From NCBI RefSeq assembly GCF_002723935.1, contig NZ_BEWM01000004.1:124001-188000 (forward strand): 64,000 nucleotides of DNA. Direction: 5' to 3'. A program made the position numbers and the translations under genes. Shown one piece after another: positions 1 to 64,000 of this stretch. The stretch comes from Gluconobacter cerinus. Lineage in GTDB: Bacteria > Pseudomonadota > Alphaproteobacteria > Acetobacterales > Acetobacteraceae. Every line of letters starts with the position of its first letter. The stretch's first letter is position 1. A model generated the notes under the pieces. It was not told the DNA's origin. It did no database searches and saw only the letters and a program-made list of their open reading frames with translations.

Positions 1-2
1 CT

Positions 3-950
3 GAAAGTGGTCTGATTCAGGCTGATACTGCAGGGAAACTCCTGCATACGTCGGATCCATTGGATCGGCCGGCCATTGGTGACTGGGTGGTGTGCCATCC
101 GAGGTTTTACGAACGACGTGGCACCATTCAGGCTGTTCTGCCACGCACGACCTGTTTTGTCCGTAAAGAAGTCGGGAAGCGGACGCAGTCGCAGGTTATT
201 GCAGCCAATATTGATGTCGCATTCCTGGTTATGACAACCGGGGCAGATTTTAACCTGTCCCGTCTTGAACGGTATCTGGCGCTCACAAGAGAAAGCGGCG
301 CAAAGCCTGTCATGGTCCTGACCAAGGCTGATCTGTGTGAGGATATTGAGCAAGTCGCCAATGCTGCCCAGACTTGCGCCCCTGGGGTTGATCTCAGGAT
401 CGTATCTTCTCTTGTGGGTACGGGGCTGAGCGAGATTTCGGCATATCTCGACGGGCATCGCACTGGCGTCATGGTGGGAAGCTCTGGAGCAGGAAAATCT
501 ACCCTTCTCAACGCCCTAATGAAAACCGACCATGCTGCAACAGGTGCTGTCTCCGAGTATGACGGGCAGGGTAGGCATACAACGACCCACAGGGAAATGG
601 TGAGCCTTCCTTCGGGTGGGCTGCTGATCGACACGCCAGGAATGCGTGAACTCGGCATGGTGAATGCCGCGGAGGGTCTCGCCGCCGCATTTGGGGAATT
701 CAATGCTGAAGTCGAAGAGATTGCTCAGCAATGCCGCTTCCGGGACTGCAAACATGAAGCCGAGCCCGGTTGTGCGGTCCGGAAGGCTCGTGAAGATGGG
801 AAGCTTGATGAGCGGCGCTGGAATAACTGGCTCAAGATGAAGCATGAAATCCTGCTGCAGGAGCAGAAAAATCCAGCGGGACGAAGAGCGGAGCGGCGAG
901 AGCAGTTGCGTCTTAATAGAGAAGCCCGGAAAGCGAAGCGTCACGACTGA
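3..950 (+). CDS. rsgA: Ribosome small subunit-dependent GTPase A, 5' end missing
   Basis: RsgA is a circularly permuted GTPase that helps late maturation of the 30S ribosomal subunit. The reading frame is open from the left edge (first full codon at 3), so the start lies outside the window; the TTG at 60 is probably internal because coding sequence continues upstream of it. Visible in order: the end of an OB-fold, the permuted G4 motif TKAD, the P-loop GSSGAGKST, the G3 motif DTPG, and a C-terminal zinc site with the pattern C-x4-C-x-H-x6-C (CRFRDCKHEAEPGC). The tail is basic, as in the family. A hairpin terminator follows directly, so it ends its transcription unit. Identification is firm. 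Confidence 0.93.
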   Translation, partial: ESGLIQADTAGKLLHTSDPLDRPAIGDWVVCHPRFYERRGTIQAVLPRTTCFVRKEVGKRTQSQVIAANIDVAFLVMTTGADFNLSRLERYLALTRESGAKPVMVLTKADLCEDIEQVANAAQTCAPGVDLRIVSSLVGTGLSEISAYLDGHRTGVMVGSSGAGKSTLLNALMKTDHAATGAVSEYDGQGRHTTTHREMVSLPSGGLLIDTPGMRELGMVNAAEGLAAAFGEFNAEVEEIAQQCRFRDCKHEAEPGCAVRKAREDGKLDERRWNNWLKMKHEILLQEQKNPAGRRAERREQLRLNREARKAKRHD

Positions 951-985
951 ACTGTGGGCGTATACATAAGAGCGCCACAGTTTTC
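951..985 (+). terminator. Rho-independent terminator after rsgA
   Basis: The arms ACTGTGG (951-957) and CCACAGT (975-981) can pair, with extra CG pairing inside, and a run of four T follows at 981-984. It begins immediately after the rsgA stop codon. Confidence 0.6.
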
Positions 986-1512
986 AGCGTCGGAAGAGAT
1001 TTACGAATAATTTACGAGTGAAACGAGATGCATGCTCGTTGAAGCCGTTTTAAAGCGGTGCGCGCCTATCTGCTCGATAAGTAAACGACCTGTAGTTTGT
1101 CACTCTACTTCGCAACAGCGCCATTAAAGCAATCATAAAGAGCAAGCCGCGCAGCATCGGTTCGTGCTGTGCGCCTGCGCGCATGTCGCATTGTAATGGC
1201 TCTGAGGTCGAACACTCGGCTAATTTGATATGGATCAATATGCTGCATTAGCGTGGAAGAAATTGAGAATGATGCCGAGAATTTTACCTTGACCCATACC
1301 GTATGACGATTAATTTACGCCGAAATTCGCGGAACGATAACCGATATCGTTAATCGATAGTTATTTGGTTTTTTTTATATCAACATAACCAATGATTCCT
1401 ATTGATTAAAATTAACGTCCTACCTTATGTTCGATTCCGGCGCTGAGCACGGATTAACAATTTATAATTCGTTAATAAATGCTTAACGCTTCTAGTGATG
1501 GAGGAATTAAGC
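986..1512. other. AT-rich intergenic leader, no gene recognised
   Basis: About 527 bases without a convincing gene. The only frame of any length (1050-1238, minus strand) has no recognisable product and no clear ribosome binding site. From about 1240 the sequence becomes markedly AT-rich, with many TTAA and TTTA steps and a T-run near 1368-1376. A direct repeat of TTTACGA occurs near 1000-1018. The region ends with a strong ribosome binding site, GGAGG at 1500-1504, eight bases before the ATG at 1513. It most likely holds the promoter and a long 5' leader of the Hint protein gene. I could not place -35/-10 boxes with confidence. Confidence 0.5.
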
Positions 1513-3693
1513 ATGGCTGGCGGAACAACGTATAATAGTACTCGGCAGTACTCACTTGCTAATGGTGGGACAATATCAGGCTCTACATCGACAGATATTT
1601 TTGGAGATGTGACCGTTAATGAATCCTATTTTCTAATAAATAATACGCTTTCTGGTTCTACTGCGGCGCAGTATGGAGCTATTATAGCTCAAACTGGCGA
1701 CGTCGGAACAAATCTCTCTGCGACGTCCGCGGGCGCTCTGCTTGCTTCCGGCGGGACCATTACTGGCGCAACGGTTGGAAACTCTGCCGCAGTTCTGGCC
1801 TTTAACGGTGGAACCGTTACGAATTATAATGCAGCAGCAGGTGGCGCAGTTTTTGTTGGCGACCAGTCGCTCAACACGTCTGCTTCTGCGATCCTGACGT
1901 CCAAGGGACTGACAAATCTAAGTGGGCCTGGCATTGTCTCGGCTGGCACCTTGCATGCTGGGGCACAGGAAATCATCACGAGTGGTGGTACTGACCGGGG
2001 ATCCCTGATCCAGGGCAGTCAGTATGTTTCTGCCGGTGGTCTCACGATCAGCAACACTGTTAACAGTGGTGGCGTTCAGAACCTGTATAGTGGTGCTATC
2101 ACCAGTGGGACGATTGTTGCCTCTGGTGGTACGACGGTTGCGAGCGGTGGCGCCACCATCAGTGCGACAAACATTTCTGGTGGTGTTGTTCAGCTGAATG
2201 CTGCTGCTATTCTCCGCGGTGCGGTCGTAAGCGCCGGGGGGAAGCTTACTGTCTCAAGTGGCGCAACTGCATCCAGCGTGACTGTATCGTCTGGCGGTAC
2301 GGAGAGCGTGCTGTCTGGTGGTGTCATTTCTGGCGGCACAGTGCTCAGCGGCGGCAAGGAATCTGTTGCTTCCGGTGCAACGTCTTACAACGTCACAGTC
2401 TCGTCCGGCGGCTCGCTCACAGTTGTTGCTGGCGCTGTCCTGTCTGGAACACAGGTTGCTCAGGGTGCAGTTATCGATGTCGATACGCTGACCTACGCTT
2501 CGGGCGGCACTGTTAAGCTTGACGGTAACACCCTTACGATTTCCGAAGGTGGTTCCACCTGGCAGACAACGTTTGGTGGCACCTTCAAGAGCACCGACTA
2601 TTTTGTGATTGGCCGTGACACCGATGGCAGCACGATTGCAACGTTCGTTTGCTTCTGTGCCGGGACGCTGATCCTCACAGAAGACGGCGAAAAGCGCGTC
2701 GAGGACCTTCGGATTGGTGACCGCGCCATCACATATGTGGCTGGTCGTGAAGTCATCGAGCCTATCACTTGGGTTGGTCATCGCACGGCGCAGGTTCGTA
2801 CGGATCTGCCGGTTGATCAGGCTGGATATCCTGTCCGTATCCTCAAGGACGCTATCTCTCTTGGCGTGCCTCATCAGGATCTCGTGGTTACTCCCGAGCA
2901 TTGCCTGTATTTCGAAGGGCGCTTCGTCCCGGCACGTATGCTCGTTAACGGTCGTAGCGTTTTCTACGATCTGACAATGACGAACTACGAGTACTTCCAC
3001 GTCGAGACGGAAAATCATTCCATTCTGTGGTCCAACGGTGCCCTCAGCGAAAGCTATCTGGACACTGGAAACCGTCGTGAATTTGGCCAGCAGGGTGGTG
3101 TTGTCCGTCTTGTCAGTGGTCCGGTTCGTGAGTGGAGTGTTGATGCAGCGGCACCGCTGGCAGTGACGCGTGATCTGGTTGAGCCAATCTACCGTGCACT
3201 TGAAGAACGCGCTGTAGAAATGTCCATTCCAGACCAGCGGAAGCCCGTTGTTCTAACCGAAGATGCCAACCTGCATCTTGTGACGCCTGCTGGTCATCGG
3301 ATTAACGCGGCACGTCGTGCAGAAAACGGCGACTTCGTTTTCATGCTTCCAGCTGGCGTTGACGAAGTCCGTATCATGTCCCGTGCATCTCGTCCGGCCG
3401 ATGTCTTTGGTCCGGTGGTTGATGACCGTCGTTACCTTGGCGTTCTGGTCGGGGGTATCAGCCTCTGGGCAGGTAACGGTCAGAAGAGCCTGACTGCACA
3501 CATCACGGAAGACGAACTGTCCGGCTGGAACAACCGCGAAGAGGGCGGCGTTCGGTGGACGAATGGCAACGCTGTTCTGAAGCTTCCTGCGCGTCAGGAT
3601 CTTTCGATTGCTGTTCTGACAATCGAAGTGAAGAACGCAGGGCCATACCTGCTTGAAGATGAGACTGACAACGTAGCTGTCATCGCATCCTGA
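1513..3693 (+). CDS. Hint-domain protein with autotransporter strand-loop-strand repeats
   Basis: A 726-residue protein in two halves. Residues about 1-350 are Gly/Ser/Thr/Ala/Val-rich repeats of the type SSGG-x(n)-V-x-SGGT, the strand-loop-strand pattern of AIDA-I-like passengers. From residue 377 comes a Hint (hedgehog/intein) domain: the probable catalytic Cys382 in the CFCAGT motif, then VEDLRIGD, then the block B motif TPEH (Thr460, His463), then a His-rich segment near NHSILWSNG. About 200 residues follow the Hint core. There is no recognisable signal peptide and no beta-barrel, so it is not a classical autotransporter. ATG 1513 was chosen over the in-frame GTG at 1495 because GGAGG lies eight bases upstream. 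Hint families are known to self-cleave N-terminal to the Cys. The downstream O-heptosyltransferases suggest that the repeats are glycosylated (inference). The gene is monocistronic, with its own terminator. Confidence 0.85.
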   Translation: MAGGTTYNSTRQYSLANGGTISGSTSTDIFGDVTVNESYFLINNTLSGSTAAQYGAIIAQTGDVGTNLSATSAGALLASGGTITGATVGNSAAVLAFNGGTVTNYNAAAGGAVFVGDQSLNTSASAILTSKGLTNLSGPGIVSAGTLHAGAQEIITSGGTDRGSLIQGSQYVSAGGLTISNTVNSGGVQNLYSGAITSGTIVASGGTTVASGGATISATNISGGVVQLNAAAILRGAVVSAGGKLTVSSGATASSVTVSSGGTESVLSGGVISGGTVLSGGKESVASGATSYNVTVSSGGSLTVVAGAVLSGTQVAQGAVIDVDTLTYASGGTVKLDGNTLTISEGGSTWQTTFGGTFKSTDYFVIGRDTDGSTIATFVCFCAGTLILTEDGEKRVEDLRIGDRAITYVAGREVIEPITWVGHRTAQVRTDLPVDQAGYPVRILKDAISLGVPHQDLVVTPEHCLYFEGRFVPARMLVNGRSVFYDLTMTNYEYFHVETENHSILWSNGALSESYLDTGNRREFGQQGGVVRLVSGPVREWSVDAAAPLAVTRDLVEPIYRALEERAVEMSIPDQRKPVVLTEDANLHLVTPAGHRINAARRAENGDFVFMLPAGVDEVRIMSRASRPADVFGPVVDDRRYLGVLVGGISLWAGNGQKSLTAHITEDELSGWNNREEGGVRWTNGNAVLKLPARQDLSIAVLTIEVKNAGPYLLEDETDNVAVIAS

Positions 3694-3720
3694 AAAACTG
3701 CTTAGAAAGTTGAACGAAAT

Positions 3721-3765
3721 GGAAGTAACGTGCGTTTCAGGAACGCACGTTACTTCCTTCTTTCT
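3721..3765 (+). terminator. Strong Rho-independent terminator after the Hint gene
   Basis: A perfect 16-base inverted repeat (arms 3721-3736 and 3742-3757) with a five-base loop, followed by a T-rich tract. It separates the Hint gene from the operon that starts at 3811. Confidence 0.88.
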
Positions 3766-3810
3766 ATTTGCAGGATTTTCATAGAGTTCCGAGGAATAGG
3801 TTGACGCAAT

Positions 3811-5262
3811 ATGTTTGAACGTCTGGCCCTGAAATATGCAGCCGGACATCCGGCCTCAATTGCGATGAGCTGGTTTGAGGGAGAGGCAAGCTTCGATCAG
3901 CTTTCCCACGATGTCAGCCGAGTTGCCAACGCACTTTTTCAACTTCGGGATCTTCTCCCGTCAGTTGTGGCCATTCGATGCGTACATCCATACAGACACT
4001 GGGTTTTCATTCTTGCTTTGGCCCAGCTCGGAATACCCTCGGCTTCGTTGCCGGGATATGTGGATGCGAACTTCCACCGCTCTGTAAAAATCCTGTCTCC
4101 GGACATCATATTGCTTGATGAGCCTGTCGACGGGCTCGAGCAACAGGTTCTGGTACTGAACGACGCCTGGTTTGAGCATGTCTGCCAGACCGGGGCAGAA
4201 TGTGCTGAAACCATCACAGTTCAGCCTGACGACGTCGTGCGTTTCTCTGTAGCCGGCGGGACAAGCCAGGATGCGCGTCGTATCGCCCTGACATCGCGAT
4301 ACGTAGAAACAGCGGTTTGTCATCTGCTGTTTCAGGATGTGTTGTCCCACACCCATCGTCCTGAAAACCTGCGCGTCTTACCGACGCTGGGGGCGGAGAC
4401 TTCTAGCGGCTTTCTCATCATTCTCTCTGCCCTGGTAGCCGGGACGCGTTTGCAAATGATGACGGGTTCCGAGTTAGGGCTCGTCTTCAGCCAGGATATT
4501 CCGACAGTTGCCGTTGTTTCTCCTCGGCATGTGGAGGGCATACTTTCTCAGCTACCACCCGGCATGAGTCCCTTGGACAATCTGTTTCTGACGGTTGCGG
4601 GAGGGAAGTTACCAAAAGCGCTTTGTGCCTCCATCCGGCAAAAGCTCACCCCGAATGTTCAGGTTGTTTACGGCGCTGATGAATGTGGAGTGATTACCAT
4701 TGTCTCGACGGACGCTCAGTCCAGCGATGATGAGGTCGGACAGCCACTTCCCTGGGTTGGACTGGAGATCGTGGACGAAAATCATCAGCGTGTTTCTGCC
4801 GGTGAGGTGGGGCGCATTCGTGTCAGTGGCACCGGGGTTATCGGCGGATACGATCTGGACCCGGTTGCGACTGCAGCGCAATTCCGGGACGGATGGTTCT
4901 ACCCTGGTGATACCGGTTTTGTGGACGCGAATGGAACGTTGCACCTGCGGGGCCGCGCCGACGATCTGATCAGTTTTGGCGGGGATAAGTTCGATCTGGA
5001 GAGGTTGGACGCGCGGCTTCTGGCATGTGCTGGTGTCAAGGATGGTGCGATGTTTGTTGTCCCTGACGATCAGGGACTTCCAACGCCATGGGTCGCTCTC
5101 GTGACAGAAGATGATTTTAACCTGGAACTGCTTTCAAAATGGATGAGGCAGGATTTTCCCAATCTGCCGGATGCGGCGGCTGTGTGGATTGATGCTCTTC
5201 CCCGGACCGAGAACGGCCAGCCTGACAGAGTGGCTTTACAGAAGGCAGTCAAACCCTCCTGA
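3811..5262 (+). CDS. Degenerate acyl-adenylate (ANL superfamily) protein
   Basis: A 483-residue protein with the fold of AMP-dependent synthetases/ligases. Seen: YGADE, matching the family YGxTE motif; GWFYPGDTG, matching the A7 motif; and GRADDLISFGG, matching the A8 hinge. Two key motifs are degraded. The Ser/Thr/Gly-rich phosphate loop reads SVAGGTSQ (146-153), and the invariant C-terminal catalytic Lys of the SGK/NGK motif is replaced by Gln470 in ENGQPDR. Full-length ANL enzymes are usually above 500 residues, so it is also short. It is the first gene of the PKS operon, 59 bases before the PKS. It may catalyse only the thioester-forming half-reaction, act as a condensation or transfer partner, or be inactive. 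The substrate cannot be read from the sequence. Confidence 0.75.
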   Translation: MFERLALKYAAGHPASIAMSWFEGEASFDQLSHDVSRVANALFQLRDLLPSVVAIRCVHPYRHWVFILALAQLGIPSASLPGYVDANFHRSVKILSPDIILLDEPVDGLEQQVLVLNDAWFEHVCQTGAECAETITVQPDDVVRFSVAGGTSQDARRIALTSRYVETAVCHLLFQDVLSHTHRPENLRVLPTLGAETSSGFLIILSALVAGTRLQMMTGSELGLVFSQDIPTVAVVSPRHVEGILSQLPPGMSPLDNLFLTVAGGKLPKALCASIRQKLTPNVQVVYGADECGVITIVSTDAQSSDDEVGQPLPWVGLEIVDENHQRVSAGEVGRIRVSGTGVIGGYDLDPVATAAQFRDGWFYPGDTGFVDANGTLHLRGRADDLISFGGDKFDLERLDARLLACAGVKDGAMFVVPDDQGLPTPWVALVTEDDFNLELLSKWMRQDFPNLPDAAAVWIDALPRTENGQPDRVALQKAVKPS

Positions 5263-5321
5263 ACAATAATATTTCATATGCTCCGTTCCATACAGATTAG
5301 AAGACAAAAAGCGGGTTTTAA

Positions 5322-8300
5322 ATGATCGATTACGGACATGAAGTGGCAGTCGTCGGGATCGGATGTCGCCTTCCCGGGGGAATAGAGACAACCGAGGCTC
5401 TCTGGCGCTTTTTGTGTAAACAAGGCGACGCCACATCCGATGTTCCGGCCGATCGGTGGGGTATCAAGCGTTTTTACGATCCTGAATACGAAACCCCCAA
5501 CAAGACCTATATGCGGCGTGGCTCATTCATTGATCAGAAGATCGATGAAATGGACCCGTTGTTTTTCGGTATTTCGCCGCGTGAAGCCACCCTCATGGAT
5601 CCTCAGCAGCGGCTTCTTTTGGAAGTCGTTTGGGAGGCGATGGAAAATGCCGGAATTCTTCCTGCCACCTTGGCAGGAACCCGCACCGGTGTCTTCATCG
5701 GAACGTTTTCTCTGGACTGGCTCGTTGCTTGCGGTTCCCCTCTTAACCGGCCCCTGATCACGGATCACTTTGCCGCAACTGCTGCGTCAGCCACGATGCT
5801 CGCCGCGCGTGTTTCGCATAATCTTGGTCTTCAAGGACCATGCATGTCTATCGATACGGCATGCTCATCATCATTGGTTGCCATTCATCAGGCCCGTACT
5901 AGCCTGCTGAATGGGGAAAGTGATGTCGTCGTGGCTGGTGGCGTCAACATCATGGTTGCTCCACCAGCTTCTATCACCATGTCCAAAGGGCACTTTCTCG
6001 CGGCGGATGGGCGCTGCAAAAGCTTCTCTGCTGATGCGGACGGCTATGGGCGCGGGGAGGGCGCGGGCATCGTCTTGCTCAAGCGACTTGCGGATGCAAA
6101 ACGGGATGGAGACGTTATTCACGGTGTGGTCGCGGGAACGGGCGTCAATCAGGACGGTCGTACCCTGTCATTAACGATGCCCAGTGAAGATGCTCAACGT
6201 GCGCTTATCGAAGAGGTAGCCCAAAAAGCGCACGTCGATCTCGCCGCGATTGGATATGTAGAAGCACATGGTACCGGTACACCGGTTGGCGACCCGATCG
6301 AAGCGCGTGCGTTGGGAACGGCAATTGGTCACAAGCGTGCCTCAGACAGCCCCCTGATTGTCGGGTCCATCAAAGCTAATCTGGGACATTTGGAAGCCGC
6401 GGCCGGTGTTACTGGGCTTATCAAGGCGCTCCTTTGCCTGAAACATGGCGCTATCCCGCCGCAGGCGAACCTCACACAGGTTAACCCTGCAATCCCGTTC
6501 GCGGATCTTCATTTGAAGGTCGCTCAAGACACTCTCACCCCGCTGAAGGCTGAGGCCGGAACGGTGTATGCAGGTGTGAATTCGTTTGGGTATGGCGGAA
6601 CAAACGCAGTTGCGCTTCTCAGGGCACCTACGGAAGCTGACCAGCCTCAGAAAAGGCTGGCAGAGATCGTCAGGATGCCATCTGGTCGTTTCCTGCTGCC
6701 TGTGAATGCACTGGTAGACGCATCTTTGAAAACACTTGCGCGATCGTATGCAAGTCTTCTGGCATCTTCTGCCGCTCCGTCCGTAGCCAATGTCTGTTTT
6801 TCTGCAGCAACCTACCGGACGCGTCTGCCAATGCAGGCCGTGGTGTCTGGCCGGGATCGGGAAGAGCTGATTGCAGGCTTGAAAGCGCTCTCTGAGGGGC
6901 AATCTTCACCAGCAGTCACGGTGGGGCGGCGTCGAAATGGTGAGATGCAGCACCCTGTCTTTGTGTTTTCAGGAATGGGCTCCCAATGGAAGGGCATGGG
7001 GCAGCATATTCTCAGGCATGCCCCTGAACCTGTTTCCAGCACTATTCAGCAGATCGATAGCCTGTTTTCTGCGCTTGCAGGATGGTCCATTCTGGATGAA
7101 ATCCTGAAGCCTGCGGAACATTCACGCATTGATGAGACGGTTGTTGCGCAGCCGGCCATCTTTATGGTTCAGGTTGTTCTTGCAGAGCTCTTCCGTTTTC
7201 ATGGTGTGACACCCGTGGCGATCGTTGGCCATAGCGTGGGTGAGGTTGCTGCGAGTTACATCGCTGGCGCCCTGTCTCTTGAAGACGCTGTAACTGTTAT
7301 CTTTCATCGGAGCCAGCAACAGGCGCGTTTGGCCGGGCGCGGTGCGATGCTCGCGATTGGGATGTCTGGCAGGCAGGCTGCCGAAAAATTACTTCCAGGC
7401 TATGAAGACCGGGTGTCAGTCGCCGCTCTTAATAGCGCGAAGTCTGCGACGCTTGCGGGCGAAGAGGCCGCACTTAAAGAGCTTGCTGCGCGATGTGATC
7501 AGGATGGCACGTTCAATCGCCTTCTCAGAGTTGAAGTCCCCTATCACAGCATCCTGATGGAAGAGATCCGAGATGATCTTCTAAACCCGCTTGCCGCGCT
7601 CGCTCCGATAAACCCGAACATTCCGCTCTATTCAACAGTAACGGGTACGCGCTGGGCGGACGATGCTCTTCATGATGCGGAATACTGGTACGGAAATGCA
7701 CGGCAGCCCGTCCTGTTCCATGATGCTATTCAGAACTTAATGGGTGATGGGCACCGGGTTTTCCTTGAGATTGGTGCACACCCGGTGCTTGGCGGTTTGA
7801 TAAGGGAAACAGCGCAGCAGGTTGACGGGGACGTTACCGTCATTGCCAGCCTGAGCCGCAAAGACGCGGAAGATACAGCCATAGCGCGCAGTATCGCCAA
7901 ACTCTACATGGCCGCCGTGCCGTTGGACTGGTCTCTGCTGACGGGAGGGCATCGGACGGACCTTCCTCATTATGCCTGGTCTCGAAGCCGGTTCTGGTCT
8001 GAGACTGAGGTTTCGCGCAAGGATCGGCTGGACGGAACCGTTCATCCGGTTCTCGGTATTCCAGTCAGCGCATCCCGGCCGGGTTGGCTTGCGGACATCA
8101 ATCGCAACTATATGCCGTGGTTGCCCGATCATAAAGTGGACGGGATCTGCCTGTTTCCGGCTGCGGGCTATATTGAAGGCGGTCTGGCTTTACATCGTCA
8201 GATCGAACGCTCTGATGCAGCAATTCTGGAAGATCTGGAAATTGGTCAGGCTCTCCTTCTGGATAGCCTCACGCCACCTGTTGTCGAGTGGGCATTTGAT

Positions 8301-11300
8301 GAAGAAACGCGCGTTCTGACGGTATCATCGTCTCATGGCGACGATGGTGAAGAAGAGTGGATTCAGCACGCTAAGCTCCGTGTTTTGGCAAGTGTGCCAT
8401 GGGCAGCAGACCCGGTGGCTCCTGAGAGCTTACAAGCCGATCTCAAACACGAAATACTGCCAGAAACGTTCTACGCGAGACTTGCAGAGCATGGCTTCTC
8501 GTACGGCCCGTCTTTTCAGACAATCAAAGAGCTGAAGGCCGGTGATGGTATTGCCTTCGCGCGTCTGGAGTTGGCAGATGCTGAGAGCATCGCAGAGTAT
8601 TTTCTTCATCCAGCATTGCTTGATGGCGCTTTCCAGGCATTGATCGGTGCCGGATACAGCGCTGCGGAAGAAAGAGTTTTCGTTCCGACAGGCGCGCGGC
8701 AGGTCGTCTATCGTGGAGGACACCATAAAGTCCTTCTGGCTCATGCCGCTCTAACACGTCGTTCCGAAACCGGCATTGAGGGCGATATCCGGCTCTTTAC
8801 AGAAGCGGGTGAACCTGTTGCCGAAATCCTCGGCTTCAAGGCGCGGGCTATTCGAAAGTTGGTCGCTGCAGGTATGGGGGCGGAGAATGTCCGTCGTTTC
8901 TATCGCCCGGCGTGGGTTCAGACGGAGTTGCTTCCGCATTTTGCGGAGCCTCTAACAGCACTGGTTTTGGGGCGTGATGGACCTCTGCTGGAGCAGTTCA
9001 GTCAGGTTTCTGCTGGCCAGGGGATTATGGTTGATACCCTGAAGATCGATGATGTGGATCAGACGGCCCTGGCAGAGGCGCTGGCTCAAACGAATGATGC
9101 AATCCTTTATCTGTGCTCATTCACTGAAGACGCAACCGGAAAACAGGGTATTGCAGAGATCTTGCGTCTTGTCAGAGCGATCAGGGTTTCGGAAGACGGT
9201 GAAGCTGCGCCGAAATGCCTGATCGTCACGCGCGGGGCGGTTTCTGCGGAAGCGATTCAAAGTGATGATCTGGATACAGGGCAGGCCGCTATCCGGGGTT
9301 TTGCAAGAGGGGTCGCATCAGAGCGGCCGGATCTTGCGCTTCGCATCGTCGATATCGGTCGTGTGGTTGACGAAGCCACGTTGCAGCAGCTCTGTGCGGA
9401 AATTGTTCAGCAGGATACAGAGGACGATATCGTTCTGCGCCCTGGCCTGCGGGCTGTCGGGCGACTGACTCCGTCGGAAACGAAGCCAGAACCTGTACCG
9501 ACGCTTTATCATCCCAACGAAACGGCGGATGGACGGCTCGTCGGGGTCCGTCTTGTGAGTGCATCGAATGGTTCGCTGGATCGGCTACATCATGAGCGGT
9601 TTGTCGCAGGTCCTCTGCAACCAGGTCAGGTCCTGTTTCGAACGCTCGCTGCAGCACTGAACTTCAAGGATATCCTGAAAGCGACCGGCCTTATTCCGCA
9701 AAGTGTTGTGGATGATACGTTCCATGGCGAAAGCCTTGGCATGGAAGCTTCTGCTGAGGTGATTGCTGTCGGCGAGGGTGTAACGGATTTTGCGCCGGGC
9801 GAACGATATCTCGTCTCCTGGCCAGGGTGTTTTGCGTCTCATTTCACTGCTGACGCAGAAAGCATTTTTGCGCTTCCCATTGAAGGGCTTGGGTCGCCAC
9901 TTGAAGCCGCCACGCTGCCTGTGGCTTTCATCACGGCGTATTATGGTTTGTGCCGTCTCGCGCATCTTGAAAAGGGTGAAACAGTCCTGATCCATTCCGG
10001 GACTGGGGGCGTTGGTCTGGCGGCAATCCAGTTGGCGAAACGGGTGGGAGCCCGAATTTTTGCAACTGCGGGAAGCCCTGAGAAACGGCAGTATCTTAGA
10101 GAACTCGGATGCGAGGGCGTTTGGGATTCCCGTTCTCTGGAATTTGCAGAAGGGATACGAGCCGTCACGCAGGGGCGCGGTGTTGATGTCGTTCTGAACT
10201 CCTTACCCGGAGAGGGGCAGACGCACAGTTTGTCGATCGTGGCTCCCTATGGCCGATTTGTCGAAATCGGGAAAAAGGACATCATTGAAAAACGCGGATT
10301 GCCCCTCGCTCCGTTCAATGAAAACCTGTCTTTTTTCTCACTCGACCTTGATCGGATGATGCTGGAGCGGCCTGCGCTGATGCGGTCACTCCTGTCAGAT
10401 GTGGCTGCGCTATCCAAAAGCGGAGACGTGCAACCTTTGCCGTTGGAAAGCTTTCCTGCGCGCGATGCCGCCGGAGCGTTCCGCCTGCTGGCGTCTACCA
10501 AGCATATGGGCAAGGTTGTTATTGATTACTCCGATCTGGACGACCTCAAAGCCTCGCCCTTGCCGAGGCCACAGCCACAGGTGTCGGATGGCAAAACATA
10601 TCTTATTACAGGCGGCCTGAGTGGCTTTGGCTGGGCAACCGCTGAATGGTTGATTGAACAGGGCGCTCGTAACTTGGTTCTGCTGGGTCGCAGAACACCG
10701 GAGGAAACCGGGGTTAGCGAGCAATTGGCAATCCGGCGTGCCGCAGGCGTGCACATTCATACCATCCAGGTCGATGTCTCGCACGAAGAGGCTATGCAGG
10801 ATGTCTTCGAGGAAATTGCCTTTACGAGCAATCTCCCACCAATTCGTGGCATTTTTCATTGTGCTGGAATTTTGGACGACGCGCTTGTCCAAAATCTGGA
10901 CGAAGCGCGGATTGGCCGGGTTCTTGAGGCAAAAGCCCAGGGCGCAATCATCCTTGACCGTTTGGTTCAAGGCATGGACTTGGATTATTTCGTGCTGTTT
11001 TCGTCTGTCACTACGGTGCTGGGGAACGTCGGCCAGAGCGCTTATATCGCCGCCAATGCCGTTCTGGGTGCGGTAGCGGCCGATCGCTGGAAAGATGGAG
11101 AGGCAGCTCTCGCAGTTGATTGGGGAGCGATTGCAGATGTGGGCATGCTAAGCCGGAACGAGACTGCGGCTCGGGCTTTAGAGGCCGCCGGTCTTAAGGG
11201 AATGCCGGCTCATGATGCGTTGGACCACTTGCCGGAAATGCTTGCGCTAGAGTTGCCGGAAGTTGCCTGTGTTGAGATTGACTGGAAGAAATGGGCGCAG

Positions 11301-11675
11301 ATTGTTCCCGGGGCAAACGCGCTGGCCCGCTTTTCACTTGTTCGCCTGGCGGATGCCAGTAATGGAGCGACCAGTGAGCGGCTCGCAACGCTCTCGGCCT
11401 TGCCGGAAGATGAGCGTCTTCCTTATGTTGTAGAGCAGGTGAAGGTCCTAATTGCCCAGACATTGCATCTGGAGCCCACAAGCATTGATGACCGTGCACG
11501 CTTGTCCGAACTTGGGATCGACTCTTTGGCCGGCGTTGAACTTCAAACGGCTCTGCGGGTAGAGTTCGGTGTCGAAGTCTCCATCCTTGTTCTCGCACGT
11601 GATGAAAGTATCCGAAAAATGTCCCAGTTTCTTTTGAACAGGGTCAAGATCGGCCAGACGGCGCAACTCCCATGA
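5322..11675 (+). CDS. Single-module type I reducing polyketide synthase (KS-AT-DH-ER-KR-ACP)
   Basis: A 2117-residue multidomain enzyme expected to extend an acyl starter and fully reduce it. Domains: ketosynthase about 5-435 with active Cys181 (DTACSSS) and the HGTGT and NLGH motifs; acyltransferase about 540-850 with Ser638 in GHSVGE; dehydratase about 910-1190 with His937 (H-x3-G-x4-P) and Asp1101; enoylreductase about 1415-1735 with the NADPH loop SGTGGVG at 1559; ketoreductase about 1755-1950 with TGGLSGFG and Tyr1908; acyl carrier domain about 2020-2105 with phosphopantetheine Ser2068 in LGIDSL. There is no thioesterase and no loading carrier domain. The acyltransferase specificity position reads VPYH, neither the malonyl HAFH nor the methylmalonyl YASH form, so the extender is not assigned. 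It overlaps the next gene by four bases (ATGA). The product is probably a reduced fatty-acid-like chain, made once or iteratively (inference). Confidence 0.93.
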   Translation: MIDYGHEVAVVGIGCRLPGGIETTEALWRFLCKQGDATSDVPADRWGIKRFYDPEYETPNKTYMRRGSFIDQKIDEMDPLFFGISPREATLMDPQQRLLLEVVWEAMENAGILPATLAGTRTGVFIGTFSLDWLVACGSPLNRPLITDHFAATAASATMLAARVSHNLGLQGPCMSIDTACSSSLVAIHQARTSLLNGESDVVVAGGVNIMVAPPASITMSKGHFLAADGRCKSFSADADGYGRGEGAGIVLLKRLADAKRDGDVIHGVVAGTGVNQDGRTLSLTMPSEDAQRALIEEVAQKAHVDLAAIGYVEAHGTGTPVGDPIEARALGTAIGHKRASDSPLIVGSIKANLGHLEAAAGVTGLIKALLCLKHGAIPPQANLTQVNPAIPFADLHLKVAQDTLTPLKAEAGTVYAGVNSFGYGGTNAVALLRAPTEADQPQKRLAEIVRMPSGRFLLPVNALVDASLKTLARSYASLLASSAAPSVANVCFSAATYRTRLPMQAVVSGRDREELIAGLKALSEGQSSPAVTVGRRRNGEMQHPVFVFSGMGSQWKGMGQHILRHAPEPVSSTIQQIDSLFSALAGWSILDEILKPAEHSRIDETVVAQPAIFMVQVVLAELFRFHGVTPVAIVGHSVGEVAASYIAGALSLEDAVTVIFHRSQQQARLAGRGAMLAIGMSGRQAAEKLLPGYEDRVSVAALNSAKSATLAGEEAALKELAARCDQDGTFNRLLRVEVPYHSILMEEIRDDLLNPLAALAPINPNIPLYSTVTGTRWADDALHDAEYWYGNARQPVLFHDAIQNLMGDGHRVFLEIGAHPVLGGLIRETAQQVDGDVTVIASLSRKDAEDTAIARSIAKLYMAAVPLDWSLLTGGHRTDLPHYAWSRSRFWSETEVSRKDRLDGTVHPVLGIPVSASRPGWLADINRNYMPWLPDHKVDGICLFPAAGYIEGGLALHRQIERSDAAILEDLEIGQALLLDSLTPPVVEWAFDEETRVLTVSSSHGDDGEEEWIQHAKLRVLASVPWAADPVAPESLQADLKHEILPETFYARLAEHGFSYGPSFQTIKELKAGDGIAFARLELADAESIAEYFLHPALLDGAFQALIGAGYSAAEERVFVPTGARQVVYRGGHHKVLLAHAALTRRSETGIEGDIRLFTEAGEPVAEILGFKARAIRKLVAAGMGAENVRRFYRPAWVQTELLPHFAEPLTALVLGRDGPLLEQFSQVSAGQGIMVDTLKIDDVDQTALAEALAQTNDAILYLCSFTEDATGKQGIAEILRLVRAIRVSEDGEAAPKCLIVTRGAVSAEAIQSDDLDTGQAAIRGFARGVASERPDLALRIVDIGRVVDEATLQQLCAEIVQQDTEDDIVLRPGLRAVGRLTPSETKPEPVPTLYHPNETADGRLVGVRLVSASNGSLDRLHHERFVAGPLQPGQVLFRTLAAALNFKDILKATGLIPQSVVDDTFHGESLGMEASAEVIAVGEGVTDFAPGERYLVSWPGCFASHFTADAESIFALPIEGLGSPLEAATLPVAFITAYYGLCRLAHLEKGETVLIHSGTGGVGLAAIQLAKRVGARIFATAGSPEKRQYLRELGCEGVWDSRSLEFAEGIRAVTQGRGVDVVLNSLPGEGQTHSLSIVAPYGRFVEIGKKDIIEKRGLPLAPFNENLSFFSLDLDRMMLERPALMRSLLSDVAALSKSGDVQPLPLESFPARDAAGAFRLLASTKHMGKVVIDYSDLDDLKASPLPRPQPQVSDGKTYLITGGLSGFGWATAEWLIEQGARNLVLLGRRTPEETGVSEQLAIRRAAGVHIHTIQVDVSHEEAMQDVFEEIAFTSNLPPIRGIFHCAGILDDALVQNLDEARIGRVLEAKAQGAIILDRLVQGMDLDYFVLFSSVTTVLGNVGQSAYIAANAVLGAVAADRWKDGEAALAVDWGAIADVGMLSRNETAARALEAAGLKGMPAHDALDHLPEMLALELPEVACVEIDWKKWAQIVPGANALARFSLVRLADASNGATSERLATLSALPEDERLPYVVEQVKVLIAQTLHLEPTSIDDRARLSELGIDSLAGVELQTALRVEFGVEVSILVLARDESIRKMSQFLLNRVKIGQTAQLP

Positions 11676-13483
11676 CACAGTCCTTTGCCACGGTTCTTGC
11701 CGCTGATGGACAGGAAATACTGGATTGGCAGCGGAGCACGATCGTTGATGCGCTGTTCTTTCATGCCGCCAGAACGCCGGACCTCAAAGTCTACACTTTG
11801 CTCGGAGACGGCGAAAATGAAACGGATACTGTAACGGCGTCTGAGCTTGCTGCGCAGGCTACGGCGTTGGCTGTATGGCTGAAGCGAATGCTTGAGCCCG
11901 GTGCTCGGGTGCTTTTGCTGTATGAAAGCAGCCTTGATTATATTCGGGGGCTTCTCGGGTGTCTGTGCGCGGGGCTGGTACCGGTTTCAGGCGTGTATCC
12001 CAAAGCGTTTGGCGCGCGGGACCGGTTTGTCGCGCTGAGAGATGACGTTGAGGCTGCGGCGGTTATCGGCAATCGCAGCATCCTCACCGAATTTCAGAAA
12101 GTTTGCCCCGACAAGGTCGATAGTGCGCGGTTTCTATGGATCCCGACGGACAAGATCCGCTCGTCTGCAAAGCACGAGAGTGTGGCACATCCTTTGCCAA
12201 CGGATGTTGCGCTTATTCAGTACACGTCGGGCTCCACACGGACACCACGGGGTGTTCTGCTCACGCATCGCAATATCGCGCATAATCTGTTCCGTCAGGC
12301 AGAGGCTTTTGGGTATCGGCAGGGCGATTGCGGCGTTAACTGGCTTCCTCTCTCTCATGACATGGGATTGATTGGGGGCGCCCTCATGACACTGGCAACT
12401 GGAGGGCGTTGTATTCTGTTACCGCCAGAAGCTATTGCTGAAAAACCGATACGGTGGTTGCGGGCTATTAGTCGTTACAGGGCGACGCTCTCCGGCGGCC
12501 CGAATTTCGCATATGGAATGTGCGTGCGGTCTATCGCCCCTGAAGACGTTGCATCACTGGATCTGTCTTGCTGGGAAGTGGCGTTTAACGGGGCAGAATA
12601 TATCCGCGAAGAGACGATGCAGTCGTTCACAGAACGTTTTGCGTCATCCGGGTTTGATGAACGTGCGTTTTTTGCATGTTATGGCCTTGCAGAAGCAACC
12701 TTGCTGGTCACGGCCAGTGAGCGTGGGCAAGGCGTGTCGTTTCGGGAGTTTTCCCGTGACGGTCTTGCGCATGGTCATGCACTCCCGCCGCGCGATATCC
12801 TTGATAGGCGCCTTTTAGCAGGCTGCGGCGAACCACCATCTGACATTATCGTACGAATTGCCAATGGGGACACTGAAACAGCGCTTCCAGATGGAGACGT
12901 CGGAGAAATTCGTATTCATAGTCCCGGCGTCGCAACCGGGTACGTGAACCGCCCTGTAGAAAACAGTCGGGTTTTCGAAGGGCATGTTGGGGGCGAAGAA
13001 GGGACGTTTTTACGGACAGGGGACCGTGGTTTTCTGCTGGATGGAACGCTGTATGTCACTGGCCGTCAGGATAATCGGATCAAACTCGGCGACAGTGTTC
13101 TTGATCCTGAAGATATTATCGCTTGTCTGGGAGCGTTCGAAGCCGATATTCGGCTGTTCTCAACGGCAGTCTTTGATGAGACCATTGGAGACAAAACGTC
13201 GCTTGTTCTTGTGACTGAACTCCCATCGGGATCGGATGGTGATCTGACGCAACTGGGTAAAGCTATCGGCGAGACGATCTGCACACATTTTCCGACGCGG
13301 CGTTGCCGTGTCGTTTTCCTGCGCGCCAGTGCGATCCTGAAAACGCCAAGCGGAAAAATCAGAGTGGCGGAAACCAAGAAGGAGCTTCTTCAGGGCAATA
13401 TTGCGATCCTTGGTGAATATACTCATAGTCCAGCAGGATCTGGCCAGGTGCGCATTCTAAAAATTGCAGAGGGGAAAATGTGA
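11672..13483 (+). CDS. Fatty acyl-AMP ligase (FAAL)
   Basis: A 603-residue adenylate-forming enzyme that activates fatty acids as acyl-AMP for handover to carrier proteins or PKS modules. Features typical of FAALs are visible: the phosphate loop YTSGSTRTPRG, LPLSHDMGLIG, SGGPNFAYGMCV, FNGAEYIREETM, the YG(L)AE motif in CYGLAEATLL, and the C-terminal catalytic Lys in TPSGKIR. Unlike the degenerate paralogue at 3811, this copy keeps all catalytic residues. It is coupled by four-base overlaps to the PKS upstream and the glycosyltransferase downstream. The context suggests it supplies the PKS starter, although the PKS has no separate loading carrier domain. Chain length cannot be read from the sequence. 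Confidence 0.9.
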   Translation: MTQSFATVLAADGQEILDWQRSTIVDALFFHAARTPDLKVYTLLGDGENETDTVTASELAAQATALAVWLKRMLEPGARVLLLYESSLDYIRGLLGCLCAGLVPVSGVYPKAFGARDRFVALRDDVEAAAVIGNRSILTEFQKVCPDKVDSARFLWIPTDKIRSSAKHESVAHPLPTDVALIQYTSGSTRTPRGVLLTHRNIAHNLFRQAEAFGYRQGDCGVNWLPLSHDMGLIGGALMTLATGGRCILLPPEAIAEKPIRWLRAISRYRATLSGGPNFAYGMCVRSIAPEDVASLDLSCWEVAFNGAEYIREETMQSFTERFASSGFDERAFFACYGLAEATLLVTASERGQGVSFREFSRDGLAHGHALPPRDILDRRLLAGCGEPPSDIIVRIANGDTETALPDGDVGEIRIHSPGVATGYVNRPVENSRVFEGHVGGEEGTFLRTGDRGFLLDGTLYVTGRQDNRIKLGDSVLDPEDIIACLGAFEADIRLFSTAVFDETIGDKTSLVLVTELPSGSDGDLTQLGKAIGETICTHFPTRRCRVVFLRASAILKTPSGKIRVAETKKELLQGNIAILGEYTHSPAGSGQVRILKIAEGKM

Positions 13484-14670
13484 GCATTAGCAGCCCCTCA
13501 GCGCCTCCAGTTCAACCCGCGTCTATTGTGCCGACGCAGGACGGGCCGGGAGGTATTCGCTTCGATTTTAACGATGGATGCCGCGTTCTTTTGCCTGCTG
13601 GTAATTGGCATGTTGTCCTGAAAGATCTGGATACGCACACGATTTTATTTTCTGAGGATGTGTCTCAGGGGATCGTACAGAGCATAAAAAGATATTACCT
13701 GCGCTATCAGATCGAGATTACAAAAGACGGCGAACCCTTCTTTACGTATGAAATGGACCTGAAGGATCAACCCATTCTCGTCCGAATGCGGGAAGGCGGC
13801 ATCGGTGATCATCTGGCTTGGTTCGGGCAAGTGGCAGAGTTTGCCCGCAAACACGAATGTCGCCTGACATGTATGGTGCGCCCGGACATCGCCAGTCTGC
13901 TCATTCCGGTGTACCCTTATATTCGGCTTGTTTCGACTGAAGAAGAGGCAGGAAAAGACTATTATGCCTCTTATAAAGTTCTGATTTTTTACAATGACGT
14001 TGCCCGCAACCATAGCCCGGTGGATTATCGCGAAGCAGGCCTGGAAAATAATGCGGCTCTTATTCTGGGCCTTTCGAGGACATCACGTCCACCCGATGTT
14101 GACGTCATGGAGGGAGGGAGGCCTCTTGCGGAACGATATGTCTGCATTGCGACCCAGGCGACATCCCAGAACAAATACTGGAACAATCCGTTCGGTTGGG
14201 TGGAGACGATCCGCTTCCTAAAAAATCATGGCTATAGAGTCATCTGTATCGACAGGAGCCGGGTCAACGGCGTCGGAACCATCTGGAATAATATCCCGTA
14301 TGGGGCGGAAGATTTCACAGGCGCGCTGCCTCTTGCTGAACGTGCGAGATGGTTGCGGCATGCAGAGTTTTTTATTGGGCTTTCCAGCGGTCTAAGCTGG
14401 CTTGCTTGGGCAGTCGGTACGCCTATTGTACTGATCAGCGGCTTCACGCGGCCTGACAATGAGTTTGAAACACCCTACCGCGTGATTAACTGGAATGCCT
14501 GCAATGGGTGTTCCAATGATATCCGGTGTCAGCTTGATCCAGCCGATTATCTTTGGTGTCCGCGGCAGAGCGGCACTGACAAACAGTTCGAATGTACCCG
14601 ACTGATTTCTTCGCAGCAGGTAATCGACACAATCATGAAAATTCCCGATTTTGAGGGAGTGTCAGAATGA
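13480..14670 (+). CDS. Autotransporter strand-loop-strand O-heptosyltransferase, copy 1
   Basis: A 396-residue protein of the TibC/Aah bacterial autotransporter heptosyltransferase family, which transfers ADP-heptose to Ser in strand-loop-strand repeats in the cytoplasm. Seen: the N-terminal barrel region (GIRFDFNDG, LKDLDT), GGIGDHLAW with Asp110 at the position of the family's catalytic Asp, then SSGLSWLAW and a C-terminal cysteine set Cys341, Cys344, Cys360, Cys372. In TibC a similar set binds iron. An extra Cys350 is present here only. The GTG start at 13480 overlaps the FAAL stop by four bases. Its likely substrate is the Hint/strand-loop-strand protein at 1513-3693 (inference from family role and proximity). 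Confidence 0.88.
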   Translation: MSISSPSAPPVQPASIVPTQDGPGGIRFDFNDGCRVLLPAGNWHVVLKDLDTHTILFSEDVSQGIVQSIKRYYLRYQIEITKDGEPFFTYEMDLKDQPILVRMREGGIGDHLAWFGQVAEFARKHECRLTCMVRPDIASLLIPVYPYIRLVSTEEEAGKDYYASYKVLIFYNDVARNHSPVDYREAGLENNAALILGLSRTSRPPDVDVMEGGRPLAERYVCIATQATSQNKYWNNPFGWVETIRFLKNHGYRVICIDRSRVNGVGTIWNNIPYGAEDFTGALPLAERARWLRHAEFFIGLSSGLSWLAWAVGTPIVLISGFTRPDNEFETPYRVINWNACNGCSNDIRCQLDPADYLWCPRQSGTDKQFECTRLISSQQVIDTIMKIPDFEGVSE

Positions 14671-16013
14671 CGACTGCAAAAGCGAATGACATCTTCCAGT
14701 CGATCATGCTTGCTGGACATTCCAGTAAGCCTGTTGCGACGCCGCCTGCCGTAGATCCGTCTAATGAGACTGATAGTGTCTCGAAATTAGATGCGGCTGC
14801 CGGTTCTGCGTCATCAATCGAGACCGCGACATTTCCGAGCCCTTCAAGCCTAGCAACGCAGGAAGGTTTTGCGGGTATTCGTTATGATTTTAACCAAGGG
14901 GTCCGTGTCACGGTTCCCAAAGGGATATGGCGCGTTCGGCTTACTGACCTTGATACGGACGCGGTTATTTTTGACGGTGAGGGGAGTAATGCGACCTTTC
15001 AAAGCCGAAAGAAGCATTACTTGAACGCAAGGATCGAAGTCTTCCAGGCGGGGATGCTCGTTTTCTCTCACGACTATAACGCGCAGGGTAAAAAAATAGC
15101 CATTCTTATGGCTGGCAATACGATCGGCGATACGGCTGGTTGGGTGCCATATGCTGTGCGTTTTGCACGAGACCATGCATGCGAACTCACAGTGATGGTA
15201 TCGGAGCAGATGAAAGAACTGCTTTCCGCGTCATACCCAGATATCAGATTTGTTGAAAAGCATGAGTTCAGCGCGTTAAAAGACGAGTTTTACGCCACGT
15301 ATTATATCGGTTTGTTCTTTGGGGATGAAGACAACACCTGGCAACCTGCCGACTTTCGGATTGTTGGATTGCACAGAACAGCAGGCTATATTCTCGGAGT
15401 TTCTCCCGAGGAAGAGCCTCTGCATCTGGATATTTCTGACGAAAGACCGATTGAAGAGCCTTATGTTGTCATCGCCAGTCAGGCCAGTGCCCAGTGCAAA
15501 TACTGGAATAACCCGACGGGTTGGTACGATGTCGTGGAGTTTCTCAAGAGATCAGGGTATCGCGTTATCTGCATCGACCGAGAAATAAAATATGGGCAGG
15601 GCCTTCATTGGAACCAGATCCCGCATAACGCGGAAGATGAGACTGGAGCCCGGCCCCTCCGCGAACGTCTTCAATGGCTAAAGCACGCAGAGTTTTTTGT
15701 GGGCCTGTCGAGCGGTCTCTCCTGGCTCGCTTGGGCGGCTGACACACCCGTTGTCATGATTTCCGGATTTACACATCCGATAAACGAATTTCAGACACCG
15801 TACCGGGTTTTTAATACCAACACTTGCAACAGTTGCTGGCACGATATTCGGCATCCGTTCATCCATAGTGACTTTCTTTTCTGCCCCCGTCATGCGGGCA
15901 CCAGTCGTCAGTTTGAATGTACGCGGAATATCACATCTGGTCAGGTCATTCGGACTATCAAAGCAGTGATGCTTGAGCACCCGCTAGAGAGCGCGCATCG
16001 TCCTTCAGAGTGA
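14667..16013 (+). CDS. Autotransporter strand-loop-strand O-heptosyltransferase, copy 2
   Basis: A 448-residue paralogue of the preceding gene, joined to it by an ATGA overlap. It carries an N-terminal extension of about 65 residues, rich in Ser/Thr/Ala/Pro, that copy 1 lacks. The catalytic-region motif NTIGDTAGW contains Asp155, matching Asp110 of copy 1. SSGLSWLAW is conserved. The four metal-binding cysteines are Cys387, Cys390, Cys406 and Cys418, with the same spacing (0, +3, +19, +31) as copy 1; His replaces the extra cysteine of copy 1. Two tandem copies could form a hetero-oligomer or have different acceptor or sugar preferences. It is the last gene of the operon; a terminator follows. 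Confidence 0.88.
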   Translation: MTTAKANDIFQSIMLAGHSSKPVATPPAVDPSNETDSVSKLDAAAGSASSIETATFPSPSSLATQEGFAGIRYDFNQGVRVTVPKGIWRVRLTDLDTDAVIFDGEGSNATFQSRKKHYLNARIEVFQAGMLVFSHDYNAQGKKIAILMAGNTIGDTAGWVPYAVRFARDHACELTVMVSEQMKELLSASYPDIRFVEKHEFSALKDEFYATYYIGLFFGDEDNTWQPADFRIVGLHRTAGYILGVSPEEEPLHLDISDERPIEEPYVVIASQASAQCKYWNNPTGWYDVVEFLKRSGYRVICIDREIKYGQGLHWNQIPHNAEDETGARPLRERLQWLKHAEFFVGLSSGLSWLAWAADTPVVMISGFTHPINEFQTPYRVFNTNTCNSCWHDIRHPFIHSDFLFCPRHAGTSRQFECTRNITSGQVIRTIKAVMLEHPLESAHRPSE

Positions 16014-16029
16014 ATTATAAAACGCTTTT

Positions 16030-16062
16030 CCTGAGCAAGGGGAAGCTCAGGTAGTCTTTTTT
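16030..16062 (+). terminator. Rho-independent terminator of the PKS/heptosyltransferase operon
   Basis: The arms CCTGAGC (16030-16036) and GCTCAGG (16045-16051) pair perfectly around an eight-base loop. A T-rich tract follows at 16055-16062. Confidence 0.8.
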
Positions 16063-16157
16063 ACCCCCCCTGGAGCTGTCCCGCTTGCGCTCTCCCTGAA
16101 CCGCGTTACTGTTCCGGTTCTTACGCATCCGGAAGAACCGGGAAGCAGGAGGCCAGG

Positions 16158-17336
16158 TTGCTTTATTCATTGACCAAAGAGCGCAGCAGTCGGCGTCAGT
16201 TTCTGATCGGCGGTGCGGCGCTATCCTGTAGCGCTCTGGTGGGATGTGCCTCTTCCAGTGAGGGAAGGTTCTCCAAAGTAGACGCCCTGGCGCGACAGGC
16301 CGTGAAAGACAAAGAGACTCCCGGCGTTGTTCTTGCTGTTGGTCATAATGGCGAGGTTACACATCGTTATGTGTATGGAAGCCGGGCTCTGGTTCCTACT
16401 CGTGAGCCCATGACCTGGGACACGCGGTTCGATATGGCGTCGCTGACCAAGCCAACAATGACGGCTCTGGCTGTCATGCAGTTGGTGGAACACGGAAAAA
16501 TCAATATTGACGATCAGGTCATGCGTTATCTTCCAGAGTTCGCAGCCAACAAAAAATCGGCTGTCACCCTGCGGCTTCTGCTGACCCATTATTCGGGCCT
16601 TCCCCCGGATGTGCCGCTTGATACTCCATGGAGCGGAAAAGCAGAGGCTGTCCGTCTTGCCATGACATCGCCGCTTGCCAATCCGCCGGGGACAAAGTTT
16701 GTCTATAGCGATATCAATTACATTACGCTGGGTCTGATCGTGGAAAAGGTTACAGGTCAGCCCCTGAACCAGTATGTCGCTGACAATATTCTAACGCCTT
16801 TGGGAATGTCGCACTCCGGTTACCTGCCGGACGCTGTCTTACAGCCTGATATTGCGCCTACGCAGTATGATGACCAACATCACATGTTGCGCGGCGTCGT
16901 GCATGACCCGACCGCCCGCCGCATGGGGGGCGTTGCAGGGCATGCGGGGCTTTTCTCGAATGCGCAGGACATGTGCCTGTATGCACAGGCATTACTGGAT
17001 TGTCTCGCTGGTCGTCCCAGCACGTTTCCGCTTCAAAGAAGTACATTGGAGTTGATGACAACCCCACAACAGCCCGCTGGGAAAACTGACCTGCGAGGAC
17101 TGGGATGGGATATCGCCACGCACTATTCCTCCCCAAGGGGGGATCTGTTTTCGGCGAGATCATTCGGCCATACCGGCTTTACGGGGACGTCGCTCTGGAT
17201 TGACCCTGAGAGTGACAGTTATGTGCTCATTCTGACCAATCGGGTTCATCCGTCCGGGGGTCACAGTGTCGTGAAACTCCGGCATGATATTGCCACAGAC
17301 GCTGCTCGGGCACTGAGCGTAGCAGCACACGCCTGA
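16158..17336 (+). CDS. Serine hydrolase, beta-lactamase/class C penicillin-binding fold, lipoprotein
   Basis: A 392-residue exported hydrolase. The N-terminus has a twin-arginine-like SRRQFL, a hydrophobic stretch and a lipobox ending at Cys30 (ALVGC), so it is probably a lipoprotein exported by Tat or Sec. The catalytic signature S-x-x-K is Ser95-Leu-Thr-Lys98. A YSDINY motif supplies the second catalytic element, and GHTGFTG near the C-terminus matches the family's third motif region. The start is a TTG at 16158, five bases after AGGAGG; no better-placed ATG fits the frame. The substrate is not identifiable: the family includes esterases, D-aminopeptidases and beta-lactamase-like proteins. 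It is convergent with the S10 peptidase gene. Confidence 0.85.
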   Translation: MLYSLTKERSSRRQFLIGGAALSCSALVGCASSSEGRFSKVDALARQAVKDKETPGVVLAVGHNGEVTHRYVYGSRALVPTREPMTWDTRFDMASLTKPTMTALAVMQLVEHGKINIDDQVMRYLPEFAANKKSAVTLRLLLTHYSGLPPDVPLDTPWSGKAEAVRLAMTSPLANPPGTKFVYSDINYITLGLIVEKVTGQPLNQYVADNILTPLGMSHSGYLPDAVLQPDIAPTQYDDQHHMLRGVVHDPTARRMGGVAGHAGLFSNAQDMCLYAQALLDCLAGRPSTFPLQRSTLELMTTPQQPAGKTDLRGLGWDIATHYSSPRGDLFSARSFGHTGFTGTSLWIDPESDSYVLILTNRVHPSGGHSVVKLRHDIATDAARALSVAAHA

Positions 17337-17349
17337 TCATGTTCTGAAT

Positions 17350-17391
17350 GGCGGACCTGTCAAAGCTCAAAAATTGACAGCTCCGCCTTTT
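17350..17391. terminator. Terminator hairpin between two convergent genes
   Basis: GGCGGACCTGTCAA (from 17350) can pair with TTGACAGCTCCGCC (17374-17387) with one small mismatch around an AAAAA-containing loop. TTTTAG follows on the plus strand. It lies between the stops of the serine hydrolase and the S10 peptidase and may serve both. Confidence 0.65.
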
Positions 17392-17422
17392 AGTATCGCT
17401 TTATCGTCAAGACGGAATGGTG

Positions 17423-19057
17423 TTAGCCATGCGTCTTGTTGATGAAGTTGACAACATTATCATGAAGCTCGGTGAGGGCTGGTGCATGGGCATAGACCAT
17501 GTGACCGGATTCATACTGATGAATTTCGATGTTTGAGGCCAGCTTGTGAGGGATCGGGAGATGCTGCATCTCGTATATCCCTTCGAAGAAGGGCGTCCCC
17601 AGATCGTAGTATCCCTGATTGAGCATAATCTTCAGGCTCGGGTTCTGCTTCATGGCGCTTGCAAGGTCCGGCAGGACGTTTGGCGCGCCCTTGGCTGGCC
17701 GACCGGCTCCTGGCTGCTTATGCACAAAGGCCCATTTGCCGATTGAATGGGCGCTGACCTTGTATTCTTCGTAGCCGTCATTGAAAGCCGGGTTTGTGCC
17801 GTAATGCAGTGTATTGCGCGCATAATCGTTGAAGGCGGACACATACGCTGACTGCATCGCGGCAAACTGGGGGTCATAGTCAGGGGTTTGCGCCAGTGGA
17901 TCAATGGCAGGCCCGGAGAAGCGACTGTCCAGACGGCCTGTATCCATTCCGTCATCGCCGAGCAGGGTTTTGGCAAATTCGCCACCACTGACGCGTAGGT
18001 CAGCTTTCTTCAGGTAGTCGACGGGAAGGCCCGTATATTGGTGCAGTTTCTGGGCCGTTTGTTCCAGCTTTTCGTCTGAAATGGCGATGCCGTCCTGGAG
18101 GGCGCTGGTATAGTCCGTCAGAGCAAAATGTTCGACTTCGTTGAGGAACGTTTTCAGGTCTTTGGGCTGCGTTGGCAACTTATGATGATACCAAGCCGTG
18201 GCAGCGAAGCTAGGCAGGGCAAGAATATAGGGCTGATCAACACTGGGGTTTGATTTCACGTTGTCGATCGAATTGTCGTAATCCAGAATCTGCGACAACA
18301 GCATAACGCCATTCAGATCGATGCCTTTTTCAGAGGCTAACTGGTTGGCGACGATTGCTGAGCGCGTCGTGCCGTAGCTTTCTCCGAACAGGTATTTGGG
18401 AGAGTTATACCGTCCGAAACGGGTCAGAAACTGAGCAATGAAGTCCGTGAAGGCCGCGGCGTCCGGATCTGTACCGTAGAAGGCTTTTTCCTTATCTTTG
18501 CCGACAAGGCGCCCAAAGCCAGTGCCGGGCGCATCAATAAAGACAAGATCCGTGGCATCCAGCGGACTGTCATTGTTATCAATCAGTTTGTACGGGGCAG
18601 CTGCGGTGTGGCTGTCATCTGCGGTGACGATACGATGTGGGCCAAAAGCACCCATATGCATCCAGACACTCGAGGAACCGGGACCACCATTATAGACAAA
18701 CGTAATCGGGCGGTTCTCTGCATGCGCGCCCTTCTTGAAATAGGCCACATAGAAAATGGAAGCGACGGCGTCCGGGTTTTTCTTTTCAGCTTTTGGATCG
18801 CTGGGGCCGGTATCGGAATCATCCCATCCTTGGGCATGGACAATCAGCGTGCCGGTGACGGCCTGATAAGGAATGTGCTGACCACGAATGGTCACAGCCC
18901 CGTCTGATACAACCTTCTGGGGTGTTGTCAGAAACTGCGATGCCGTTTCAGCCTGTTTGACGTTGTCAGAGACCGGGGCCTCCGCATAAGCTGTGAGACA
19001 TGTGGCTGCCAGCAGGCTAACAGCAAGAAAAGAACGGGTCAGGATGCCTGAACGCAT
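17423..19057 (-). CDS. S10 family serine carboxypeptidase-like protein, exported
   Basis: A 544-residue protein with a Sec signal peptide (cleavage likely after TAYA, about residue 25). The alpha/beta-hydrolase triad of S10 peptidases is visible: Ser227 in GESYGT, Asp in the NQGYYDLGTPF segment, and His in YESGHMVY. NGGPGSSS, the S10 oxyanion motif, is present near residue 125. The protein probably removes C-terminal residues from peptides in the periplasm. The start at 19057 is supported by AAGGAG six bases upstream. The gene stands alone on the minus strand. Confidence 0.9.
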   Translation of the reverse strand: MRSGILTRSFLAVSLLAATCLTAYAEAPVSDNVKQAETASQFLTTPQKVVSDGAVTIRGQHIPYQAVTGTLIVHAQGWDDSDTGPSDPKAEKKNPDAVASIFYVAYFKKGAHAENRPITFVYNGGPGSSSVWMHMGAFGPHRIVTADDSHTAAAPYKLIDNNDSPLDATDLVFIDAPGTGFGRLVGKDKEKAFYGTDPDAAAFTDFIAQFLTRFGRYNSPKYLFGESYGTTRSAIVANQLASEKGIDLNGVMLLSQILDYDNSIDNVKSNPSVDQPYILALPSFAATAWYHHKLPTQPKDLKTFLNEVEHFALTDYTSALQDGIAISDEKLEQTAQKLHQYTGLPVDYLKKADLRVSGGEFAKTLLGDDGMDTGRLDSRFSGPAIDPLAQTPDYDPQFAAMQSAYVSAFNDYARNTLHYGTNPAFNDGYEEYKVSAHSIGKWAFVHKQPGAGRPAKGAPNVLPDLASAMKQNPSLKIMLNQGYYDLGTPFFEGIYEMQHLPIPHKLASNIEIHQYESGHMVYAHAPALTELHDNVVNFINKTHG

Positions 19058-19248
19058 GGGTAACTCCTTACAGATTAAAATGATTTTGTAAGGAATACGG
19101 AACCGTTACAAGTTCAGGATCTGGTGAGGGAAATGTGGCACCTCTGAACTGTCACGTTCTGTCTGACGAAACAGGGGCATACCGCACTCTTTTCGTGGAA
19201 AATAATATTTTCGCAATCTTCAGAACGATGGTTTTCCGTTAGCGGAAT

Positions 19249-19276
19249 GATGATCCAGACGGATGTCCAGATCATC
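19249..19276 (-). terminator. Hairpin downstream of the 8-oxoguanine deaminase gene
   Basis: Read on the minus strand, arms of 12 bases (19276-19265 and 19260-19249) pair with two G-U wobbles around a four-base loop. It sits 13 bases after the deaminase stop. No T-run follows, so it may be an inefficient terminator or an RNA 3' end stabiliser. Confidence 0.45.
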
Positions 19277-19289
19277 GTTCAGCTCTGTT

Positions 19290-20651
19290 TCAGGCCGCGG
19301 GCGTCAAACGCTGGATGCGCATGGCTTCCTTGCGATGAGCCCCAAGGATATCCCCCAGGTTTTTCAGCACAGGCTGCCCGTTCTCAACCAGAATTTTGCC
19401 GTTGACGATAGTGGTTCCGGCAGTCGCCGGGGCGCAGCGAAGCCACGCCTCCACCGGGTCCGTCAAAGCTCCTGCAAGGGAAATGTCCGACATCTGCCAG
19501 ATAACCAGATCCGCACATGCTCCGGGACGCAGATGCCCGATCTCATCATCCCAGCCCAGGCAGGCTGCTCCACCGCGTGTGGCCATATCCAGAGCGTCTC
19601 GGGCCGTCATGGAGTGTGGGCCATTGCGGAAGCGACCCAGAAGGAGCGCCATGCGGGTTTCCAGCCAGAGCGATGCATGGTCTGTCGATGCTGAACCGTC
19701 ACAACCAAGCCCCACACGCATCCCACGACGCCGCATATCCATGGCATCCGCAGAGCCGCCTCCAATCATCATGTTGGAGCAGGGACACTGCGCCGTGCAG
19801 ACGCCAGCATGCGCCAGACGGTCGATTTCGTCAGAGGAGGGGTAAATGTAGTGTGCTACCCAGGAGCGAGGGCTGGCCCAACCTACACGTTCGAAATATT
19901 CTGTTGGTGTGCAGCCATAGACCTCCGCACAATAGCGGTCCTCATCGTGATCTTCTGCCAGATGGGTGTGTAACCGGAGGTCATATCTGTCTGCCATGGC
20001 AGCAGATTCTGTCATGATCCGTTCGGAGACACTGAAAAGAGAGCAGGGCGCCAGAGCCACCCGACCCATCGCGCCTGGAGAGGCATCATGATAGGTTTTT
20101 ACCAGCCTTTCGCTGTCTGCCAGAATGGTCTCTTCGTCCTGCACAACAGATGCGGGTGGAAGTCCTCCATCCTCTACGGATCGCGTCATGGAGCCGCGAG
20201 TGGCGTGGAAACGAAAGCCTATATCCCTCGCCGCACGAAACTGGGCGTCGATCAGAAAGGGCTTGGGATGGACATACATGTGATCCATGGATGTCGTGCA
20301 CCCCCCCATCAGCAGCTCAATCATCGCAACCGCTGTTGAAAGGTAAACAGACTCTTCGTCCAGTCCGGCCCAGAGCGGGTACAGTCCCTGAAGCCATTCG
20401 AACAACGTCCCATTGGTTACGGGGGCATAGGAGCGTGTGAGATTCTGATACATGTGATGGTGGGCATTGATCAGGCCCGGAGTTACCAGCTTTCCATTAG
20501 CCGATATGATTTTTTCTGCTTGTGGAGCAGCTTCTCCGGAGTGGCCTGCGGAATGAACGCGCCCGTCTTTAATGGCGATCCATCCATTGGGGATTTCCCA
20601 ATTCCGATCAATGTACAGAGAGGCATTTGTGATGAGGAGGTTGACCGTCAT
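19290..20651 (-). CDS. 8-oxoguanine deaminase-type amidohydrolase
   Basis: A 453-residue metal-dependent amidohydrolase with the profile of bacterial 8-oxoguanine deaminases (8-oxoguanine to uric acid). Seen: the metal-binding NAHHHMYQN (His64, His66), GCTTSMDHMY, HTHLAED, AHYIYPS, and GCDGSASTDHASL with the catalytic Asp. The wording of these motifs is closer to the 8-oxoguanine deaminase/ATZ-TRZ group than to the GuaD group, and a separate GuaD is encoded two genes away. ATG 20651 was chosen over the upstream 20669 because AAGGA lies eight bases before it. It is the last gene of the minus-strand purine operon. Guanine or another aminopurine as substrate is possible. Confidence 0.82.
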   Translation of the reverse strand: MTVNLLITNASLYIDRNWEIPNGWIAIKDGRVHSAGHSGEAAPQAEKIISANGKLVTPGLINAHHHMYQNLTRSYAPVTNGTLFEWLQGLYPLWAGLDEESVYLSTAVAMIELLMGGCTTSMDHMYVHPKPFLIDAQFRAARDIGFRFHATRGSMTRSVEDGGLPPASVVQDEETILADSERLVKTYHDASPGAMGRVALAPCSLFSVSERIMTESAAMADRYDLRLHTHLAEDHDEDRYCAEVYGCTPTEYFERVGWASPRSWVAHYIYPSSDEIDRLAHAGVCTAQCPCSNMMIGGGSADAMDMRRRGMRVGLGCDGSASTDHASLWLETRMALLLGRFRNGPHSMTARDALDMATRGGAACLGWDDEIGHLRPGACADLVIWQMSDISLAGALTDPVEAWLRCAPATAGTTIVNGKILVENGQPVLKNLGDILGAHRKEAMRIQRLTPAA

Positions 20652-20803
20652 TGCGGCATCCTTTCCCAATAACCATCAGCAAGCCATGATCATTCATGGC
20701 TTTCGCAGAAGGCCCTGTTCCGGAGATGCGAAGTCCGGATCGTCATCAAACTTGCTTTGAGCGGGCGAGGAAGGCTTATCGTAGCATCAGGCTCGTCCTG
20801 CTG
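20652..20803 (-). other. Intergenic spacer in the purine operon
   Basis: About 150 bases between two deaminase genes. An imperfect hairpin overlaps the end of the upstream gene (arms 20790-20796 and 20806-20812) with no T-run. I see no gene here. The spacing is larger than elsewhere in this operon, so a separate promoter for the 8-oxoguanine deaminase gene is possible. Confidence 0.35.
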
Positions 20804-21298
20804 TCACGAGCCATGTGCCGCCCAGAATTCTGCCTGCAATGCGGCAGCTTCCTGTTCCAGGAGGGGACCCACAACGTCCACTGGCTGTTGGCCAGCAGCA
20901 AAGACGGTCCTGCAAGGGAGATCCAGCGTGGGATTTTCCGCGTGATTGCCGGTCATGTCTTTCAGGTCCTTTTCGGACTGGCCGTAAACCACGCGTCCGA
21001 TCCCGGACCAGTAGATCGCACCTGAGCACATCGCGCAGGGTTCTGCAGAACTGTAGAGCGTGCACTGGCGCAGGCGTTCTGCCCCATAAGCTTTGCTCGC
21101 CCGGCTGGCGAGGAGGCGCTCGGCATGGGCTGTCATGTCGCATCCTTCTGCGCTGTAGCCATTACCCTGCTCCATCAGAACAGTGCCTGTCTCGTCCACG
21201 AGGATAGACCCGAACGGATGATCCCCGCCGTCACGTGCTTTTCTGGCAACATCGAACGCCATACGGAGGAAACGCAGGTCGTCTGTTTCTGTAATCAT
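20804..21298 (-). CDS. Nucleoside/guanine deaminase, cytidine-deaminase fold
   Basis: A 164-residue zinc-dependent deaminase. The signature is complete: H58-A-E60 (zinc ligand and proton shuttle) and the PCxxC motif with Cys88 and Cys91. The size and the context (HPFGSILVD near the N-terminus, YGQSEKDL after the zinc site) fit the small guanine deaminase/nucleoside deaminase group rather than TadA, but the base preference is not certain. It lies 12 bases downstream of the guanine deaminase gene in the same operon. Together with its neighbours it makes three purine-type deaminases in a row from two unrelated folds. Confidence 0.82.
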   Translation of the reverse strand: MITETDDLRFLRMAFDVARKARDGGDHPFGSILVDETGTVLMEQGNGYSAEGCDMTAHAERLLASRASKAYGAERLRQCTLYSSAEPCAMCSGAIYWSGIGRVVYGQSEKDLKDMTGNHAENPTLDLPCRTVFAAGQQPVDVVGPLLEQEAAALQAEFWAAHGS

Positions 21299-21310
21299 GC
21301 AATCAGTTCC

Positions 21311-22642
21311 TTATTCCTTGACCAGACGGCCATTGATCCAGACACGATCAATCGTCTCAGGCGAAGCATGACAGACAATTTTCTGGGCACAGCTGGCCGC
21401 ACTGCCTTGCGACGATAATCGCAGACTGCCTGACGTGCAGCGAAGCTCTAGCGCATCGAACGCCTGTCCGGGCAGGAGTTGTCCACTTGGCACCCCGAGA
21501 GCCTCCGCGCCGCCTCGTGTAGCAAGCCAGAACGCTTCCTGAAAATCTATCCTGTGGTTAGGCAGGCCGCGTTTTGCCGGAGGAATTTCGGGGTTTGTCC
21601 CGCTTTCCAGCATCCGGGACGCCAGAACGGCCTGCCGTGCATTTTCAAAGATGGACGGAGAATACCCGCCGGAAATGTCTGTTCCCAGCCCACAGTGAAC
21701 GTGCTCATCAAGAACGTCGCGAACGGGCAGGGCCGCGCCTGCAAAAAAGGCGTTGGAAATCGGGCAGTGGGCAAGTCCGGCGTTGCGCTCTTTAACCAGG
21801 GTTCGGTCATTCTGGTTTAGGAAACCTGCGTGCGCCAGAATGGTATGGTCTCGCAGGAGACCAAAAGCATCCAGTGCAGACGTGTCTGTCTGGCCTGTTC
21901 TCTCCAGAACATGATGGTGCTCCCAGTCACTTTCTGACGCATGGGTCTGCACTTTGACATTCATTTCTGCGGCAAGTGCGCCAAGACCATTTAACAGTGC
22001 GTCGGAGCAGGCAGGAATGAAGCGAGGCGTAATAACGGGCTGGACCAGACCGGCCTCGTTGCCTGGCAAGGCTCGGACGGCATGAATGAAGCGCCGAGTT
22101 GCATCGAGGGCATCCTGAGCGCTGGCCTGACGATAGTTTGGTGGACACAGGTCCGGATGATCCATTGCCACCAGTCCAACGAACCCGCGTTGCCCGTATT
22201 TGATGCATGTGCGGGCAAGAACAAGACTGGCTTCTTCGTGGATCGTGGCAAAATAGAGCGCAGTGGTTGTGCCGTTTCGCAGAAGGGTTTGAACCAGGTC
22301 CTCATAAACCGTGGCTGCAAAGGCTGCGTCCGAATAGCGGGTCTCTAGAGGGAAGGTATATGTGCCCAGCCACTCTTCCAGCGGACGATCCAGAGCCGTG
22401 CCAGCTTGAGGCCATTGAGGCGCATGAATGTGTAGATCTGTCAGGCCGGGAACGAGGAGAGTGTCGTCTGGCAGGTGAACAAGCGTTTCACTGCTTTGCA
22501 GGTCTTGATAGGCCTGTGTGCCGCAGATTGCGCGACGCTGAATGATCCCGTCGTCGGCAACCAGCAGAGCCACATTTTCCAGAACGGTTTCCTGCGGCGT
22601 TCGGGATGCCAGCGCCCGGCCGGTAACGACAAATGCACTCAC
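21311..22642 (-). CDS. guaD: Guanine deaminase (amidohydrolase type)
   Basis: A 443-residue amidohydrolase converting guanine to xanthine. Seen: the metal-binding DLHIHAPQW, GTTTALYF, the HASES segment supplying a metal His, LAHAGFL, HCPISN, and GLGTDISGGYSPS with the catalytic Asp. These are hallmark GuaD wordings. Its ATG overlaps the end of the oxygenase gene upstream by four bases (22639-22642), which indicates translational coupling. The product xanthine is not further oxidised by any xanthine dehydrogenase encoded in this window. Confidence 0.9.
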   Translation of the reverse strand: MSAFVVTGRALASRTPQETVLENVALLVADDGIIQRRAICGTQAYQDLQSSETLVHLPDDTLLVPGLTDLHIHAPQWPQAGTALDRPLEEWLGTYTFPLETRYSDAAFAATVYEDLVQTLLRNGTTTALYFATIHEEASLVLARTCIKYGQRGFVGLVAMDHPDLCPPNYRQASAQDALDATRRFIHAVRALPGNEAGLVQPVITPRFIPACSDALLNGLGALAAEMNVKVQTHASESDWEHHHVLERTGQTDTSALDAFGLLRDHTILAHAGFLNQNDRTLVKERNAGLAHCPISNAFFAGAALPVRDVLDEHVHCGLGTDISGGYSPSIFENARQAVLASRMLESGTNPEIPPAKRGLPNHRIDFQEAFWLATRGGAEALGVPSGQLLPGQAFDALELRCTSGSLRLSSQGSAASCAQKIVCHASPETIDRVWINGRLVKE

Positions 22643-23478
22643 GACAGCGCACCATACGTCACGCCTTTTCCTTTAAGCCAGCGCCGGTAAGCCACGGACG
22701 AACGATCTGCCATGGTCGGAATTTCATATTTTCCGTCCAGTGGCATCAGGCGAGGGCGCTGGTTTTCAAGAATGATCCTGTCCTGAAGAAAAATGAATTG
22801 CTGGAATTCAACCAGCCCGCCCAGTGAGGAACTGTCGTCGATCAGGAACATCACTGGGTGCGCTCGGGAACGGGTTGCGGTCACCGGTTGAACAAACAGA
22901 GCGATAACGTCCTGTCTTTCGGGAGAGGCCGGGCAGGTTTTATAAAGAAGCGTGGAGAACGGGGCGGCAACTCGATAGGTATAGTCAGTTAAAATCCCGC
23001 CGGACGCGGAGAGTGCCGCTTGAGGCTGGAAGAATGTACAGTCGGTTGCCCAGATTTCCGCACCGTCTTCTCGTGTTTCGATCTGATATCGCCGCACCTC
23101 GGTTTCAGGCTCTGCCCCGAGGATATTGGTATGAACAAAGGGGAAGTGGGCCATATCGAGGAAGTTTTCGACGACCCTTAGGCCTGACGAATGTACGGCA
23201 ATAGACCCGCAACATACCAGTCGGCGGTCTGGCTCAGCGGCCTCGGGAATGGCGGGGATATCTCGGACGGGCTCTCCAAGAGACGTCCAGAGATAACCGT
23301 AGCGTTCCTGCACGGGGAGGGGACGATTGCCGCAGAGCGCCTGAAACGCATTGTTTTCGTCGCGGGAGATCTCAATCAGCCGGTCGAGCAGCATGGTCTG
23401 GAAAGTCACACTTGTCAGATCCCCGACCATAGCCACAGGATACCAGTGTGATAACGTCTCTGGATCGGGGCTGGTCAT
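22639..23478 (-). CDS. Rieske-oxygenase catalytic subunit lacking the Rieske centre (NdmC-like)
   Basis: A 279-residue protein that aligns by eye with ring-hydroxylating/N-demethylating Rieske oxygenases. The start (SHWYPVA) and the end of the Rieske domain (VQERYGYLWTSLGEP) are present. The stretch between, which normally carries CPHRG and CxYHGW, is missing: residues about 45-55 jump straight across. The mononuclear iron site is intact: Asn105-x2-Asp108-x2-His111-x4-His116, with a later Asp in QDRIILENQ as probable third ligand. NdmC of caffeine degraders is known to be built this way, with its Rieske centre supplied in trans by NdmD. Here a separate Rieske protein is encoded divergently at 23831. 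The substrate is probably a purine, from context (inference). It is the first gene of the minus-strand purine operon. Confidence 0.82.
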   Translation of the reverse strand: MTSPDPETLSHWYPVAMVGDLTSVTFQTMLLDRLIEISRDENNAFQALCGNRPLPVQERYGYLWTSLGEPVRDIPAIPEAAEPDRRLVCCGSIAVHSSGLRVVENFLDMAHFPFVHTNILGAEPETEVRRYQIETREDGAEIWATDCTFFQPQAALSASGGILTDYTYRVAAPFSTLLYKTCPASPERQDVIALFVQPVTATRSRAHPVMFLIDDSSSLGGLVEFQQFIFLQDRIILENQRPRLMPLDGKYEIPTMADRSSVAYRRWLKGKGVTYGALS

Positions 23479-23606
23479 GGCACGGGCAACCTGCTGCTGG
23501 TGACGGATGGGAAGAGTTAATCATGCTCCCCGGCATTGATGGAATACAGAATATTGATAAACCGGAAAATTCTTATTGTGAAATGAGATAAGAAAGGCAT
23601 GATCCA
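23479..23606. promoter_or_regulatory. Divergent promoter region of the purine cluster
   Basis: 128 bases between the start codons of two opposed operons. Its plus-strand right half is AT-rich. A TTGATA at 23554-23559 is a possible -35 element for the plus operon, but no good -10 box at the usual distance was found. No regulator gene is adjacent. Confidence 0.45.
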
Positions 23607-23834
23607 GTGGTTCGGGAGATTCGTTTCGAAGGGCGCTTTGATCCCGAGCTGTTCCGGGATTTTGCTATTGCCCGGGCGCGCCTTCTGGCCGTGGAGATTA
23701 CAGACATGTCTGTTTCAGATCATTGTTTTTCAGTTCGGCTGGTGGGTGAAGAAGCACTTCTCGGAATGTTCGAGATGGCGTGTCTCCTCGGACCAGCGGG
23801 CTGTATTGTGACAGGCACGGAGAGCCTCGGATGA
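23607..23834 (+). CDS. Small unknown protein, acylphosphatase-like outline
   Basis: 75 residues, GTG start at 23607 with AAAGG about ten bases upstream. Its stop overlaps the ATG of the Rieske gene (ATGA), so it is a genuine first gene of the plus-strand operon. The order of predicted strands and helices (REIRFEGRFDPELFRDFA, then a Val/Phe strand, then a Gly-Pro turn near the C-terminus) recalls acylphosphatases, but the catalytic Arg loop and the Asn are not recognisable, so activity is doubtful. It may be an assembly or regulatory partner of the split oxygenase (inference). An overlapping frame from ATG 23599 was set aside because it shows no such coupling. Confidence 0.5.
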   Translation: MVREIRFEGRFDPELFRDFAIARARLLAVEITDMSVSDHCFSVRLVGEEALLGMFEMACLLGPAGCIVTGTESLG

Positions 23835-24442
23835 CAGGATGGTTTCCAGTTGCTCTCACTATGGATGTTCCCGCTGGAACAGCAGCTCCGGCACGCTTGT
23901 CTGGCAAAGAGATTGCTCTTTGGCGTGGCGTGGATGGTGAGATCCATGCCTGGGAAGATCGCTGCCCACACAGAGGAATGCGGCTGAGTTTCGGTTTCGT
24001 GCGGAACGGAAATCTGGCTTGTCTCTACCACGGCTGGCAGTTTGGAGCAGATTCAACGTGTCGCCACATTCCAGCTCATCCTGAACTCCGTGTGCCGGGC
24101 ACCATTCGCGCGACAGCTTATCAGGTGCAGGAGCGATGCGGAATGATTTGGGTGAGCCTCGATGAGACGCCATCACTTTCGCACCTGCCGGAAGGCGAGG
24201 CGTCAGGCGTTCGGAGCTTGCTGGTTCAGGTGCCTTTGCAAACTGCGCGGACGTCTCTCAATATGGAGGCTTCGAACTGGAAGCAGCAGGATAACTGTCT
24301 TTTCGCTGTGCATGAACCAGCAGTTGGCCTGACCATGTTGCATGTTGCGTCATGGACTGTCGCCGGGCAGCGGGAGGCTGCGCGACAAGCTGTGCAGTTA
24401 CGGGACCGTCTGGAAGCCATCAAGGAGACCGTTTTAGCATGA
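23831..24442 (+). CDS. Stand-alone Rieske [2Fe-2S] protein
   Basis: 203 residues. It begins like a Rieske oxygenase alpha subunit (GWFPVAL) and contains the full cluster motif: Cys45-Pro-His47 and Cys64-x2-His67 (CPHRG, CLYHGW). VQERCGMIWVSLDE closes the Rieske domain. The large mononuclear-iron domain is then missing, with no D-x2-H-x4-H motif. Only a short tail remains (NWKQQDNCLFAVHEP, LTMLHVASW) that resembles the extreme C-terminus of Rieske oxygenases. This is the mirror image of the deletion in the divergent gene at 22639. The protein probably passes electrons to that catalytic subunit. No reductase domain is attached, unlike NdmD, so an external ferredoxin reductase is needed. Overlaps upstream and downstream are ATGA type. 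Confidence 0.85.
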   Translation: MTGWFPVALTMDVPAGTAAPARLSGKEIALWRGVDGEIHAWEDRCPHRGMRLSFGFVRNGNLACLYHGWQFGADSTCRHIPAHPELRVPGTIRATAYQVQERCGMIWVSLDETPSLSHLPEGEASGVRSLLVQVPLQTARTSLNMEASNWKQQDNCLFAVHEPAVGLTMLHVASWTVAGQREAARQAVQLRDRLEAIKETVLA

Positions 24443-24990
24443 GGTTACGAGACTGGGCACTTGATGACAGATGCTATGCCGTTCGGCTGGGAGCGTCCCT
24501 GATGGGAGTGAAGCTGCCTACGGTCACGGATGATAGTGCCTTGGAAAGTGGCCCGGCCCTTGAACTCGTCGACGATGTTCTTCATGGCTCGTTAGATATC
24601 CTGAAACGGCTCGTAACGCTTCCAGACGTCCTGCAGGAATGGAATTCCGGAACGGACGCAATGACGTGGGCAGCGAACGCCTTGGACAGCTTTTCCATCA
24701 TGCGCAGGACGGTCATGCTGGCGTCTCTTCCTGTTGAAAATCCCGCCCAGCTCGCGATGCCATTGATGGGCGAGATTGAAGATCGGCTTGCAGAGAACCG
24801 CTTGGACGGTCGATGCTGGGTGTCAGGGGATCATCCAGGAGTTGCCGACATCATGCTGTTTCCAGTTGTTGCCTTGAGCCAGGACCTTGAAGTTCCTTTG
24901 GATCTTTATCCGGCAGTTCGGAACTTCATGAGGCACTTCAAGGCGCTGCCTGGGTTCATAACGATGCCGGGAGTGCCGGAATGTCACTGA
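24439..24990 (+). CDS. Glutathione S-transferase-like protein (NdmE-like)
   Basis: 183 residues. The N-terminus (RLRDWALDDRCYAVRLGASLMGVKL) follows the thioredoxin-fold start of GSTs but is shortened. The C-terminal half has the GST helical signature: SGDHPGVADIMLFP, then YPAVRNFMRHFKALPGF. The ATG at 24439 overlaps the Rieske stop. In the caffeine pathway the GST-like NdmE is a structural member of the NdmCDE complex, so a scaffold role is likely here (inference). A glutathione-dependent catalytic role cannot be excluded, but the truncated N-terminal domain argues against it. Its end overlaps the start of the next gene by ten bases. Confidence 0.75.
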   Translation: MRLRDWALDDRCYAVRLGASLMGVKLPTVTDDSALESGPALELVDDVLHGSLDILKRLVTLPDVLQEWNSGTDAMTWAANALDSFSIMRRTVMLASLPVENPAQLAMPLMGEIEDRLAENRLDGRCWVSGDHPGVADIMLFPVVALSQDLEVPLDLYPAVRNFMRHFKALPGFITMPGVPECH

Positions 24991-26084
24991 AAAATCCTCT
25001 GATGCTCCCGCGGCGTTCGGTACTGACTGCTTTGGGCAGCTCGCTTGTGATGCCGTCGGCTCTGAAGGCAGCGTCACGTCGTTTTGCGCCCATTCGGGAA
25101 GAGGATCTTCTGATTGGCTTTGGGCACACCAGCCCCATCACTGACGGCGGATGGAGCCACGCTCATGATCTGGCGGTTCAAGCCGTCAAACGTGCCTATC
25201 CAGCCGTCAAAACCCTCTTTGTCGAGAGCGTGCCTTACTCCGCAGATGCAACCCGCATCTTCCGCCAGTTCGTGGCGGAAGGAGCGCAGATGGTAATTTC
25301 CACGTCCAATTATGGAGACTTCATTCGCGACGTTGCGGATCGTGCTCCGGACGTTGCGTTCATGGAGTGTGATGGCCATGCTGTCAGCAATAATCTTGGC
25401 TGGTATTATATCACGCACTGGTACGCCAGTTATGTCATTGGTATCGCCGCAGCTCGTCTGAGCAAAACCGGCAAGCTTGGCTACGTGGCCTCTTTCCCGG
25501 TTCCTTCCGTCTATGCCAGTGCGAATGCCGTTCTCTTGGGTGCGCGCTCGGTGAATCCACAGGCGACGATGCGTGTTATCTCCATCAATTCGTGGTTTGA
25601 CCCGCAGGCTGCAACGGAAGCGGGGGCTGCTCTGGTAGACAGTGGCTGTGACTTTCTGTGCGGGATTATGGACGATCCGGGCTATCTGCGTGTCGCGGAG
25701 AAACGCGGCGTCTGGGCTGCGATGTGGAACACCGACATGCGTGAGTTCGGGCCCAATGCATATGTCAGCTCTGTCGTGCTGGATTTTGCTGACTATTATA
25801 TCCAGCAGGTGGGTGCCCGGATCCGGGGAGAGTGGGCGCCAGAGGGACGTTTTCTCACATTGGCCAAAGGCGTCGATCGGGATCGCTGGGGGCAGAATGT
25901 TCCTGAAGCTGTACAGAGAGAAGCTGACGCTGCGCGGGACCGGATGCTGGCTGGATGGTCGCCTTTTCAGGGGCCGATCTATGACTCTGAGGGAACGCTG
26001 CGGGTTCCAGCAGGCCATGTCATGACTGACATGGAGATGTATAACTGGTCGTGGCAGGTTCAGGGAGTGTCTGGTCTTGGCTGA
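24981..26084 (+). CDS. BMP-family ABC transporter substrate-binding protein (purine/nucleoside)
   Basis: A 367-residue periplasmic binding protein of the PnrA/BMP family, whose members bind nucleosides and purines. The N-terminus has a twin-arginine-like segment (PRRSVLTALGSSL) and a cleavable signal. Then come the family features: IGFGHTSPITDGGWSHAHDLA, FVAEGAQMVISTSNYG, GWYYITHWYASYVIGIAAA and GKLGYVASFPVP. It precedes the ATPase and two permeases in the same operon, which defines a complete importer. The overlap with the GST-like gene ties the importer to the oxygenase system. Confidence 0.88.
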   Translation: MSLKNPLMLPRRSVLTALGSSLVMPSALKAASRRFAPIREEDLLIGFGHTSPITDGGWSHAHDLAVQAVKRAYPAVKTLFVESVPYSADATRIFRQFVAEGAQMVISTSNYGDFIRDVADRAPDVAFMECDGHAVSNNLGWYYITHWYASYVIGIAAARLSKTGKLGYVASFPVPSVYASANAVLLGARSVNPQATMRVISINSWFDPQAATEAGAALVDSGCDFLCGIMDDPGYLRVAEKRGVWAAMWNTDMREFGPNAYVSSVVLDFADYYIQQVGARIRGEWAPEGRFLTLAKGVDRDRWGQNVPEAVQREADAARDRMLAGWSPFQGPIYDSEGTLRVPAGHVMTDMEMYNWSWQVQGVSGLG

Positions 26085-27663
26085 TGTCACGCATGCGTCA
26101 AACGCGCCTCCCGCTCATCTTGCAGCAGGAACACCGCCCATTCTGGAGCTGGTGAATATTGCGAAATATTTTCCAGGCGTCATTGCGAACGAAAATGTTT
26201 CCCTGAATGTGTTCCCCGGTGAAATTCACGCCCTGTTAGGAGAGAATGGTGCAGGGAAGTCCACACTGATGAACGTGGTAACGGGCCTGTACCAGCCCGA
26301 TGCCGGGGAGATCATCATTGATGGATATGGGACCACGTTTCCGGCCCCTGACGCTGCCATCGCTGCCGGGATTGGCATGGTTCACCAGCATTTTCGTCTG
26401 GTTCCCCGTTTTACAGTCGCTGAAAACCTCCATCTGGGTTGGTCTGAAACACCTCGGCGCCTTTCGGGGAAAGACATTGAAGAACGTGCCTCCGCACTTT
26501 CCAAGAAGTTTGGCCTCCCCATTACACCGTCGGCTGTTGTGTCTTCTTTGTCTGCGGGCGAGCAGCAGCGTGTTGAAATCCTTCGTGTTCTGTCTCGGGG
26601 CGCGCGGCTTCTTATCCTTGATGAGCCAACGGCTGTTCTCAGCCCCGTTGAAGTCGGCGAACTGTTTTCCGCCCTTCGTCGGTTTCGCTCCGAGGGAGGG
26701 GCCGTCGTTATCATCAGCCACAAGCTTGATGAGATCATGGCGCTTGCAGACCGGGTTTCCGTTCTGCGGCAAGGGCGACTGGTGGGCACGCATCAAACGT
26801 GCGATGTAACGCCTGACAGTCTCGTAACGGAGATGATCGGACGCCCTGTTACACTTGCAACTTCTTATCCACGGCAGTCTCCTGCTCCGGCAGGCGGTGA
26901 GGCTGAACCTCTGTCTCTGAAACAGGTGACGGTGCGGGATGCCGCAGGCGTAGTCCGTTTGGATGATGTCAGTCTCGCGCTTCGTCCGGGGGAAGTTCTG
27001 GGGATTGCAGGGGTGACGGGGAATGGCCAGCCCGAACTGGCAGAAGTCCTGACCGGATTGAAGGCGGCTGAGAGCGGGACGGTCTATTTGAATGGCAAGG
27101 CTGCCAATCGTGCAGACCCGGCAATGTTTGCGCATGCGGGTGTGGGTCACGTACCGGAAGACCGACTGAAACGTGCCCTGATGCCGGGGCTGAGCGTTGC
27201 GGAAAACATGGCACTTCGGGAGTATGACCGTCCGCCGATTGGCGGACGGTTCAGCTTCTCCATGGCGCAGGCGCGCAAATTTGCCCAGATGCTCGCAGAC
27301 AGGGCAGGGGTGAAGCTTCCGGGAACACAGGTGCAAATTCGCGGATTATCCGGCGGCAATCAGCAGAGGCTGGTTCTGGAACGTGAGATCAGGATTGCCA
27401 GTCATGTTCTGGTGGCCAGTTATCCCAGCCGTGGTCTGGACATCGGAGCTATCTCAGCCATGAGGGATATGCTCGCCCGTGCGCGTGACGCAGGTGTTGC
27501 CGTGGTTCTGATGTCAGAAGATCTGGATGAAATCTTTGCCCTGAGTGATCGTATTGCTGTTCTGTATGCAGGGCGCCTCATGGGGGTCATGGATCGTGCA
27601 GATGCAGATCGGGAAAGCATAGGTGCGCTCATGAGTGGCCGTAATCTGTCGGAGGCCGCATGA
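26077..27663 (+). CDS. Purine/nucleoside ABC importer ATPase (two fused nucleotide-binding domains)
   Basis: 528 residues with two ATPase domains. The first has Walker A GENGAGKST (55-63), signature LSAGEQQRVEILR and Walker B LLILDEPTAVLSP. In the second the Walker A is degraded (GVTGNGQPEL, no Lys), as is usual in this family, the signature is LSGGNQQRLVLERE, and the segment after Walker B reads SYPSRGLDIGA rather than the common QPTRGLDVGA. The TTG start at 26077 overlaps the binding-protein gene; no ATG lies in frame nearby. It overlaps the next permease gene by four bases. Confidence 0.9.
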   Translation: MADVTHASNAPPAHLAAGTPPILELVNIAKYFPGVIANENVSLNVFPGEIHALLGENGAGKSTLMNVVTGLYQPDAGEIIIDGYGTTFPAPDAAIAAGIGMVHQHFRLVPRFTVAENLHLGWSETPRRLSGKDIEERASALSKKFGLPITPSAVVSSLSAGEQQRVEILRVLSRGARLLILDEPTAVLSPVEVGELFSALRRFRSEGGAVVIISHKLDEIMALADRVSVLRQGRLVGTHQTCDVTPDSLVTEMIGRPVTLATSYPRQSPAPAGGEAEPLSLKQVTVRDAAGVVRLDDVSLALRPGEVLGIAGVTGNGQPELAEVLTGLKAAESGTVYLNGKAANRADPAMFAHAGVGHVPEDRLKRALMPGLSVAENMALREYDRPPIGGRFSFSMAQARKFAQMLADRAGVKLPGTQVQIRGLSGGNQQRLVLEREIRIASHVLVASYPSRGLDIGAISAMRDMLARARDAGVAVVLMSEDLDEIFALSDRIAVLYAGRLMGVMDRADADRESIGALMSGRNLSEAA

Positions 27664-28706
27664 GCGCCGTATCCCCTCGCACGCGTCTTACGGTTGTTCC
27701 GTCTCATCGTATTGCCGTTGGCCGCGGGCTCTCCATCCTTGCGGCTCTGGGCATTGTAGCAATCACGCTCGCCGCGATGGGACGATCTCCGATCGAACTC
27801 GCCGGGCTCGTCGTTCGATCGACCGTCGGGTCGCGCTTTGGCATTGAGGATCTCGCACTCTTCATGACGCCTCTGATGCTTACAGGGGCGGCAGTTTGGG
27901 TCGGGATCCGTGTCAATCTCTGGAATATCGGGGCGGAAGGGCAGCTTTATGCAGGTGCGACGGCAGCGACGGCTGTTGGTCTGTTCACGCATTGGCCCGC
28001 GATTGTCGCACTTCCGGCGATGGTTGTAGCTGGCGCTCTGGCGGGAGCGGCATGGATTTTTATTCCCGCTGCGGCCCGGGCCTGGCTTGGAGTCAGTGAA
28101 ATTGTTACCTCTCTTCTTCTGAACTTCGTGGCCTCGCTGCTTGTCTATTATCTGGCAACCGGACCGTGGGCTGATCGCGTGACTGGTGCTCTGGCCTCAA
28201 CTGAACGCCTGCATGTGGCACTTCCGGAACTCTGGGGAGCGGTTCATCTGGGGTTCTTGCTCGCATTGGGCATTGTTGTTGGCTTGGGAGTAGGCCTCGC
28301 GAAAAGCCGGTTTGGTTATGAAACGGCTGTGTGTGGCTCCAATCCTCAGGCTGCGCATTATGCTGGGATTAAGGTCGCTCCCCGTATTCTGGCTGTGCTG
28401 CTGTTGTCAGGCGCTTTGGCCGGGCTGGCTGGTGTGTTTGAAGTCGCGGGAACCGTTCACCGGCTTCAGGGTGGCCTTGCCAATAATTATGGATATCTGG
28501 GCATTGTCGTGGCGCTTCTGGCTCGTGGGTCGTGCTTTGCCCTTATTCCAGCAGCGCTTCTGATGGCACTGATTCTGGATACGGGGATTGTTCTCCAGAC
28601 AACCCAGATCAGTTCTTCCGCTGTTCTTGCCATTACCGGTCTGCTGGTCCTTGCCATCGCGGCCGGAGACGAGATGGCAGCCTATGTCCGTGTGAACAGG
28701 AACTGA
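27660..28706 (+). CDS. Purine/nucleoside ABC importer permease 1
   Basis: A 348-residue inner membrane protein with about nine or ten hydrophobic segments. VNLWNIGAEGQLYAGA is the signature of YufP-type permeases of the BMP importer family, and GVSEIVTSLLLNF carries the coupling-loop region. The ATG at 27660 overlaps the ATPase stop. Confidence 0.9.
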   Translation: MSAVSPRTRLTVVPSHRIAVGRGLSILAALGIVAITLAAMGRSPIELAGLVVRSTVGSRFGIEDLALFMTPLMLTGAAVWVGIRVNLWNIGAEGQLYAGATAATAVGLFTHWPAIVALPAMVVAGALAGAAWIFIPAAARAWLGVSEIVTSLLLNFVASLLVYYLATGPWADRVTGALASTERLHVALPELWGAVHLGFLLALGIVVGLGVGLAKSRFGYETAVCGSNPQAAHYAGIKVAPRILAVLLLSGALAGLAGVFEVAGTVHRLQGGLANNYGYLGIVVALLARGSCFALIPAALLMALILDTGIVLQTTQISSSAVLAITGLLVLAIAAGDEMAAYVRVNRN

Positions 28707-28708
28707 TC

Positions 28709-29644
28709 ATGGCACTTCTCAGCGACCTTCTTGGTCACGCCGTTCTGTCAGGCGGGGTTCTGGCGCTTGGTGCCCTCGGCGAAGTGATTGCCGAACGCGC
28801 AGGTGTTCTGAATCTCGGAGTGGAGGGGCTGATGTCCCTCGGGGCCGTCGTTGCAGTCATGACTGTGAACGCGACGCCTCATCCATGGCTGGGTCTGCTG
28901 GCAGCAGGACTGGTGGGTGGGCTGGGAGCAAGTGTGCTTGCGCTCTCCAGCGTTGTACTTCGTGCCAATCAGGTTCTGTGTGGCGTGGCGATCACCTTTC
29001 TGGGGCTGGGTCTTAGTTCTGTAATCGGGCGGTCCGTTGCCGGTGTTCCGGTCTCTGCTGTGTTCGAACCAGTCTCCATTCCGGTTCTGTCTGCCATTCC
29101 TGTTATCGGACCTGCCTTCTTTAGCCAGAATATTCTCGTTTACCTGATCTATCTCGTCTTTCCTGTCATGGCGCATTTCTGGCTGTTTCGGACGCGTTCG
29201 GGCCTGGATCTGCGGGCCGTGGGCGAAAATCCGGCAGCAGCAGACGCGGTTGGGGTGCCCGTCATGAAGTACAGAGCTCTGGCGGTGATTGTTGGTGGCG
29301 TTCTGGCCGGTGTGGCAGGCGCTGATCTGACGCTCGCCGTCGTACCTGTCTGGTCAGACGGGATGATCGCCGGACGTGGCTGGATTGCAGTGGCGCTGGT
29401 GATCTTCGCGGGATACCGCCCAATTGTTGCCGTCTTGTCCGGCCTACTGTTTGGGCTTGTAACGGCAGTAGGGTTCATGGGGCAGGCCAGAGGCTGGCCA
29501 GTTGCACCCGCAATCCTAAATACGCTGCCATATCTTGGGACAGTTGCCTGCATTATTGTGCCGATGCTGGCGTTCGCAAAACTGCGCTCTGCCATGGCGG
29601 CTCCCGCGGCGCTCGGGACGCCCTATTATCGAAGTGGAAGATAA
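28709..29644 (+). CDS. Purine/nucleoside ABC importer permease 2
   Basis: A 311-residue membrane protein of the YufQ type. ERAGVLNLGVEGLMSLGAV near the N-terminus and VGENPAAADAVGV in the second half are typical. The start at ATG 28709 lies two bases after the first permease gene; the frame stays open upstream inside that gene, but the family start is here. It is the last gene of the plus-strand purine operon. Confidence 0.9.
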   Translation: MALLSDLLGHAVLSGGVLALGALGEVIAERAGVLNLGVEGLMSLGAVVAVMTVNATPHPWLGLLAAGLVGGLGASVLALSSVVLRANQVLCGVAITFLGLGLSSVIGRSVAGVPVSAVFEPVSIPVLSAIPVIGPAFFSQNILVYLIYLVFPVMAHFWLFRTRSGLDLRAVGENPAAADAVGVPVMKYRALAVIVGGVLAGVAGADLTLAVVPVWSDGMIAGRGWIAVALVIFAGYRPIVAVLSGLLFGLVTAVGFMGQARGWPVAPAILNTLPYLGTVACIIVPMLAFAKLRSAMAAPAALGTPYYRSGR

Positions 29645-29662
29645 GCGAACCGGGTGTGGAGT

Positions 29663-29682
29663 GGGGCGCCAGCAGGCGTCCC
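29663..29682 (+). terminator. Possible terminator hairpin after the purine importer operon
   Basis: The arms GGGGCGCC (29663-29670) and GGCGTCCC (29675-29682) pair with one G-U wobble around AGCA. There is no immediate T-run. Confidence 0.35.
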
Positions 29683-29755
29683 AAACACTTTGGTTTGCAC
29701 CTTTTCCCCATAATCGCGTACTCTGTCTCTTCATTTAGGCATAGAGGGGAGGCTG

Positions 29756-30973
29756 ATGACAAACATTACGGCACTTATTGCAGACGCCGCAGTTTTTGTT
29801 TTTCTTCCATGGGTTGTGTGGAGGATACTGAAGAAAACAATACCGATTGTGGTTCTGCCAATACTTGTCGGTATATTGATTTCTGTCTGGCATATTCCTG
29901 TAAAATCACTTGGTATTCCATCTGTTTATGGAGGCGATATTGGCTGGGTTGCCGTTCTGGTTCTGGCGTTTACTGCCGGTCTTGAAATGTGGCAGTCCCC
30001 GGGAAGCGTGGCGGACGATCATGCCCTGCCAGCGCCGACATTGGGGCGTCTGCTAACGGGTGCGGCCGTTGCGCTGGGTGGTCCGCTTCTGGTGGGATCC
30101 ATACTCGCCTACGAATTTTTTCTGCCACTTCCCGGATGGCATCCGCCACATGCACAGCCTTGGGTCGCCGCAGCGTCTATCGGCCTGTGCATTGCCGTCA
30201 GTGCTTTGCCCGTTCTGATCGGCGTGGTGCGTGAGCTTAATCCGTCTCAACGTCCGTTGGGTCAGTTGGCACTTAAGCTGGCCGTTGTCGACGATGCTGC
30301 TCTCTGGATTGGTCTGGCAATGCTTCAGGTTGCCGAGCGTGGGACAGCTGCCCTCCATGGATGGACGGGCCTCGAAGTCCTCGCGATTGCGCTGCTGGTG
30401 GGACTGGCCGTTGCCGGAAACTGGGCTTCCCGTCATTTCAGGAATCCGCCTTCAGCTGTTATCTGGATTGCTGTGCCGATTTACCTTGCTGCCGGTTCGT
30501 GGGCCAGCATGCAGCTCGGTCTGCACGAATTGATTGGCGCTTACTTTGCTGGCGCGATCATGCCGCCGTCGTGGGTTCGGCGGTTGCCTGTTGAGAAGGT
30601 GGGAACGTTTTCACTCATCTGGCTCGCCCCGATGTTCTTTGGTCATAGTGGCCTGAATATCGATGGTGATGCTCTGACATGGCCCTCCGTGATCGCTTCT
30701 CTGTCACTCGTTGCAATCTCAATCGTGACGAAGATTTTGGCGGTCTATATTTACCCGCCTGCATCCGGCCTGAGCAGGCGTCAGGCGTTGAGCGTCGGTG
30801 TTCTGTTGCAGTGCAAGGGGCTCATGGAAATTGTTGCTGCAACGATTTTCCACGCTCAGGGCATGATTTCAGAGTTCGCTTTCGCATCTCTGATGGTTCT
30901 TGCCGTCATTTCCACGGTCCTGACAGGGCCCATGTTCAAGCTGGTCGCGCCCCGATCTTCTGCGGCGTCTTAA
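29756..30973 (+). CDS. Cation:proton antiporter (CPA2-type)
   Basis: A 405-residue membrane protein with about 11-12 hydrophobic segments. LTGAAVALGGPLLVGS, KLAVVDDAALWIGL (acidic residues in a membrane segment, as in the ion-binding region of this family) and LHELIGAYFAGAIMPP match the sodium/hydrogen exchanger domain. There is no TrkA-N or other cytoplasmic domain. The start at 29756 has a strong GGGGAGG nearby. The transported cation (Na+ or K+) cannot be assigned. Convergent with the aminopeptidase gene. Confidence 0.82.
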   Translation: MTNITALIADAAVFVFLPWVVWRILKKTIPIVVLPILVGILISVWHIPVKSLGIPSVYGGDIGWVAVLVLAFTAGLEMWQSPGSVADDHALPAPTLGRLLTGAAVALGGPLLVGSILAYEFFLPLPGWHPPHAQPWVAAASIGLCIAVSALPVLIGVVRELNPSQRPLGQLALKLAVVDDAALWIGLAMLQVAERGTAALHGWTGLEVLAIALLVGLAVAGNWASRHFRNPPSAVIWIAVPIYLAAGSWASMQLGLHELIGAYFAGAIMPPSWVRRLPVEKVGTFSLIWLAPMFFGHSGLNIDGDALTWPSVIASLSLVAISIVTKILAVYIYPPASGLSRRQALSVGVLLQCKGLMEIVAATIFHAQGMISEFAFASLMVLAVISTVLTGPMFKLVAPRSSAAS

Positions 30974-30984
30974 GGGCTTGAAGA

Positions 30985-31009
30985 GGAGAGGGGAATTAAT
31001 CCCCTCTCC
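30985..31009. terminator. Bidirectional terminator hairpin
   Basis: The arms GGAGAGGGGA (30985-30994) and TCCCCTCTCC (31000-31009) pair perfectly around ATTAA. The hairpin lies between the stops of the antiporter and aminopeptidase genes, which face each other. Confidence 0.7.
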
Positions 31010-31029
31010 ATAATCATTCTTCAAAGCAA

Positions 31030-33663
31030 TCAGTGATGCGTTGCCAGCCAGTCGTGGATTTGTTCCTGAGTGGCTTTAATAGCATCCTGACGGGCATTAA
31101 TCGTATTAACCGCTTTTGCTGTCGCGATTTTTGCACCTGTCGTTTTCGTTGACCACGGATCGTTCTGGAGGGCTTCAAGGACCTGTGGGTCATTGGAGTG
31201 TGCGGCGATCGAGGCCAGGAAGTCATCCTGTGACCAAGGAGCCAGATGCGTGCGAATATCTGCCTCATGCTCCTTCACCAGTTGCCACACCAGATCAGGA
31301 TTTTCGCTCGACGCTGCAATGACGGCCAGTGAGCGTGCAATCCGTCCGTTCGGGATGGCTCCGCTATAGGCGAGGGCCACGTTCTTGCGGATCAGATCCG
31401 GGTTAGTTGCGCTGGCAAGAGCGGCGAAGTAGCGCAGTTTGAGTTCTGTCGCCTGGGTGGTACGAACTTTGTCAGCCATGAAGTCATATGTCTGGCCATC
31501 CGCCGTCTTCATGGCAATGGTCGTAACAGCACCGACAAGATCGGGGCGGAGAGAGGCTGGGTTTGCCTTCCAGAGCGCAAAGCGACGCTTGGCTTCCGCA
31601 ATAACCTGCGGATCGTTGAATGTTCCGAGTGCGCTGATCACCGATGGCCGTAGCATCGTGTCGAGAACGTTCTCGTGCGGTTTTTCGTCCCAGCCCAAAC
31701 GCGCCAGAACCGGTGCCAGACGGCTGCGAGCATATGTCTGGAAGTCATCACGATCGGCATTGCCGATTTCGTACTGATCAATCGTTTCAAGGCGGCTGAT
31801 GATCTCTTCCAGAACCGCAATGTCGTTCTCATGCGCTGCGGTCAGGCTATCGACCAGATCCAGATAAGACCCAAGTTTGGCCTGTCCTGACCGGAAGAGG
31901 GCATACTGGTCCCCAAGCAGGTTGGCGCGATCAACGGGAGCAAATTTGCTGAGGGATGTTGCAAGGGCGCCGAGTGCGTTCTTGTCATAAGAAACACGAT
32001 AATAGCCGCTCTCGCCAAGATTGAGTTTGAAGGCCGTATCGCAACGGGGTGCTGTGATAGTGACGGGTTCAGTGCCCAGAACAAGGGTTTTTGTCGGAAG
32101 TCCTGGTCCGCCAGCCACAACCGGAACGCTCCATGTCAAAGGCTGAGCCTGCGGGTCATGGATTGTGAAGCGGCTCTGGGTGAGTGTGTAGGTGGCCTGA
32201 TCGTTCTGACAGAACGATGTGACGTTAACCTGCGGGATACCCGGCTGCTCCGTAAAGCTGCGCGCTACCTTGGCAACGTCTTCGCCGGAGGTGGAAGAAA
32301 GGGCATTCCACAGATCCTGACTGGTAGCATTGCCGAAGGCGTGTGCTTTCATGTAGGCCCGCATGCCATCACGGAATTTGTCTTCACCCAGCCAGCCTTC
32401 CAGCATCCGGATGACCAGCTCGCCTTTGCCATAGCTGATGCTGTCAAACGCTGAATTTGCTTCACTGACGTTGTGAATCGTCTGCTGGATCGGATGGGTC
32501 GTTGAAAGGGCATCAATGCCCATCGTTTCTTCGCGGGTCTCATGCTGGCGTGGCCAGATGTCCCACTGTGGGTTCAGCTTGTCCGTGACCTTGATTTCCA
32601 TCCAGGACGCAAAGCCTTCATTGAGCCAGATGTTGTTCCACCAGCCCATCGTCACGAGATCGCCAGACCACTGATGCGCCATCTCATGCGCAACGACTTC
32701 GTGAATCAGCTCGCGTGTTTTGGGTGTGCTGTTTTTTGGGTCAAACAGAAGCACATTGTCGATGTATGTGAGAGCGCCCCAGTTCTCCATCGCACCGGCC
32801 TGATAATTTCCTGGAATAGCCAGCATATCCATTTTCGGGAGAGGATATTTTACCCCGAAATAGCTGTTGTAATACGGCAGAATGCGCTGGGCTGACTCAA
32901 GAGCATACCGACCCTGTTCCTCAAGACCGGCTGGGGCATAAACACTCAGGGGCGTGCCATCAGCCTCTCCATGAACGGCTCCCATGTCACCGGCAATAAG
33001 TGCCAGCAGGTAGCTGGACATGCGAGGTGTTGGGGCAAAGGAAACGCGCTTGGTCTTCGTGTCCTGCTGCGTGGTGCCGATAATGGGCATATTGCTGACA
33101 GCAACATCATCAAACGGCAACGTCACATTCAGCTGGAAGCTGGCCTTGAATGCGGGTTCATCCCATCCGGGGAACATCCGGCGGGCATCAGCAACTTCGA
33201 ACTGTGTCACCAGCATGCGGCGTGCCTGACCGGTGGCTGACGTATAATCGTTGATGTAGAGGCCATTTGGCGTCTTGAGGATTGGGCCCGTGTAATTGAT
33301 GGAAAGAGTATGTGGGCCCTTGGGAACACGCTGTGAGAAATGCAGCGTGGCAGTTTCTGCAGCGTCATCCTGTGTGATGGTCGCATGCTGCGTACCATCC
33401 AGAACAGCACCAGACAGCTTCAGTCCGGCCTGATTGAGAACAATGTCCTGCGTATCTGTCAGGACCGTGACGTCGATGGTTTCCTGGCCCTTGAGGGTCA
33501 GATGCTCCGGGTCTGTTTCGAGATCGATGGCATAGGAGGCAGGAACAACAGTTTTGGGAAGTTGGCCTGGTGTCTGCTGGAAGGAAAACGTTCCTTCGGC
33601 ATGCGCCACCATGGCAAAGGGAAGACCGGCAAGAAGGGTGCTGAAAGCCAGAAGGCGGCGCAT
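31030..33663 (-). CDS. M1 family aminopeptidase, exported
   Basis: An 877-residue zinc aminopeptidase that removes N-terminal residues from peptides. The N-terminal signal peptide (cleavage likely after VAHA, about residue 22) places it in the periplasm, unlike cytoplasmic PepN. The exopeptidase motif GAMENWG and the zinc motif His326-Glu327-x2-His330 with Glu349 18 residues on (NEGFAS) are intact. A C-terminal ERAP1-like helical region fills the last 350 residues. The gene is a single-gene unit. Confidence 0.92.
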   Translation of the reverse strand: MRRLLAFSTLLAGLPFAMVAHAEGTFSFQQTPGQLPKTVVPASYAIDLETDPEHLTLKGQETIDVTVLTDTQDIVLNQAGLKLSGAVLDGTQHATITQDDAAETATLHFSQRVPKGPHTLSINYTGPILKTPNGLYINDYTSATGQARRMLVTQFEVADARRMFPGWDEPAFKASFQLNVTLPFDDVAVSNMPIIGTTQQDTKTKRVSFAPTPRMSSYLLALIAGDMGAVHGEADGTPLSVYAPAGLEEQGRYALESAQRILPYYNSYFGVKYPLPKMDMLAIPGNYQAGAMENWGALTYIDNVLLFDPKNSTPKTRELIHEVVAHEMAHQWSGDLVTMGWWNNIWLNEGFASWMEIKVTDKLNPQWDIWPRQHETREETMGIDALSTTHPIQQTIHNVSEANSAFDSISYGKGELVIRMLEGWLGEDKFRDGMRAYMKAHAFGNATSQDLWNALSSTSGEDVAKVARSFTEQPGIPQVNVTSFCQNDQATYTLTQSRFTIHDPQAQPLTWSVPVVAGGPGLPTKTLVLGTEPVTITAPRCDTAFKLNLGESGYYRVSYDKNALGALATSLSKFAPVDRANLLGDQYALFRSGQAKLGSYLDLVDSLTAAHENDIAVLEEIISRLETIDQYEIGNADRDDFQTYARSRLAPVLARLGWDEKPHENVLDTMLRPSVISALGTFNDPQVIAEAKRRFALWKANPASLRPDLVGAVTTIAMKTADGQTYDFMADKVRTTQATELKLRYFAALASATNPDLIRKNVALAYSGAIPNGRIARSLAVIAASSENPDLVWQLVKEHEADIRTHLAPWSQDDFLASIAAHSNDPQVLEALQNDPWSTKTTGAKIATAKAVNTINARQDAIKATQEQIHDWLATHH

Positions 33664-33862
33664 AACGATGCGTATCCTTAATCAGTCAGAATATTGAAGA
33701 AACAGCGTAACGCTTTGTTTCAATGGTGGCGCAAGGGTCGCACACTCGGTCCTGACATGAAAGTGGGAGGCAGGTTTGATGCGTCTGTCTCTGTAAACCA
33801 AGACCTCCCACCGCAGCCTGTATGACCACGATGGAAGTGTGTCTCGTGTTAGGGCGTGAATA
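33664..33862. other. Intergenic region, no gene supported
   Basis: About 200 bases between putA and the aminopeptidase gene, both on the minus strand. A 68-codon frame at 33682-33888 overlaps the end of putA and has no recognisable product. No clear terminator was found after putA. The part next to 33664 must carry the aminopeptidase promoter or leader. Confidence 0.4.
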
Positions 33863-36800
33863 CTAAACCGTCGCCATAAGAGCTGCATTTCCGCCAGCAG
33901 CCGTCGTATTGGTGCTGCAGGCCCGCTCCTGAACCAGCCATTCCAGTGGGTAACGTCCGTCTGCGTCTGGTGTGTGCAGGCAGACTACCGGTCCGTCTTT
34001 ACGTTCCAGTGCTGCCAAGACCTGCTTGCGGTCTGTTGCATCGCCACTGCACAGCGCCACATCCACCTGAACGTTTGTTGAGAGTGGTAGGATAGAGTCT
34101 CCCAGGGCCGCAGGCGGTGGGGGCAAACGGCGCCAGATTTCCGCAGGGATCGCACAGGCATTCCCAGTGGACAGGGCATCTGTGATTTGCTGACACAGAT
34201 CCTCAAGTGTAGGCCCTGCACACAGCACGGTGCCTCGTGCTGTCAAAGTGTAAACGTTGTCTTCTCCGACAGGGCCGGGGAGGGAAAGGGTTGTTCCCAA
34301 AGGCGTTCCGGCAGGCACAACGGCTCTGAAGTCTGGTGCTATGGCCTTTAACCACTGCCCGGCAAAATTCAGGACAACTGGTAGGTCATGGTGCGCCAGA
34401 ACGCCCAGTTCAGGGCGTCGGGACAGAAGGCGGCGCAGGTAAAGCGGGCCACCTGCCTTCGGACCGGTTCCGGAAAGGCCATGCCCCCCAAACGGCTGAG
34501 ACCCGACTACAGCACCCACAAGGTTACGGTTGACGTAGATATTTCCCGCATCTGAGATGGCTTTAAGGTCTTCAATCGTACTGTCGATGCGTGAGTGAAC
34601 GCCGAAGGTCAGGGCATAACCGGTGTTGTTGATGGCTGCCATCAACTGCGAGCGCTCTTCGCGGCGATATCTGACGACATGCAGAACCGGCCCGAATACC
34701 TCGCGGCGCAGAGCTGACAAATTGTCGATTTCAATCAGGGTCGGCGGCACAAAGGTCCCGTTTGCGCACTCTTCAGAAATTGCAGACTGATGGATCGAAA
34801 AACCACGAGCGCGCATGTCTTCAATATGGCTGAGAATTCCGCTCTGAGCCTCTTCTGTGATGACCGGCCCGACATCTGTCTTCGGAAGAGCTGGATTTCC
34901 CGTGCGTAGTTCTGCCATCGCCCCTTTGAGCATCGTCAGAACACGATCCGCGCTATCGTTTTGCAGGCACAGTACCCGGAGTGCGCTGCATCGCTGCCCA
35001 GCACTGTCAAAGGCGGAAGATAGTACATCCCCGACGACCTGTTCGGACAGAGCTGAGCTGTCCACAACAAGCGCATTCTGGCCGCCCGTTTCCGCAATCA
35101 GAGGAATAGGTGTGCCATCCGCATTCAGGCGCCCGGCAAGCTGCTTTTGGATCAGTTTTGCGACTTCCGTCGAGCCCGTGAAAAGAACGCCAGTTATGCG
35201 GGGATCGGCGACGAGCGCCGCTCCGATTTCGCCGCCACCTAGCACAAGCTGTAAGGCTTCTGCTGGCACTCCGGCATCATGGAGAATGCGGATAGCTTCT
35301 TGCGCAATGAGAGGCGTTTCTTCCGCAGGTTTGGCGAGAACGCTGTTCCCGGCTGCCAGGGAAGCAGAAACCTGCCCCAGAAAAATGGCGAGAGGGAAGT
35401 TCCAAGGGCTAATGCAGACGACGGGACCCAGTGGCGCAGCATTTTCAGCAGTAAATTCACGGCGGATCTGGGCAGCATAATAGCGCAGGAAGTCTACAGC
35501 CTCGCGGATTTCAGACACCGCATTGGCAAGGGTCTTTCCGGCTTCCCGGATAATCAGTCCCATCAGTCTGGGCATGTCGTCTTCGAGGCTCTGAGCGGCC
35601 TTCTCCAGACATGTAGCGCGTTCGGAGACTGGTGTGTTCTTCCAGACATCAAAACCCGTTACGGCTTTGCTGATGACAGCCCCTACGCTTTCGACAGCCG
35701 TGGGTTTGATATACCCAATGACATCTGACTTGTCGGCAGGATTAACGACATCGTCCCCCACTGTTTCACCAAATGAGGCCTCCTTATTCAGGGCAACACC
35801 AAGTGTTTTCAGAGTGTTTTCGTCTGCAAGATCCAGCCCATGCGAGTTTTCACGCTCAGGCTGGAAAAGGTCGCTCGGCTGGCGCAGTGTGCTGGGGAGG
35901 GCATTGGCGGAGAGCGTGACGGGGTCGGTAATCAGCTCTTCCACCGACACTGCCGGATCCTGAATTCGGTTCACAAAGGACGAATTCGCGCCATTTTCCA
36001 GTAGGCGGCGTACGAGATAGGCCAAGAGCGTTTCATGCGTGCCCACAGGAGCATAGACGCGGACAGGCCGATTCAGCTTTTCCGGACCAACAACTTCTCT
36101 GTACAGCGTTTCTCCCATGCCGTGCAGGCATTGAAATTCATAGGACTCAGTCGTGAAATTCGGTCCTGCCAAGGCGTGAATGCTGGCCAAGGTCTGCGCG
36201 TTGTGCGTTGCAAACTGTGGGAAAATGGCGTCTGGAGCAGCCAGAAGCTTCTTGGCGCAGGCAATGTAGGAAATGTCGGTGTGGATCTTCTGCGTGAAGA
36301 GCGGAAAATCCTCCATCCCATCGACCTGGGCACGTTTGATTTCACTGTCCCAATAGGCACCCTTAACCAGCCGGACCATCAGGCGGTGATTTGTGCGACG
36401 TGCCAGATCAATCACCCAGTCGAGTACGAATGGTGCGCGCTTCTGATAAGCCTGAACAACGAAGCCAATGCCCTTCCAGTCTTTCAGGGCTGGGTCGAAA
36501 CAAAGCGTTTCCAGCAGGTCCAGAGAGAGCTCCAGCCGGTCTGTCTCTTCAGCATCGATGTTGAAGCCGATGTCATAGTGACAGGCAAGGCGCGCAAGTG
36601 CTGTCAGGCGAGGGCCCAACTCGGCGAGAACCCGTTCCCTCTGGAGGCGGCTATAGCGCGGGTGAAGTGCAGACAGCTTGACTGAAATACCCGGGCCTTG
36701 ATAGGCGCCAGCGCCTGCTGATGCCTGGCCAATGGCGTGAATAGCTGTTTCATAATCACGGTAATACCGATCAGCGTCCGCCATGGTCGTGGCAGCTTCT

Positions 36801-37432
36801 CCCAGCATGTCGTAGGAGTAACGGAATCCCTTTGCGACGAGGGGTTTGCTGTTTTCGAGCGCGTTCGCGATGGTTTGGCCGGTTACAAACTGCTCACCCA
36901 TCATGCGCATTGCCATATCGACGCCCTTGCGGATCACAGGCTCACCGCACCGTCCGATCAGGCGTTTGAGGCTTCCCGGCAGCGCTTTCGTCTCTTCGGT
37001 CGACAGGACCTTGCCTGAGACGACCAGTCCCCAGGTCGCCGCGTTTACGAACAGGGAAGACTTGCGACTGATGTGCTCATGCCACTGACCGTTCCCGATC
37101 TTGTCGCGAATGAGAGCGTCACGTGTAGGAAGGTCAGGGATACGAAGCAGGGCCTCCGCCAGGCACATCAGGGCGACACCCTCCTGAGAGGAGAGATCGT
37201 ATTCCTGCACCAGATCCTGAACGATGCCGCTACTGCGGCCTTGACGAAGAGCTTCGACCAAACGCCTTGCTGTCTGACGGGCGAGGGCAGCCTGATCGTC
37301 CTCAAGGCGAGCCTCACGCGAAAGCGCCGTCACCCGCGGGGCTTCCGCTACCCGGGTGTGGTCGGTGATGGCCTGACGTAGCGGAGACCGCGGCGGAACG
37401 ATGGCTGCAAGGGACGCGAAAGGTGAGGTCAT
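33863..37432 (-). CDS. putA: Bifunctional proline dehydrogenase / glutamate-semialdehyde dehydrogenase
   Basis: A 1189-residue trifunctional-size PutA without the N-terminal ribbon-helix-helix repressor domain, so it does not bind its own promoter as the E. coli protein does. The proline dehydrogenase barrel spans about residues 150-480 (RLMVRLVKGAYWDSEIK, FATHNAQT). The aldehyde dehydrogenase spans about 520-1020, with LFTGSTEVAK, ETGGQNALVV and the catalytic Cys815 in AGQRCSALR. The C-terminal tail matches long PutAs. It oxidises proline to glutamate using FAD and NAD+. ATG 37432 was preferred to the GTG at 37462; neither has a strong ribosome binding site. Divergent from an Lrp-type regulator. 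Confidence 0.93.
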   Translation of the reverse strand: MTSPFASLAAIVPPRSPLRQAITDHTRVAEAPRVTALSREARLEDDQAALARQTARRLVEALRQGRSSGIVQDLVQEYDLSSQEGVALMCLAEALLRIPDLPTRDALIRDKIGNGQWHEHISRKSSLFVNAATWGLVVSGKVLSTEETKALPGSLKRLIGRCGEPVIRKGVDMAMRMMGEQFVTGQTIANALENSKPLVAKGFRYSYDMLGEAATTMADADRYYRDYETAIHAIGQASAGAGAYQGPGISVKLSALHPRYSRLQRERVLAELGPRLTALARLACHYDIGFNIDAEETDRLELSLDLLETLCFDPALKDWKGIGFVVQAYQKRAPFVLDWVIDLARRTNHRLMVRLVKGAYWDSEIKRAQVDGMEDFPLFTQKIHTDISYIACAKKLLAAPDAIFPQFATHNAQTLASIHALAGPNFTTESYEFQCLHGMGETLYREVVGPEKLNRPVRVYAPVGTHETLLAYLVRRLLENGANSSFVNRIQDPAVSVEELITDPVTLSANALPSTLRQPSDLFQPERENSHGLDLADENTLKTLGVALNKEASFGETVGDDVVNPADKSDVIGYIKPTAVESVGAVISKAVTGFDVWKNTPVSERATCLEKAAQSLEDDMPRLMGLIIREAGKTLANAVSEIREAVDFLRYYAAQIRREFTAENAAPLGPVVCISPWNFPLAIFLGQVSASLAAGNSVLAKPAEETPLIAQEAIRILHDAGVPAEALQLVLGGGEIGAALVADPRITGVLFTGSTEVAKLIQKQLAGRLNADGTPIPLIAETGGQNALVVDSSALSEQVVGDVLSSAFDSAGQRCSALRVLCLQNDSADRVLTMLKGAMAELRTGNPALPKTDVGPVITEEAQSGILSHIEDMRARGFSIHQSAISEECANGTFVPPTLIEIDNLSALRREVFGPVLHVVRYRREERSQLMAAINNTGYALTFGVHSRIDSTIEDLKAISDAGNIYVNRNLVGAVVGSQPFGGHGLSGTGPKAGGPLYLRRLLSRRPELGVLAHHDLPVVLNFAGQWLKAIAPDFRAVVPAGTPLGTTLSLPGPVGEDNVYTLTARGTVLCAGPTLEDLCQQITDALSTGNACAIPAEIWRRLPPPPAALGDSILPLSTNVQVDVALCSGDATDRKQVLAALERKDGPVVCLHTPDADGRYPLEWLVQERACSTNTTAAGGNAALMATV

Positions 37433-37511
37433 GAGGATACCGCTGTTCTGATGGTCTCTCACAGATATTGAAACGTTTACGAAACAGGTGCTGGTATTTT
37501 AAGGGAGACGA

Positions 37512-37539
37512 CGAATTAAATTCGGTTTATCGAATTTAT
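37512..37539. promoter_or_regulatory. Candidate Lrp-type operator between putA and its regulator
   Basis: CGAATT-A-AATTCG (37512-37524) is a perfect palindrome with a one-base centre. A further half-site, CGAATTTAT, follows at 37531-37539. It lies in the 136-base AT-rich divergent region, closer to the regulator start. AT-rich palindromes are typical Lrp/AsnC binding sites; the assignment is inference. Confidence 0.45.
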
Positions 37540-37568
37540 GGAAAATTATATTTAGCAGGTGGTGCGAA

Positions 37569-38021
37569 GTGGATGACATAGATCGCAGAATTCTGAGGTT
37601 TCTTCAGAAGGATGGCCGCATCACGAACATTGATCTGTCACGGCAGATTCATCTGAGCCCGGCCGCTACGCTGGAGCGCGTCAAAAAGCTGGAGCAAAGC
37701 GGGGTAATCCGCGGTTATATGGCCCGTCTTGACCCTGAAACCGTCAATCTTGGGCTACTTGTTTTCATTCAGGTCACGCTGGATCGGACCAGTCCGGATA
37801 TTTTTGAAGCCTTCTCCAAAGCACTCAAAACCATTCCTCAGGTCAGCGAGTGTTATATGGTTGCGGGCGGGTTCGACTATCTGGTGAAGGCGCGGGTCAA
37901 GGACATGACCGCATATCGTAATTTTCTGGGGAAAACCCTGACCCGGCTCCCGGGAGTTCGGCAGACGCACACCTATACCGTCATGGAAGAGGTCAAGGCC
38001 GATCCCGAATTGCCGATCTGA
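37569..38021 (+). CDS. Lrp/AsnC family transcriptional regulator, probable PutR
   Basis: 150 residues. An N-terminal helix-turn-helix (DIDRRILRFLQKDGRITNIDLS, then LSPAATLERVKKLEQSGVI) is followed by the RAM ligand-binding domain (GFDYLVKARVKDMTAYRNF). The GTG start at 37569 follows a GGTGG-type ribosome binding site. Divergent arrangement with putA is the common PutR layout in Alphaproteobacteria, where the regulator activates putA in response to proline. Confidence 0.88.
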   Translation: MDDIDRRILRFLQKDGRITNIDLSRQIHLSPAATLERVKKLEQSGVIRGYMARLDPETVNLGLLVFIQVTLDRTSPDIFEAFSKALKTIPQVSECYMVAGGFDYLVKARVKDMTAYRNFLGKTLTRLPGVRQTHTYTVMEEVKADPELPI

Positions 38022-38088
38022 CGGCTATCTTTTTCCCAAGTGGACAGGATGACGGTATGAGGAACGTTACCTTACCTGTGTTCTAATA

Positions 38089-39036
38089 ATGGAGACGCTC
38101 CGCCAGATGATGACGCGCCTTTTCCCGGTCTGGGCCATTCTGGTCTCGCTGGCAGCCATCGTGCTTCCCGCGCCGTTCCTGAAACTGTTGCCGGTCATCA
38201 CACCGCTTCTCGCGTTCATCATGTTTACAATGGGTGTGTCTCTGACAGTGCAGGATTTTTCCCGCATTGCCCGGCGCCCTTATCCTGTTCTGGCAGGTGT
38301 AGGATTGCATTATTTCGTCATGCCTTTGGCGGCATGGGGGATTGCACATCTGCTCGATATGCCTCCCGGCTTAGCGACAGGCATGGTTCTTGTGGGCTGT
38401 GTCTCTAGCGGCACAGCCTCCAATGTGATGATTTTTCTCTCCAAAGGAGATGTTGCGCTGTCCGTCAGTATTAGTGCGCTGTCTACTTTGGTAGGAATTT
38501 TTGCAACACCATTACTGACACGGCTGTATGTTTCTGCGGGTGTCTCTGTTGATAGCTGGGGGCTGTTCCGAAGCATCATTACCATGGTTGCGTTACCGGT
38601 TTTTGCCGGTGTGATCGTCAACACGCTGTGGCATCGGACCATCCAGCGGATTGAGAGCGCCTTGCCACCCGTGGCCATGGTGTCCATTTTGCTGATCATT
38701 GGTTGCGTAGTCGCTGGCGCCGGTCCCTCCTTGGCTCAAGCAGGCCCCCTTTTGATCCTGGGCGTTATTCTGCATAACGCTATTGGTTTGTTGGGGGGAT
38801 ACTGGGGCGGCAGGCTTCTGGGCTTCGATGAGTCCGTCTGCCGAACGCTTGCGCTTGAAGTCGGGATGCAGAACTCGGCGCTCGCCGCAACTTTGGGCCG
38901 TCTTTACTTCTCACCCCTTGCAGCGCTGCCAGGAGCAGTCTTCTCCGTCTGGCACAATGTGTCCGGCTCCGTTCTGGCGGCATACTGGGCCGCGCGGCCT
39001 CTCAGTAAGGGCACGTCACGGATCAAGGCACCTTGA
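38089..39036 (+). CDS. BASS family (bile acid:sodium symporter type) transporter
   Basis: A 315-residue protein with about nine or ten membrane segments. [33 protein letters not shown] and [12 protein letters not shown] are signature segments of the BASS family (crossover helices and sodium-site region). The substrate is probably an organic anion such as a keto acid, but this cannot be read from the sequence. The last 14 bases overlap the LysR gene tail to tail. Confidence 0.87.
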
Positions 39037-39928
39037 GATAATCCTGTATTCGCGGAACCATGAAATCAAGAAAGGCACGCACTCGCGGTGGGCTCTGATG
39101 TCCTGCAGGGAAGAGGGCATGAATGTCTTCTTCGTCCTGTATCGTGGCATCACTCAGAACTTCAACCAAGCGGCCAGTCTTCAGGTCTTCACGAACATGA
39201 TATTCGCCAAGCCGTGCCAGGCCGACGCCTTGCAGGGCCATACGCCTTACCGTTTCACCATTATTCGCCAGAAGGGGGCCATGCACGCGCCGGTCAATCA
39301 GCCGTCCTTTTTCCTGAAATGGCCACACAGGGGTTGTGCGCTGGAAGTTGAACCCAAGGCATTGATGGCTGTCTAAATCCGCAACGGTCTGAGGCGTTCC
39401 GTGTCGTTCAAGATAGGTGGGTGAGGCTACAATCCTGCGTGGCACCGCTCTCAGGTGACGGACTGTGAGGCCTGAATCCTGCAGTCGGCCGACACGGAAG
39501 GCGACGTCTGTCCGGTCAAGGTAAAGGTCCGTTACGTCGTCAGAAAGTGAGAGATCAATCAGGATTTCTGGATAGGCATTCCAGAACGCGGGGAGGAATG
39601 GCTCCAGTCCAAGGGTGCCGAACGCAACGGATGCATTGACCCGGACCGTCCCTCTGGGCTGCATGGTTCCCGTTGTGAGGCTGCGTTCAATATCATCGAG
39701 ATCAGCTATCAGGCTGACAGCGCGCGTATAATAGGTCTGTCCCTCCTGCGTTACGGAAAGGCGGCGGGTCGAGCGTTCGATCAGGCGGACACCCAGACGG
39801 GCTTCAATTCTGGCGATGAGCTTGCTGACGGTTGACGGCGTCATGACCAGCAGCCGGGCGGCTTCCGAGAAACTGCCGCTTTCGACTACCCGTAGAAAAA
39901 CCTGCATTTCGCCAACGCGATTGTCCAT
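39023..39928 (-). CDS. LysR family transcriptional regulator
   Basis: 301 residues. The N-terminal winged helix ([39 protein letters not shown]) and the LysR substrate-binding domain ([12 protein letters not shown] onward) are clear. The frame extends upstream to 39994; ATG 39928 was chosen because the family starts within a few residues of the helix-turn-helix. It faces the BASS gene, so a regulatory link is possible but not shown by a shared promoter. Confidence 0.87.
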
Positions 39929-40087
39929 CTCGATCTCATTTATGAACGGGTTGCAGGGACTTTCTTCAAAGCGCGCAAATTTTAAGGCGTGCATGATGCC
40001 AAGCGTGGATTGTTACCTGCTTGAAGAAGGCCGCTGGAAATGTTCTTCGCTACGCAGCGGATCAGGAAATTTCCACAATATATCGTT

Positions 40088-40129
40088 TAAAATCAAAATT
40101 CAGGCGACTCTTTCTCCGAGCCGCCTGAA
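40088..40129 (-). terminator. Rho-independent terminator after the M28 peptidase gene
   Basis: Read on the minus strand, TTCAGGCG and CGCCTGAA (40129-40122 and 40106-40099) form a stem extended by four more pairs with one wobble. TTTTGATTTT follows. It begins nine bases after the peptidase stop. Confidence 0.85.
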
Positions 40130-40137
40130 CCTGAAGT

Positions 40138-41856
40138 TTAGTGAGCCGAACGAACGTCGTTGCTCTTTTCGCGGATAGCCCGGAACTCGGAGCCACCTTT
40201 CCACGTGGGCCAATCATGCGAGAAGGCCGCATTATATCCGACCTGGCGGACAACATCGACGTCCTGCGCCGCACCTCGGACGTCCCAGTCAGGGCTCCAG
40301 GCATCGCAGGCCTGATGATAGCAGGCCATATACGCCGTCAGCCATTTGCTGCCTGCGGCTGTTCCACCCTGAAGAAGATCGAACGGGCCAGCCATATCCA
40401 TAACCGCGAGAACGGGCACGCCAGCCCGAGCGAAGGGCAGATGGTCCGCACGGTAGAAGGCTCCGCGCTCCGGCATGGCTTCCGGCTGGGTTGTACGGCC
40501 CTGCTTAAGGGCTGCGGCTGCGAAATCGTCCTGCAGAGTGTCCTGTCCAGCGCCGATAATGAAGGCATTATGAGCGGGGCCTGCCATCTGAAGCACATCC
40601 ATCGTCAGGTTGGCCGCAGTCTTGTCCAGTGGCGCCAGCGGATGGGCGACATACCAGCTCGATCCCAGAAGACCGCGCTCTTCACCGGTCCAGGATGCAA
40701 AACTGACAGTCCGTTTTGGCTTTGGCCCGTTCTTGAAAGCCCGTGCGATTTCCAGAACGGCTGCAATACCAGAGCCATCATCAATGGCACCACGTCGAAT
40801 AACGGTCTTGCCAGAGGCATCGGTGCTTTTGCCAAACGCATCCCAGTGCGCGCCGAACATCACAGTTTCGTCGGGATAATCCGTACCCGTGATCTTGCCG
40901 ATGACGTTCTGGCTCTGGAGGTGATCGACCTTGACCGGCATGTCCACTGAAAGCGTCGTGTCATGAATGTTGACCGGATGGAAATCCGGCGAACGCGCCT
41001 GACGACGCAGACGGTTCAGATCCAGCCCGGCGCGCGCAAACAATGTTTTGGCTGCATTGCCTTCGATCCAGCCGATCATCGGTACGGACTTCAGATCCTT
41101 ATCGTCGTGAAGGATGTCATACTCTTCACCCTGAGGTGCGACGACCGTGCTCCAGGGATAGGATGCGCCCGGAGTGTCATGAATGATCAGCGCTCCAGCT
41201 GCACCGCGACGGGCTGCTTCTTCGAACTTGTACGTCCAGCGACCGTAATACGTCATGGTCTTGCCGCCAAAGCGGCCAGCAACAGGCTCCTCTGGTCCAG
41301 CATCGAAATCAGGATCATTCACCAGGAAGACCGCAATCTTGCCGTGTAGATCAACTTGCTTGAAGTCATTCCAGCGACGTTCCGGCGCCGTCACACCATA
41401 GCCCACGAAAACCAGAGGGATGTTTGACAGCTGAAGGCGTTCGATCGGCTGGAGCGTCGACATGACGATATCTGTCAGCTGATGAAGCGGCAGAGCAGCC
41501 TGACCCCGTGTCTTGATCGTGGCGATTGCTTTCGGATCAGGGCGGGTACGGATCATGGGGACATTCTGCGTCCATCCGCCATTTTCGCCGCCAGGTTCCA
41601 GTCCAAGCTTCTGGTACTGATCAACCAGCCACTTGACTGTGACGGCCTCACCCGGGGTGCCAGGGGCGCGTCCCTCAAATGAGTCGGAAGCCAGAACCCG
41701 CATTGTCTCCGACATCCGAGCCGGGTCGATAGGGCCGGAGGCGCCTGCGTCAGACGCTGCATGGGCCCCGGAAACGCCGATTGCGAGCGGAGCTATCGCG
41801 AAAGCGGCAAGAGCGGTAGCCAATTTCAGGCGGTTTCGAAGGAAAGATTTGTGCAT
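40138..41856 (-). CDS. M28 family metallopeptidase, exported
   Basis: About 572 residues with a Sec signal peptide (cleavage after GAHA). A protease-associated domain segment (GAAGALIIHDTPGASYP) interrupts the fold, as in PA-domain M28 enzymes. Zinc and catalytic residues are visible in FGAHWDAFG, GAIDDGSGIA and SWTGEERGLLGS. It probably acts as a periplasmic aminopeptidase. Three ATGs lie close together; 41856 has GAGG five bases upstream and was preferred over 41859 and 41877. Confidence 0.87.
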   Translation of the reverse strand: MHKSFLRNRLKLATALAAFAIAPLAIGVSGAHAASDAGASGPIDPARMSETMRVLASDSFEGRAPGTPGEAVTVKWLVDQYQKLGLEPGGENGGWTQNVPMIRTRPDPKAIATIKTRGQAALPLHQLTDIVMSTLQPIERLQLSNIPLVFVGYGVTAPERRWNDFKQVDLHGKIAVFLVNDPDFDAGPEEPVAGRFGGKTMTYYGRWTYKFEEAARRGAAGALIIHDTPGASYPWSTVVAPQGEEYDILHDDKDLKSVPMIGWIEGNAAKTLFARAGLDLNRLRRQARSPDFHPVNIHDTTLSVDMPVKVDHLQSQNVIGKITGTDYPDETVMFGAHWDAFGKSTDASGKTVIRRGAIDDGSGIAAVLEIARAFKNGPKPKRTVSFASWTGEERGLLGSSWYVAHPLAPLDKTAANLTMDVLQMAGPAHNAFIIGAGQDTLQDDFAAAALKQGRTTQPEAMPERGAFYRADHLPFARAGVPVLAVMDMAGPFDLLQGGTAAGSKWLTAYMACYHQACDAWSPDWDVRGAAQDVDVVRQVGYNAAFSHDWPTWKGGSEFRAIREKSNDVRSAH

Positions 41857-41995
41857 CATGTCCTCAGTCTTTGTCATAACGCGTGTCTGATGAGATGAGG
41901 CACACCTTACACATCGGATTGCTGATCAGGAAATGGCATAAAATCATCGGAGTGGCTGGTTGACGGAAAACGCGTGGCACCCCCATCTACGATTA

Positions 41996-42547
41996 ATGAC
42001 CACTCTCACCATTCCGGTTCTCCTGTCCCGCCATCCCCCCGTTGAGGGGAGTGAAGGCCTTTGTTATGGGCGAAAGGAAATGGAGCTCAGAGCGGGGTGG
42101 GAGGCCCAGGCCGCTGGTCTGCTGACCCTCGCAAGGGGCGCCGGTTGTTCAGTCATCTACACGTCACCATCGGCCCGGTGTCTGTCTGTCGCGCGAAGAC
42201 TTGAGGCGCAGACCGGGTGGCCGCTGCGTTTGGATGACCGGTTACTGGAGCTAAATTTTGGCCAGTGGGAAGGGCTATCCTGGAATGTTGTGCCGCGTGT
42301 GGCTCTCGATAGCTGGGCCGAAGATCCAGAAGGGTTTTCTCCCCCAAAAGGTGAAAGTGGGCGAGCGCTACAGGAGCGTGTGCAGTCTTTCTGGGTAGAC
42401 CTCGTTCATGCCGGAGAGGCCGCATTAGTCATTTCGCACGGCGGCCCACTTCGTCTCCTTGATGGGCTTGCCAAAGGAGAAAGGGCGAACCTGCTAGCAC
42501 CTTCAATGCCGCAGGGCAGCAGCAGGCTCCATTACGTCAGCGTTTGA
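41996..42547 (+). CDS. cobC: Histidine phosphatase family protein, probable alpha-ribazole phosphatase
   Basis: A 183-residue phosphatase. The catalytic histidine motif reads LLSRHPPVEG (RHP instead of the usual RHG), followed by YTSPSARCLSVARRL and the second His in VISHGGPLRLL. The cobalamin context suggests it dephosphorylates alpha-ribazole 5'-phosphate or adenosylcobalamin 5'-phosphate in the lower-ligand branch. A TTG start at 41960 with GGAG upstream is the alternative. Its 3' end overlaps bluB tail to tail by 11 bases. Confidence 0.75.
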   Translation: MTTLTIPVLLSRHPPVEGSEGLCYGRKEMELRAGWEAQAAGLLTLARGAGCSVIYTSPSARCLSVARRLEAQTGWPLRLDDRLLELNFGQWEGLSWNVVPRVALDSWAEDPEGFSPPKGESGRALQERVQSFWVDLVHAGEAALVISHGGPLRLLDGLAKGERANLLAPSMPQGSSRLHYVSV

Positions 42548-43175
42548 TCCACTCACGTCGGTCCGGGTTTCTTGTTTCCCAGCCCATGCGCTCCAGTTCT
42601 GGCGTTTTGGCATGGGCTGCAGGATATCCGATGCAAAGATACGCGATAAGGTTCCATCCCGGCTCGGCATCGAGAAGGTCTGACACGTGCTCGGGCTCAA
42701 GAATTGAGACCCAGCCCAGTCCAACACCTGCCGCCGTTGCAGCCAGCCAAAACGTATGGATAGCCATCACAGCGGACCACGTCGTTGTTTCCGGCATGGT
42801 CGCACGTCCAAGACCATGCCCTTGATCCGGGAATGTTTCGCAGAAGACCGCGACATGATGCGGGGCATCATCTAATCCGGCCAGTTTGAGCGTCGCATAG
42901 GAAGCTGCTTGTTCGCCTTCATATCCCTGAAGGGCTTCCTGGTTACAGGTTTCGAAGCTCTTCCGAACGGCTGCTTTTCGCTCTGGGTTTTCAACGAGCA
43001 CGAAGCGCCAGGGCTCACTCAAACCAACGGAAGGCGCCAAAGTCGATGCATGCAGGAGATCGTTCAGAACCGATGCGGGCAGAGGATCACGTTGAAAATG
43101 TCGCGCATCCCGACGCCATGTGAAAAGGCGCTCCAGATCTTTTCTGAAATCGTCTGAAAAGGCTGGTGCCGTCAT
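42537..43175 (-). CDS. bluB: 5,6-dimethylbenzimidazole synthase
   Basis: A 212-residue flavin-destructase of the nitroreductase fold that converts FMNH2 to the lower ligand base of cobalamin. RRDARHFQRDPLP, APSVGLSEPWRFVLV, GLGWVSILEP and LCIGYP are typical of BluB. It lies three bases after cbtA in an operon governed by a cobalamin riboswitch, so the cell makes its own lower ligand and shuts the gene off when cobalamin is plentiful. Confidence 0.93.
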   Translation of the reverse strand: MTAPAFSDDFRKDLERLFTWRRDARHFQRDPLPASVLNDLLHASTLAPSVGLSEPWRFVLVENPERKAAVRKSFETCNQEALQGYEGEQAASYATLKLAGLDDAPHHVAVFCETFPDQGHGLGRATMPETTTWSAVMAIHTFWLAATAAGVGLGWVSILEPEHVSDLLDAEPGWNLIAYLCIGYPAAHAKTPELERMGWETRNPDRREWIKR

Positions 43176-43178
43176 GGT

Positions 43179-43916
43179 TTATCCGTTGCGTGCAAAAGGT
43201 TTGTCAGCGCCCGCCGTCAGGACACGGGATGCCAGAGGCCCGAAGAGCAGTCCGATCGTAGCCCACAGAACGATCTGCATCCCCAAGGCTGCCTCGCGGA
43301 AACGCCAGAGCACGGTTGCCGGGAAATCTGTTGGAACTTCATTGATATCAGGCATACCGGCTTGTACGGCGGCCACCAGAATGATGAAAACACCAAGAGA
43401 GGCTAGCACGCCGTTCCAATGACCCAGGCGCCGGATGAGTGGTCGGCTGACCATATAGGATGCCGCTGCCGCGCAAAGCGACAGAGCGATCATACCGAAA
43501 TAGGCGCCGGTTCGTAGGCCAATGGTCGATGGAAGGCCAACGGCAGGGGGATTGGGAGCATATTTCAGGTCTGGCACCAGCACGAACACAACAAATGCTG
43601 CAGCTGCCAGAAGTGCTGATAAGGCCCGCGGCGAAAAGCGGCCTACGCGACCATATGCAAAAGCAAAAATAGTCGCGAAGATGCCGCCGTAAGCCGCGCC
43701 ATACATAACGGCAGCGGTGAGAAGCCCGAAAGACGCCTGTATGCTTCGGCTGATAATTTCCGGTTCAGGCGGCTCGCCAGCAGCAAGGTCTTTCGCGCTC
43801 TCGAATGCAATCGCAAGATTGACCTGCGGCTCTCCAAAAAAACGCGCAAACACGAACGCAAGCAATGCGGCAGCAATCCCGGCAATCATGCCGCGGCTCA
43901 AAAGACGACCTGTCAT
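43179..43916 (-). CDS. cbtA: Cobalt transporter subunit CbtA
   Basis: A 245-residue membrane protein with about five or six hydrophobic segments and the histidine-poor CbtA layout. The start (LLSRGMIAGIAAALLAFVFARFFGEP) and FGLLTAAVMYGAAYGGIFA are typical. It lies directly after cbtB and under the same riboswitch; together they form a predicted cobalt importer. Confidence 0.87.
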   Translation of the reverse strand: MTGRLLSRGMIAGIAAALLAFVFARFFGEPQVNLAIAFESAKDLAAGEPPEPEIISRSIQASFGLLTAAVMYGAAYGGIFATIFAFAYGRVGRFSPRALSALLAAAAFVVFVLVPDLKYAPNPPAVGLPSTIGLRTGAYFGMIALSLCAAAASYMVSRPLIRRLGHWNGVLASLGVFIILVAAVQAGMPDINEVPTDFPATVLWRFREAALGMQIVLWATIGLLFGPLASRVLTAGADKPFARNG

Positions 43917-43931
43917 GAAACTATGCTGCGT

Positions 43932-44156
43932 TTAGTGGCAGGGGAAGCCGAGAAGATGGCGCCCATCATGAACAAATTCATGGACCGCATGCCCTGAAAT
44001 CAAAGACGTCGCACCTTGTTCTGCACCAACAAAATAAAGCAGCAGAAGGCTGAGCACGACCGTAAAGGCAGCCCATGGAAGGAGCGTGCGGATTGGCAGC
44101 GCAACCGGTGCGGCGATGCTGGCGGGCAGGTGGGACGGGGAAAGGCTCTGGCTCAT
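43932..44156 (-). CDS. cbtB: Cobalt transporter subunit CbtB
   Basis: A 74-residue protein with one membrane helix (WAAFTVVLSLLLLYFVGA) and the characteristic C-terminal histidine motif HEFVHDGRHLLGFPCH, thought to bind cobalt. GGAG lies six bases before the ATG, and that ribosome binding site can pair with a segment just after the riboswitch. Confidence 0.9.
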   Translation of the reverse strand: MSQSLSPSHLPASIAAPVALPIRTLLPWAAFTVVLSLLLLYFVGAEQGATSLISGHAVHEFVHDGRHLLGFPCH

Positions 44157-44199
44157 AATAGGCTCCGCTGGAAAAGCGCGTTCTGCGGTGGAAAATTGA

Positions 44200-44313
44200 T
44201 AAAGGAGGTCTGGCTTCGCAACGTGATTTCACGAGCATTACAGTGGCGCGACCGCACCGGATTTGCACCGGTTTCTCCCTGCTTTCGCTAACAGGCAGGA
44301 TGTAACCTTTCAT
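44200..44313 (-). promoter_or_regulatory. Cobalamin riboswitch upstream of cbtB
   Basis: Read on the minus strand: CCGGTGCAAATCCGG, then GGTCGCGCCACTGTAA, then the B12-box-like GCGAAGCCAGACCTCC (44219-44204). These are the conserved core elements of the AdoCbl riboswitch. Just downstream, CCGC (44188-44185) can pair with GCGG (44168-44165), which includes part of the cbtB ribosome binding site, so control is probably at translation initiation (inference). Confidence 0.85.
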
Positions 44314-44322
44314 GCGGGAGTG

Positions 44323-45090
44323 TCAACTTTTCCATGCTGAGGCTAGCACTGTCAGGAGAACGCACTCAGCGAGACTGGCCGTTGCTCCGAGTACGTCTCC
44401 TGTATAGCCGCCGAGCAGTTTCCGGGCTACGGCACGAACTCCAAGCATCGTGCACAGTGCAGCAAGAATAGTCTGGAGGCCCAGTTGTGCGGGAAGGCAA
44501 ATTACCGTCATGCAAAAGCCGGAAAACAAGGCGCCCAGCAACTGATCCCGTGTCAGGGTGGAGAGCTGCTTTGCCAACCCATTGTCACGAGCAGGCTTTG
44601 TGAGGAACGTCAGGAGGGGCAGGATAGAGCGGGAAAGTGCTCCCGTTACAGCCATTGCCGGCACGACCATTGAAGGAGGCACCGCTGCTAACGTCGTAAC
44701 GCGGACGATTAAGCTGATGCCCAAAGCTAACGCCCCATAGCTGCCGATACGACTATCCCGCATGATGGTTAGGCGCTTTTCGGCAGTATGACCGCCACCA
44801 CAGCCGTCCGCCATATCCGCCAGTCCATCTTCGTGCAGCCCCCCGGTTAGGAGAATTTGTAGGCCAACGCTCCAGGCTGCTGCTACCAAAGAGGGAACAT
44901 TCAAGGCACTCAGCAGCAAGAACATTGATGCGCTGAGAATACCGACAAGTGCCCCAACCAGGGGCCAGCACCAGACAGACCGCGCCAGAGACCAGTCCTG
45001 TCCGCTGACGCGCAGCCATCCCAAGGGAAGGCGGGTCAGCAGCCCTGCACCACAGGCAATGTCTTCTCGGATGGCGCGCCAAAGCCTCAT
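44323..45090 (-). CDS. cobS: Adenosylcobinamide-GDP ribazoletransferase (cobalamin synthase)
   Basis: A 255-residue polytopic membrane enzyme (also called CobV) that joins alpha-ribazole to AdoCbi-GDP. The motifs LTGGLHEDGLADMADGCGGG and KRLTIMRDSRIGSYGALAL are diagnostic. The start overlaps the cobT stop by four bases. It ends ten bases before the cbtB riboswitch. Confidence 0.93.
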   Translation of the reverse strand: MRLWRAIREDIACGAGLLTRLPLGWLRVSGQDWSLARSVWCWPLVGALVGILSASMFLLLSALNVPSLVAAAWSVGLQILLTGGLHEDGLADMADGCGGGHTAEKRLTIMRDSRIGSYGALALGISLIVRVTTLAAVPPSMVVPAMAVTGALSRSILPLLTFLTKPARDNGLAKQLSTLTRDQLLGALFSGFCMTVICLPAQLGLQTILAALCTMLGVRAVARKLLGGYTGDVLGATASLAECVLLTVLASAWKS

Positions 45091-46130
45091 TGAATGGAGA
45101 CGTCTGATTGGGAAACGGCAGCCTCTGCGAACGTCGCCATACCGTTGTGGCAGGCCAATGCCGCTCTGAGGACGGGAATGGCAACCGCCGACCCAGATGC
45201 CTCTCCGAGGCGCAAGCCCAGGTCCAGTATTGGTTTCAGCCTGAGGGCATCTGCCAGCCTGCGGTGACCAGCCTCAGCGGAACAATGCGAGAGCTTTGTG
45301 TGGTCGAGTGCTGAGGTAGTCAGTTTGATCAATGGAAGCACGGCTGCGGTACAGACGAAGCCGTCAAGCAGAACCGGGATACGATGGTGTCTGGCGGCCA
45401 GAACACTTCCCAGTATGGCGGCCAGTTCGTAACCACCCAGACAACGTGCGGCATGCAAGGGGTCGTTAAGTGACGCCGCGTGCAGACACAGGGCCTCATC
45501 AATAACAGAAGCCTTGAGGTTGACGCCTGCCTGATCGAGACCTGTTCCACGGCCGGCCCAGTCCGCGCCTGTACCCCCCAGGAGTGCTGCGCAAAGTGCG
45601 GCGGAGGGGGTTGTGTTGCCAATACCCATTTCGCCGGGGCAAAACAGATCCAGTGTGGGGGATACGGCGGTGTATCCGACCGAAACCGCATCAAGGAATT
45701 CCTCTTCGCCCATAGCTGGGGTCGCGGTAAAATCTGCTGTGGCCATTAGATTTCGGACGGGCACAACAGCAAGGTCCGCACCTGCATTTCGGGCAAGCTG
45801 ATTGATTGCTGCGCCGCCACTCTGGAAATTCGACACCATCTGGGCCGTAACATCCGAAGGCCACGGAGATACCCCCCGGCGGACCACACCATGATTCCCT
45901 GCGAAAATCGTTATCTGAACGTGCTCTAGCGTTGGTTTCTGATGGCCCTGCCATTCACCGAGCCAAATGGACAGCTCTTCCAACCGCCCGAGGCTGCCGG
46001 GAGGTTTGGTCAGAGTTGCATCTCGCTCCCCTATCAGGGCGGCGACTTTTGGGTCGGGGTCTGGAAGTGACAGGCAGGCATTGCGAAGTTCTGCCATGCT
46101 GGCGAAAGGAGGCTGACAGAACGAGGGCAT
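45087..46130 (-). CDS. cobT: Nicotinate-nucleotide-dimethylbenzimidazole phosphoribosyltransferase
   Basis: About 347 residues, making alpha-ribazole 5'-phosphate from NaMN and dimethylbenzimidazole. KPPGSLGRLEEL, FAGNHGVVRRGVSPWP, GEMGIGNTTPSAA and the catalytic Glu in LRLGEASGSA are conserved. ATG 46130 was taken; ATG 46145 is possible and neither has a strong ribosome binding site. Divergent from cobU. Confidence 0.93.
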   Translation of the reverse strand: MPSFCQPPFASMAELRNACLSLPDPDPKVAALIGERDATLTKPPGSLGRLEELSIWLGEWQGHQKPTLEHVQITIFAGNHGVVRRGVSPWPSDVTAQMVSNFQSGGAAINQLARNAGADLAVVPVRNLMATADFTATPAMGEEEFLDAVSVGYTAVSPTLDLFCPGEMGIGNTTPSAALCAALLGGTGADWAGRGTGLDQAGVNLKASVIDEALCLHAASLNDPLHAARCLGGYELAAILGSVLAARHHRIPVLLDGFVCTAAVLPLIKLTTSALDHTKLSHCSAEAGHRRLADALRLKPILDLGLRLGEASGSAVAIPVLRAALACHNGMATFAEAAVSQSDVSIQ

Positions 46131-46175
46131 GATGTGCGGTGGCATGACAGGTCTTTTGTGCTGTTATCAGGGACC

Positions 46176-46736
46176 ATGCAAGAAGAAGGCGCAGGAGACA
46201 TTGTGGCACAGACCATCACGCAAACAGGACTACCGGATGTGTCACTGGTCCTCGGGGGCGCCAGGTCAGGAAAAAGCAGGATCGCTGAGGCAATCATCAC
46301 TGGTCTTCCGGCCCCTTGGGTTTATCTCGCGACCGGTCGGGCTTTTGATGAAGAAATGCAGGCCAGGATAGATTTGCACCGTACCACCCGTGGGAACAAA
46401 GGCTGGCGTACAGTTGAAGAGCCGTTTGATATCGCGGGTGTTTTACAGGTCGAGCAGGGTGCGCCGGTTCTGGTTGATTGCCTGACTTTGTGGCTGACAA
46501 ATCTCATTCTGGAAGATCGTAATATACACACCGCGACGAAAGACCTTCTCGAGGCGCTTCAACGACGAAAAGGCCGGACCGTTCTTGTGGGTAACGAGGT
46601 AGGGCTCGGAATTGTCCCGGACAATGCCCTGGCTCGTCGTTTTCGCGATGAAGCGGGTCTTCTTCATCAGAAGATCGCCGCAGTCGCCGGAGAAGTTCTG
46701 TTTGTGGCGGCGGGTTTGTCTTTGAAAATGAAATGA
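46176..46736 (+). CDS. cobU: Adenosylcobinamide kinase / adenosylcobinamide-phosphate guanylyltransferase
   Basis: A 186-residue bifunctional enzyme (CobU/CobP). GGARSGKSR is the P-loop, VDCLTLWLTNLI the second nucleotide motif, and GNEVGLGIVP the third conserved block. ATG 46176 with AGGG upstream was chosen over the in-frame start at 46134. A short GC hairpin (46736-46752) overlaps its stop and may end transcription before the riboswitch. Confidence 0.92.
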   Translation: MQEEGAGDIVAQTITQTGLPDVSLVLGGARSGKSRIAEAIITGLPAPWVYLATGRAFDEEMQARIDLHRTTRGNKGWRTVEEPFDIAGVLQVEQGAPVLVDCLTLWLTNLILEDRNIHTATKDLLEALQRRKGRTVLVGNEVGLGIVPDNALARRFRDEAGLLHQKIAAVAGEVLFVAAGLSLKMK

Positions 46737-46782
46737 GCCCATTTCTCGGGCTTTGACACGCTTTCATCCCAGAGATAGGAGA

Positions 46783-46996
46783 GGGTTTGATGGTTCCTCT
46801 GAGAAGAGGATGAAAAGGGAAGCTGGTGCGGCCTTAGAAGTAGGTCAAACCCGGCACTGCCCCCGCAACTGTGGACGGTTTTCTGTCCTGCCAGTCTTTC
46901 TTTCAGGAAAGGCAGCCACTGGATTTCGATCTGGGAAGGCCCGGTGGGAGAGGAGGTGCTAATGGCGCCTCGGCCGTGAGTCAGGAGACCTGCCAT
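46783..46996 (+). promoter_or_regulatory. Cobalamin riboswitch upstream of the main cob operon
   Basis: A classical AdoCbl riboswitch in order: TTGATGGTTCCTC, AAAAGGGAAGCTGGTGCGG, CCCGGCACTGCCCCCGCAACTGT, AGCCACTGG, CTGGGAAGGCCC, and the B12 box AGTCAGGAGACCTGCC at 46979-46994. It precedes DUF1636-cobW-cobN-cobG-cobH-cobI-cobJ. Confidence 0.95.
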
Positions 46997-47066
46997 CTGA
47001 GCCAAGTGTCATGATCCGGCGGGGTGCCCGGACTGTGAGGGCGCGCCATCATGTGCGTGTCACTTT

Positions 47067-47101
47067 CGCGATTGCGAAGGCCTTTCATCGCGCCTTTTGT
47101 T
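47067..47101 (+). terminator. Probable riboswitch-controlled terminator
   Basis: CGCGAT (47067-47072) and ATCGCG (47087-47092) form a stem with further pairing inside, followed by CCTTTTGTT. An upstream GGCGCG near 47040 could pair with CGCGCC at 47089-47094 as an alternative structure. Position and structure suggest transcriptional control of the cob operon (inference). Confidence 0.6.
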
Positions 47102-47132
47102 ATGCCGTTGTGGCTGCAAGAGAGACGAAACC

Positions 47133-47546
47133 ATGGCAGATACCCTGCCTTATCCTGACGCGGGCCAATCATCCGTTTCGCCAGTTTTCCACGTCTGTGT
47201 GACGTGTCGTCGCGGTCTCCCGGTTGGGAATGACCCTGTTCAGGGGCGGCAGCTCTACGATGCCTTGCTTGGCCAGGCTGCTGAATGTGATTTCAGCGTC
47301 CAGCCCGTTGAATGTATGGCAGCCTGTAGTCGAGGCTGTATTGCCACGCTTTCCATGCCGGAAAAATGGACTTTTGTTCTAGGTGAACTTGGTCCGGAAA
47401 AGCTGTCTGACCTGCTGGCTTACCTTCAGCTTTACCGGGCATCGAAAACCGGAACAGTGATGCCGTCAAAGCGACCTGCATCGCTTTCTGATATGGTTAT
47501 CGCCCGTCTTCCATCTTCATTGTCTGCTTCACAGGAACTTTCATGA
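47133..47546 (+). CDS. DUF1636 metal-binding protein, cobalamin-associated
   Basis: 137 residues. Cysteines are arranged as C-x2-C near residue 23 (CVTC) and then C-x3-C-x3-C (ECMAACSRGC), a layout like thioredoxin-like [2Fe-2S] ferredoxins. DUF1636 genes often sit beside cobW in cobalamin operons; the function is unproven, with cobalt delivery or redox support of CobG as candidates. ATG 47133 was chosen; the frame is open upstream. The stop overlaps the cobW start. Confidence 0.75.
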   Translation: MADTLPYPDAGQSSVSPVFHVCVTCRRGLPVGNDPVQGRQLYDALLGQAAECDFSVQPVECMAACSRGCIATLSMPEKWTFVLGELGPEKLSDLLAYLQLYRASKTGTVMPSKRPASLSDMVIARLPSSLSASQELS

Positions 47547-48595
47547 TGTCCCAGACTGTTTCAGGCTCCGGTCGCAAGATTCCGGTTACGATCATCACGG
47601 GTTTTCTGGGGGCAGGGAAAACAACCCTTCTGCGAAATCTTCTCGCACAGGCTGATGGACGCCGTATCGCGATCGTTGTGAACGAGTTCGGTTCACTTGG
47701 GATCGACGGTGAAATCCTGCGGTCCTGCGGGATCGAAGGATGTGCTGACGAGGATATTGTCGAACTCACCAATGGATGCCTCTGCTGCACGGTTGCAGAC
47801 GACTTCATTCCGACCATGGAGGCTCTGATCGATCGTCCTGATCCGCCAGAGCACATCGTGATCGAGACATCTGGCCTTGCGCTGCCCAAGCCTCTTCTCA
47901 AGGCATTCAGCTGGCCCGGGATCCGTACCCGCATGACCGTTGATGGTGTGATTACGCTGGTGGATGCACCCGCTGTCGCCGCTGGTCGCTTTGCGGACGA
48001 TCCGGAAGCTGTTGCTGCACAGCAGGCTGCTGACCCTTCTCTGGATCACGATAATCCGTTGGCTGAAGTCTATGAAGATCAGTTGAATGCGGCGGATCTG
48101 ATTGTTCTGAACAAGACTGATCTTCTGGACGAAGCCGGGATTAATGCGGTTGAAAAGGGCATTACGGAGGCTGTGCCGCGGAAAGTTATCACGCTGCGTG
48201 CAGTAGAGGGACGACTGGACCCCGCTGTTCTGCTGGGAATTGGGGCCGGTGCCGAAGACGACCTTCAAGCGCGCCCGTCCAATCATGATGGCGCAGATGA
48301 CCACGAACATGATGACTTCGAGAGTTTCGTCGTGGTCCTTCCAGAGCAGAAAAGTGCTGAAGCATTACTCAAACGCCTGAGCGAGGTTGCGGGGCAATTC
48401 GATATCCTCCGCATGAAAGGCTTTGCAGCCGTGCAGGGCAAGAAAATGCGATTGGCCGTGCAGGGTGTCGGGACCCGTTTCCGTCATGAATTTGATGTGC
48501 CTCTCGCAGATGCAGGCCGGGACGGGCGCCTCGTCGTAATTGGCCAGACAGGCCTGGATCGCGCAGCCATCGAAGCCGCATTGCTGGCGGACTGA
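47543..48595 (+). CDS. cobW: Cobalamin biosynthesis metallochaperone GTPase CobW
   Basis: A 350-residue G3E-family GTPase. GFLGAGKTT is the P-loop, GCLCC the metal-binding CxCC motif, VIETSGLALP a switch region and LNKTDLL the guanine-specificity motif. A His/Asp-rich linker (NHDGADDHEHDD) precedes the C-terminal CobW domain. It probably loads cobalt into the CobN chelatase. Two ATGs in tandem start the gene, with AGGA six bases upstream of the first. Confidence 0.93.
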   Translation: MMSQTVSGSGRKIPVTIITGFLGAGKTTLLRNLLAQADGRRIAIVVNEFGSLGIDGEILRSCGIEGCADEDIVELTNGCLCCTVADDFIPTMEALIDRPDPPEHIVIETSGLALPKPLLKAFSWPGIRTRMTVDGVITLVDAPAVAAGRFADDPEAVAAQQAADPSLDHDNPLAEVYEDQLNAADLIVLNKTDLLDEAGINAVEKGITEAVPRKVITLRAVEGRLDPAVLLGIGAGAEDDLQARPSNHDGADDHEHDDFESFVVVLPEQKSAEALLKRLSEVAGQFDILRMKGFAAVQGKKMRLAVQGVGTRFRHEFDVPLADAGRDGRLVVIGQTGLDRAAIEAALLAD

Positions 48596-48599
48596 CCTG

Positions 48600-51500
48600 A
48601 TGCATCTGCTTGTCCGGGAACGACACGGAATAGACGATCAGGACGTGGCCGAGGATCTCGGTCATGCGCCTGCTGACGTCGTGTTTCTGTCCTTCTCGGA
48701 TAGCGATCTTCTGGCGCTTGAGCGGGCGTACTCCAATCTGAATGAGCAGACCCCGAACGGCGCAGGTTTTTCGCTGCGGCTGGTCAATCTTGCTCGCCTC
48801 CGACACCCCATGTCGGTCGATTTATATATTGAGCAGACCATAGCATCGTCCCGATGCGTCATCGCACGGCTTCTTGGTGGGGTGGATTACTGGCGCTATG
48901 GGGCGGAAGAACTCCGGAATTTTTGTAGCAGGAACAGCATTCCACTGGCTCTGTTGCCCGGAGATGCCCGTCAGGATGCACGGCTTGAAGAGTGGTCGAG
49001 CGTCGAAGCCGAAAAGCATTCCAGACTTACGGGGTTTCTGAGGGAAGGTGGTCCTGAGAATGCACGTCGTGCCCTTTTGCTCATGGCTCATCTTGCCGGA
49101 TATGGAGATGACGTTTCAGGGCAACCCGCGGCGCTCCCCCCAGCTGGAATTTATCGCCAGACGACAGCGGATTTTTCTTTAAGAGCCACAATCGTTTTCT
49201 ACCGCGCTCACCTTCTGGCTGCAGATACAGCAGCGATTGATGGTCTTGCCGATGAACTGGAAAATTCCGGGGTCGCGATAGATGTTCTATATGTCGCATC
49301 GCTGAAGAACCCGGATGTTGCCGAGTGGATTCAAACCCGCCTGATTGAAACTCAGCCAGACATTATTCTGAACGCGACTTTCTTTTCTGCGCGCGGAAAA
49401 GAGGGGGCATCTCCTCTTGATATTGCTGCTGTTCCTGCTCTTCAGGTTTTGCAGCCTGGTGTGACAGTCTCGGCCTGGGCTGAGAGCGGGCGCGGTTTAT
49501 CGCAATCCGACCTCGCGATGCAGGTCGTTTTGCCAGAACTTGATGGGCGGATTTCTTCGTCTCCGATCTCCTTCAAATCCGAAACAGTCCCGGGGGATGC
49601 GGCAAGGCATGAGCCCTTTCAACCGGGTATTGCCGCTGCTGCAGAGCAAGCTCTCGCATGGGCAAGGCTCAAGAAAACACCGTCGCGCGAGAAGCGTCTT
49701 GCGATTGTCCTTTCTGATTATCCCGGTGCGGATGGACAGACTGCACATGCCGTCGGGTTAGATACTTTTGCCAGCCTTGAATCCATCCTGCAGGCCTTGA
49801 AACAGGCAGGGTATGACTGTGAAGCTGCGAAAATTCCCACCAATAGGGCGTTGGTGGGAGCTCTGTGTGAAGACCTGCCGCAGCCCTGCTTGTCTCTGAA
49901 CGATTATAACGAACTCTTTGCGCGCTTGCCCGCTCCCTTCCGGGACGCTGTGACCCAGAGTTGGGGCACCTCTGCGGAAGACCCCGCCGTTCAGGACGGT
50001 TCATTCTGTCTTAAATTCGTGGCGCTTGGTAATGTTGTAGTCGCTGTCCAGCCCGATCGTGGCAGCGCGCAGGATCGTAAAGCCCAGTACCACGACCCTG
50101 ATACACCCCCACGCCATGCCTATATTGCGTTCCACCTCTGGCTACGTCATGTCTGCCAGACAGATGCCATGGTTCATCTTGGAACGCATGGCACACTCGA
50201 ATGGCTGCCTGGCAAAGCTGTGGCGCTTTCCAATCAGTGCGCTCCCGCCGTTCTTCGCGGCGCTTTGCCGGTTCTTTATCCCTTTATCGTCAACAATCCG
50301 GGAGAAGCAGCTTCGGCGAAACGTCGTCTCGGCGCAGTCACCATCGGACATATGACACCGCCTGTTATGAAAGCCGGACTTGATCCGGACATGGCAGAGC
50401 TGGAACAACTGATCGATGAGTTTGCAGAGGCGGATGGTCTGGACAGGCGTCGTGGCGCCATTCTGAAGCGTGATATTCTGGACCGAGCCACGCGCATGGG
50501 ACTTCTAAGCGAAAGTGGTGTCAAAGCGGGGGAAGGCGACGAAGCAGAGGCTCTGGCGCGGCTGGATGCTTATCTGTGTGATGTGAAGGACCTTCAGATC
50601 CGTGATGGTCTGCATGTTTTCGGTCAAGTAGCACCACATGCCGAGAAACTGGCCGAAATGGTGTCTTCTGTCGCACAGATGCCCCAGCAAATGGTTGCTA
50701 CTCTGATCGAAGCCAGCGCAGATGCGGAAATGAAGGCACTTCTGGCCGGGCTGGAAGGACGGTTCATTCAACCCGGGCCGTCTGGTGCTCCGACACGTGG
50801 GCGAGTGGATGTTCTGCCGACCGGCCGCAATCTTTTCACGCTTGATCCGAGAGCTGTTCCGACGTCTTCTGCGGTAGAGCTTGCCCGGACGCAGGCAAAG
50901 CAGATTCTGCTGTGTCATTTGCAGAACGAGGGCGAGCCGCTTCAAAGCATCGTTATAGATCTATGGGGTTCTTCCACCCTGCGCACGGGAGGAGAGGATC
51001 TGGCACTGGCTCTGATCCTGATGGGAGTTGACCCCACGTGGGATGCGTCGAGCGGTCGGGTATCAGGATTTGAAATTACACCGCTGGCTGTTCTCGATCG
51101 TCCGCGTGTCGATGTAACACTTCGAATTTCAGGATTGTTCCGGGATGCCTTCCCAGCACAGATTTCTCTTTTCGATCAGGTGGTTGAAGCTGTTTCCTGT
51201 TTGGAGGAAGGCGAGGAATGGAACCCGTTGTCTGCCCGTGTGAGAAATCTGGAAGGTGAGGCTCGAAAAATTGCTGGAGCGCGGATCTTTGGTGCAGCGC
51301 CCGGTACGTACGGGACAGGCATTGAAGACGCTCTAACGCGGAGTAACTGGGAAGACCGGTCTGAGCTCGGCCAGTCTTATCTGGACGACAACGACTGGAT
51401 GTATGGCGGCGGCCGTGACGGGACACGTAGCAGCGCAGCATTGGCCCAAAATCTGGCACGGGCAGATGCAATCCTGCATGTGCAGGACCATGCAGAGACG

Positions 51501-51968
51501 GATATCCTCGAAAGTCCGGATTTTGCTGCTCATGAGGGTGGGCTTGCAGCGGCTGCCGCTCTGCTTGGGGCCGATCCCGTCCTTTGGCATGGCGATACGT
51601 CCTGTGCGGACGCGCCCCGTCTTCGGAGAGTTGAAAACGAAGTGAAGCGCATCGTTCGAGGGCGTCTGGCCAATCCCCGTTGGCTGGCAGGGATGCAGCG
51701 GCATGACTATCGGGGAGGTGCCGAAATTGCACGGGGACTGGACGCGCTCTGCGCTTTTGCCTCGACCCTTTCTGTTCGGTTTGACCAACAGTTTGACCTA
51801 GTCTTTGCCGCAACGCTTGGCGATGACACCTGTGATGCTTTCCTGAAAAGCGCTAACACTCAGGCACGTCAGGCAATGCGCACGCGGTTCCAGGATATGA
51901 TCCGTCGAGGCCTTTGGCACCCGCGCCTGAATAGTGTCTCTGCGATGTTGGAGAGTGGGAGCGAATGA
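48600..51968 (+). CDS. cobN: Cobaltochelatase subunit CobN
   Basis: A 1122-residue large subunit of the aerobic, ATP-dependent chelatase that inserts cobalt into hydrogenobyrinic acid a,c-diamide. Recognisable blocks: HLGTHGTLEWLPGKAVALS, GNVVVAVQPDRG, LPTGRNLFTLDPRAVP and WGSSTLRTGGEDLALALILMG. The ATG at 48600 lies five bases after the cobW stop. The AAA+ partner subunits CobS and CobT (chelatase) are not in this window. Confidence 0.94.
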   Translation: MHLLVRERHGIDDQDVAEDLGHAPADVVFLSFSDSDLLALERAYSNLNEQTPNGAGFSLRLVNLARLRHPMSVDLYIEQTIASSRCVIARLLGGVDYWRYGAEELRNFCSRNSIPLALLPGDARQDARLEEWSSVEAEKHSRLTGFLREGGPENARRALLLMAHLAGYGDDVSGQPAALPPAGIYRQTTADFSLRATIVFYRAHLLAADTAAIDGLADELENSGVAIDVLYVASLKNPDVAEWIQTRLIETQPDIILNATFFSARGKEGASPLDIAAVPALQVLQPGVTVSAWAESGRGLSQSDLAMQVVLPELDGRISSSPISFKSETVPGDAARHEPFQPGIAAAAEQALAWARLKKTPSREKRLAIVLSDYPGADGQTAHAVGLDTFASLESILQALKQAGYDCEAAKIPTNRALVGALCEDLPQPCLSLNDYNELFARLPAPFRDAVTQSWGTSAEDPAVQDGSFCLKFVALGNVVVAVQPDRGSAQDRKAQYHDPDTPPRHAYIAFHLWLRHVCQTDAMVHLGTHGTLEWLPGKAVALSNQCAPAVLRGALPVLYPFIVNNPGEAASAKRRLGAVTIGHMTPPVMKAGLDPDMAELEQLIDEFAEADGLDRRRGAILKRDILDRATRMGLLSESGVKAGEGDEAEALARLDAYLCDVKDLQIRDGLHVFGQVAPHAEKLAEMVSSVAQMPQQMVATLIEASADAEMKALLAGLEGRFIQPGPSGAPTRGRVDVLPTGRNLFTLDPRAVPTSSAVELARTQAKQILLCHLQNEGEPLQSIVIDLWGSSTLRTGGEDLALALILMGVDPTWDASSGRVSGFEITPLAVLDRPRVDVTLRISGLFRDAFPAQISLFDQVVEAVSCLEEGEEWNPLSARVRNLEGEARKIAGARIFGAAPGTYGTGIEDALTRSNWEDRSELGQSYLDDNDWMYGGGRDGTRSSAALAQNLARADAILHVQDHAETDILESPDFAAHEGGLAAAAALLGADPVLWHGDTSCADAPRLRRVENEVKRIVRGRLANPRWLAGMQRHDYRGGAEIARGLDALCAFASTLSVRFDQQFDLVFAATLGDDTCDAFLKSANTQARQAMRTRFQDMIRRGLWHPRLNSVSAMLESGSE

Positions 51969-53149
51969 CAGTTCCCCCCCTTGTTCGCGGCTGGTGTCCG
52001 GATATGTTCGCGCCGATGGAAGCACGAGACGGATATCTGGTCCGTATCCGTTCCCCGCTCGGTGGTTTTGAGGGGCCACAAGTGCTGGCTATTGCAGAGC
52101 TGGCAAGACGTTTCGGAAACGGCGTTGTTGAACTGACCAATCGTGGCAACGTGCAGTTGCGAGGATTTTCTTCGACGAGTGCAAAACTCGCGTTAGAAAG
52201 CGCACTGGCAGAAGGGCTTGTAGATCCTGATCCAGCAAAAGAGCGACGAAGGGCCATTCTGGTTTCACCCCTTGCTGGTTGGGATCCTGCATGTAATCCG
52301 GAAACATTGGACGTCGCCCAGTCGCTTCAGACGGCGCTTCTTGAAGAAAACGCATTGTCGGCGCTGAGCGGCAAGTTCGGTTGGGCCGTTGATGGTGGCG
52401 GGTATGTTCCAGAAGGAACGTTATCAGCTGATATTGCCCTTCAGTCCCGCCCGGATGGATGGTCAGTTGTCTGTGGCGCTATGGAAACCGGAGTGCTGGA
52501 TAACGCTCGGGCTGTCAGAGCAGCCGTGGTGATGTCCCGGGTTTGTGCAGAAAATTCTGACCTTGGCCGACCATCGCGAGACACCGATATAGCAGCATTC
52601 GTCCTCGCGAAGGCCGGGCTAGAGGGCATTCCGTGCAAACGGCAGGGTACTCGTCCGGTGTCTCTCATAGGGCCCCTGCCGGGGAAGGTCATGGGTGTTG
52701 GCCTGCCATTTGGTCGATGCCATGCCAAAGACTTGGAGGTTCTTGCCGAACTCGCCGGGACATCACGGCTGCGGGTTACACCTTGTCGTAGTGTTCTCCT
52801 GCCGCAGCAGGACGGAACATGGCCCGGCTTCATCACCAGTTCGGTAGATCCATTGTTGAGAGTGGAAGCCTGTATTGGCCGTGCCGGATGTGCGAAAGCC
52901 ACCGCAGATGTTGTCGAGACAGCCTTGGCTCTGGCATCTGATGTGCCGCCCGGCTGTGTGCTGCATGTTTCAGGCTGCATAAAGGGGTGTGCGCATCCCC
53001 GTGCGGCAGATATGACGCTTGTTGCTGATGACGGGCATTATGAGGTTGTGCGCAATGGGCGCACAACAGACACGCCATCATGGCACGACAGGGATATTCC
53101 GCAGATACGGGCCTTGTTGCGTCATGAATTGAAGGAGACACAGGTTTGA
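51965..53149 (+). CDS. cobG: Precorrin-3B synthase
   Basis: A 394-residue relative of sulfite/nitrite reductases that uses O2 to prepare precorrin-3A for ring contraction. Seen: two ferredoxin-like half domains (RGWCPDMFAPM, ELTNRGNVQLRG) and the C-terminal Fe-S/sirohaem-type cysteines CIGRAGC and CVLHVSGCIKGC. Presence of CobG marks the aerobic route. Its start overlaps cobN by four bases. Confidence 0.92.
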   Translation: MTVPPLVRGWCPDMFAPMEARDGYLVRIRSPLGGFEGPQVLAIAELARRFGNGVVELTNRGNVQLRGFSSTSAKLALESALAEGLVDPDPAKERRRAILVSPLAGWDPACNPETLDVAQSLQTALLEENALSALSGKFGWAVDGGGYVPEGTLSADIALQSRPDGWSVVCGAMETGVLDNARAVRAAVVMSRVCAENSDLGRPSRDTDIAAFVLAKAGLEGIPCKRQGTRPVSLIGPLPGKVMGVGLPFGRCHAKDLEVLAELAGTSRLRVTPCRSVLLPQQDGTWPGFITSSVDPLLRVEACIGRAGCAKATADVVETALALASDVPPGCVLHVSGCIKGCAHPRAADMTLVADDGHYEVVRNGRTTDTPSWHDRDIPQIRALLRHELKETQV

Positions 53150-53787
53150 GCGCCGGACCCTCTTCCTACGACTATATTCGGGATGGCGCGGCCATTTATG
53201 CCCGGTCTTTCGCAACGATCCGCGCAGAGGCCGATCTGTCGGGCTTTACGCCCGAGCAGTCCAAAATTGCAGTGCGCATTATCCATGCATGCGGAATGGT
53301 GGAGGTCGCAAGATCAGTCGCCATGACGTCTGATCTTGTTAGCAAAGCGCGTGCAGCGTTGCAGGCGGGTAAGCCAATCCTATGTGATTCCGAGATGGTC
53401 GCCCATGGTGTTACGCGCGCCCGGTTGCCAGCCAATAATGCAGTTATCTGCACGTTGCGCGATGAACGGACGCCAGACCTGGCCAGACAAATTGGTAATA
53501 CGCGCTCTGCCGCAGCTCTTGATCTTTGGGGCGATCAGATTGAAGGAGCTGTTGTAGCGATCGGGAATGCCCCGACAGCGCTTTTTCATCTTCTTGAGCT
53601 CATTGATGCAGGTGGCCCGCGCCCCGCGGCAATTATCGGTATGCCCGTTGGCTTTGTGGGGGCCGCAGAATCCAAGGACGCACTGGCGGCTCGCTCTGAC
53701 CTTGCGCATGTCATCGTACGAGGACGGCTGGGCGGAAGCGCCATGGCTGCCGCTGCCCTGAACGCCCTTGCCAGCGAGGCAGAATGA
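53146..53787 (+). CDS. cobH: Precorrin-8X methylmutase
   Basis: 213 residues. RIIHACGMVEVA contains the conserved catalytic His. CDSEMVAHGVTR and AIIGMPVGFVGAAESKDAL are family blocks. It moves the methyl group from C-11 to C-12 to give hydrogenobyrinate. The TTG start at 53146 is supported by AAGGAG and a four-base overlap with cobG. Confidence 0.93.
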   Translation: MSAGPSSYDYIRDGAAIYARSFATIRAEADLSGFTPEQSKIAVRIIHACGMVEVARSVAMTSDLVSKARAALQAGKPILCDSEMVAHGVTRARLPANNAVICTLRDERTPDLARQIGNTRSAAALDLWGDQIEGAVVAIGNAPTALFHLLELIDAGGPRPAAIIGMPVGFVGAAESKDALAARSDLAHVIVRGRLGGSAMAAAALNALASEAE

Positions 53788-54509
53788 CAGCTGCAACAGT
53801 TTACGTCGTCGGCGTAGGGCCGGGTGATCCGGAACTTATGACGCTCAAGGCAGCGCGGGTCATTTCAACAGCTCCCGTCATCGCCTATTTCTGCCGTCAT
53901 GACAAAATGGGTCATGCGCGCAAGATCGCTGACTCGCACATTAAGCCGGGCACGAAAGAGCTGCGTTTTGCGTATCCCTTTACGACGGAGCGCCTCGTTA
54001 ATGATCCGTCCTACCATCCTGATATGTCGTCGTTTTACGATGAATGTGCGAAGCAGATTGCGGTCGAAATAGAGGCTGGCCGGAGCGTTGCTCTTCTTTG
54101 TGAGGGGGACCCGTTTTTGTATGGGTCCGCCATGTATGTGTTTGATCGGCTTGAATCTGTCGGGCCTTGCGAAGTCATTCCCGGAATCACAGGAATGAGT
54201 GGATGCTGGACGCAGGCGGCACTCCCTATGACGCATGGTGATGATGTCTTGTGCGTCCTGCCTGCCACTATGCCGGAAGATGATCTGGCTCAGTGGCTGA
54301 AGCAGGCTGATGCGGCCGTTGTGATGAAACTGGGACGCAATCTTCCGAAGCTTCGCACAGCACTGGAACGCGCGGGGCGATTGCAGGACGCTGTCTATGT
54401 GGAGCGGGGGACGCAAGAAGAGGCTCGTGTTCTACCGTTGAATGACATGAACGGTGCGGCTCCTTATTTCTCTCTGGCGTTGTTGCCAGGGCGCCGGGGT
54501 GTCCGGTGA
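53784..54509 (+). CDS. cobI: Precorrin-2 C20-methyltransferase
   Basis: A 241-residue SAM-dependent tetrapyrrole methylase. VVGVGPGDPELMTLKA, CEGDPFLYGSAMYVFDRL and VIPGITGMSGCWTQA are the standard motifs. It overlaps cobH by four bases. Confidence 0.93.
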   Translation: MTAATVYVVGVGPGDPELMTLKAARVISTAPVIAYFCRHDKMGHARKIADSHIKPGTKELRFAYPFTTERLVNDPSYHPDMSSFYDECAKQIAVEIEAGRSVALLCEGDPFLYGSAMYVFDRLESVGPCEVIPGITGMSGCWTQAALPMTHGDDVLCVLPATMPEDDLAQWLKQADAAVVMKLGRNLPKLRTALERAGRLQDAVYVERGTQEEARVLPLNDMNGAAPYFSLALLPGRRGVR

Positions 54510-55258
54510 GCCAGATCTTCGTCATTGGTCTCGGGCCGGGAAAGCCCAGCCAGAGAACCCCTGAGGCTGAAGAGGCACTTGCTCAGGCAACAGACGTCAT
54601 AGGATATGGTCCATACGTGGATCGTGTGGATCTGCCAGCGCATATCACTCGCCATCCATCGGATAATCGTGTCGAACTGGATCGCGCTCGCCATGCTCTT
54701 GAGCTTGCGGAGCAGGGGCGTTGTGTGGCGATCGTGTCAGGCGGGGATGCGGGCGTGTTTGGCATGGCAAGCGCCCTGTTTGAAGCCATCGATCACGAAC
54801 CGGATCGATGGAGTGATATGAATGTCACGGTCATTCCCGGTGTTTCCGCCGTTCTGGCTGCCGCAGCCCGTATTGGCGCGCCCCTCGGGGGAGATTTCTG
54901 CGTCATGTCCCTGTCAGATAATCTCAAGCCCTGGGAGACAGTCTGCCGACGTCTGACGTTGGCAGCGCAGGCGGGCTTCGTTATTGCGCTCTACAACCCC
55001 CGTTCAAAGGCACGTCCCCGGCAGTTGGGCGAGGCTTTCGAAGTGCTGCGTCAGGAATTGTCTGGAACTGTGCCTGTTGCCTTCGCAAGGGCTATTGGAA
55101 GGGCCGATGAACGGCTGCATCTGACGGATCTAGACCATGCTGATCCCGAACTGGTGGATATGAGTACACTTGTCCTGATCGGGACCACTCTGACACATCG
55201 CATCGAGCGGCCGGATGGACAGGCATGGCTTTACACGTCCCGGTCTGTGCCCGCGTGA
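54506..55258 (+). CDS. cobJ: Precorrin-3B C17-methyltransferase
   Basis: A 250-residue tetrapyrrole methylase catalysing C17 methylation and ring contraction. VIGLGPGKPSQRTPEA, IGYGPYVDRV, VSGGDAGVFGMASALFE and IALYNPRSKARP are diagnostic. GTG start, four-base overlap with cobI. Its last 28 bases overlap the end of cobK on the opposite strand. Confidence 0.93.
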   Translation: MSQIFVIGLGPGKPSQRTPEAEEALAQATDVIGYGPYVDRVDLPAHITRHPSDNRVELDRARHALELAEQGRCVAIVSGGDAGVFGMASALFEAIDHEPDRWSDMNVTVIPGVSAVLAAAARIGAPLGGDFCVMSLSDNLKPWETVCRRLTLAAQAGFVIALYNPRSKARPRQLGEAFEVLRQELSGTVPVAFARAIGRADERLHLTDLDHADPELVDMSTLVLIGTTLTHRIERPDGQAWLYTSRSVPA

Positions 55259-55992
55259 TCATGGCGCTCCAACCAGTCCAGCGCGTCTTCGACCGTCGTG
55301 ACACTCTCCGCTGGCGGAAGCGTCGGGCGGTCAATCATGATAACGGGCAATTTCAATGCTCTGGCGGCAATCAGCTTGGCAGCCGTCGCGTCAGCTCCAG
55401 CATTCTTGGTGACGAGAACCTGCACCGCATGATCTCTCATGAGCGCGATTTCGCTGTCCACCGTGAATGGAGGGCGGGCGAGCAGAAGCGTGACGTTAGA
55501 CGGCAGGGACAAGGGATCAGGCTGGTCTATACTGCGCAGAATGTAGTGATGATGCGGAGCCTTCTGGAACGGCAGCAGGTCCTTGCGGCCCGTCGTCAGA
55601 AAGACTGTCTGTGCGGCGGTCCCCAGCGCTTCTACGGCGGCATCAATACTGGGAACGAACGTCCATTGGTCGTCAGGTTGGGCTTCCCAGCTAGGGCGGT
55701 CTATCCGCAGCAGAGGAAGGCCCATTCGCACACAGGCCGTCACGGCGTGGCGGCTCATTTGTGCGGCGAACGGATGGGTCGCGTCCACCACCGCATCAAT
55801 GTTCTCTGTGGCCAGGAACGTTTCCAACCCCGAAATGCCGCCAAATCCGCCAATGCGCACAGGGATTCCGGGAAGAACTGGATTTTTCGTTACGCCAGCA
55901 AGAGAAAAGACTGGCTCGAAATCCTTTCTTTCCGCGAGGTGCTGCGCCAGTTGGTTGGCCTGTGTCGTGCCGCCAAGGATCAGAACGCGCAT
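55231..55992 (-). CDS. cobK: Precorrin-6A reductase
   Basis: 253 residues. LILGGTTQANQLAQHLAE and VDATHPFAAQMSRHA are the family signatures; the enzyme reduces precorrin-6A with NADPH. The start at 55992 has AAGGAA upstream, so the longer frame from 56034 is not needed. It is encoded against the rest of the cluster: its 3' end overlaps cobJ by 28 bases and its start lies 29 bases from the cobL start on the other strand. Confidence 0.92.
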   Translation of the reverse strand: MRVLILGGTTQANQLAQHLAERKDFEPVFSLAGVTKNPVLPGIPVRIGGFGGISGLETFLATENIDAVVDATHPFAAQMSRHAVTACVRMGLPLLRIDRPSWEAQPDDQWTFVPSIDAAVEALGTAAQTVFLTTGRKDLLPFQKAPHHHYILRSIDQPDPLSLPSNVTLLLARPPFTVDSEIALMRDHAVQVLVTKNAGADATAAKLIAARALKLPVIMIDRPTLPPAESVTTVEDALDWLERHDHAGTDRDV

Positions 55993-56021
55993 GGATTTGG
56001 TTCCTTTGCCGGAGCAGGCCA

Positions 56022-57242
56022 ATGAAGACCCCATGGCTGAGCGTTATCGGAATTGGTGAGGATGGTGTCGAGGGGCTTTCGTCTCTCGCCCGTCAGATCG
56101 TTCGTCAGGCCGAGTTTGTGATTGGCGGTGAAAGGCATCTTGAACTGGCTGCGAGTTTGATCTCCGGGCAAGCTGAACCTTGGGGTTCACCGTTTTCATC
56201 TGGAGTGCGCCGTGTTCTTGAACGGCGCGGACAGCCCGTCACCGTCCTCGCATCCGGAGATCCGTTCTGCTTTGGTGTGGGAAGCACGTTGGCACGTCAT
56301 ATTCCGCCAGAGGAAATGCTCTGTGTGCCCGCGCCGTCTTCAATATCCTGGGCCTGCGGGCGCCTTGGATGGGCTGAACAGGACGTGCGTGTCGTATCGC
56401 TCTGTGGGCGACCAATTGAGACATTGGTTCCGCACCTTCATCGGACTATGCGGCTGATTGTTTTGTCAGAAGACGGTAGCACGCCGAGAAAAGTCAGTCA
56501 GTTTTTGACTGGGCGAGGCTTTGGACCCTCTCGCATTCATGTCATGGAACGGGTAGGCGGCCTCAATGAGCAGTCGCGTGTAATCGTGGCTTCGGACGGG
56601 CTCGAAGATGTCGATCCTCTAAACCTTATGGGAATTGAAATCGAGGCGGATCCAGGGGCGAAGATGATCCCCCTTTCCAGTGGTTTAGAGGACGATCTGT
56701 TTGAGCATGACGGGCAGATTACCAAGCGCGAAATTCGTGCGGTTACGCTTTCAACATTAGCCCCGCATCCCGGAGAACTCCTCTGGGACATTGGTGGAGG
56801 GGCCGGGTCTGTGGCTGTTGAGTGGATGCTTCATCATCCCGCCAATCGGGCCATCGTCATTGAGAAAAATCCACTACGGGCGGCGAGAATAGCGAGAAAT
56901 GCCCTGAATTTAGGTGTGCCAGGACTAAAGATTGTGGAAGGCACTGCGCCTGATGCTTTGCCTGAACTTGAAAGACCAGACGTCGTTTTCATAGGCGGAG
57001 GGCTGGCACAGGTGGATATTTTCACGCAGGCGAGAGCCGCACTTCCCGTTGGCGGACGTCTTGTCGCCAATGCCGTAACTCTGGAAGGGGAAGCGGTTCT
57101 ATCCGCTCAATATACGCGCTATGGCGGGACGCTAACGCGGATCGGCGTTGAGCGGCTTGATGCTGTCGGTGGGCTGCATGCTTTCCGGCCCGCCATGCGC
57201 GTGACGCAATATGCGACAGTGATTTCTGAGGACAGGTTATGA
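56022..57242 (+). CDS. cobL: Precorrin-6B C5,15-methyltransferase (decarboxylating)
   Basis: A 406-residue fusion of a CbiE-like N-terminal methylase (VIGIGEDGVEGLSSLAR, ASGDPFCFGVGSTLARH) and a CbiT-like C-terminal Rossmann methyltransferase/decarboxylase (LWDIGGGAGSVAVEWM). ATG 56022 has GGAG seven bases upstream. The frame is open further upstream across cobK but has no support there. Confidence 0.93.
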   Translation: MKTPWLSVIGIGEDGVEGLSSLARQIVRQAEFVIGGERHLELAASLISGQAEPWGSPFSSGVRRVLERRGQPVTVLASGDPFCFGVGSTLARHIPPEEMLCVPAPSSISWACGRLGWAEQDVRVVSLCGRPIETLVPHLHRTMRLIVLSEDGSTPRKVSQFLTGRGFGPSRIHVMERVGGLNEQSRVIVASDGLEDVDPLNLMGIEIEADPGAKMIPLSSGLEDDLFEHDGQITKREIRAVTLSTLAPHPGELLWDIGGGAGSVAVEWMLHHPANRAIVIEKNPLRAARIARNALNLGVPGLKIVEGTAPDALPELERPDVVFIGGGLAQVDIFTQARAALPVGGRLVANAVTLEGEAVLSAQYTRYGGTLTRIGVERLDAVGGLHAFRPAMRVTQYATVISEDRL

Positions 57243-57607
57243 TCGTCGCGGGTATCGGCTGTCGACCAAAAGTGGACGAACAATCCCTGCTGGACCTCAT
57301 CATGCGGGTGACGTCTGGCCGCAGGTTCGATCGGCTTGCTGCTCCAGAGTTCAGAAAAGCGGAGCCAGCTATTCCAGAGCTGGCAAAACGTTTGAATGTT
57401 GAGCTTGTGTGGATTGATACTGAAAGCCTGACGGAGCGTCAGGTAGAGTGCGAGACCCATTCCGCAATTGCTTTTGAAAAGACAGGATTCAGCTCGGTGG
57501 CGGAGGCTTGCGCGCTGGCTGGTGCCGGACCAAAAAGCCGTTTGATCGTTATGCGGCAGAGTGGAAAAGACGTGACCTGTGCTCTTGCGCAGTCAGTTGA
57601 GACATGA
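57239..57607 (+). CDS. cobE: Cobalamin biosynthesis protein CobE (CbiG C-terminal type)
   Basis: 122 residues. [20 protein letters not shown] and [12 protein letters not shown] match CobE, which corresponds to the C-terminal part of CbiG. It may bind precorrin intermediates. The N-terminal lactone-opening part of CbiG is absent, which is notable because CbiD is used further on. It overlaps cobL by four bases. Confidence 0.87.
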
Positions 57608-57620
57608 GGAAAGAGAACGG

Positions 57621-58388
57621 ATGACGGTTCATTTTATTGGTGCAGGACCGGGCGCCGCTGATCTTCTGACGCTGCGAGGCCGCGATCTTCTGGCCTCATG
57701 TAAAGTCTGTCTATATGCGGGGTCTATCGTCCCGGCGGAAATGCTGGAGCACTGCCCGCCAGATGCCCGAAAGGTGAACACGGCGCCGTTATCGCTGGAC
57801 CAGATCGAGCAGGAATACATCCGGGCACACGCTGAAGGGCAGGACGTCGCGCGTCTTCATTCTGGGGATCTGTCTATCTACAGCGCGGTTGCCGAACAGA
57901 CGCGCCGCCTGGATAGGCTCGGTATTCCCTGGACAATGACGCCGGGAGTGCCTGCATTTGCGGCAGCAGCATCTGTCTTGGGCCGGGAACTCACTGTCCC
58001 TGAAGTTGCGCAGACCGTCGTGCTGACCCGCGTCAGTGGCCGAGCGTCTTCCATGCCAGCGCGTGAAACGCTCTCAGCCTATGCTGCTACCGGCGCTACA
58101 CTGGCCATTCACCTGGCAGTGCATGCGCTGGACCGCATCGTCACTGAGTTGCTGCCACATTACGGAGCAGAATGCCCTGTGGCGGTGGTGGCACGTGCAA
58201 GCTGGCCGGACCAGATGACCATTCGCGGCACGCTTGGGACACTTCTTGAAAAAGCGGCAGCTAACCCAGTGGAGCGCACCGCTCTGGTTTTGGTTGGTCC
58301 CGCGCTGGCGGTTGATGAATTTCGGGAGAGTGCGCTCTATGACCCGGATTATCAGCGCCGGTTCAGGTCTGGATCATCAGCCAGATGA
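57621..58388 (+). CDS. cobM: Precorrin-4 C11-methyltransferase
   Basis: A 255-residue tetrapyrrole methylase. [43 protein letters not shown] and [22 protein letters not shown] are diagnostic. ATG 57621 was chosen over the longer frame at 57579 because the fold begins here. Its last 37 bases overlap the end of cbiD on the other strand. Confidence 0.93.
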
Positions 58389-59440
58389 CTGCGTCCTACG
58401 CAGTTGCCTTGTCGGTTAAAAACCATAACGTCCAAAGCGATACTGTTGTCTTCCAGAACGCTGCTGGCGAACTGGTACGCAGCCCGGGCGATGTGATTAC
58501 CCAGCGGAATATTCTGCCCGGAAGCAAGAAGAAATGCTTCTGCGACCGTGGGGGAAACTACAATAGCATCGGCCAATTCCGCGCTCGCGCCTGCCTGCGT
58601 TGCCAGGGCCGCCAGAGCCGGCATATCTGCGGCCCCTCGCTTGGAATGCAGATCCATCCGGCCCTGAGCCAACTTGGTCATCTTGGCGATGCCTCCGCCG
58701 ATTGTAAGGCGAGGGACCGGGTGTCGACGAATATATTTCAGGACGCCACCTGCAAAGTCACCCATTTCGATCAGGGCTGTTTCAGGCAATCTGTAGAACG
58801 CCTGAACAGCGCGTTCGGAAACATCTCCTGTGGTCGCGGCCAGATGTGGCAGGTTCAGAGCGCGCGCGACGTCGATCCCACGATGAATGCTGTCAATCCA
58901 GGCCGAACAGGAGAAGGGCACGACAATTCCCGTTGTACCCAGAATGGACAACCCGCCGACAATGCCCAGCCGACTATTCAGGGTTTTTCTGGCCAGCGTA
59001 ACGCCATTTTCAACACTGATTGTGACCTCAGCGGAGGCACCCTGAAGTGCGAGACGGATCATCTGGCGGGGGACGGGGTTAATGGCCGGTTCCCCCGGCA
59101 GAAGGGGAAGACCCGGGCGCGTAATTGTTCCAACACCATCGCCTGCGCGAAAAATAATATCTTGCCCCTCCGGCAATTGGCGCACATCTGCCCGGATAAG
59201 GGCGCCATGCGTAACATCGGGGTCGTCTCCGGCATCCTTGACGACCGCTGCCCAGGCGCCCGTTTTGTTCATCCCATGAGCAGCCAGTGCAAATGCCGCC
59301 TGTTTGCCGCCAGGCAGCTCGATGGACACGGGATCAGGAAACGCTCCAGTCTGGAGCGCTATCCATGCAGCTTTGGCCGCTGCGGTTGCGCAGCTTCCAG
59401 TCGTCCAGCCATATCGCAGAGGGGAGCCTTGGGCAGTCAT
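58352..59440 (-). CDS. cbiD: Cobalt-precorrin-5B (C1)-methyltransferase type protein CbiD
   Basis: About 362 residues. [19 protein letters not shown] is the CbiD signature; later blocks include [11 protein letters not shown] and [15 protein letters not shown]. CbiD is the C1-methylating enzyme of the anaerobic route; here it most likely does the job of the missing CobF. Starts at 59464 and 59485 are also possible; none has a strong ribosome binding site. The gene is antisense to its neighbours, overlapping cobM by 37 bases, with its start 62 bases from the cobB start. Confidence 0.9.
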
Positions 59441-59502
59441 CGAAGACAGGATACGATATTTCATGCTGAAAGCGAGACATGCCATCAGAAAGGATCGCTG
59501 AT

Positions 59503-60819
59503 ATGACCCGTGCGATCATGATTGCTGCGCCTCGCTCAGGGGGGGGTAAAACGACCGCCACGCTTGGTATTCTGTCAGCTCTGAGGGCCAGAAATATCGA
59601 AATTCAGGCCGCCAAGACAGGCCCGGATTATATTGATCCAGCGTTTCATGAGGTTGCAACCGGGCGTTCCAGCTTGAACCTCGATAGCTGGGTGATGACG
59701 CCTGAGCTTCTCGAGAGCATGCTGGCGCGTGCGGCCGAAGGTGCGGATCTTTTGGTCGTTGAATCTGCTATGGGGCTGTTCGACGGCTTGCTGGGGCCTG
59801 CTGACGCGCGCGGTGCACCGTCCGATATTGCGGCTCGTTTCGGTATTCCAGTTATTCTTGTGCTGGATGTATCAGGGCAGGGTCAGTCTGCCGCGGCCAT
59901 TGCTCACGGTTTCGCCACGCTCGATCCCGCTCTGCATGTTGCTGGTGTCATCCTCAACCAGGTTGCGTCCCCACGACATCTGGCTATGGCTCGCGAGGCC
60001 ATTCTGGCCGCAGGTATCCCTGTTTTGGGTGCATACATGCGGGACACCACTCTGAAACTTCCGGAGCGACATCTTGGCCTTGTGCAGGCACGGGAACAGG
60101 ACACACTGAAAGACCTTCTTGCTAGCCTGCGGGAGAGGACGGAAAGTTCGCTTGACCTCGATGCCATCATGGCCGCGGCAGCACCTCTCACTATTGAGGA
60201 TCATGGCTGTGTTGCCATAAGCCCTCCGGGGCAAAGGATTGCGGTTGCCGATGATGCCGCGTTTTCGTTCCTTTATGGGCATGTGGCGCAGAGTTGGAAG
60301 AATGCAGGAGCCGAGCTTGTTCCGTTTTCTCCGCTGGCAGATCAAGGGCCAGATGAAGACTGTGATGTCTGCTGGCTTCCGGGGGGATATCCAGAATTAC
60401 ATGCTGAACAACTGGCGGCATCCCGTCACTTTCAATCCCGTCTGGTGAAGTTCTCGGAGACACGACCAGTTCATGGAGAATGCGGAGGCTTCATGGCGCT
60501 GGGAGAGTTTCTGGAAGATGCAAACGGTGTGACGCATAAGATGGTGGGCCTTCTGGGGCACGGAACCAGCTTTGCAAAGCGTAAAATGAATCTGGGATAT
60601 CGTGAGGCGATACTGGCAACAGACTGCGCGCTGGGGTCAAAAGGCAGTATCTTTCGGGGACATGAATTTCATTATGCCCGCGTGATCCAGGCCGGAACGG
60701 ACGAGCCTCTCGCAACCTTGAGAGATGGCTACGGCAATGATCTTGGGATGGCTGGAGGTTGTCGTGGGCTGGTGTCCGGATCATTTTTTCACGTGATGGC
60801 ACGTAGAGACAGGAAGTGA
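59503..60819 (+). CDS. cobB: Hydrogenobyrinic/cobyrinic acid a,c-diamide synthase
   Basis: 438 residues: an N-terminal ATP-dependent dethiobiotin-synthetase-like domain (APRSGGGKTTAT, VESAMGLFDGL) and a C-terminal class I glutamine amidotransferase domain (CWLPGGYPELHAEQLA, HGECGGFMALGE with the catalytic Cys). ATG 59503 has AAAGGA eight bases upstream. Confidence 0.93.
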   Translation: MTRAIMIAAPRSGGGKTTATLGILSALRARNIEIQAAKTGPDYIDPAFHEVATGRSSLNLDSWVMTPELLESMLARAAEGADLLVVESAMGLFDGLLGPADARGAPSDIAARFGIPVILVLDVSGQGQSAAAIAHGFATLDPALHVAGVILNQVASPRHLAMAREAILAAGIPVLGAYMRDTTLKLPERHLGLVQAREQDTLKDLLASLRERTESSLDLDAIMAAAAPLTIEDHGCVAISPPGQRIAVADDAAFSFLYGHVAQSWKNAGAELVPFSPLADQGPDEDCDVCWLPGGYPELHAEQLAASRHFQSRLVKFSETRPVHGECGGFMALGEFLEDANGVTHKMVGLLGHGTSFAKRKMNLGYREAILATDCALGSKGSIFRGHEFHYARVIQAGTDEPLATLRDGYGNDLGMAGGCRGLVSGSFFHVMARRDRK

Positions 60820-60821
60820 GC

Positions 60822-61430
60822 ATGAACACCACGGATGATGCGGCCCGGCACCGGGAGAAAATGCAGAAACGCAAAGACGTGCAGGACAAAGAAGTCGCGT
60901 CAAAGACTGTCGAAAAAGGCGTTCTGGCGGTTCACACAGGCCCGGGGAAAGGTAAGTCTACCGCAGCCTTTGGCCTCGCGCTGCGTGCGCTGGGCCATGG
61001 AAAGCGGGTTGTTGTCGTGCAGTTTATCAAGGGCGCCTGGGTGACTGGAGAGCGTGCTGCGTTGGAACGCTTTGACGATCTGGTAGAGTGGCACACGATG
61101 GGCGAGGGGTTCACCTGGGAAACGCAGGATCGCTCAAAGGATATTGCTGCCTGCGCCCGGGCGTGGGAGGTGGCGCAAGCTGCCCTGAAACGCGACGATG
61201 TCGCTCTTGTGGTTCTCGATGAACTGAATATCGCCCTGCGATACGACTATCTGCCCTTGGAGCAGGTTCTGGAGGACCTGAAAGCGCGTCCTGTCATGCA
61301 GCATGTCGTCATAACCGGGCGCAATGCTAAACCAGCCCTTGTGGACGCTGCGGATCTGGTGACGGAAATGACACTGGTAAAACATCATTTCAGTGCAGGC
61401 GTGAAAGCTCAGGCCGGGTTCGAATTCTGA
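60822..61430 (+). CDS. cobO: Cob(I)yrinic acid a,c-diamide adenosyltransferase
   Basis: A 202-residue CobA/CobO-type adenosyltransferase. [14 protein letters not shown] is the nucleotide loop, VVQFIKGAW and [16 protein letters not shown] follow. ATG 60822 has AGGAA six bases upstream and is preferred over the GTG at 60816. Confidence 0.93.
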
Positions 61431-62902
61431 TGACGCAGCGGAAGGGCCCCAGGGCTCTCATGTTTCAGGGAACGGGCTCCAGCGTTGGGAAATCTGTGCT
61501 TGTTGCAGGGATTGCCCGAGCCCTGACACGACGTGGCCTCACAGTGCGTCCGTTCAAGCCTCAGAACATGTCAAACAACGCTGCCGTGACCAGAGACGGG
61601 GGCGAAATTGGGCGCGCCCAGGCTCTTCAGGCTCGTGCCTGCGGGGTTCCTCCCACCGTGGACATGAATCCTGTGCTGTTGAAGCCGCAGAGCGAAACAG
61701 GATCCCAGCTTGTCGTTCGAGGGAAAGTGCGAGGAACCGTGCGGGCCCGTGCTTATCAGGACGTTAAAACAACTCTCATGCCAGACGTGTTGTCCGCGTT
61801 TCGCACTTTGGCGGCAGAAGCTGATATCGTTTTGATTGAAGGGGCCGGATCGGCTTCAGAGGTCAATCTGCGGGAAAATGACATTGCCAATATGGGTTTT
61901 GCCGAAGCCGCCGATGTGGACGTCGTGCTCATTGGTGATATCGACCGGGGGGGAGTGATTGCCAGCCTTGTCGGAACCAAAATGGTACTGTCAGAGCAGG
62001 ACGCAGGGCGGATCAAGGGATTTATCGTAAACAAAATGCGTGGAGACGCCTCGCTTTTTACCGACGGCATGAACATTATTTTACGCCAGACGGGGTGGGA
62101 AAAGCTTGGTCTTGTCACACACTGTGCGCATGTTGGTGACCTGCCCGCTGAAGACGCATCTGATCTTGTGAACGAAACGCCAGTAGGCGACGGCTTACGG
62201 GTTGTCGTGCCGCAGCTACCCACGATCGCCAATTTCGATGATTTAGACCCTTTGCGATCTGATCCGGGCGTCACTCTGGAGATCGTGGCACCTGGTCGGC
62301 CACTTCCAGTTTGTGACCTTGTAATCATACCAGGCTCGAAGGCGACTATTTCTGATCTGGCATTTTTCAAGAAACAGGGATGGGACATAGACCTGAAGGC
62401 GCATACCCGGCGTGGCGGTCGTGTTCTTGGCATCTGCGGCGGATATCAGATGCTTGGAAAATCTATTGAGGATAATGAAGGGATCGAAGGCCCCCCGGGT
62501 CTCGTTGAGGGCTTGAGCGTACTAGACGTGCAGACAGTCCTGACGAGTGACAAGCGTTTGACCGAGGTAAGGGGATTACTGGTGCCGGAGGGCGTCCCGC
62601 TCACGGGCTATGAAATTCATGTCGGGCGAACGACTGGTCCGGCTACTCAGAGGCCATTTGCAACGATAGACGGTGAGCCTGAAGGTGCCGTTTCGCCTGA
62701 CGGTCGTATTTGGGGAACCTATCTACACGGGGTTCTGTCTGGTGGAAACGCGCGGAAAGCTCTTCTTTCACGTGTAGGGCGCGCCGGGTCTGACCTTCAG
62801 GACCATGATGAGCGGGTTGAGGCTGCGCTGGATGCCTGGGCGGATCATCTTGAAGCCTGTATTGACCTGGATGCGCTACTTGCATTGGCCCGACCTGTCT
62901 GA
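61430..62902 (+). CDS. cobQ: Cobyric acid synthase
   Basis: A 490-residue amidating enzyme. [18 protein letters not shown] and [13 protein letters not shown] open the synthetase domain; [12 protein letters not shown] and [12 protein letters not shown] (catalytic Cys) mark the glutamine amidotransferase domain; WGTYLHGV holds the catalytic His. The start overlaps the cobO stop by one base. Confidence 0.94.
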
Positions 62903-62906
62903 TCCT

Positions 62907-63899
62907 TCAAATGCAGAATAGACCAGAAAGAACGGCCAGAGCCACGCCCTGAAAAATGCACGCCCGACGGTAGAGTTGAAGCGCACGCCAAAGATCATTA
63001 GCAGTCGCGGTGGCGCGTCCGTCGCCCATCCATGAATCATTGACCAGAATACCGTCATAAACTCTGGGGCCAGCTAATTTTAGTCCTAAGGCTCCTGCCA
63101 TAGCAGCTTCTGGCCATCCGGCGTTGGGGGAGCGATGATTGCGCGCATCACGCCGAACGGCACGAAATGCATTCGTTGAATTGGCACCGGGGATCGTGAA
63201 AGCCGCCAGAAAGATCCAGAGAGCGGAGAGGCGGGAGCCTGGGAGATTGACCAGATCATCCAGCTTCGCAGAGGCCCATCCGAAGGCTTTATGACGGGGG
63301 GTAAGGTGGCCGATCATGCTGTCTGCTGTGTTAATAGACTTGTAAGCCGTTGTGCCCGGCAAGCCAAAGAGGGCAGTCCAGAAAAGCGGCGCAACAATTC
63401 CATCTGAAAAATTCTCGGCCAGACTTTCAATGGCGGCCCGTATGACGCCAGCTTCATCCAGCTGTTCCGGATCGCGGCCAACAATCATGGACACGGCTTT
63501 CCTGCCCGCTGCCACACCGCTTTCCTGCAAGCCCGTGTGAACTGCCCTGACATGCTCCCACAGGGAGCGCTGGGCAATCAGAGTGCTGCCCACAGCGCCT
63601 TCGATCCCCCAGGCAACGAGAGGAGGAAAGAGAAGGTCCAGGGCCTGAATGGCCGTGTAGATAATCAGAGTGGGAAGACCGAAAAGAATGGCCAAACTTA
63701 CAATACCGCCTAGACGTTGCCGGAAAGCGCTATCGTGTGAGCGGTTGAGTGAACGATCCAGTCGCGCGATAAGGGCACCAATCCACATGACTGGATGGCC
63801 AATTTTGCGAAAAAGCCAGTTCGGGTAACCGAAAGCGGCTTCAATCGCACAGGCCAGACAGGCGACAGAGAATGTGTGGGACAGGGGAGAGAAAGTCAT
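62907..63899 (-). CDS. cbiB: Adenosylcobinamide-phosphate synthase (CbiB/CobD)
   Basis: A 330-residue membrane protein joining the aminopropanol linker to cobyric acid. FGYPNWLFRKIGHPVMWIGALIARLD, MIVGRDPEQLDEAGVIRAAIESLAENFSDGIVAPLFW and SINTADSMIGH are diagnostic. ATG 63899 begins the first membrane segment; the frame extends to 63971 without support. Convergent with cobQ, four bases apart, and divergent from the next gene. Confidence 0.92.
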   Translation of the reverse strand: MTFSPLSHTFSVACLACAIEAAFGYPNWLFRKIGHPVMWIGALIARLDRSLNRSHDSAFRQRLGGIVSLAILFGLPTLIIYTAIQALDLLFPPLVAWGIEGAVGSTLIAQRSLWEHVRAVHTGLQESGVAAGRKAVSMIVGRDPEQLDEAGVIRAAIESLAENFSDGIVAPLFWTALFGLPGTTAYKSINTADSMIGHLTPRHKAFGWASAKLDDLVNLPGSRLSALWIFLAAFTIPGANSTNAFRAVRRDARNHRSPNAGWPEAAMAGALGLKLAGPRVYDGILVNDSWMGDGRATATANDLWRALQLYRRACIFQGVALAVLSGLFCI

Positions 63900-63935
63900 G
63901 GGCCTGCGTGTTTCATCCAGATGCCGTGATCTAGC

Positions 63936-64000
63936 ATGATGCCTACGGTGCTGGAAAACATGCCGATCCATGGTGGCCAGGTGCGGCAGGTTATGAAGCG
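63936..64000 (+). CDS. Start of a threonine-phosphate decarboxylase-like gene, cut by the window edge
   Basis: From ATG 63936 the frame reads through MPIHGGQVRQVMKR. An N-terminal HGG followed by a short helix is typical of L-threonine-O-3-phosphate decarboxylases, which make the aminopropanol phosphate linker used by CbiB, encoded next door. ATG 63960 is an alternative start. Only 21 codons are visible, so the call depends on this motif and the context. Confidence 0.5.
   Translation, partial: MMPTVLENMPIHGGQVRQVMK

Follow-up and report, generated by a model that had tools for sequence, protein, structure and literature searches.

Strand-loop-strand passengers of the TibA and AIDA-I type are modified by the O-heptosyltransferases TibC and AAH (bacterial autotransporter heptosylation, BAHT). 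In the part of PMC4358343 used here, TibC is described with catalytic Asp110, donor-site Lys230, Arg286, Trp305 and four iron-finger cysteines. Clusters like the one analysed below appear in the relevant section of PMC8776678 as a polyketide synthase (PKS) flanked by acyl ligases, an O-heptosyltransferase and Hint proteins (named for Asaia). According to the passages of PMC8262860 on Bombella apis, this bacterium produces an antifungal that withstands protease and heat; it also has a PKS cluster, which very probably is the present block.

We analysed a window of 64,000 nucleotides from Gluconobacter cerinus, in which an initial annotation had seen a candidate pathway for a glycosylated and possibly lipid-modified surface protein. 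All six open reading frames were found where it had placed them, and ORF positions and domain profiles agree with its gene order and motifs. On the forward strand, like all features given here, a strand-loop-strand/Hint gene (1513-3693) is followed by genes for AMPl, a degenerate ANL-superfamily protein (3811-5262), a type I PKS (5322-11675), a FAAL-type fatty acyl-AMP ligase (11672-13483) and two TibC-type O-heptosyltransferases, A (13480-14670) and B (14667-16013). The four-base overlaps said to link PKS, FAAL and both transferases are all present (11672-11675, 13480-13483 and 14667-14670). The Hint gene does adjoin the enzyme operon as claimed, but a strong terminator-like hairpin sits between them (3721-3757; 17 pairs, z -5.1), and the Hint gene is therefore probably transcribed separately. 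Hairpins occurred at the matching place in most of the 18 loci folded (the other 17 judged by eye, without shuffles). A terminator-like stem-loop (16030-16051) lies 3' of the last transferase gene. Six block genes were tested for dN/dS, and the ratio was 0.05-0.09 in five, AMPl among them.

The first gene encodes a protein of 726 residues, made up of passenger, Hint_2 domain and C-terminal domain according to profiles, an AlphaFold model and Foldseek. Its start is ATG 1513, with a GGAGG motif upstream (the mechanical ORF start is GTG 1495). The 379 residues of the passenger (1513-2649) include no Cys, 53 Ser, 53 Thr, 68 Gly and 5 Lys, and the strand-loop-strand repeats scored 59 bits (TIGR04415). 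The PDB sequence search returned TibA first (6.5e-18), followed by AIDA-I-family/Ag43 proteins. The whole-protein model had a mean pLDDT of 70.9 and a pTM of 0.48, and its top Foldseek match was heptosylated TibA (4q1q; E 4.7e-10, rmsd 1.4, TM 0.87 of target). There was no PF03797 match to an autotransporter barrel in the protein; the Hint_2 domain and the C-terminal domain stand in its place. No signal peptide was seen in the translation, as judged by eye only. The C-terminal domain (3067-3690) is conserved; Foldseek against the PDB gave no convincing match for its fold.

The two transferases scored 583 and 594 bits with TIGR04414 (cut-off 200), and enzyme B matched TibC (4rap) with E 2e-119. 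Both contain D110, K230, R286, W305 and the four iron-finger cysteines of TibC, as do 25/25 other sampled transferases. A match to HldE kinase (heptose donor) of at least 312 bits was found in 13 of 15 genomes tested and exceeded the 345-bit cut-off in nine; the window genome has three copies over the cut-off. With thresholds of E ≤ 1e-3 for the repeats and the cut-off for the transferase, 43 of 160 family genomes had both, four and two had one alone, and 111 had neither. A strand-loop-strand protein adjoins five of the six transferase loci in the window genome. One Bombella-type genome (G032) carries block and transferases and gave no strand-loop-strand repeat at E 1e-3; two loci (L093, L114) showed no transferase within the stretch covered. 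We strongly infer from these sequences that both TibC-type enzymes would place heptose on Ser/Thr of the passenger. Heptosylation does not require the acyl pathway, because 32 of 45 transferase genomes are without the PKS block.

The annotation had proposed a search of acetic acid bacterial genomes for this neighbourhood, and it proved to be conserved. The block is present in 13 of the 160 family genomes, with an adjoining Hint gene in 10 of the 13, and at 33 named loci under seven genus names (five loci shared with the 13 genomes). Among the 31 named loci with enough sequence, a Hint gene lies directly upstream in 18; the 13 without one comprise 12 of the Saccharibacter/Bombella group and A. 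thailandicus. Two genomes (G061, G136) have a single Hint_2 match each, and in both the Hint protein is at the block. Given the Hint counts of the 13 block genomes, chance alone would place a Hint gene within 5 kb of AMPl in ≈ 0.4 of them. Chance adjacency is ruled out by the conservation and by the 10 observed, even though the calculated p = 2e-14 is too strong, the block genomes being related. Taken with the TibA-like passenger and the TibC-like enzymes, this bears out the annotation's pathway for a heptosylated surface protein, as a prediction.

The PKS has the profile-matched domain order KS-AT-DH-ER-KR-ACP, and no thioesterase domain was among the PKS matches listed, as the annotation had noted. 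In the FAAL, what we take to be the ATP loop and the A10 lysine were recognised by eye. Most of its top profile matches were fatty acyl-AMP ligase families, all under the full-length cut-offs. Some relatives have a GT4-like gene added to the block.

AMPl was called degenerate in the initial annotation, and the degeneracy is real and common to its clade. The ATP loop and the A10 lysine, which we take to be motifs of active ANL adenylating enzymes, are altered and missing, respectively, in the window protein. Of the 59 distinct alignment rows from outside the block, 58 have the lysine, vs 0 of 36 block rows, one of which was unreadable (the lysine is gone in 35/35 readable rows). The ATP loop of the block copies is altered; by a loose pattern, 2 of 36 continue to resemble one. 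A decaying pseudogene is ruled out by the dN/dS of 0.05.

Phylogenetic analysis placed AMPl beside proteins with a common type of neighbour. Tree rows were restricted to 400-700 residues. The first tree left out L074 and L075, whose contigs are those of L116 and L117, together with six rows that were fragments or not AMPl; for the careful tree, five long branches were removed as well, as was the row of the FAAL. In the careful tree, block and sister AMPl formed a joint clade (96/93), the sister clade itself having 100/97. Its members retain the ATP loop and the catalytic lysine. In one Rhizomicrobium and two Sphingomonas loci AMPl immediately follows an autotransporter gene; in two Acidisphaera loci it immediately precedes a strand-loop-strand/Hint gene. 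Thus, the sister clade of AMPl directly adjoins PKS-free surface beta-solenoid proteins. Two further autotransporter-AMPl pairs were found in Oceanicola and in one Acetobacteraceae MAG. These pairs came from Pfam analysis of chosen large upstream ORFs at 7 of 45 loci (neither PKS-block nor Acidisphaera), so that they amount to at least 5/45 with a selection that was not blind. No PKS was seen beside the autotransporter-linked relatives within the stretches covered. The pairing is not a general trait of AMP-binding genes: 0 of 31 more distant relatives (20 genomes) had a PF03797 barrel within 3 kb, in a control in which barrels were detected in only 7 of the 20 genomes. In G273, the closest case, 3.1 kb and other genes separated the two. 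Among 385 genomes drawn class-wide the surface-linked clade is rare, since a Rhizomicrobium AMPl query (E 1e-50) matched only three, all of them block carriers. Elsewhere, a Ramlibacter AMPl (L118) adjoins an Mfd helicase gene, the gene upstream of AMPl at L152 encodes a DUF4214 protein and no autotransporter, and at L136, inspected by eye only, there is no Ser/Thr/Gly-rich ORF adjoining AMPl and a TonB-receptor-like ORF is nearby.

We favour, at about even probability, a pathway that decorates a beta-solenoid surface protein, which would receive heptose and a PKS acyl chain and be matured by its Hint domain. By homology, the two TibC-type enzymes would add heptose to Ser/Thr of the TibA-like passenger. 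Judging from their domains, the FAAL would activate a fatty acid and load the reducing PKS, which would build a long acyl chain on its own carrier protein. It is plausible that this product ends up on the passenger. AMPl, which lacks residues required for forming an acyl-adenylate itself, might accept the finished acyl chain from the carrier of the PKS and assist its transfer to the passenger or to the heptoses on it. This role in acyl transfer is a guess; there is no known acyl-to-protein transferase in the block, and we know of no ANL protein that passes an acyl chain to a protein. In a separate maturation step, Hint may cut the passenger from the C-terminal module, either releasing it or joining it to some nucleophile. 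More tentatively, the AMPl clade could consist of ANL-fold enzymes acting on secreted beta-solenoid proteins, an ATP-dependent ligase working with autotransporters having become, in acetic acid bacteria, an adenylation-less transferase fed by a dedicated FAAL and PKS, to give Hint-matured surface adhesins with heptose and a polyketide-type acyl chain.

The annotation had instead proposed an analogue of Hedgehog lipidation, with the PKS/FAAL product as nucleophile or membrane anchor at the Hint cleavage site; the lipid would attack the Hint thioester, and the new C-terminus would tether the heptosylated passenger. We consider this improbable. Some features of the Hint_2 domain (2647-3066; PF13403, 122.6 bits) and its surroundings speak for it: Cys380, His463 (of T-P-E-H), His496 and His502 are invariant among 20 aligned proteins, the linker before the Cys was modelled with low confidence (pLDDT 34-37), and a lipid-type pathway adjoins the Hint gene at many loci. 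A separate model of Hint and C-terminal part (pLDDT 87.8) matched BIL domains, inteins and the Hedgehog autoprocessing domain 1at0 (E 8.5e-4), BIL domains better than 1at0. The sterol-activating Asp of Hedgehog is D46. The Pfam matches at E 1e-3 consisted of PF13403 and PF16168 only and did not include PF01079, which we take to be the Hedgehog-type Hint/sterol-recognition profile. Furthermore, the PKS product would be an acyl thioester, by itself no nucleophile. Hint_2 occurs in 127 of 160 family genomes vs 13 with the block, 13 of the 31 named loci are without an adjoining Hint gene, and the window genome encodes further Hint proteins with this C-terminal domain at sites away from the PKS. 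The closest PKS-free relatives of AMPl adjoin Hint-less autotransporters as well as Hint proteins. Attachment of lipid at the Hint site is thus disfavoured, because the Hint module is widespread without PKS and autotransporters are without Hint. The common factor of these loci is the beta-solenoid passenger, not Hint.

A metabolite cluster, with a free lipid or polyketide (e.g. an antifungal) as the product of FAAL, PKS and AMPl and a separate job for the neighbouring heptosyltransferases and Hint protein, would fit the Hint-less loci and, equally well, the antifungal and PKS cluster of Bombella apis; the link between these two is itself a prediction in the passages of PMC8262860 concerned. 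We regard it as unlikely, since four-base overlaps tie transferases of a protein-modifying family into the operon in the window and the linkage persists in different genera, the PKS-free relatives of AMPl adjoin surface proteins, and no resistance or export gene was found by family among the six genes (Pfam and curated profile matches). Alternatively, the PKS could supply the outer membrane with a (glyco)lipid by which the protein is held or received without a covalent bond; AMPl would then serve for binding or as a scaffold. The GT4-like gene of some relatives and a score of 1186 bits with the mycobacterial Pks2 profile, far under the 2400 cut-off, are consistent with this, as are the glycosyltransferase and capsule genes of other Acetobacteraceae PKS groups in the section of PMC8776678 on them. 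It appears quite unlikely, as it leaves the pairing of AMPl relatives with autotransporters, with no PKS in the stretches covered, unexplained.

If the favoured decoration pathway is correct, a cluster listed under metabolites or antifungals in acetic acid bacteria, bee symbionts among them, would be a surface-protein finishing line, with a PKS working for a protein. Acyl transfer by the AMPl clade would add a new way in which bacteria lipidate proteins and give a function to an ANL-fold family adjoining autotransporters; acylation of beta-solenoid adhesins would become directly testable, and in bacteria that are harmless.

The locus shares with the BAHT systems the enzyme family, the catalytic and iron-finger residues, and the passenger fold and sequence. 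It differs in that the target has a Hint and C-terminal module but, from profiles, no barrel and, as judged by eye, no signal peptide, that PKS, FAAL and AMPl are added, and that two transferases stand in tandem; TibC position 300 is Ser rather than Pro in the window enzymes, as in AAH. Like the mycobacterial FadD-Pks lipid systems, presumably paired as FadD23-Pks2 and FadD28-Mas, it has a FAAL adjoining a single-module reducing PKS without thioesterase, but here the block sits with protein glycosyltransferases and scores far under the family cut-offs. What we take to be the Pap-type acyltransferase of those systems has no counterpart in the window block. With the Hedgehog Hog domain the window protein shares the Hint fold, the first Cys and TxxH, but it lacks a Hedgehog-type profile match, and Hint_2 is widespread without the block. 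A protein-modification reading of the cluster was not found in our literature search. The relevant section of PMC8776678 reads these clusters as specialised-metabolite clusters, and its section 16 makes no mention of AMPl decay or of AMPl's surface-protein relatives. Compared with the account given there, the Hint adjacency reported here reaches Gluconobacter, Acetobacter and Commensalibacter.

All six genes of the initial annotation were found in their places, with the three 4-base overlaps, in an assembly of 3.58 Mb. Pfam and NCBIfam gave the order as a Hint_2 protein with strand-loop-strand repeats (1513..3693, + strand; passenger 1513..2649), an AMP-binding protein (AMPl), a PKS, a FAAL-type ligase and two TIGR04414 O-heptosyltransferases. 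The PKS has the domain order KS-AT-DH-ER-KR-ACP, and the two libraries list no thioesterase domain for it. Across an alignment of 41 PKS rows, 36 of them distinct, every row has the KS cysteine and carrier serine motifs, and 39 have the AT motif. The Hint gene probably forms a separate transcript, since a terminator-like hairpin (3721-3757, z -5.1) divides it from the enzyme genes. Hairpins were seen at the matching place in most of 18 folded intergenic stretches (judged by eye; shuffles were made for the window stretch only). A terminator-like stem-loop (16030-16051) follows the last block gene; beyond it, on the same strand, lies a gene for a beta-lactamase-fold (PBP4B-like) protein (16158-17336).

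We surveyed 160 Acetobacteraceae genomes, counting TIGR04414 above its cut-off and strand-loop-strand repeats at E 1e-3. The transferase occurred in 45 genomes, the repeats in 47 and both in 43 (Fisher p 8e-32, uncorrected for kinship of the genomes). Hint_2 was found in 127 genomes, including all 45 with the transferase (the latter compared by eye). The block is present in 13 of the 160 (our own and 12 others) and the Hint gene adjoins AMPl in 10 of the 13, so that the neighbourhood expected from the initial annotation is conserved. G061 and G136 each have a single Hint_2 match, and in both a Hint protein is located at the block. G158, G118 and G032 have no Hint gene beside AMPl; in these three, Hint proteins that share the C-terminal domain are encoded elsewhere, but G032 gave no strand-loop-strand repeat at E 1e-3. 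In L064-L066 the PKS extends past the sequence examined and the FAAL and transferases are in opposite orientation; L069 and L072 have a single transferase, the first transferase of L067 is broken, and the PKS of L076 and L077 is only ~33% identical. A GT4-like glycosyltransferase gene is joined to the block in L064-L066, L068 and L070 (called by Pfam in L064 and L068, by likeness to the eye in L065 and L070, and by place and length in L066).

Among the best 80 matches, the PKS occurs in at least 33 loci of named records, five of them identical to survey loci. They are from Gluconobacter, Acetobacter, Asaia, Saccharibacter, Bombella, Commensalibacter and Parasaccharibacter, the others being named Acetobacteraceae at family level. 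Among the matches listed, the Hint gene lies directly upstream in 18 of the 31 loci with at least 1500 upstream bases; the other 13 comprise 12 of the Saccharibacter/Bombella group (two named at family level) and A. thailandicus.

In our own genome, a strand-loop-strand or Hint protein adjoins five of six transferase loci; the sixth adjoins uvrA and trhO. An orphan TIGR04414 gene (L080:6739-9226, own genome C2) immediately precedes trhO, and in L068 and L070 the entire block immediately precedes a UPF0176/trhO-like gene, a hint of an ancestral place. At L082:10177-11339 (own genome C8), a stop-broken heptosyltransferase gene is flanked by two Hint proteins.

The passenger (379 residues) contains no cysteine, and its top PDB sequence match was TibA (6.5e-18). 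The full-length model (mean pLDDT 70.9, pTM 0.48) had ten-residue pLDDT means of 83-96 over residues 41-300, save 111-140, and its first Foldseek match was heptosylated TibA (4q1q, rmsd 1.4). The Hint and C-terminal part was weak in this model; modelled on its own, it reached a pLDDT of 87.8 and matched BIL domains, inteins and Hedgehog 1at0. The first cysteine, the histidine of TxxH and two more histidines are invariant in 20 aligned Hint proteins (for Hint background, see the available part of PMC2362128). The C-terminal domain (~200 residues) had no convincing match in the structure search. The window genome has 17 Hint_2 matches, with the Hint and C-terminal module joined to differing N-terminal parts.

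The second transferase matches TibC with E 2e-119. TibC residues Asp110, Lys230, Arg286, Trp305 and the four iron-binding cysteines, whose roles are given in the portion of PMC4358343 available, are conserved in both window transferases and 25 further ones. Position 300 is serine in the window transferases, as in AAH according to the same text. Of 15 genomes tested for the HldE kinase (ADP-heptose synthesis), 13 had a match of at least 312 bits and nine had one above the curated cut-off; G116 has a split match and G139 (72% complete) weak ones only. Weak matches to this family also occurred in 14 of 14 control genomes. The window genome has three matches over the cut-off. Together, the TibA-like passenger, the TibC residues, the conserved neighbourhood and the joint occurrence of repeats and transferase support the proposed heptosylation pathway of a surface protein.

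AMPl has lost activation residues. Of 61 non-block rows (59 distinct), 60 (58 distinct) carry the A10 lysine, versus none of 36 block rows, where one could not be read; 55 of the 61 and none of the 36 fit the ATP-loop pattern, and 54 of 61 and 2 of 36 fit a looser one. Motifs A5, A7 and A8 are mostly retained, and dN/dS is 0.05 against the closest named match among the best 80 (Gluconobacter sp. Gdi, 87%); by these sequence features, AMPl is a working protein. Five of six block genes tested gave dN/dS of 0.05-0.09.

In a careful tree (83 rows), block AMPl and five other proteins form a clade (96/93), within which the five, all PKS-free, form their own (100/97). An autotransporter with a PF03797 barrel lies upstream of the relative in Rhizomicrobium (L122, 90 nt) and Sphingomonas (L126, 23 nt; L128, 26 nt). 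In two Acidisphaera genomes (L116, L117), a strand-loop-strand/Hint gene is immediately downstream, in L117 with a divergent TIGR04414-type gene beside the relative; the best matches to block FAAL in these two genomes were only E 1.6e-9 and 6.6e-13. Additional upstream autotransporters were found in Oceanicola (L163, 81 nt), just outside the clade in a quick tree, and in an Acetobacteraceae MAG (L145, 29 nt), unplaced there. ATP loop and lysine are intact in all seven. As a control, 31 more distant AMP-binding relatives from 20 genomes were checked, and none had an autotransporter barrel at a distance of 3 kb or less. In L122, L126, L128, L145 and L163 the intact AMP-binding gene is stand-alone and directly follows the autotransporter gene; in L122 a TPR-sulfotransferase gene comes next.

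Passenger heptosylation, in which the transferases would add heptose to the passenger, is well supported and the best-founded step of the pathway. FAAL and PKS would build an acyl chain, without a thioesterase for release, and AMPl would pass on an acyl group, either to the passenger itself or to the sugars on it; this group would at first have been activated by AMPl itself and later supplied by the PKS carrier. Such a hand-over is plausible and the simplest joint reading, because PKS-free kin pair with surface beta-solenoids and the activation residues were lost in the FAAL/PKS lineage. We infer all steps beyond PKS loading. The initial annotation had suggested that the lipid could be attached at the Hint cut, as in Hedgehog. 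Attachment to protein is plausible, but this site is disfavoured: the Hint module is far commoner than the block, and it is missing from several of the proteins that pair with AMPl kin, so the Hint step looks independent.

Neither a protein-modification proposal for the block nor a pairing of AMP-binding gene and autotransporter appeared in the titles and abstract openings of the literature searched. The Bombella apis PKS is, by prediction, an antifungal candidate in the text available of PMC8262860, a role doubted in that of PMC9147383. In the sections available, Guzman and Vilcinskas (2021; PMC8776678) assign the clusters to the beta group of type-1 PKS, together with acyl ligases, an O-heptosyltransferase and, in Asaia, Hint proteins, with no thioesterase reported. 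These sections regard the Asaia PKS as likely split; among the matches listed here, five Asaia records carry it as a single ORF (~2115 codons), and in two it is split or short.
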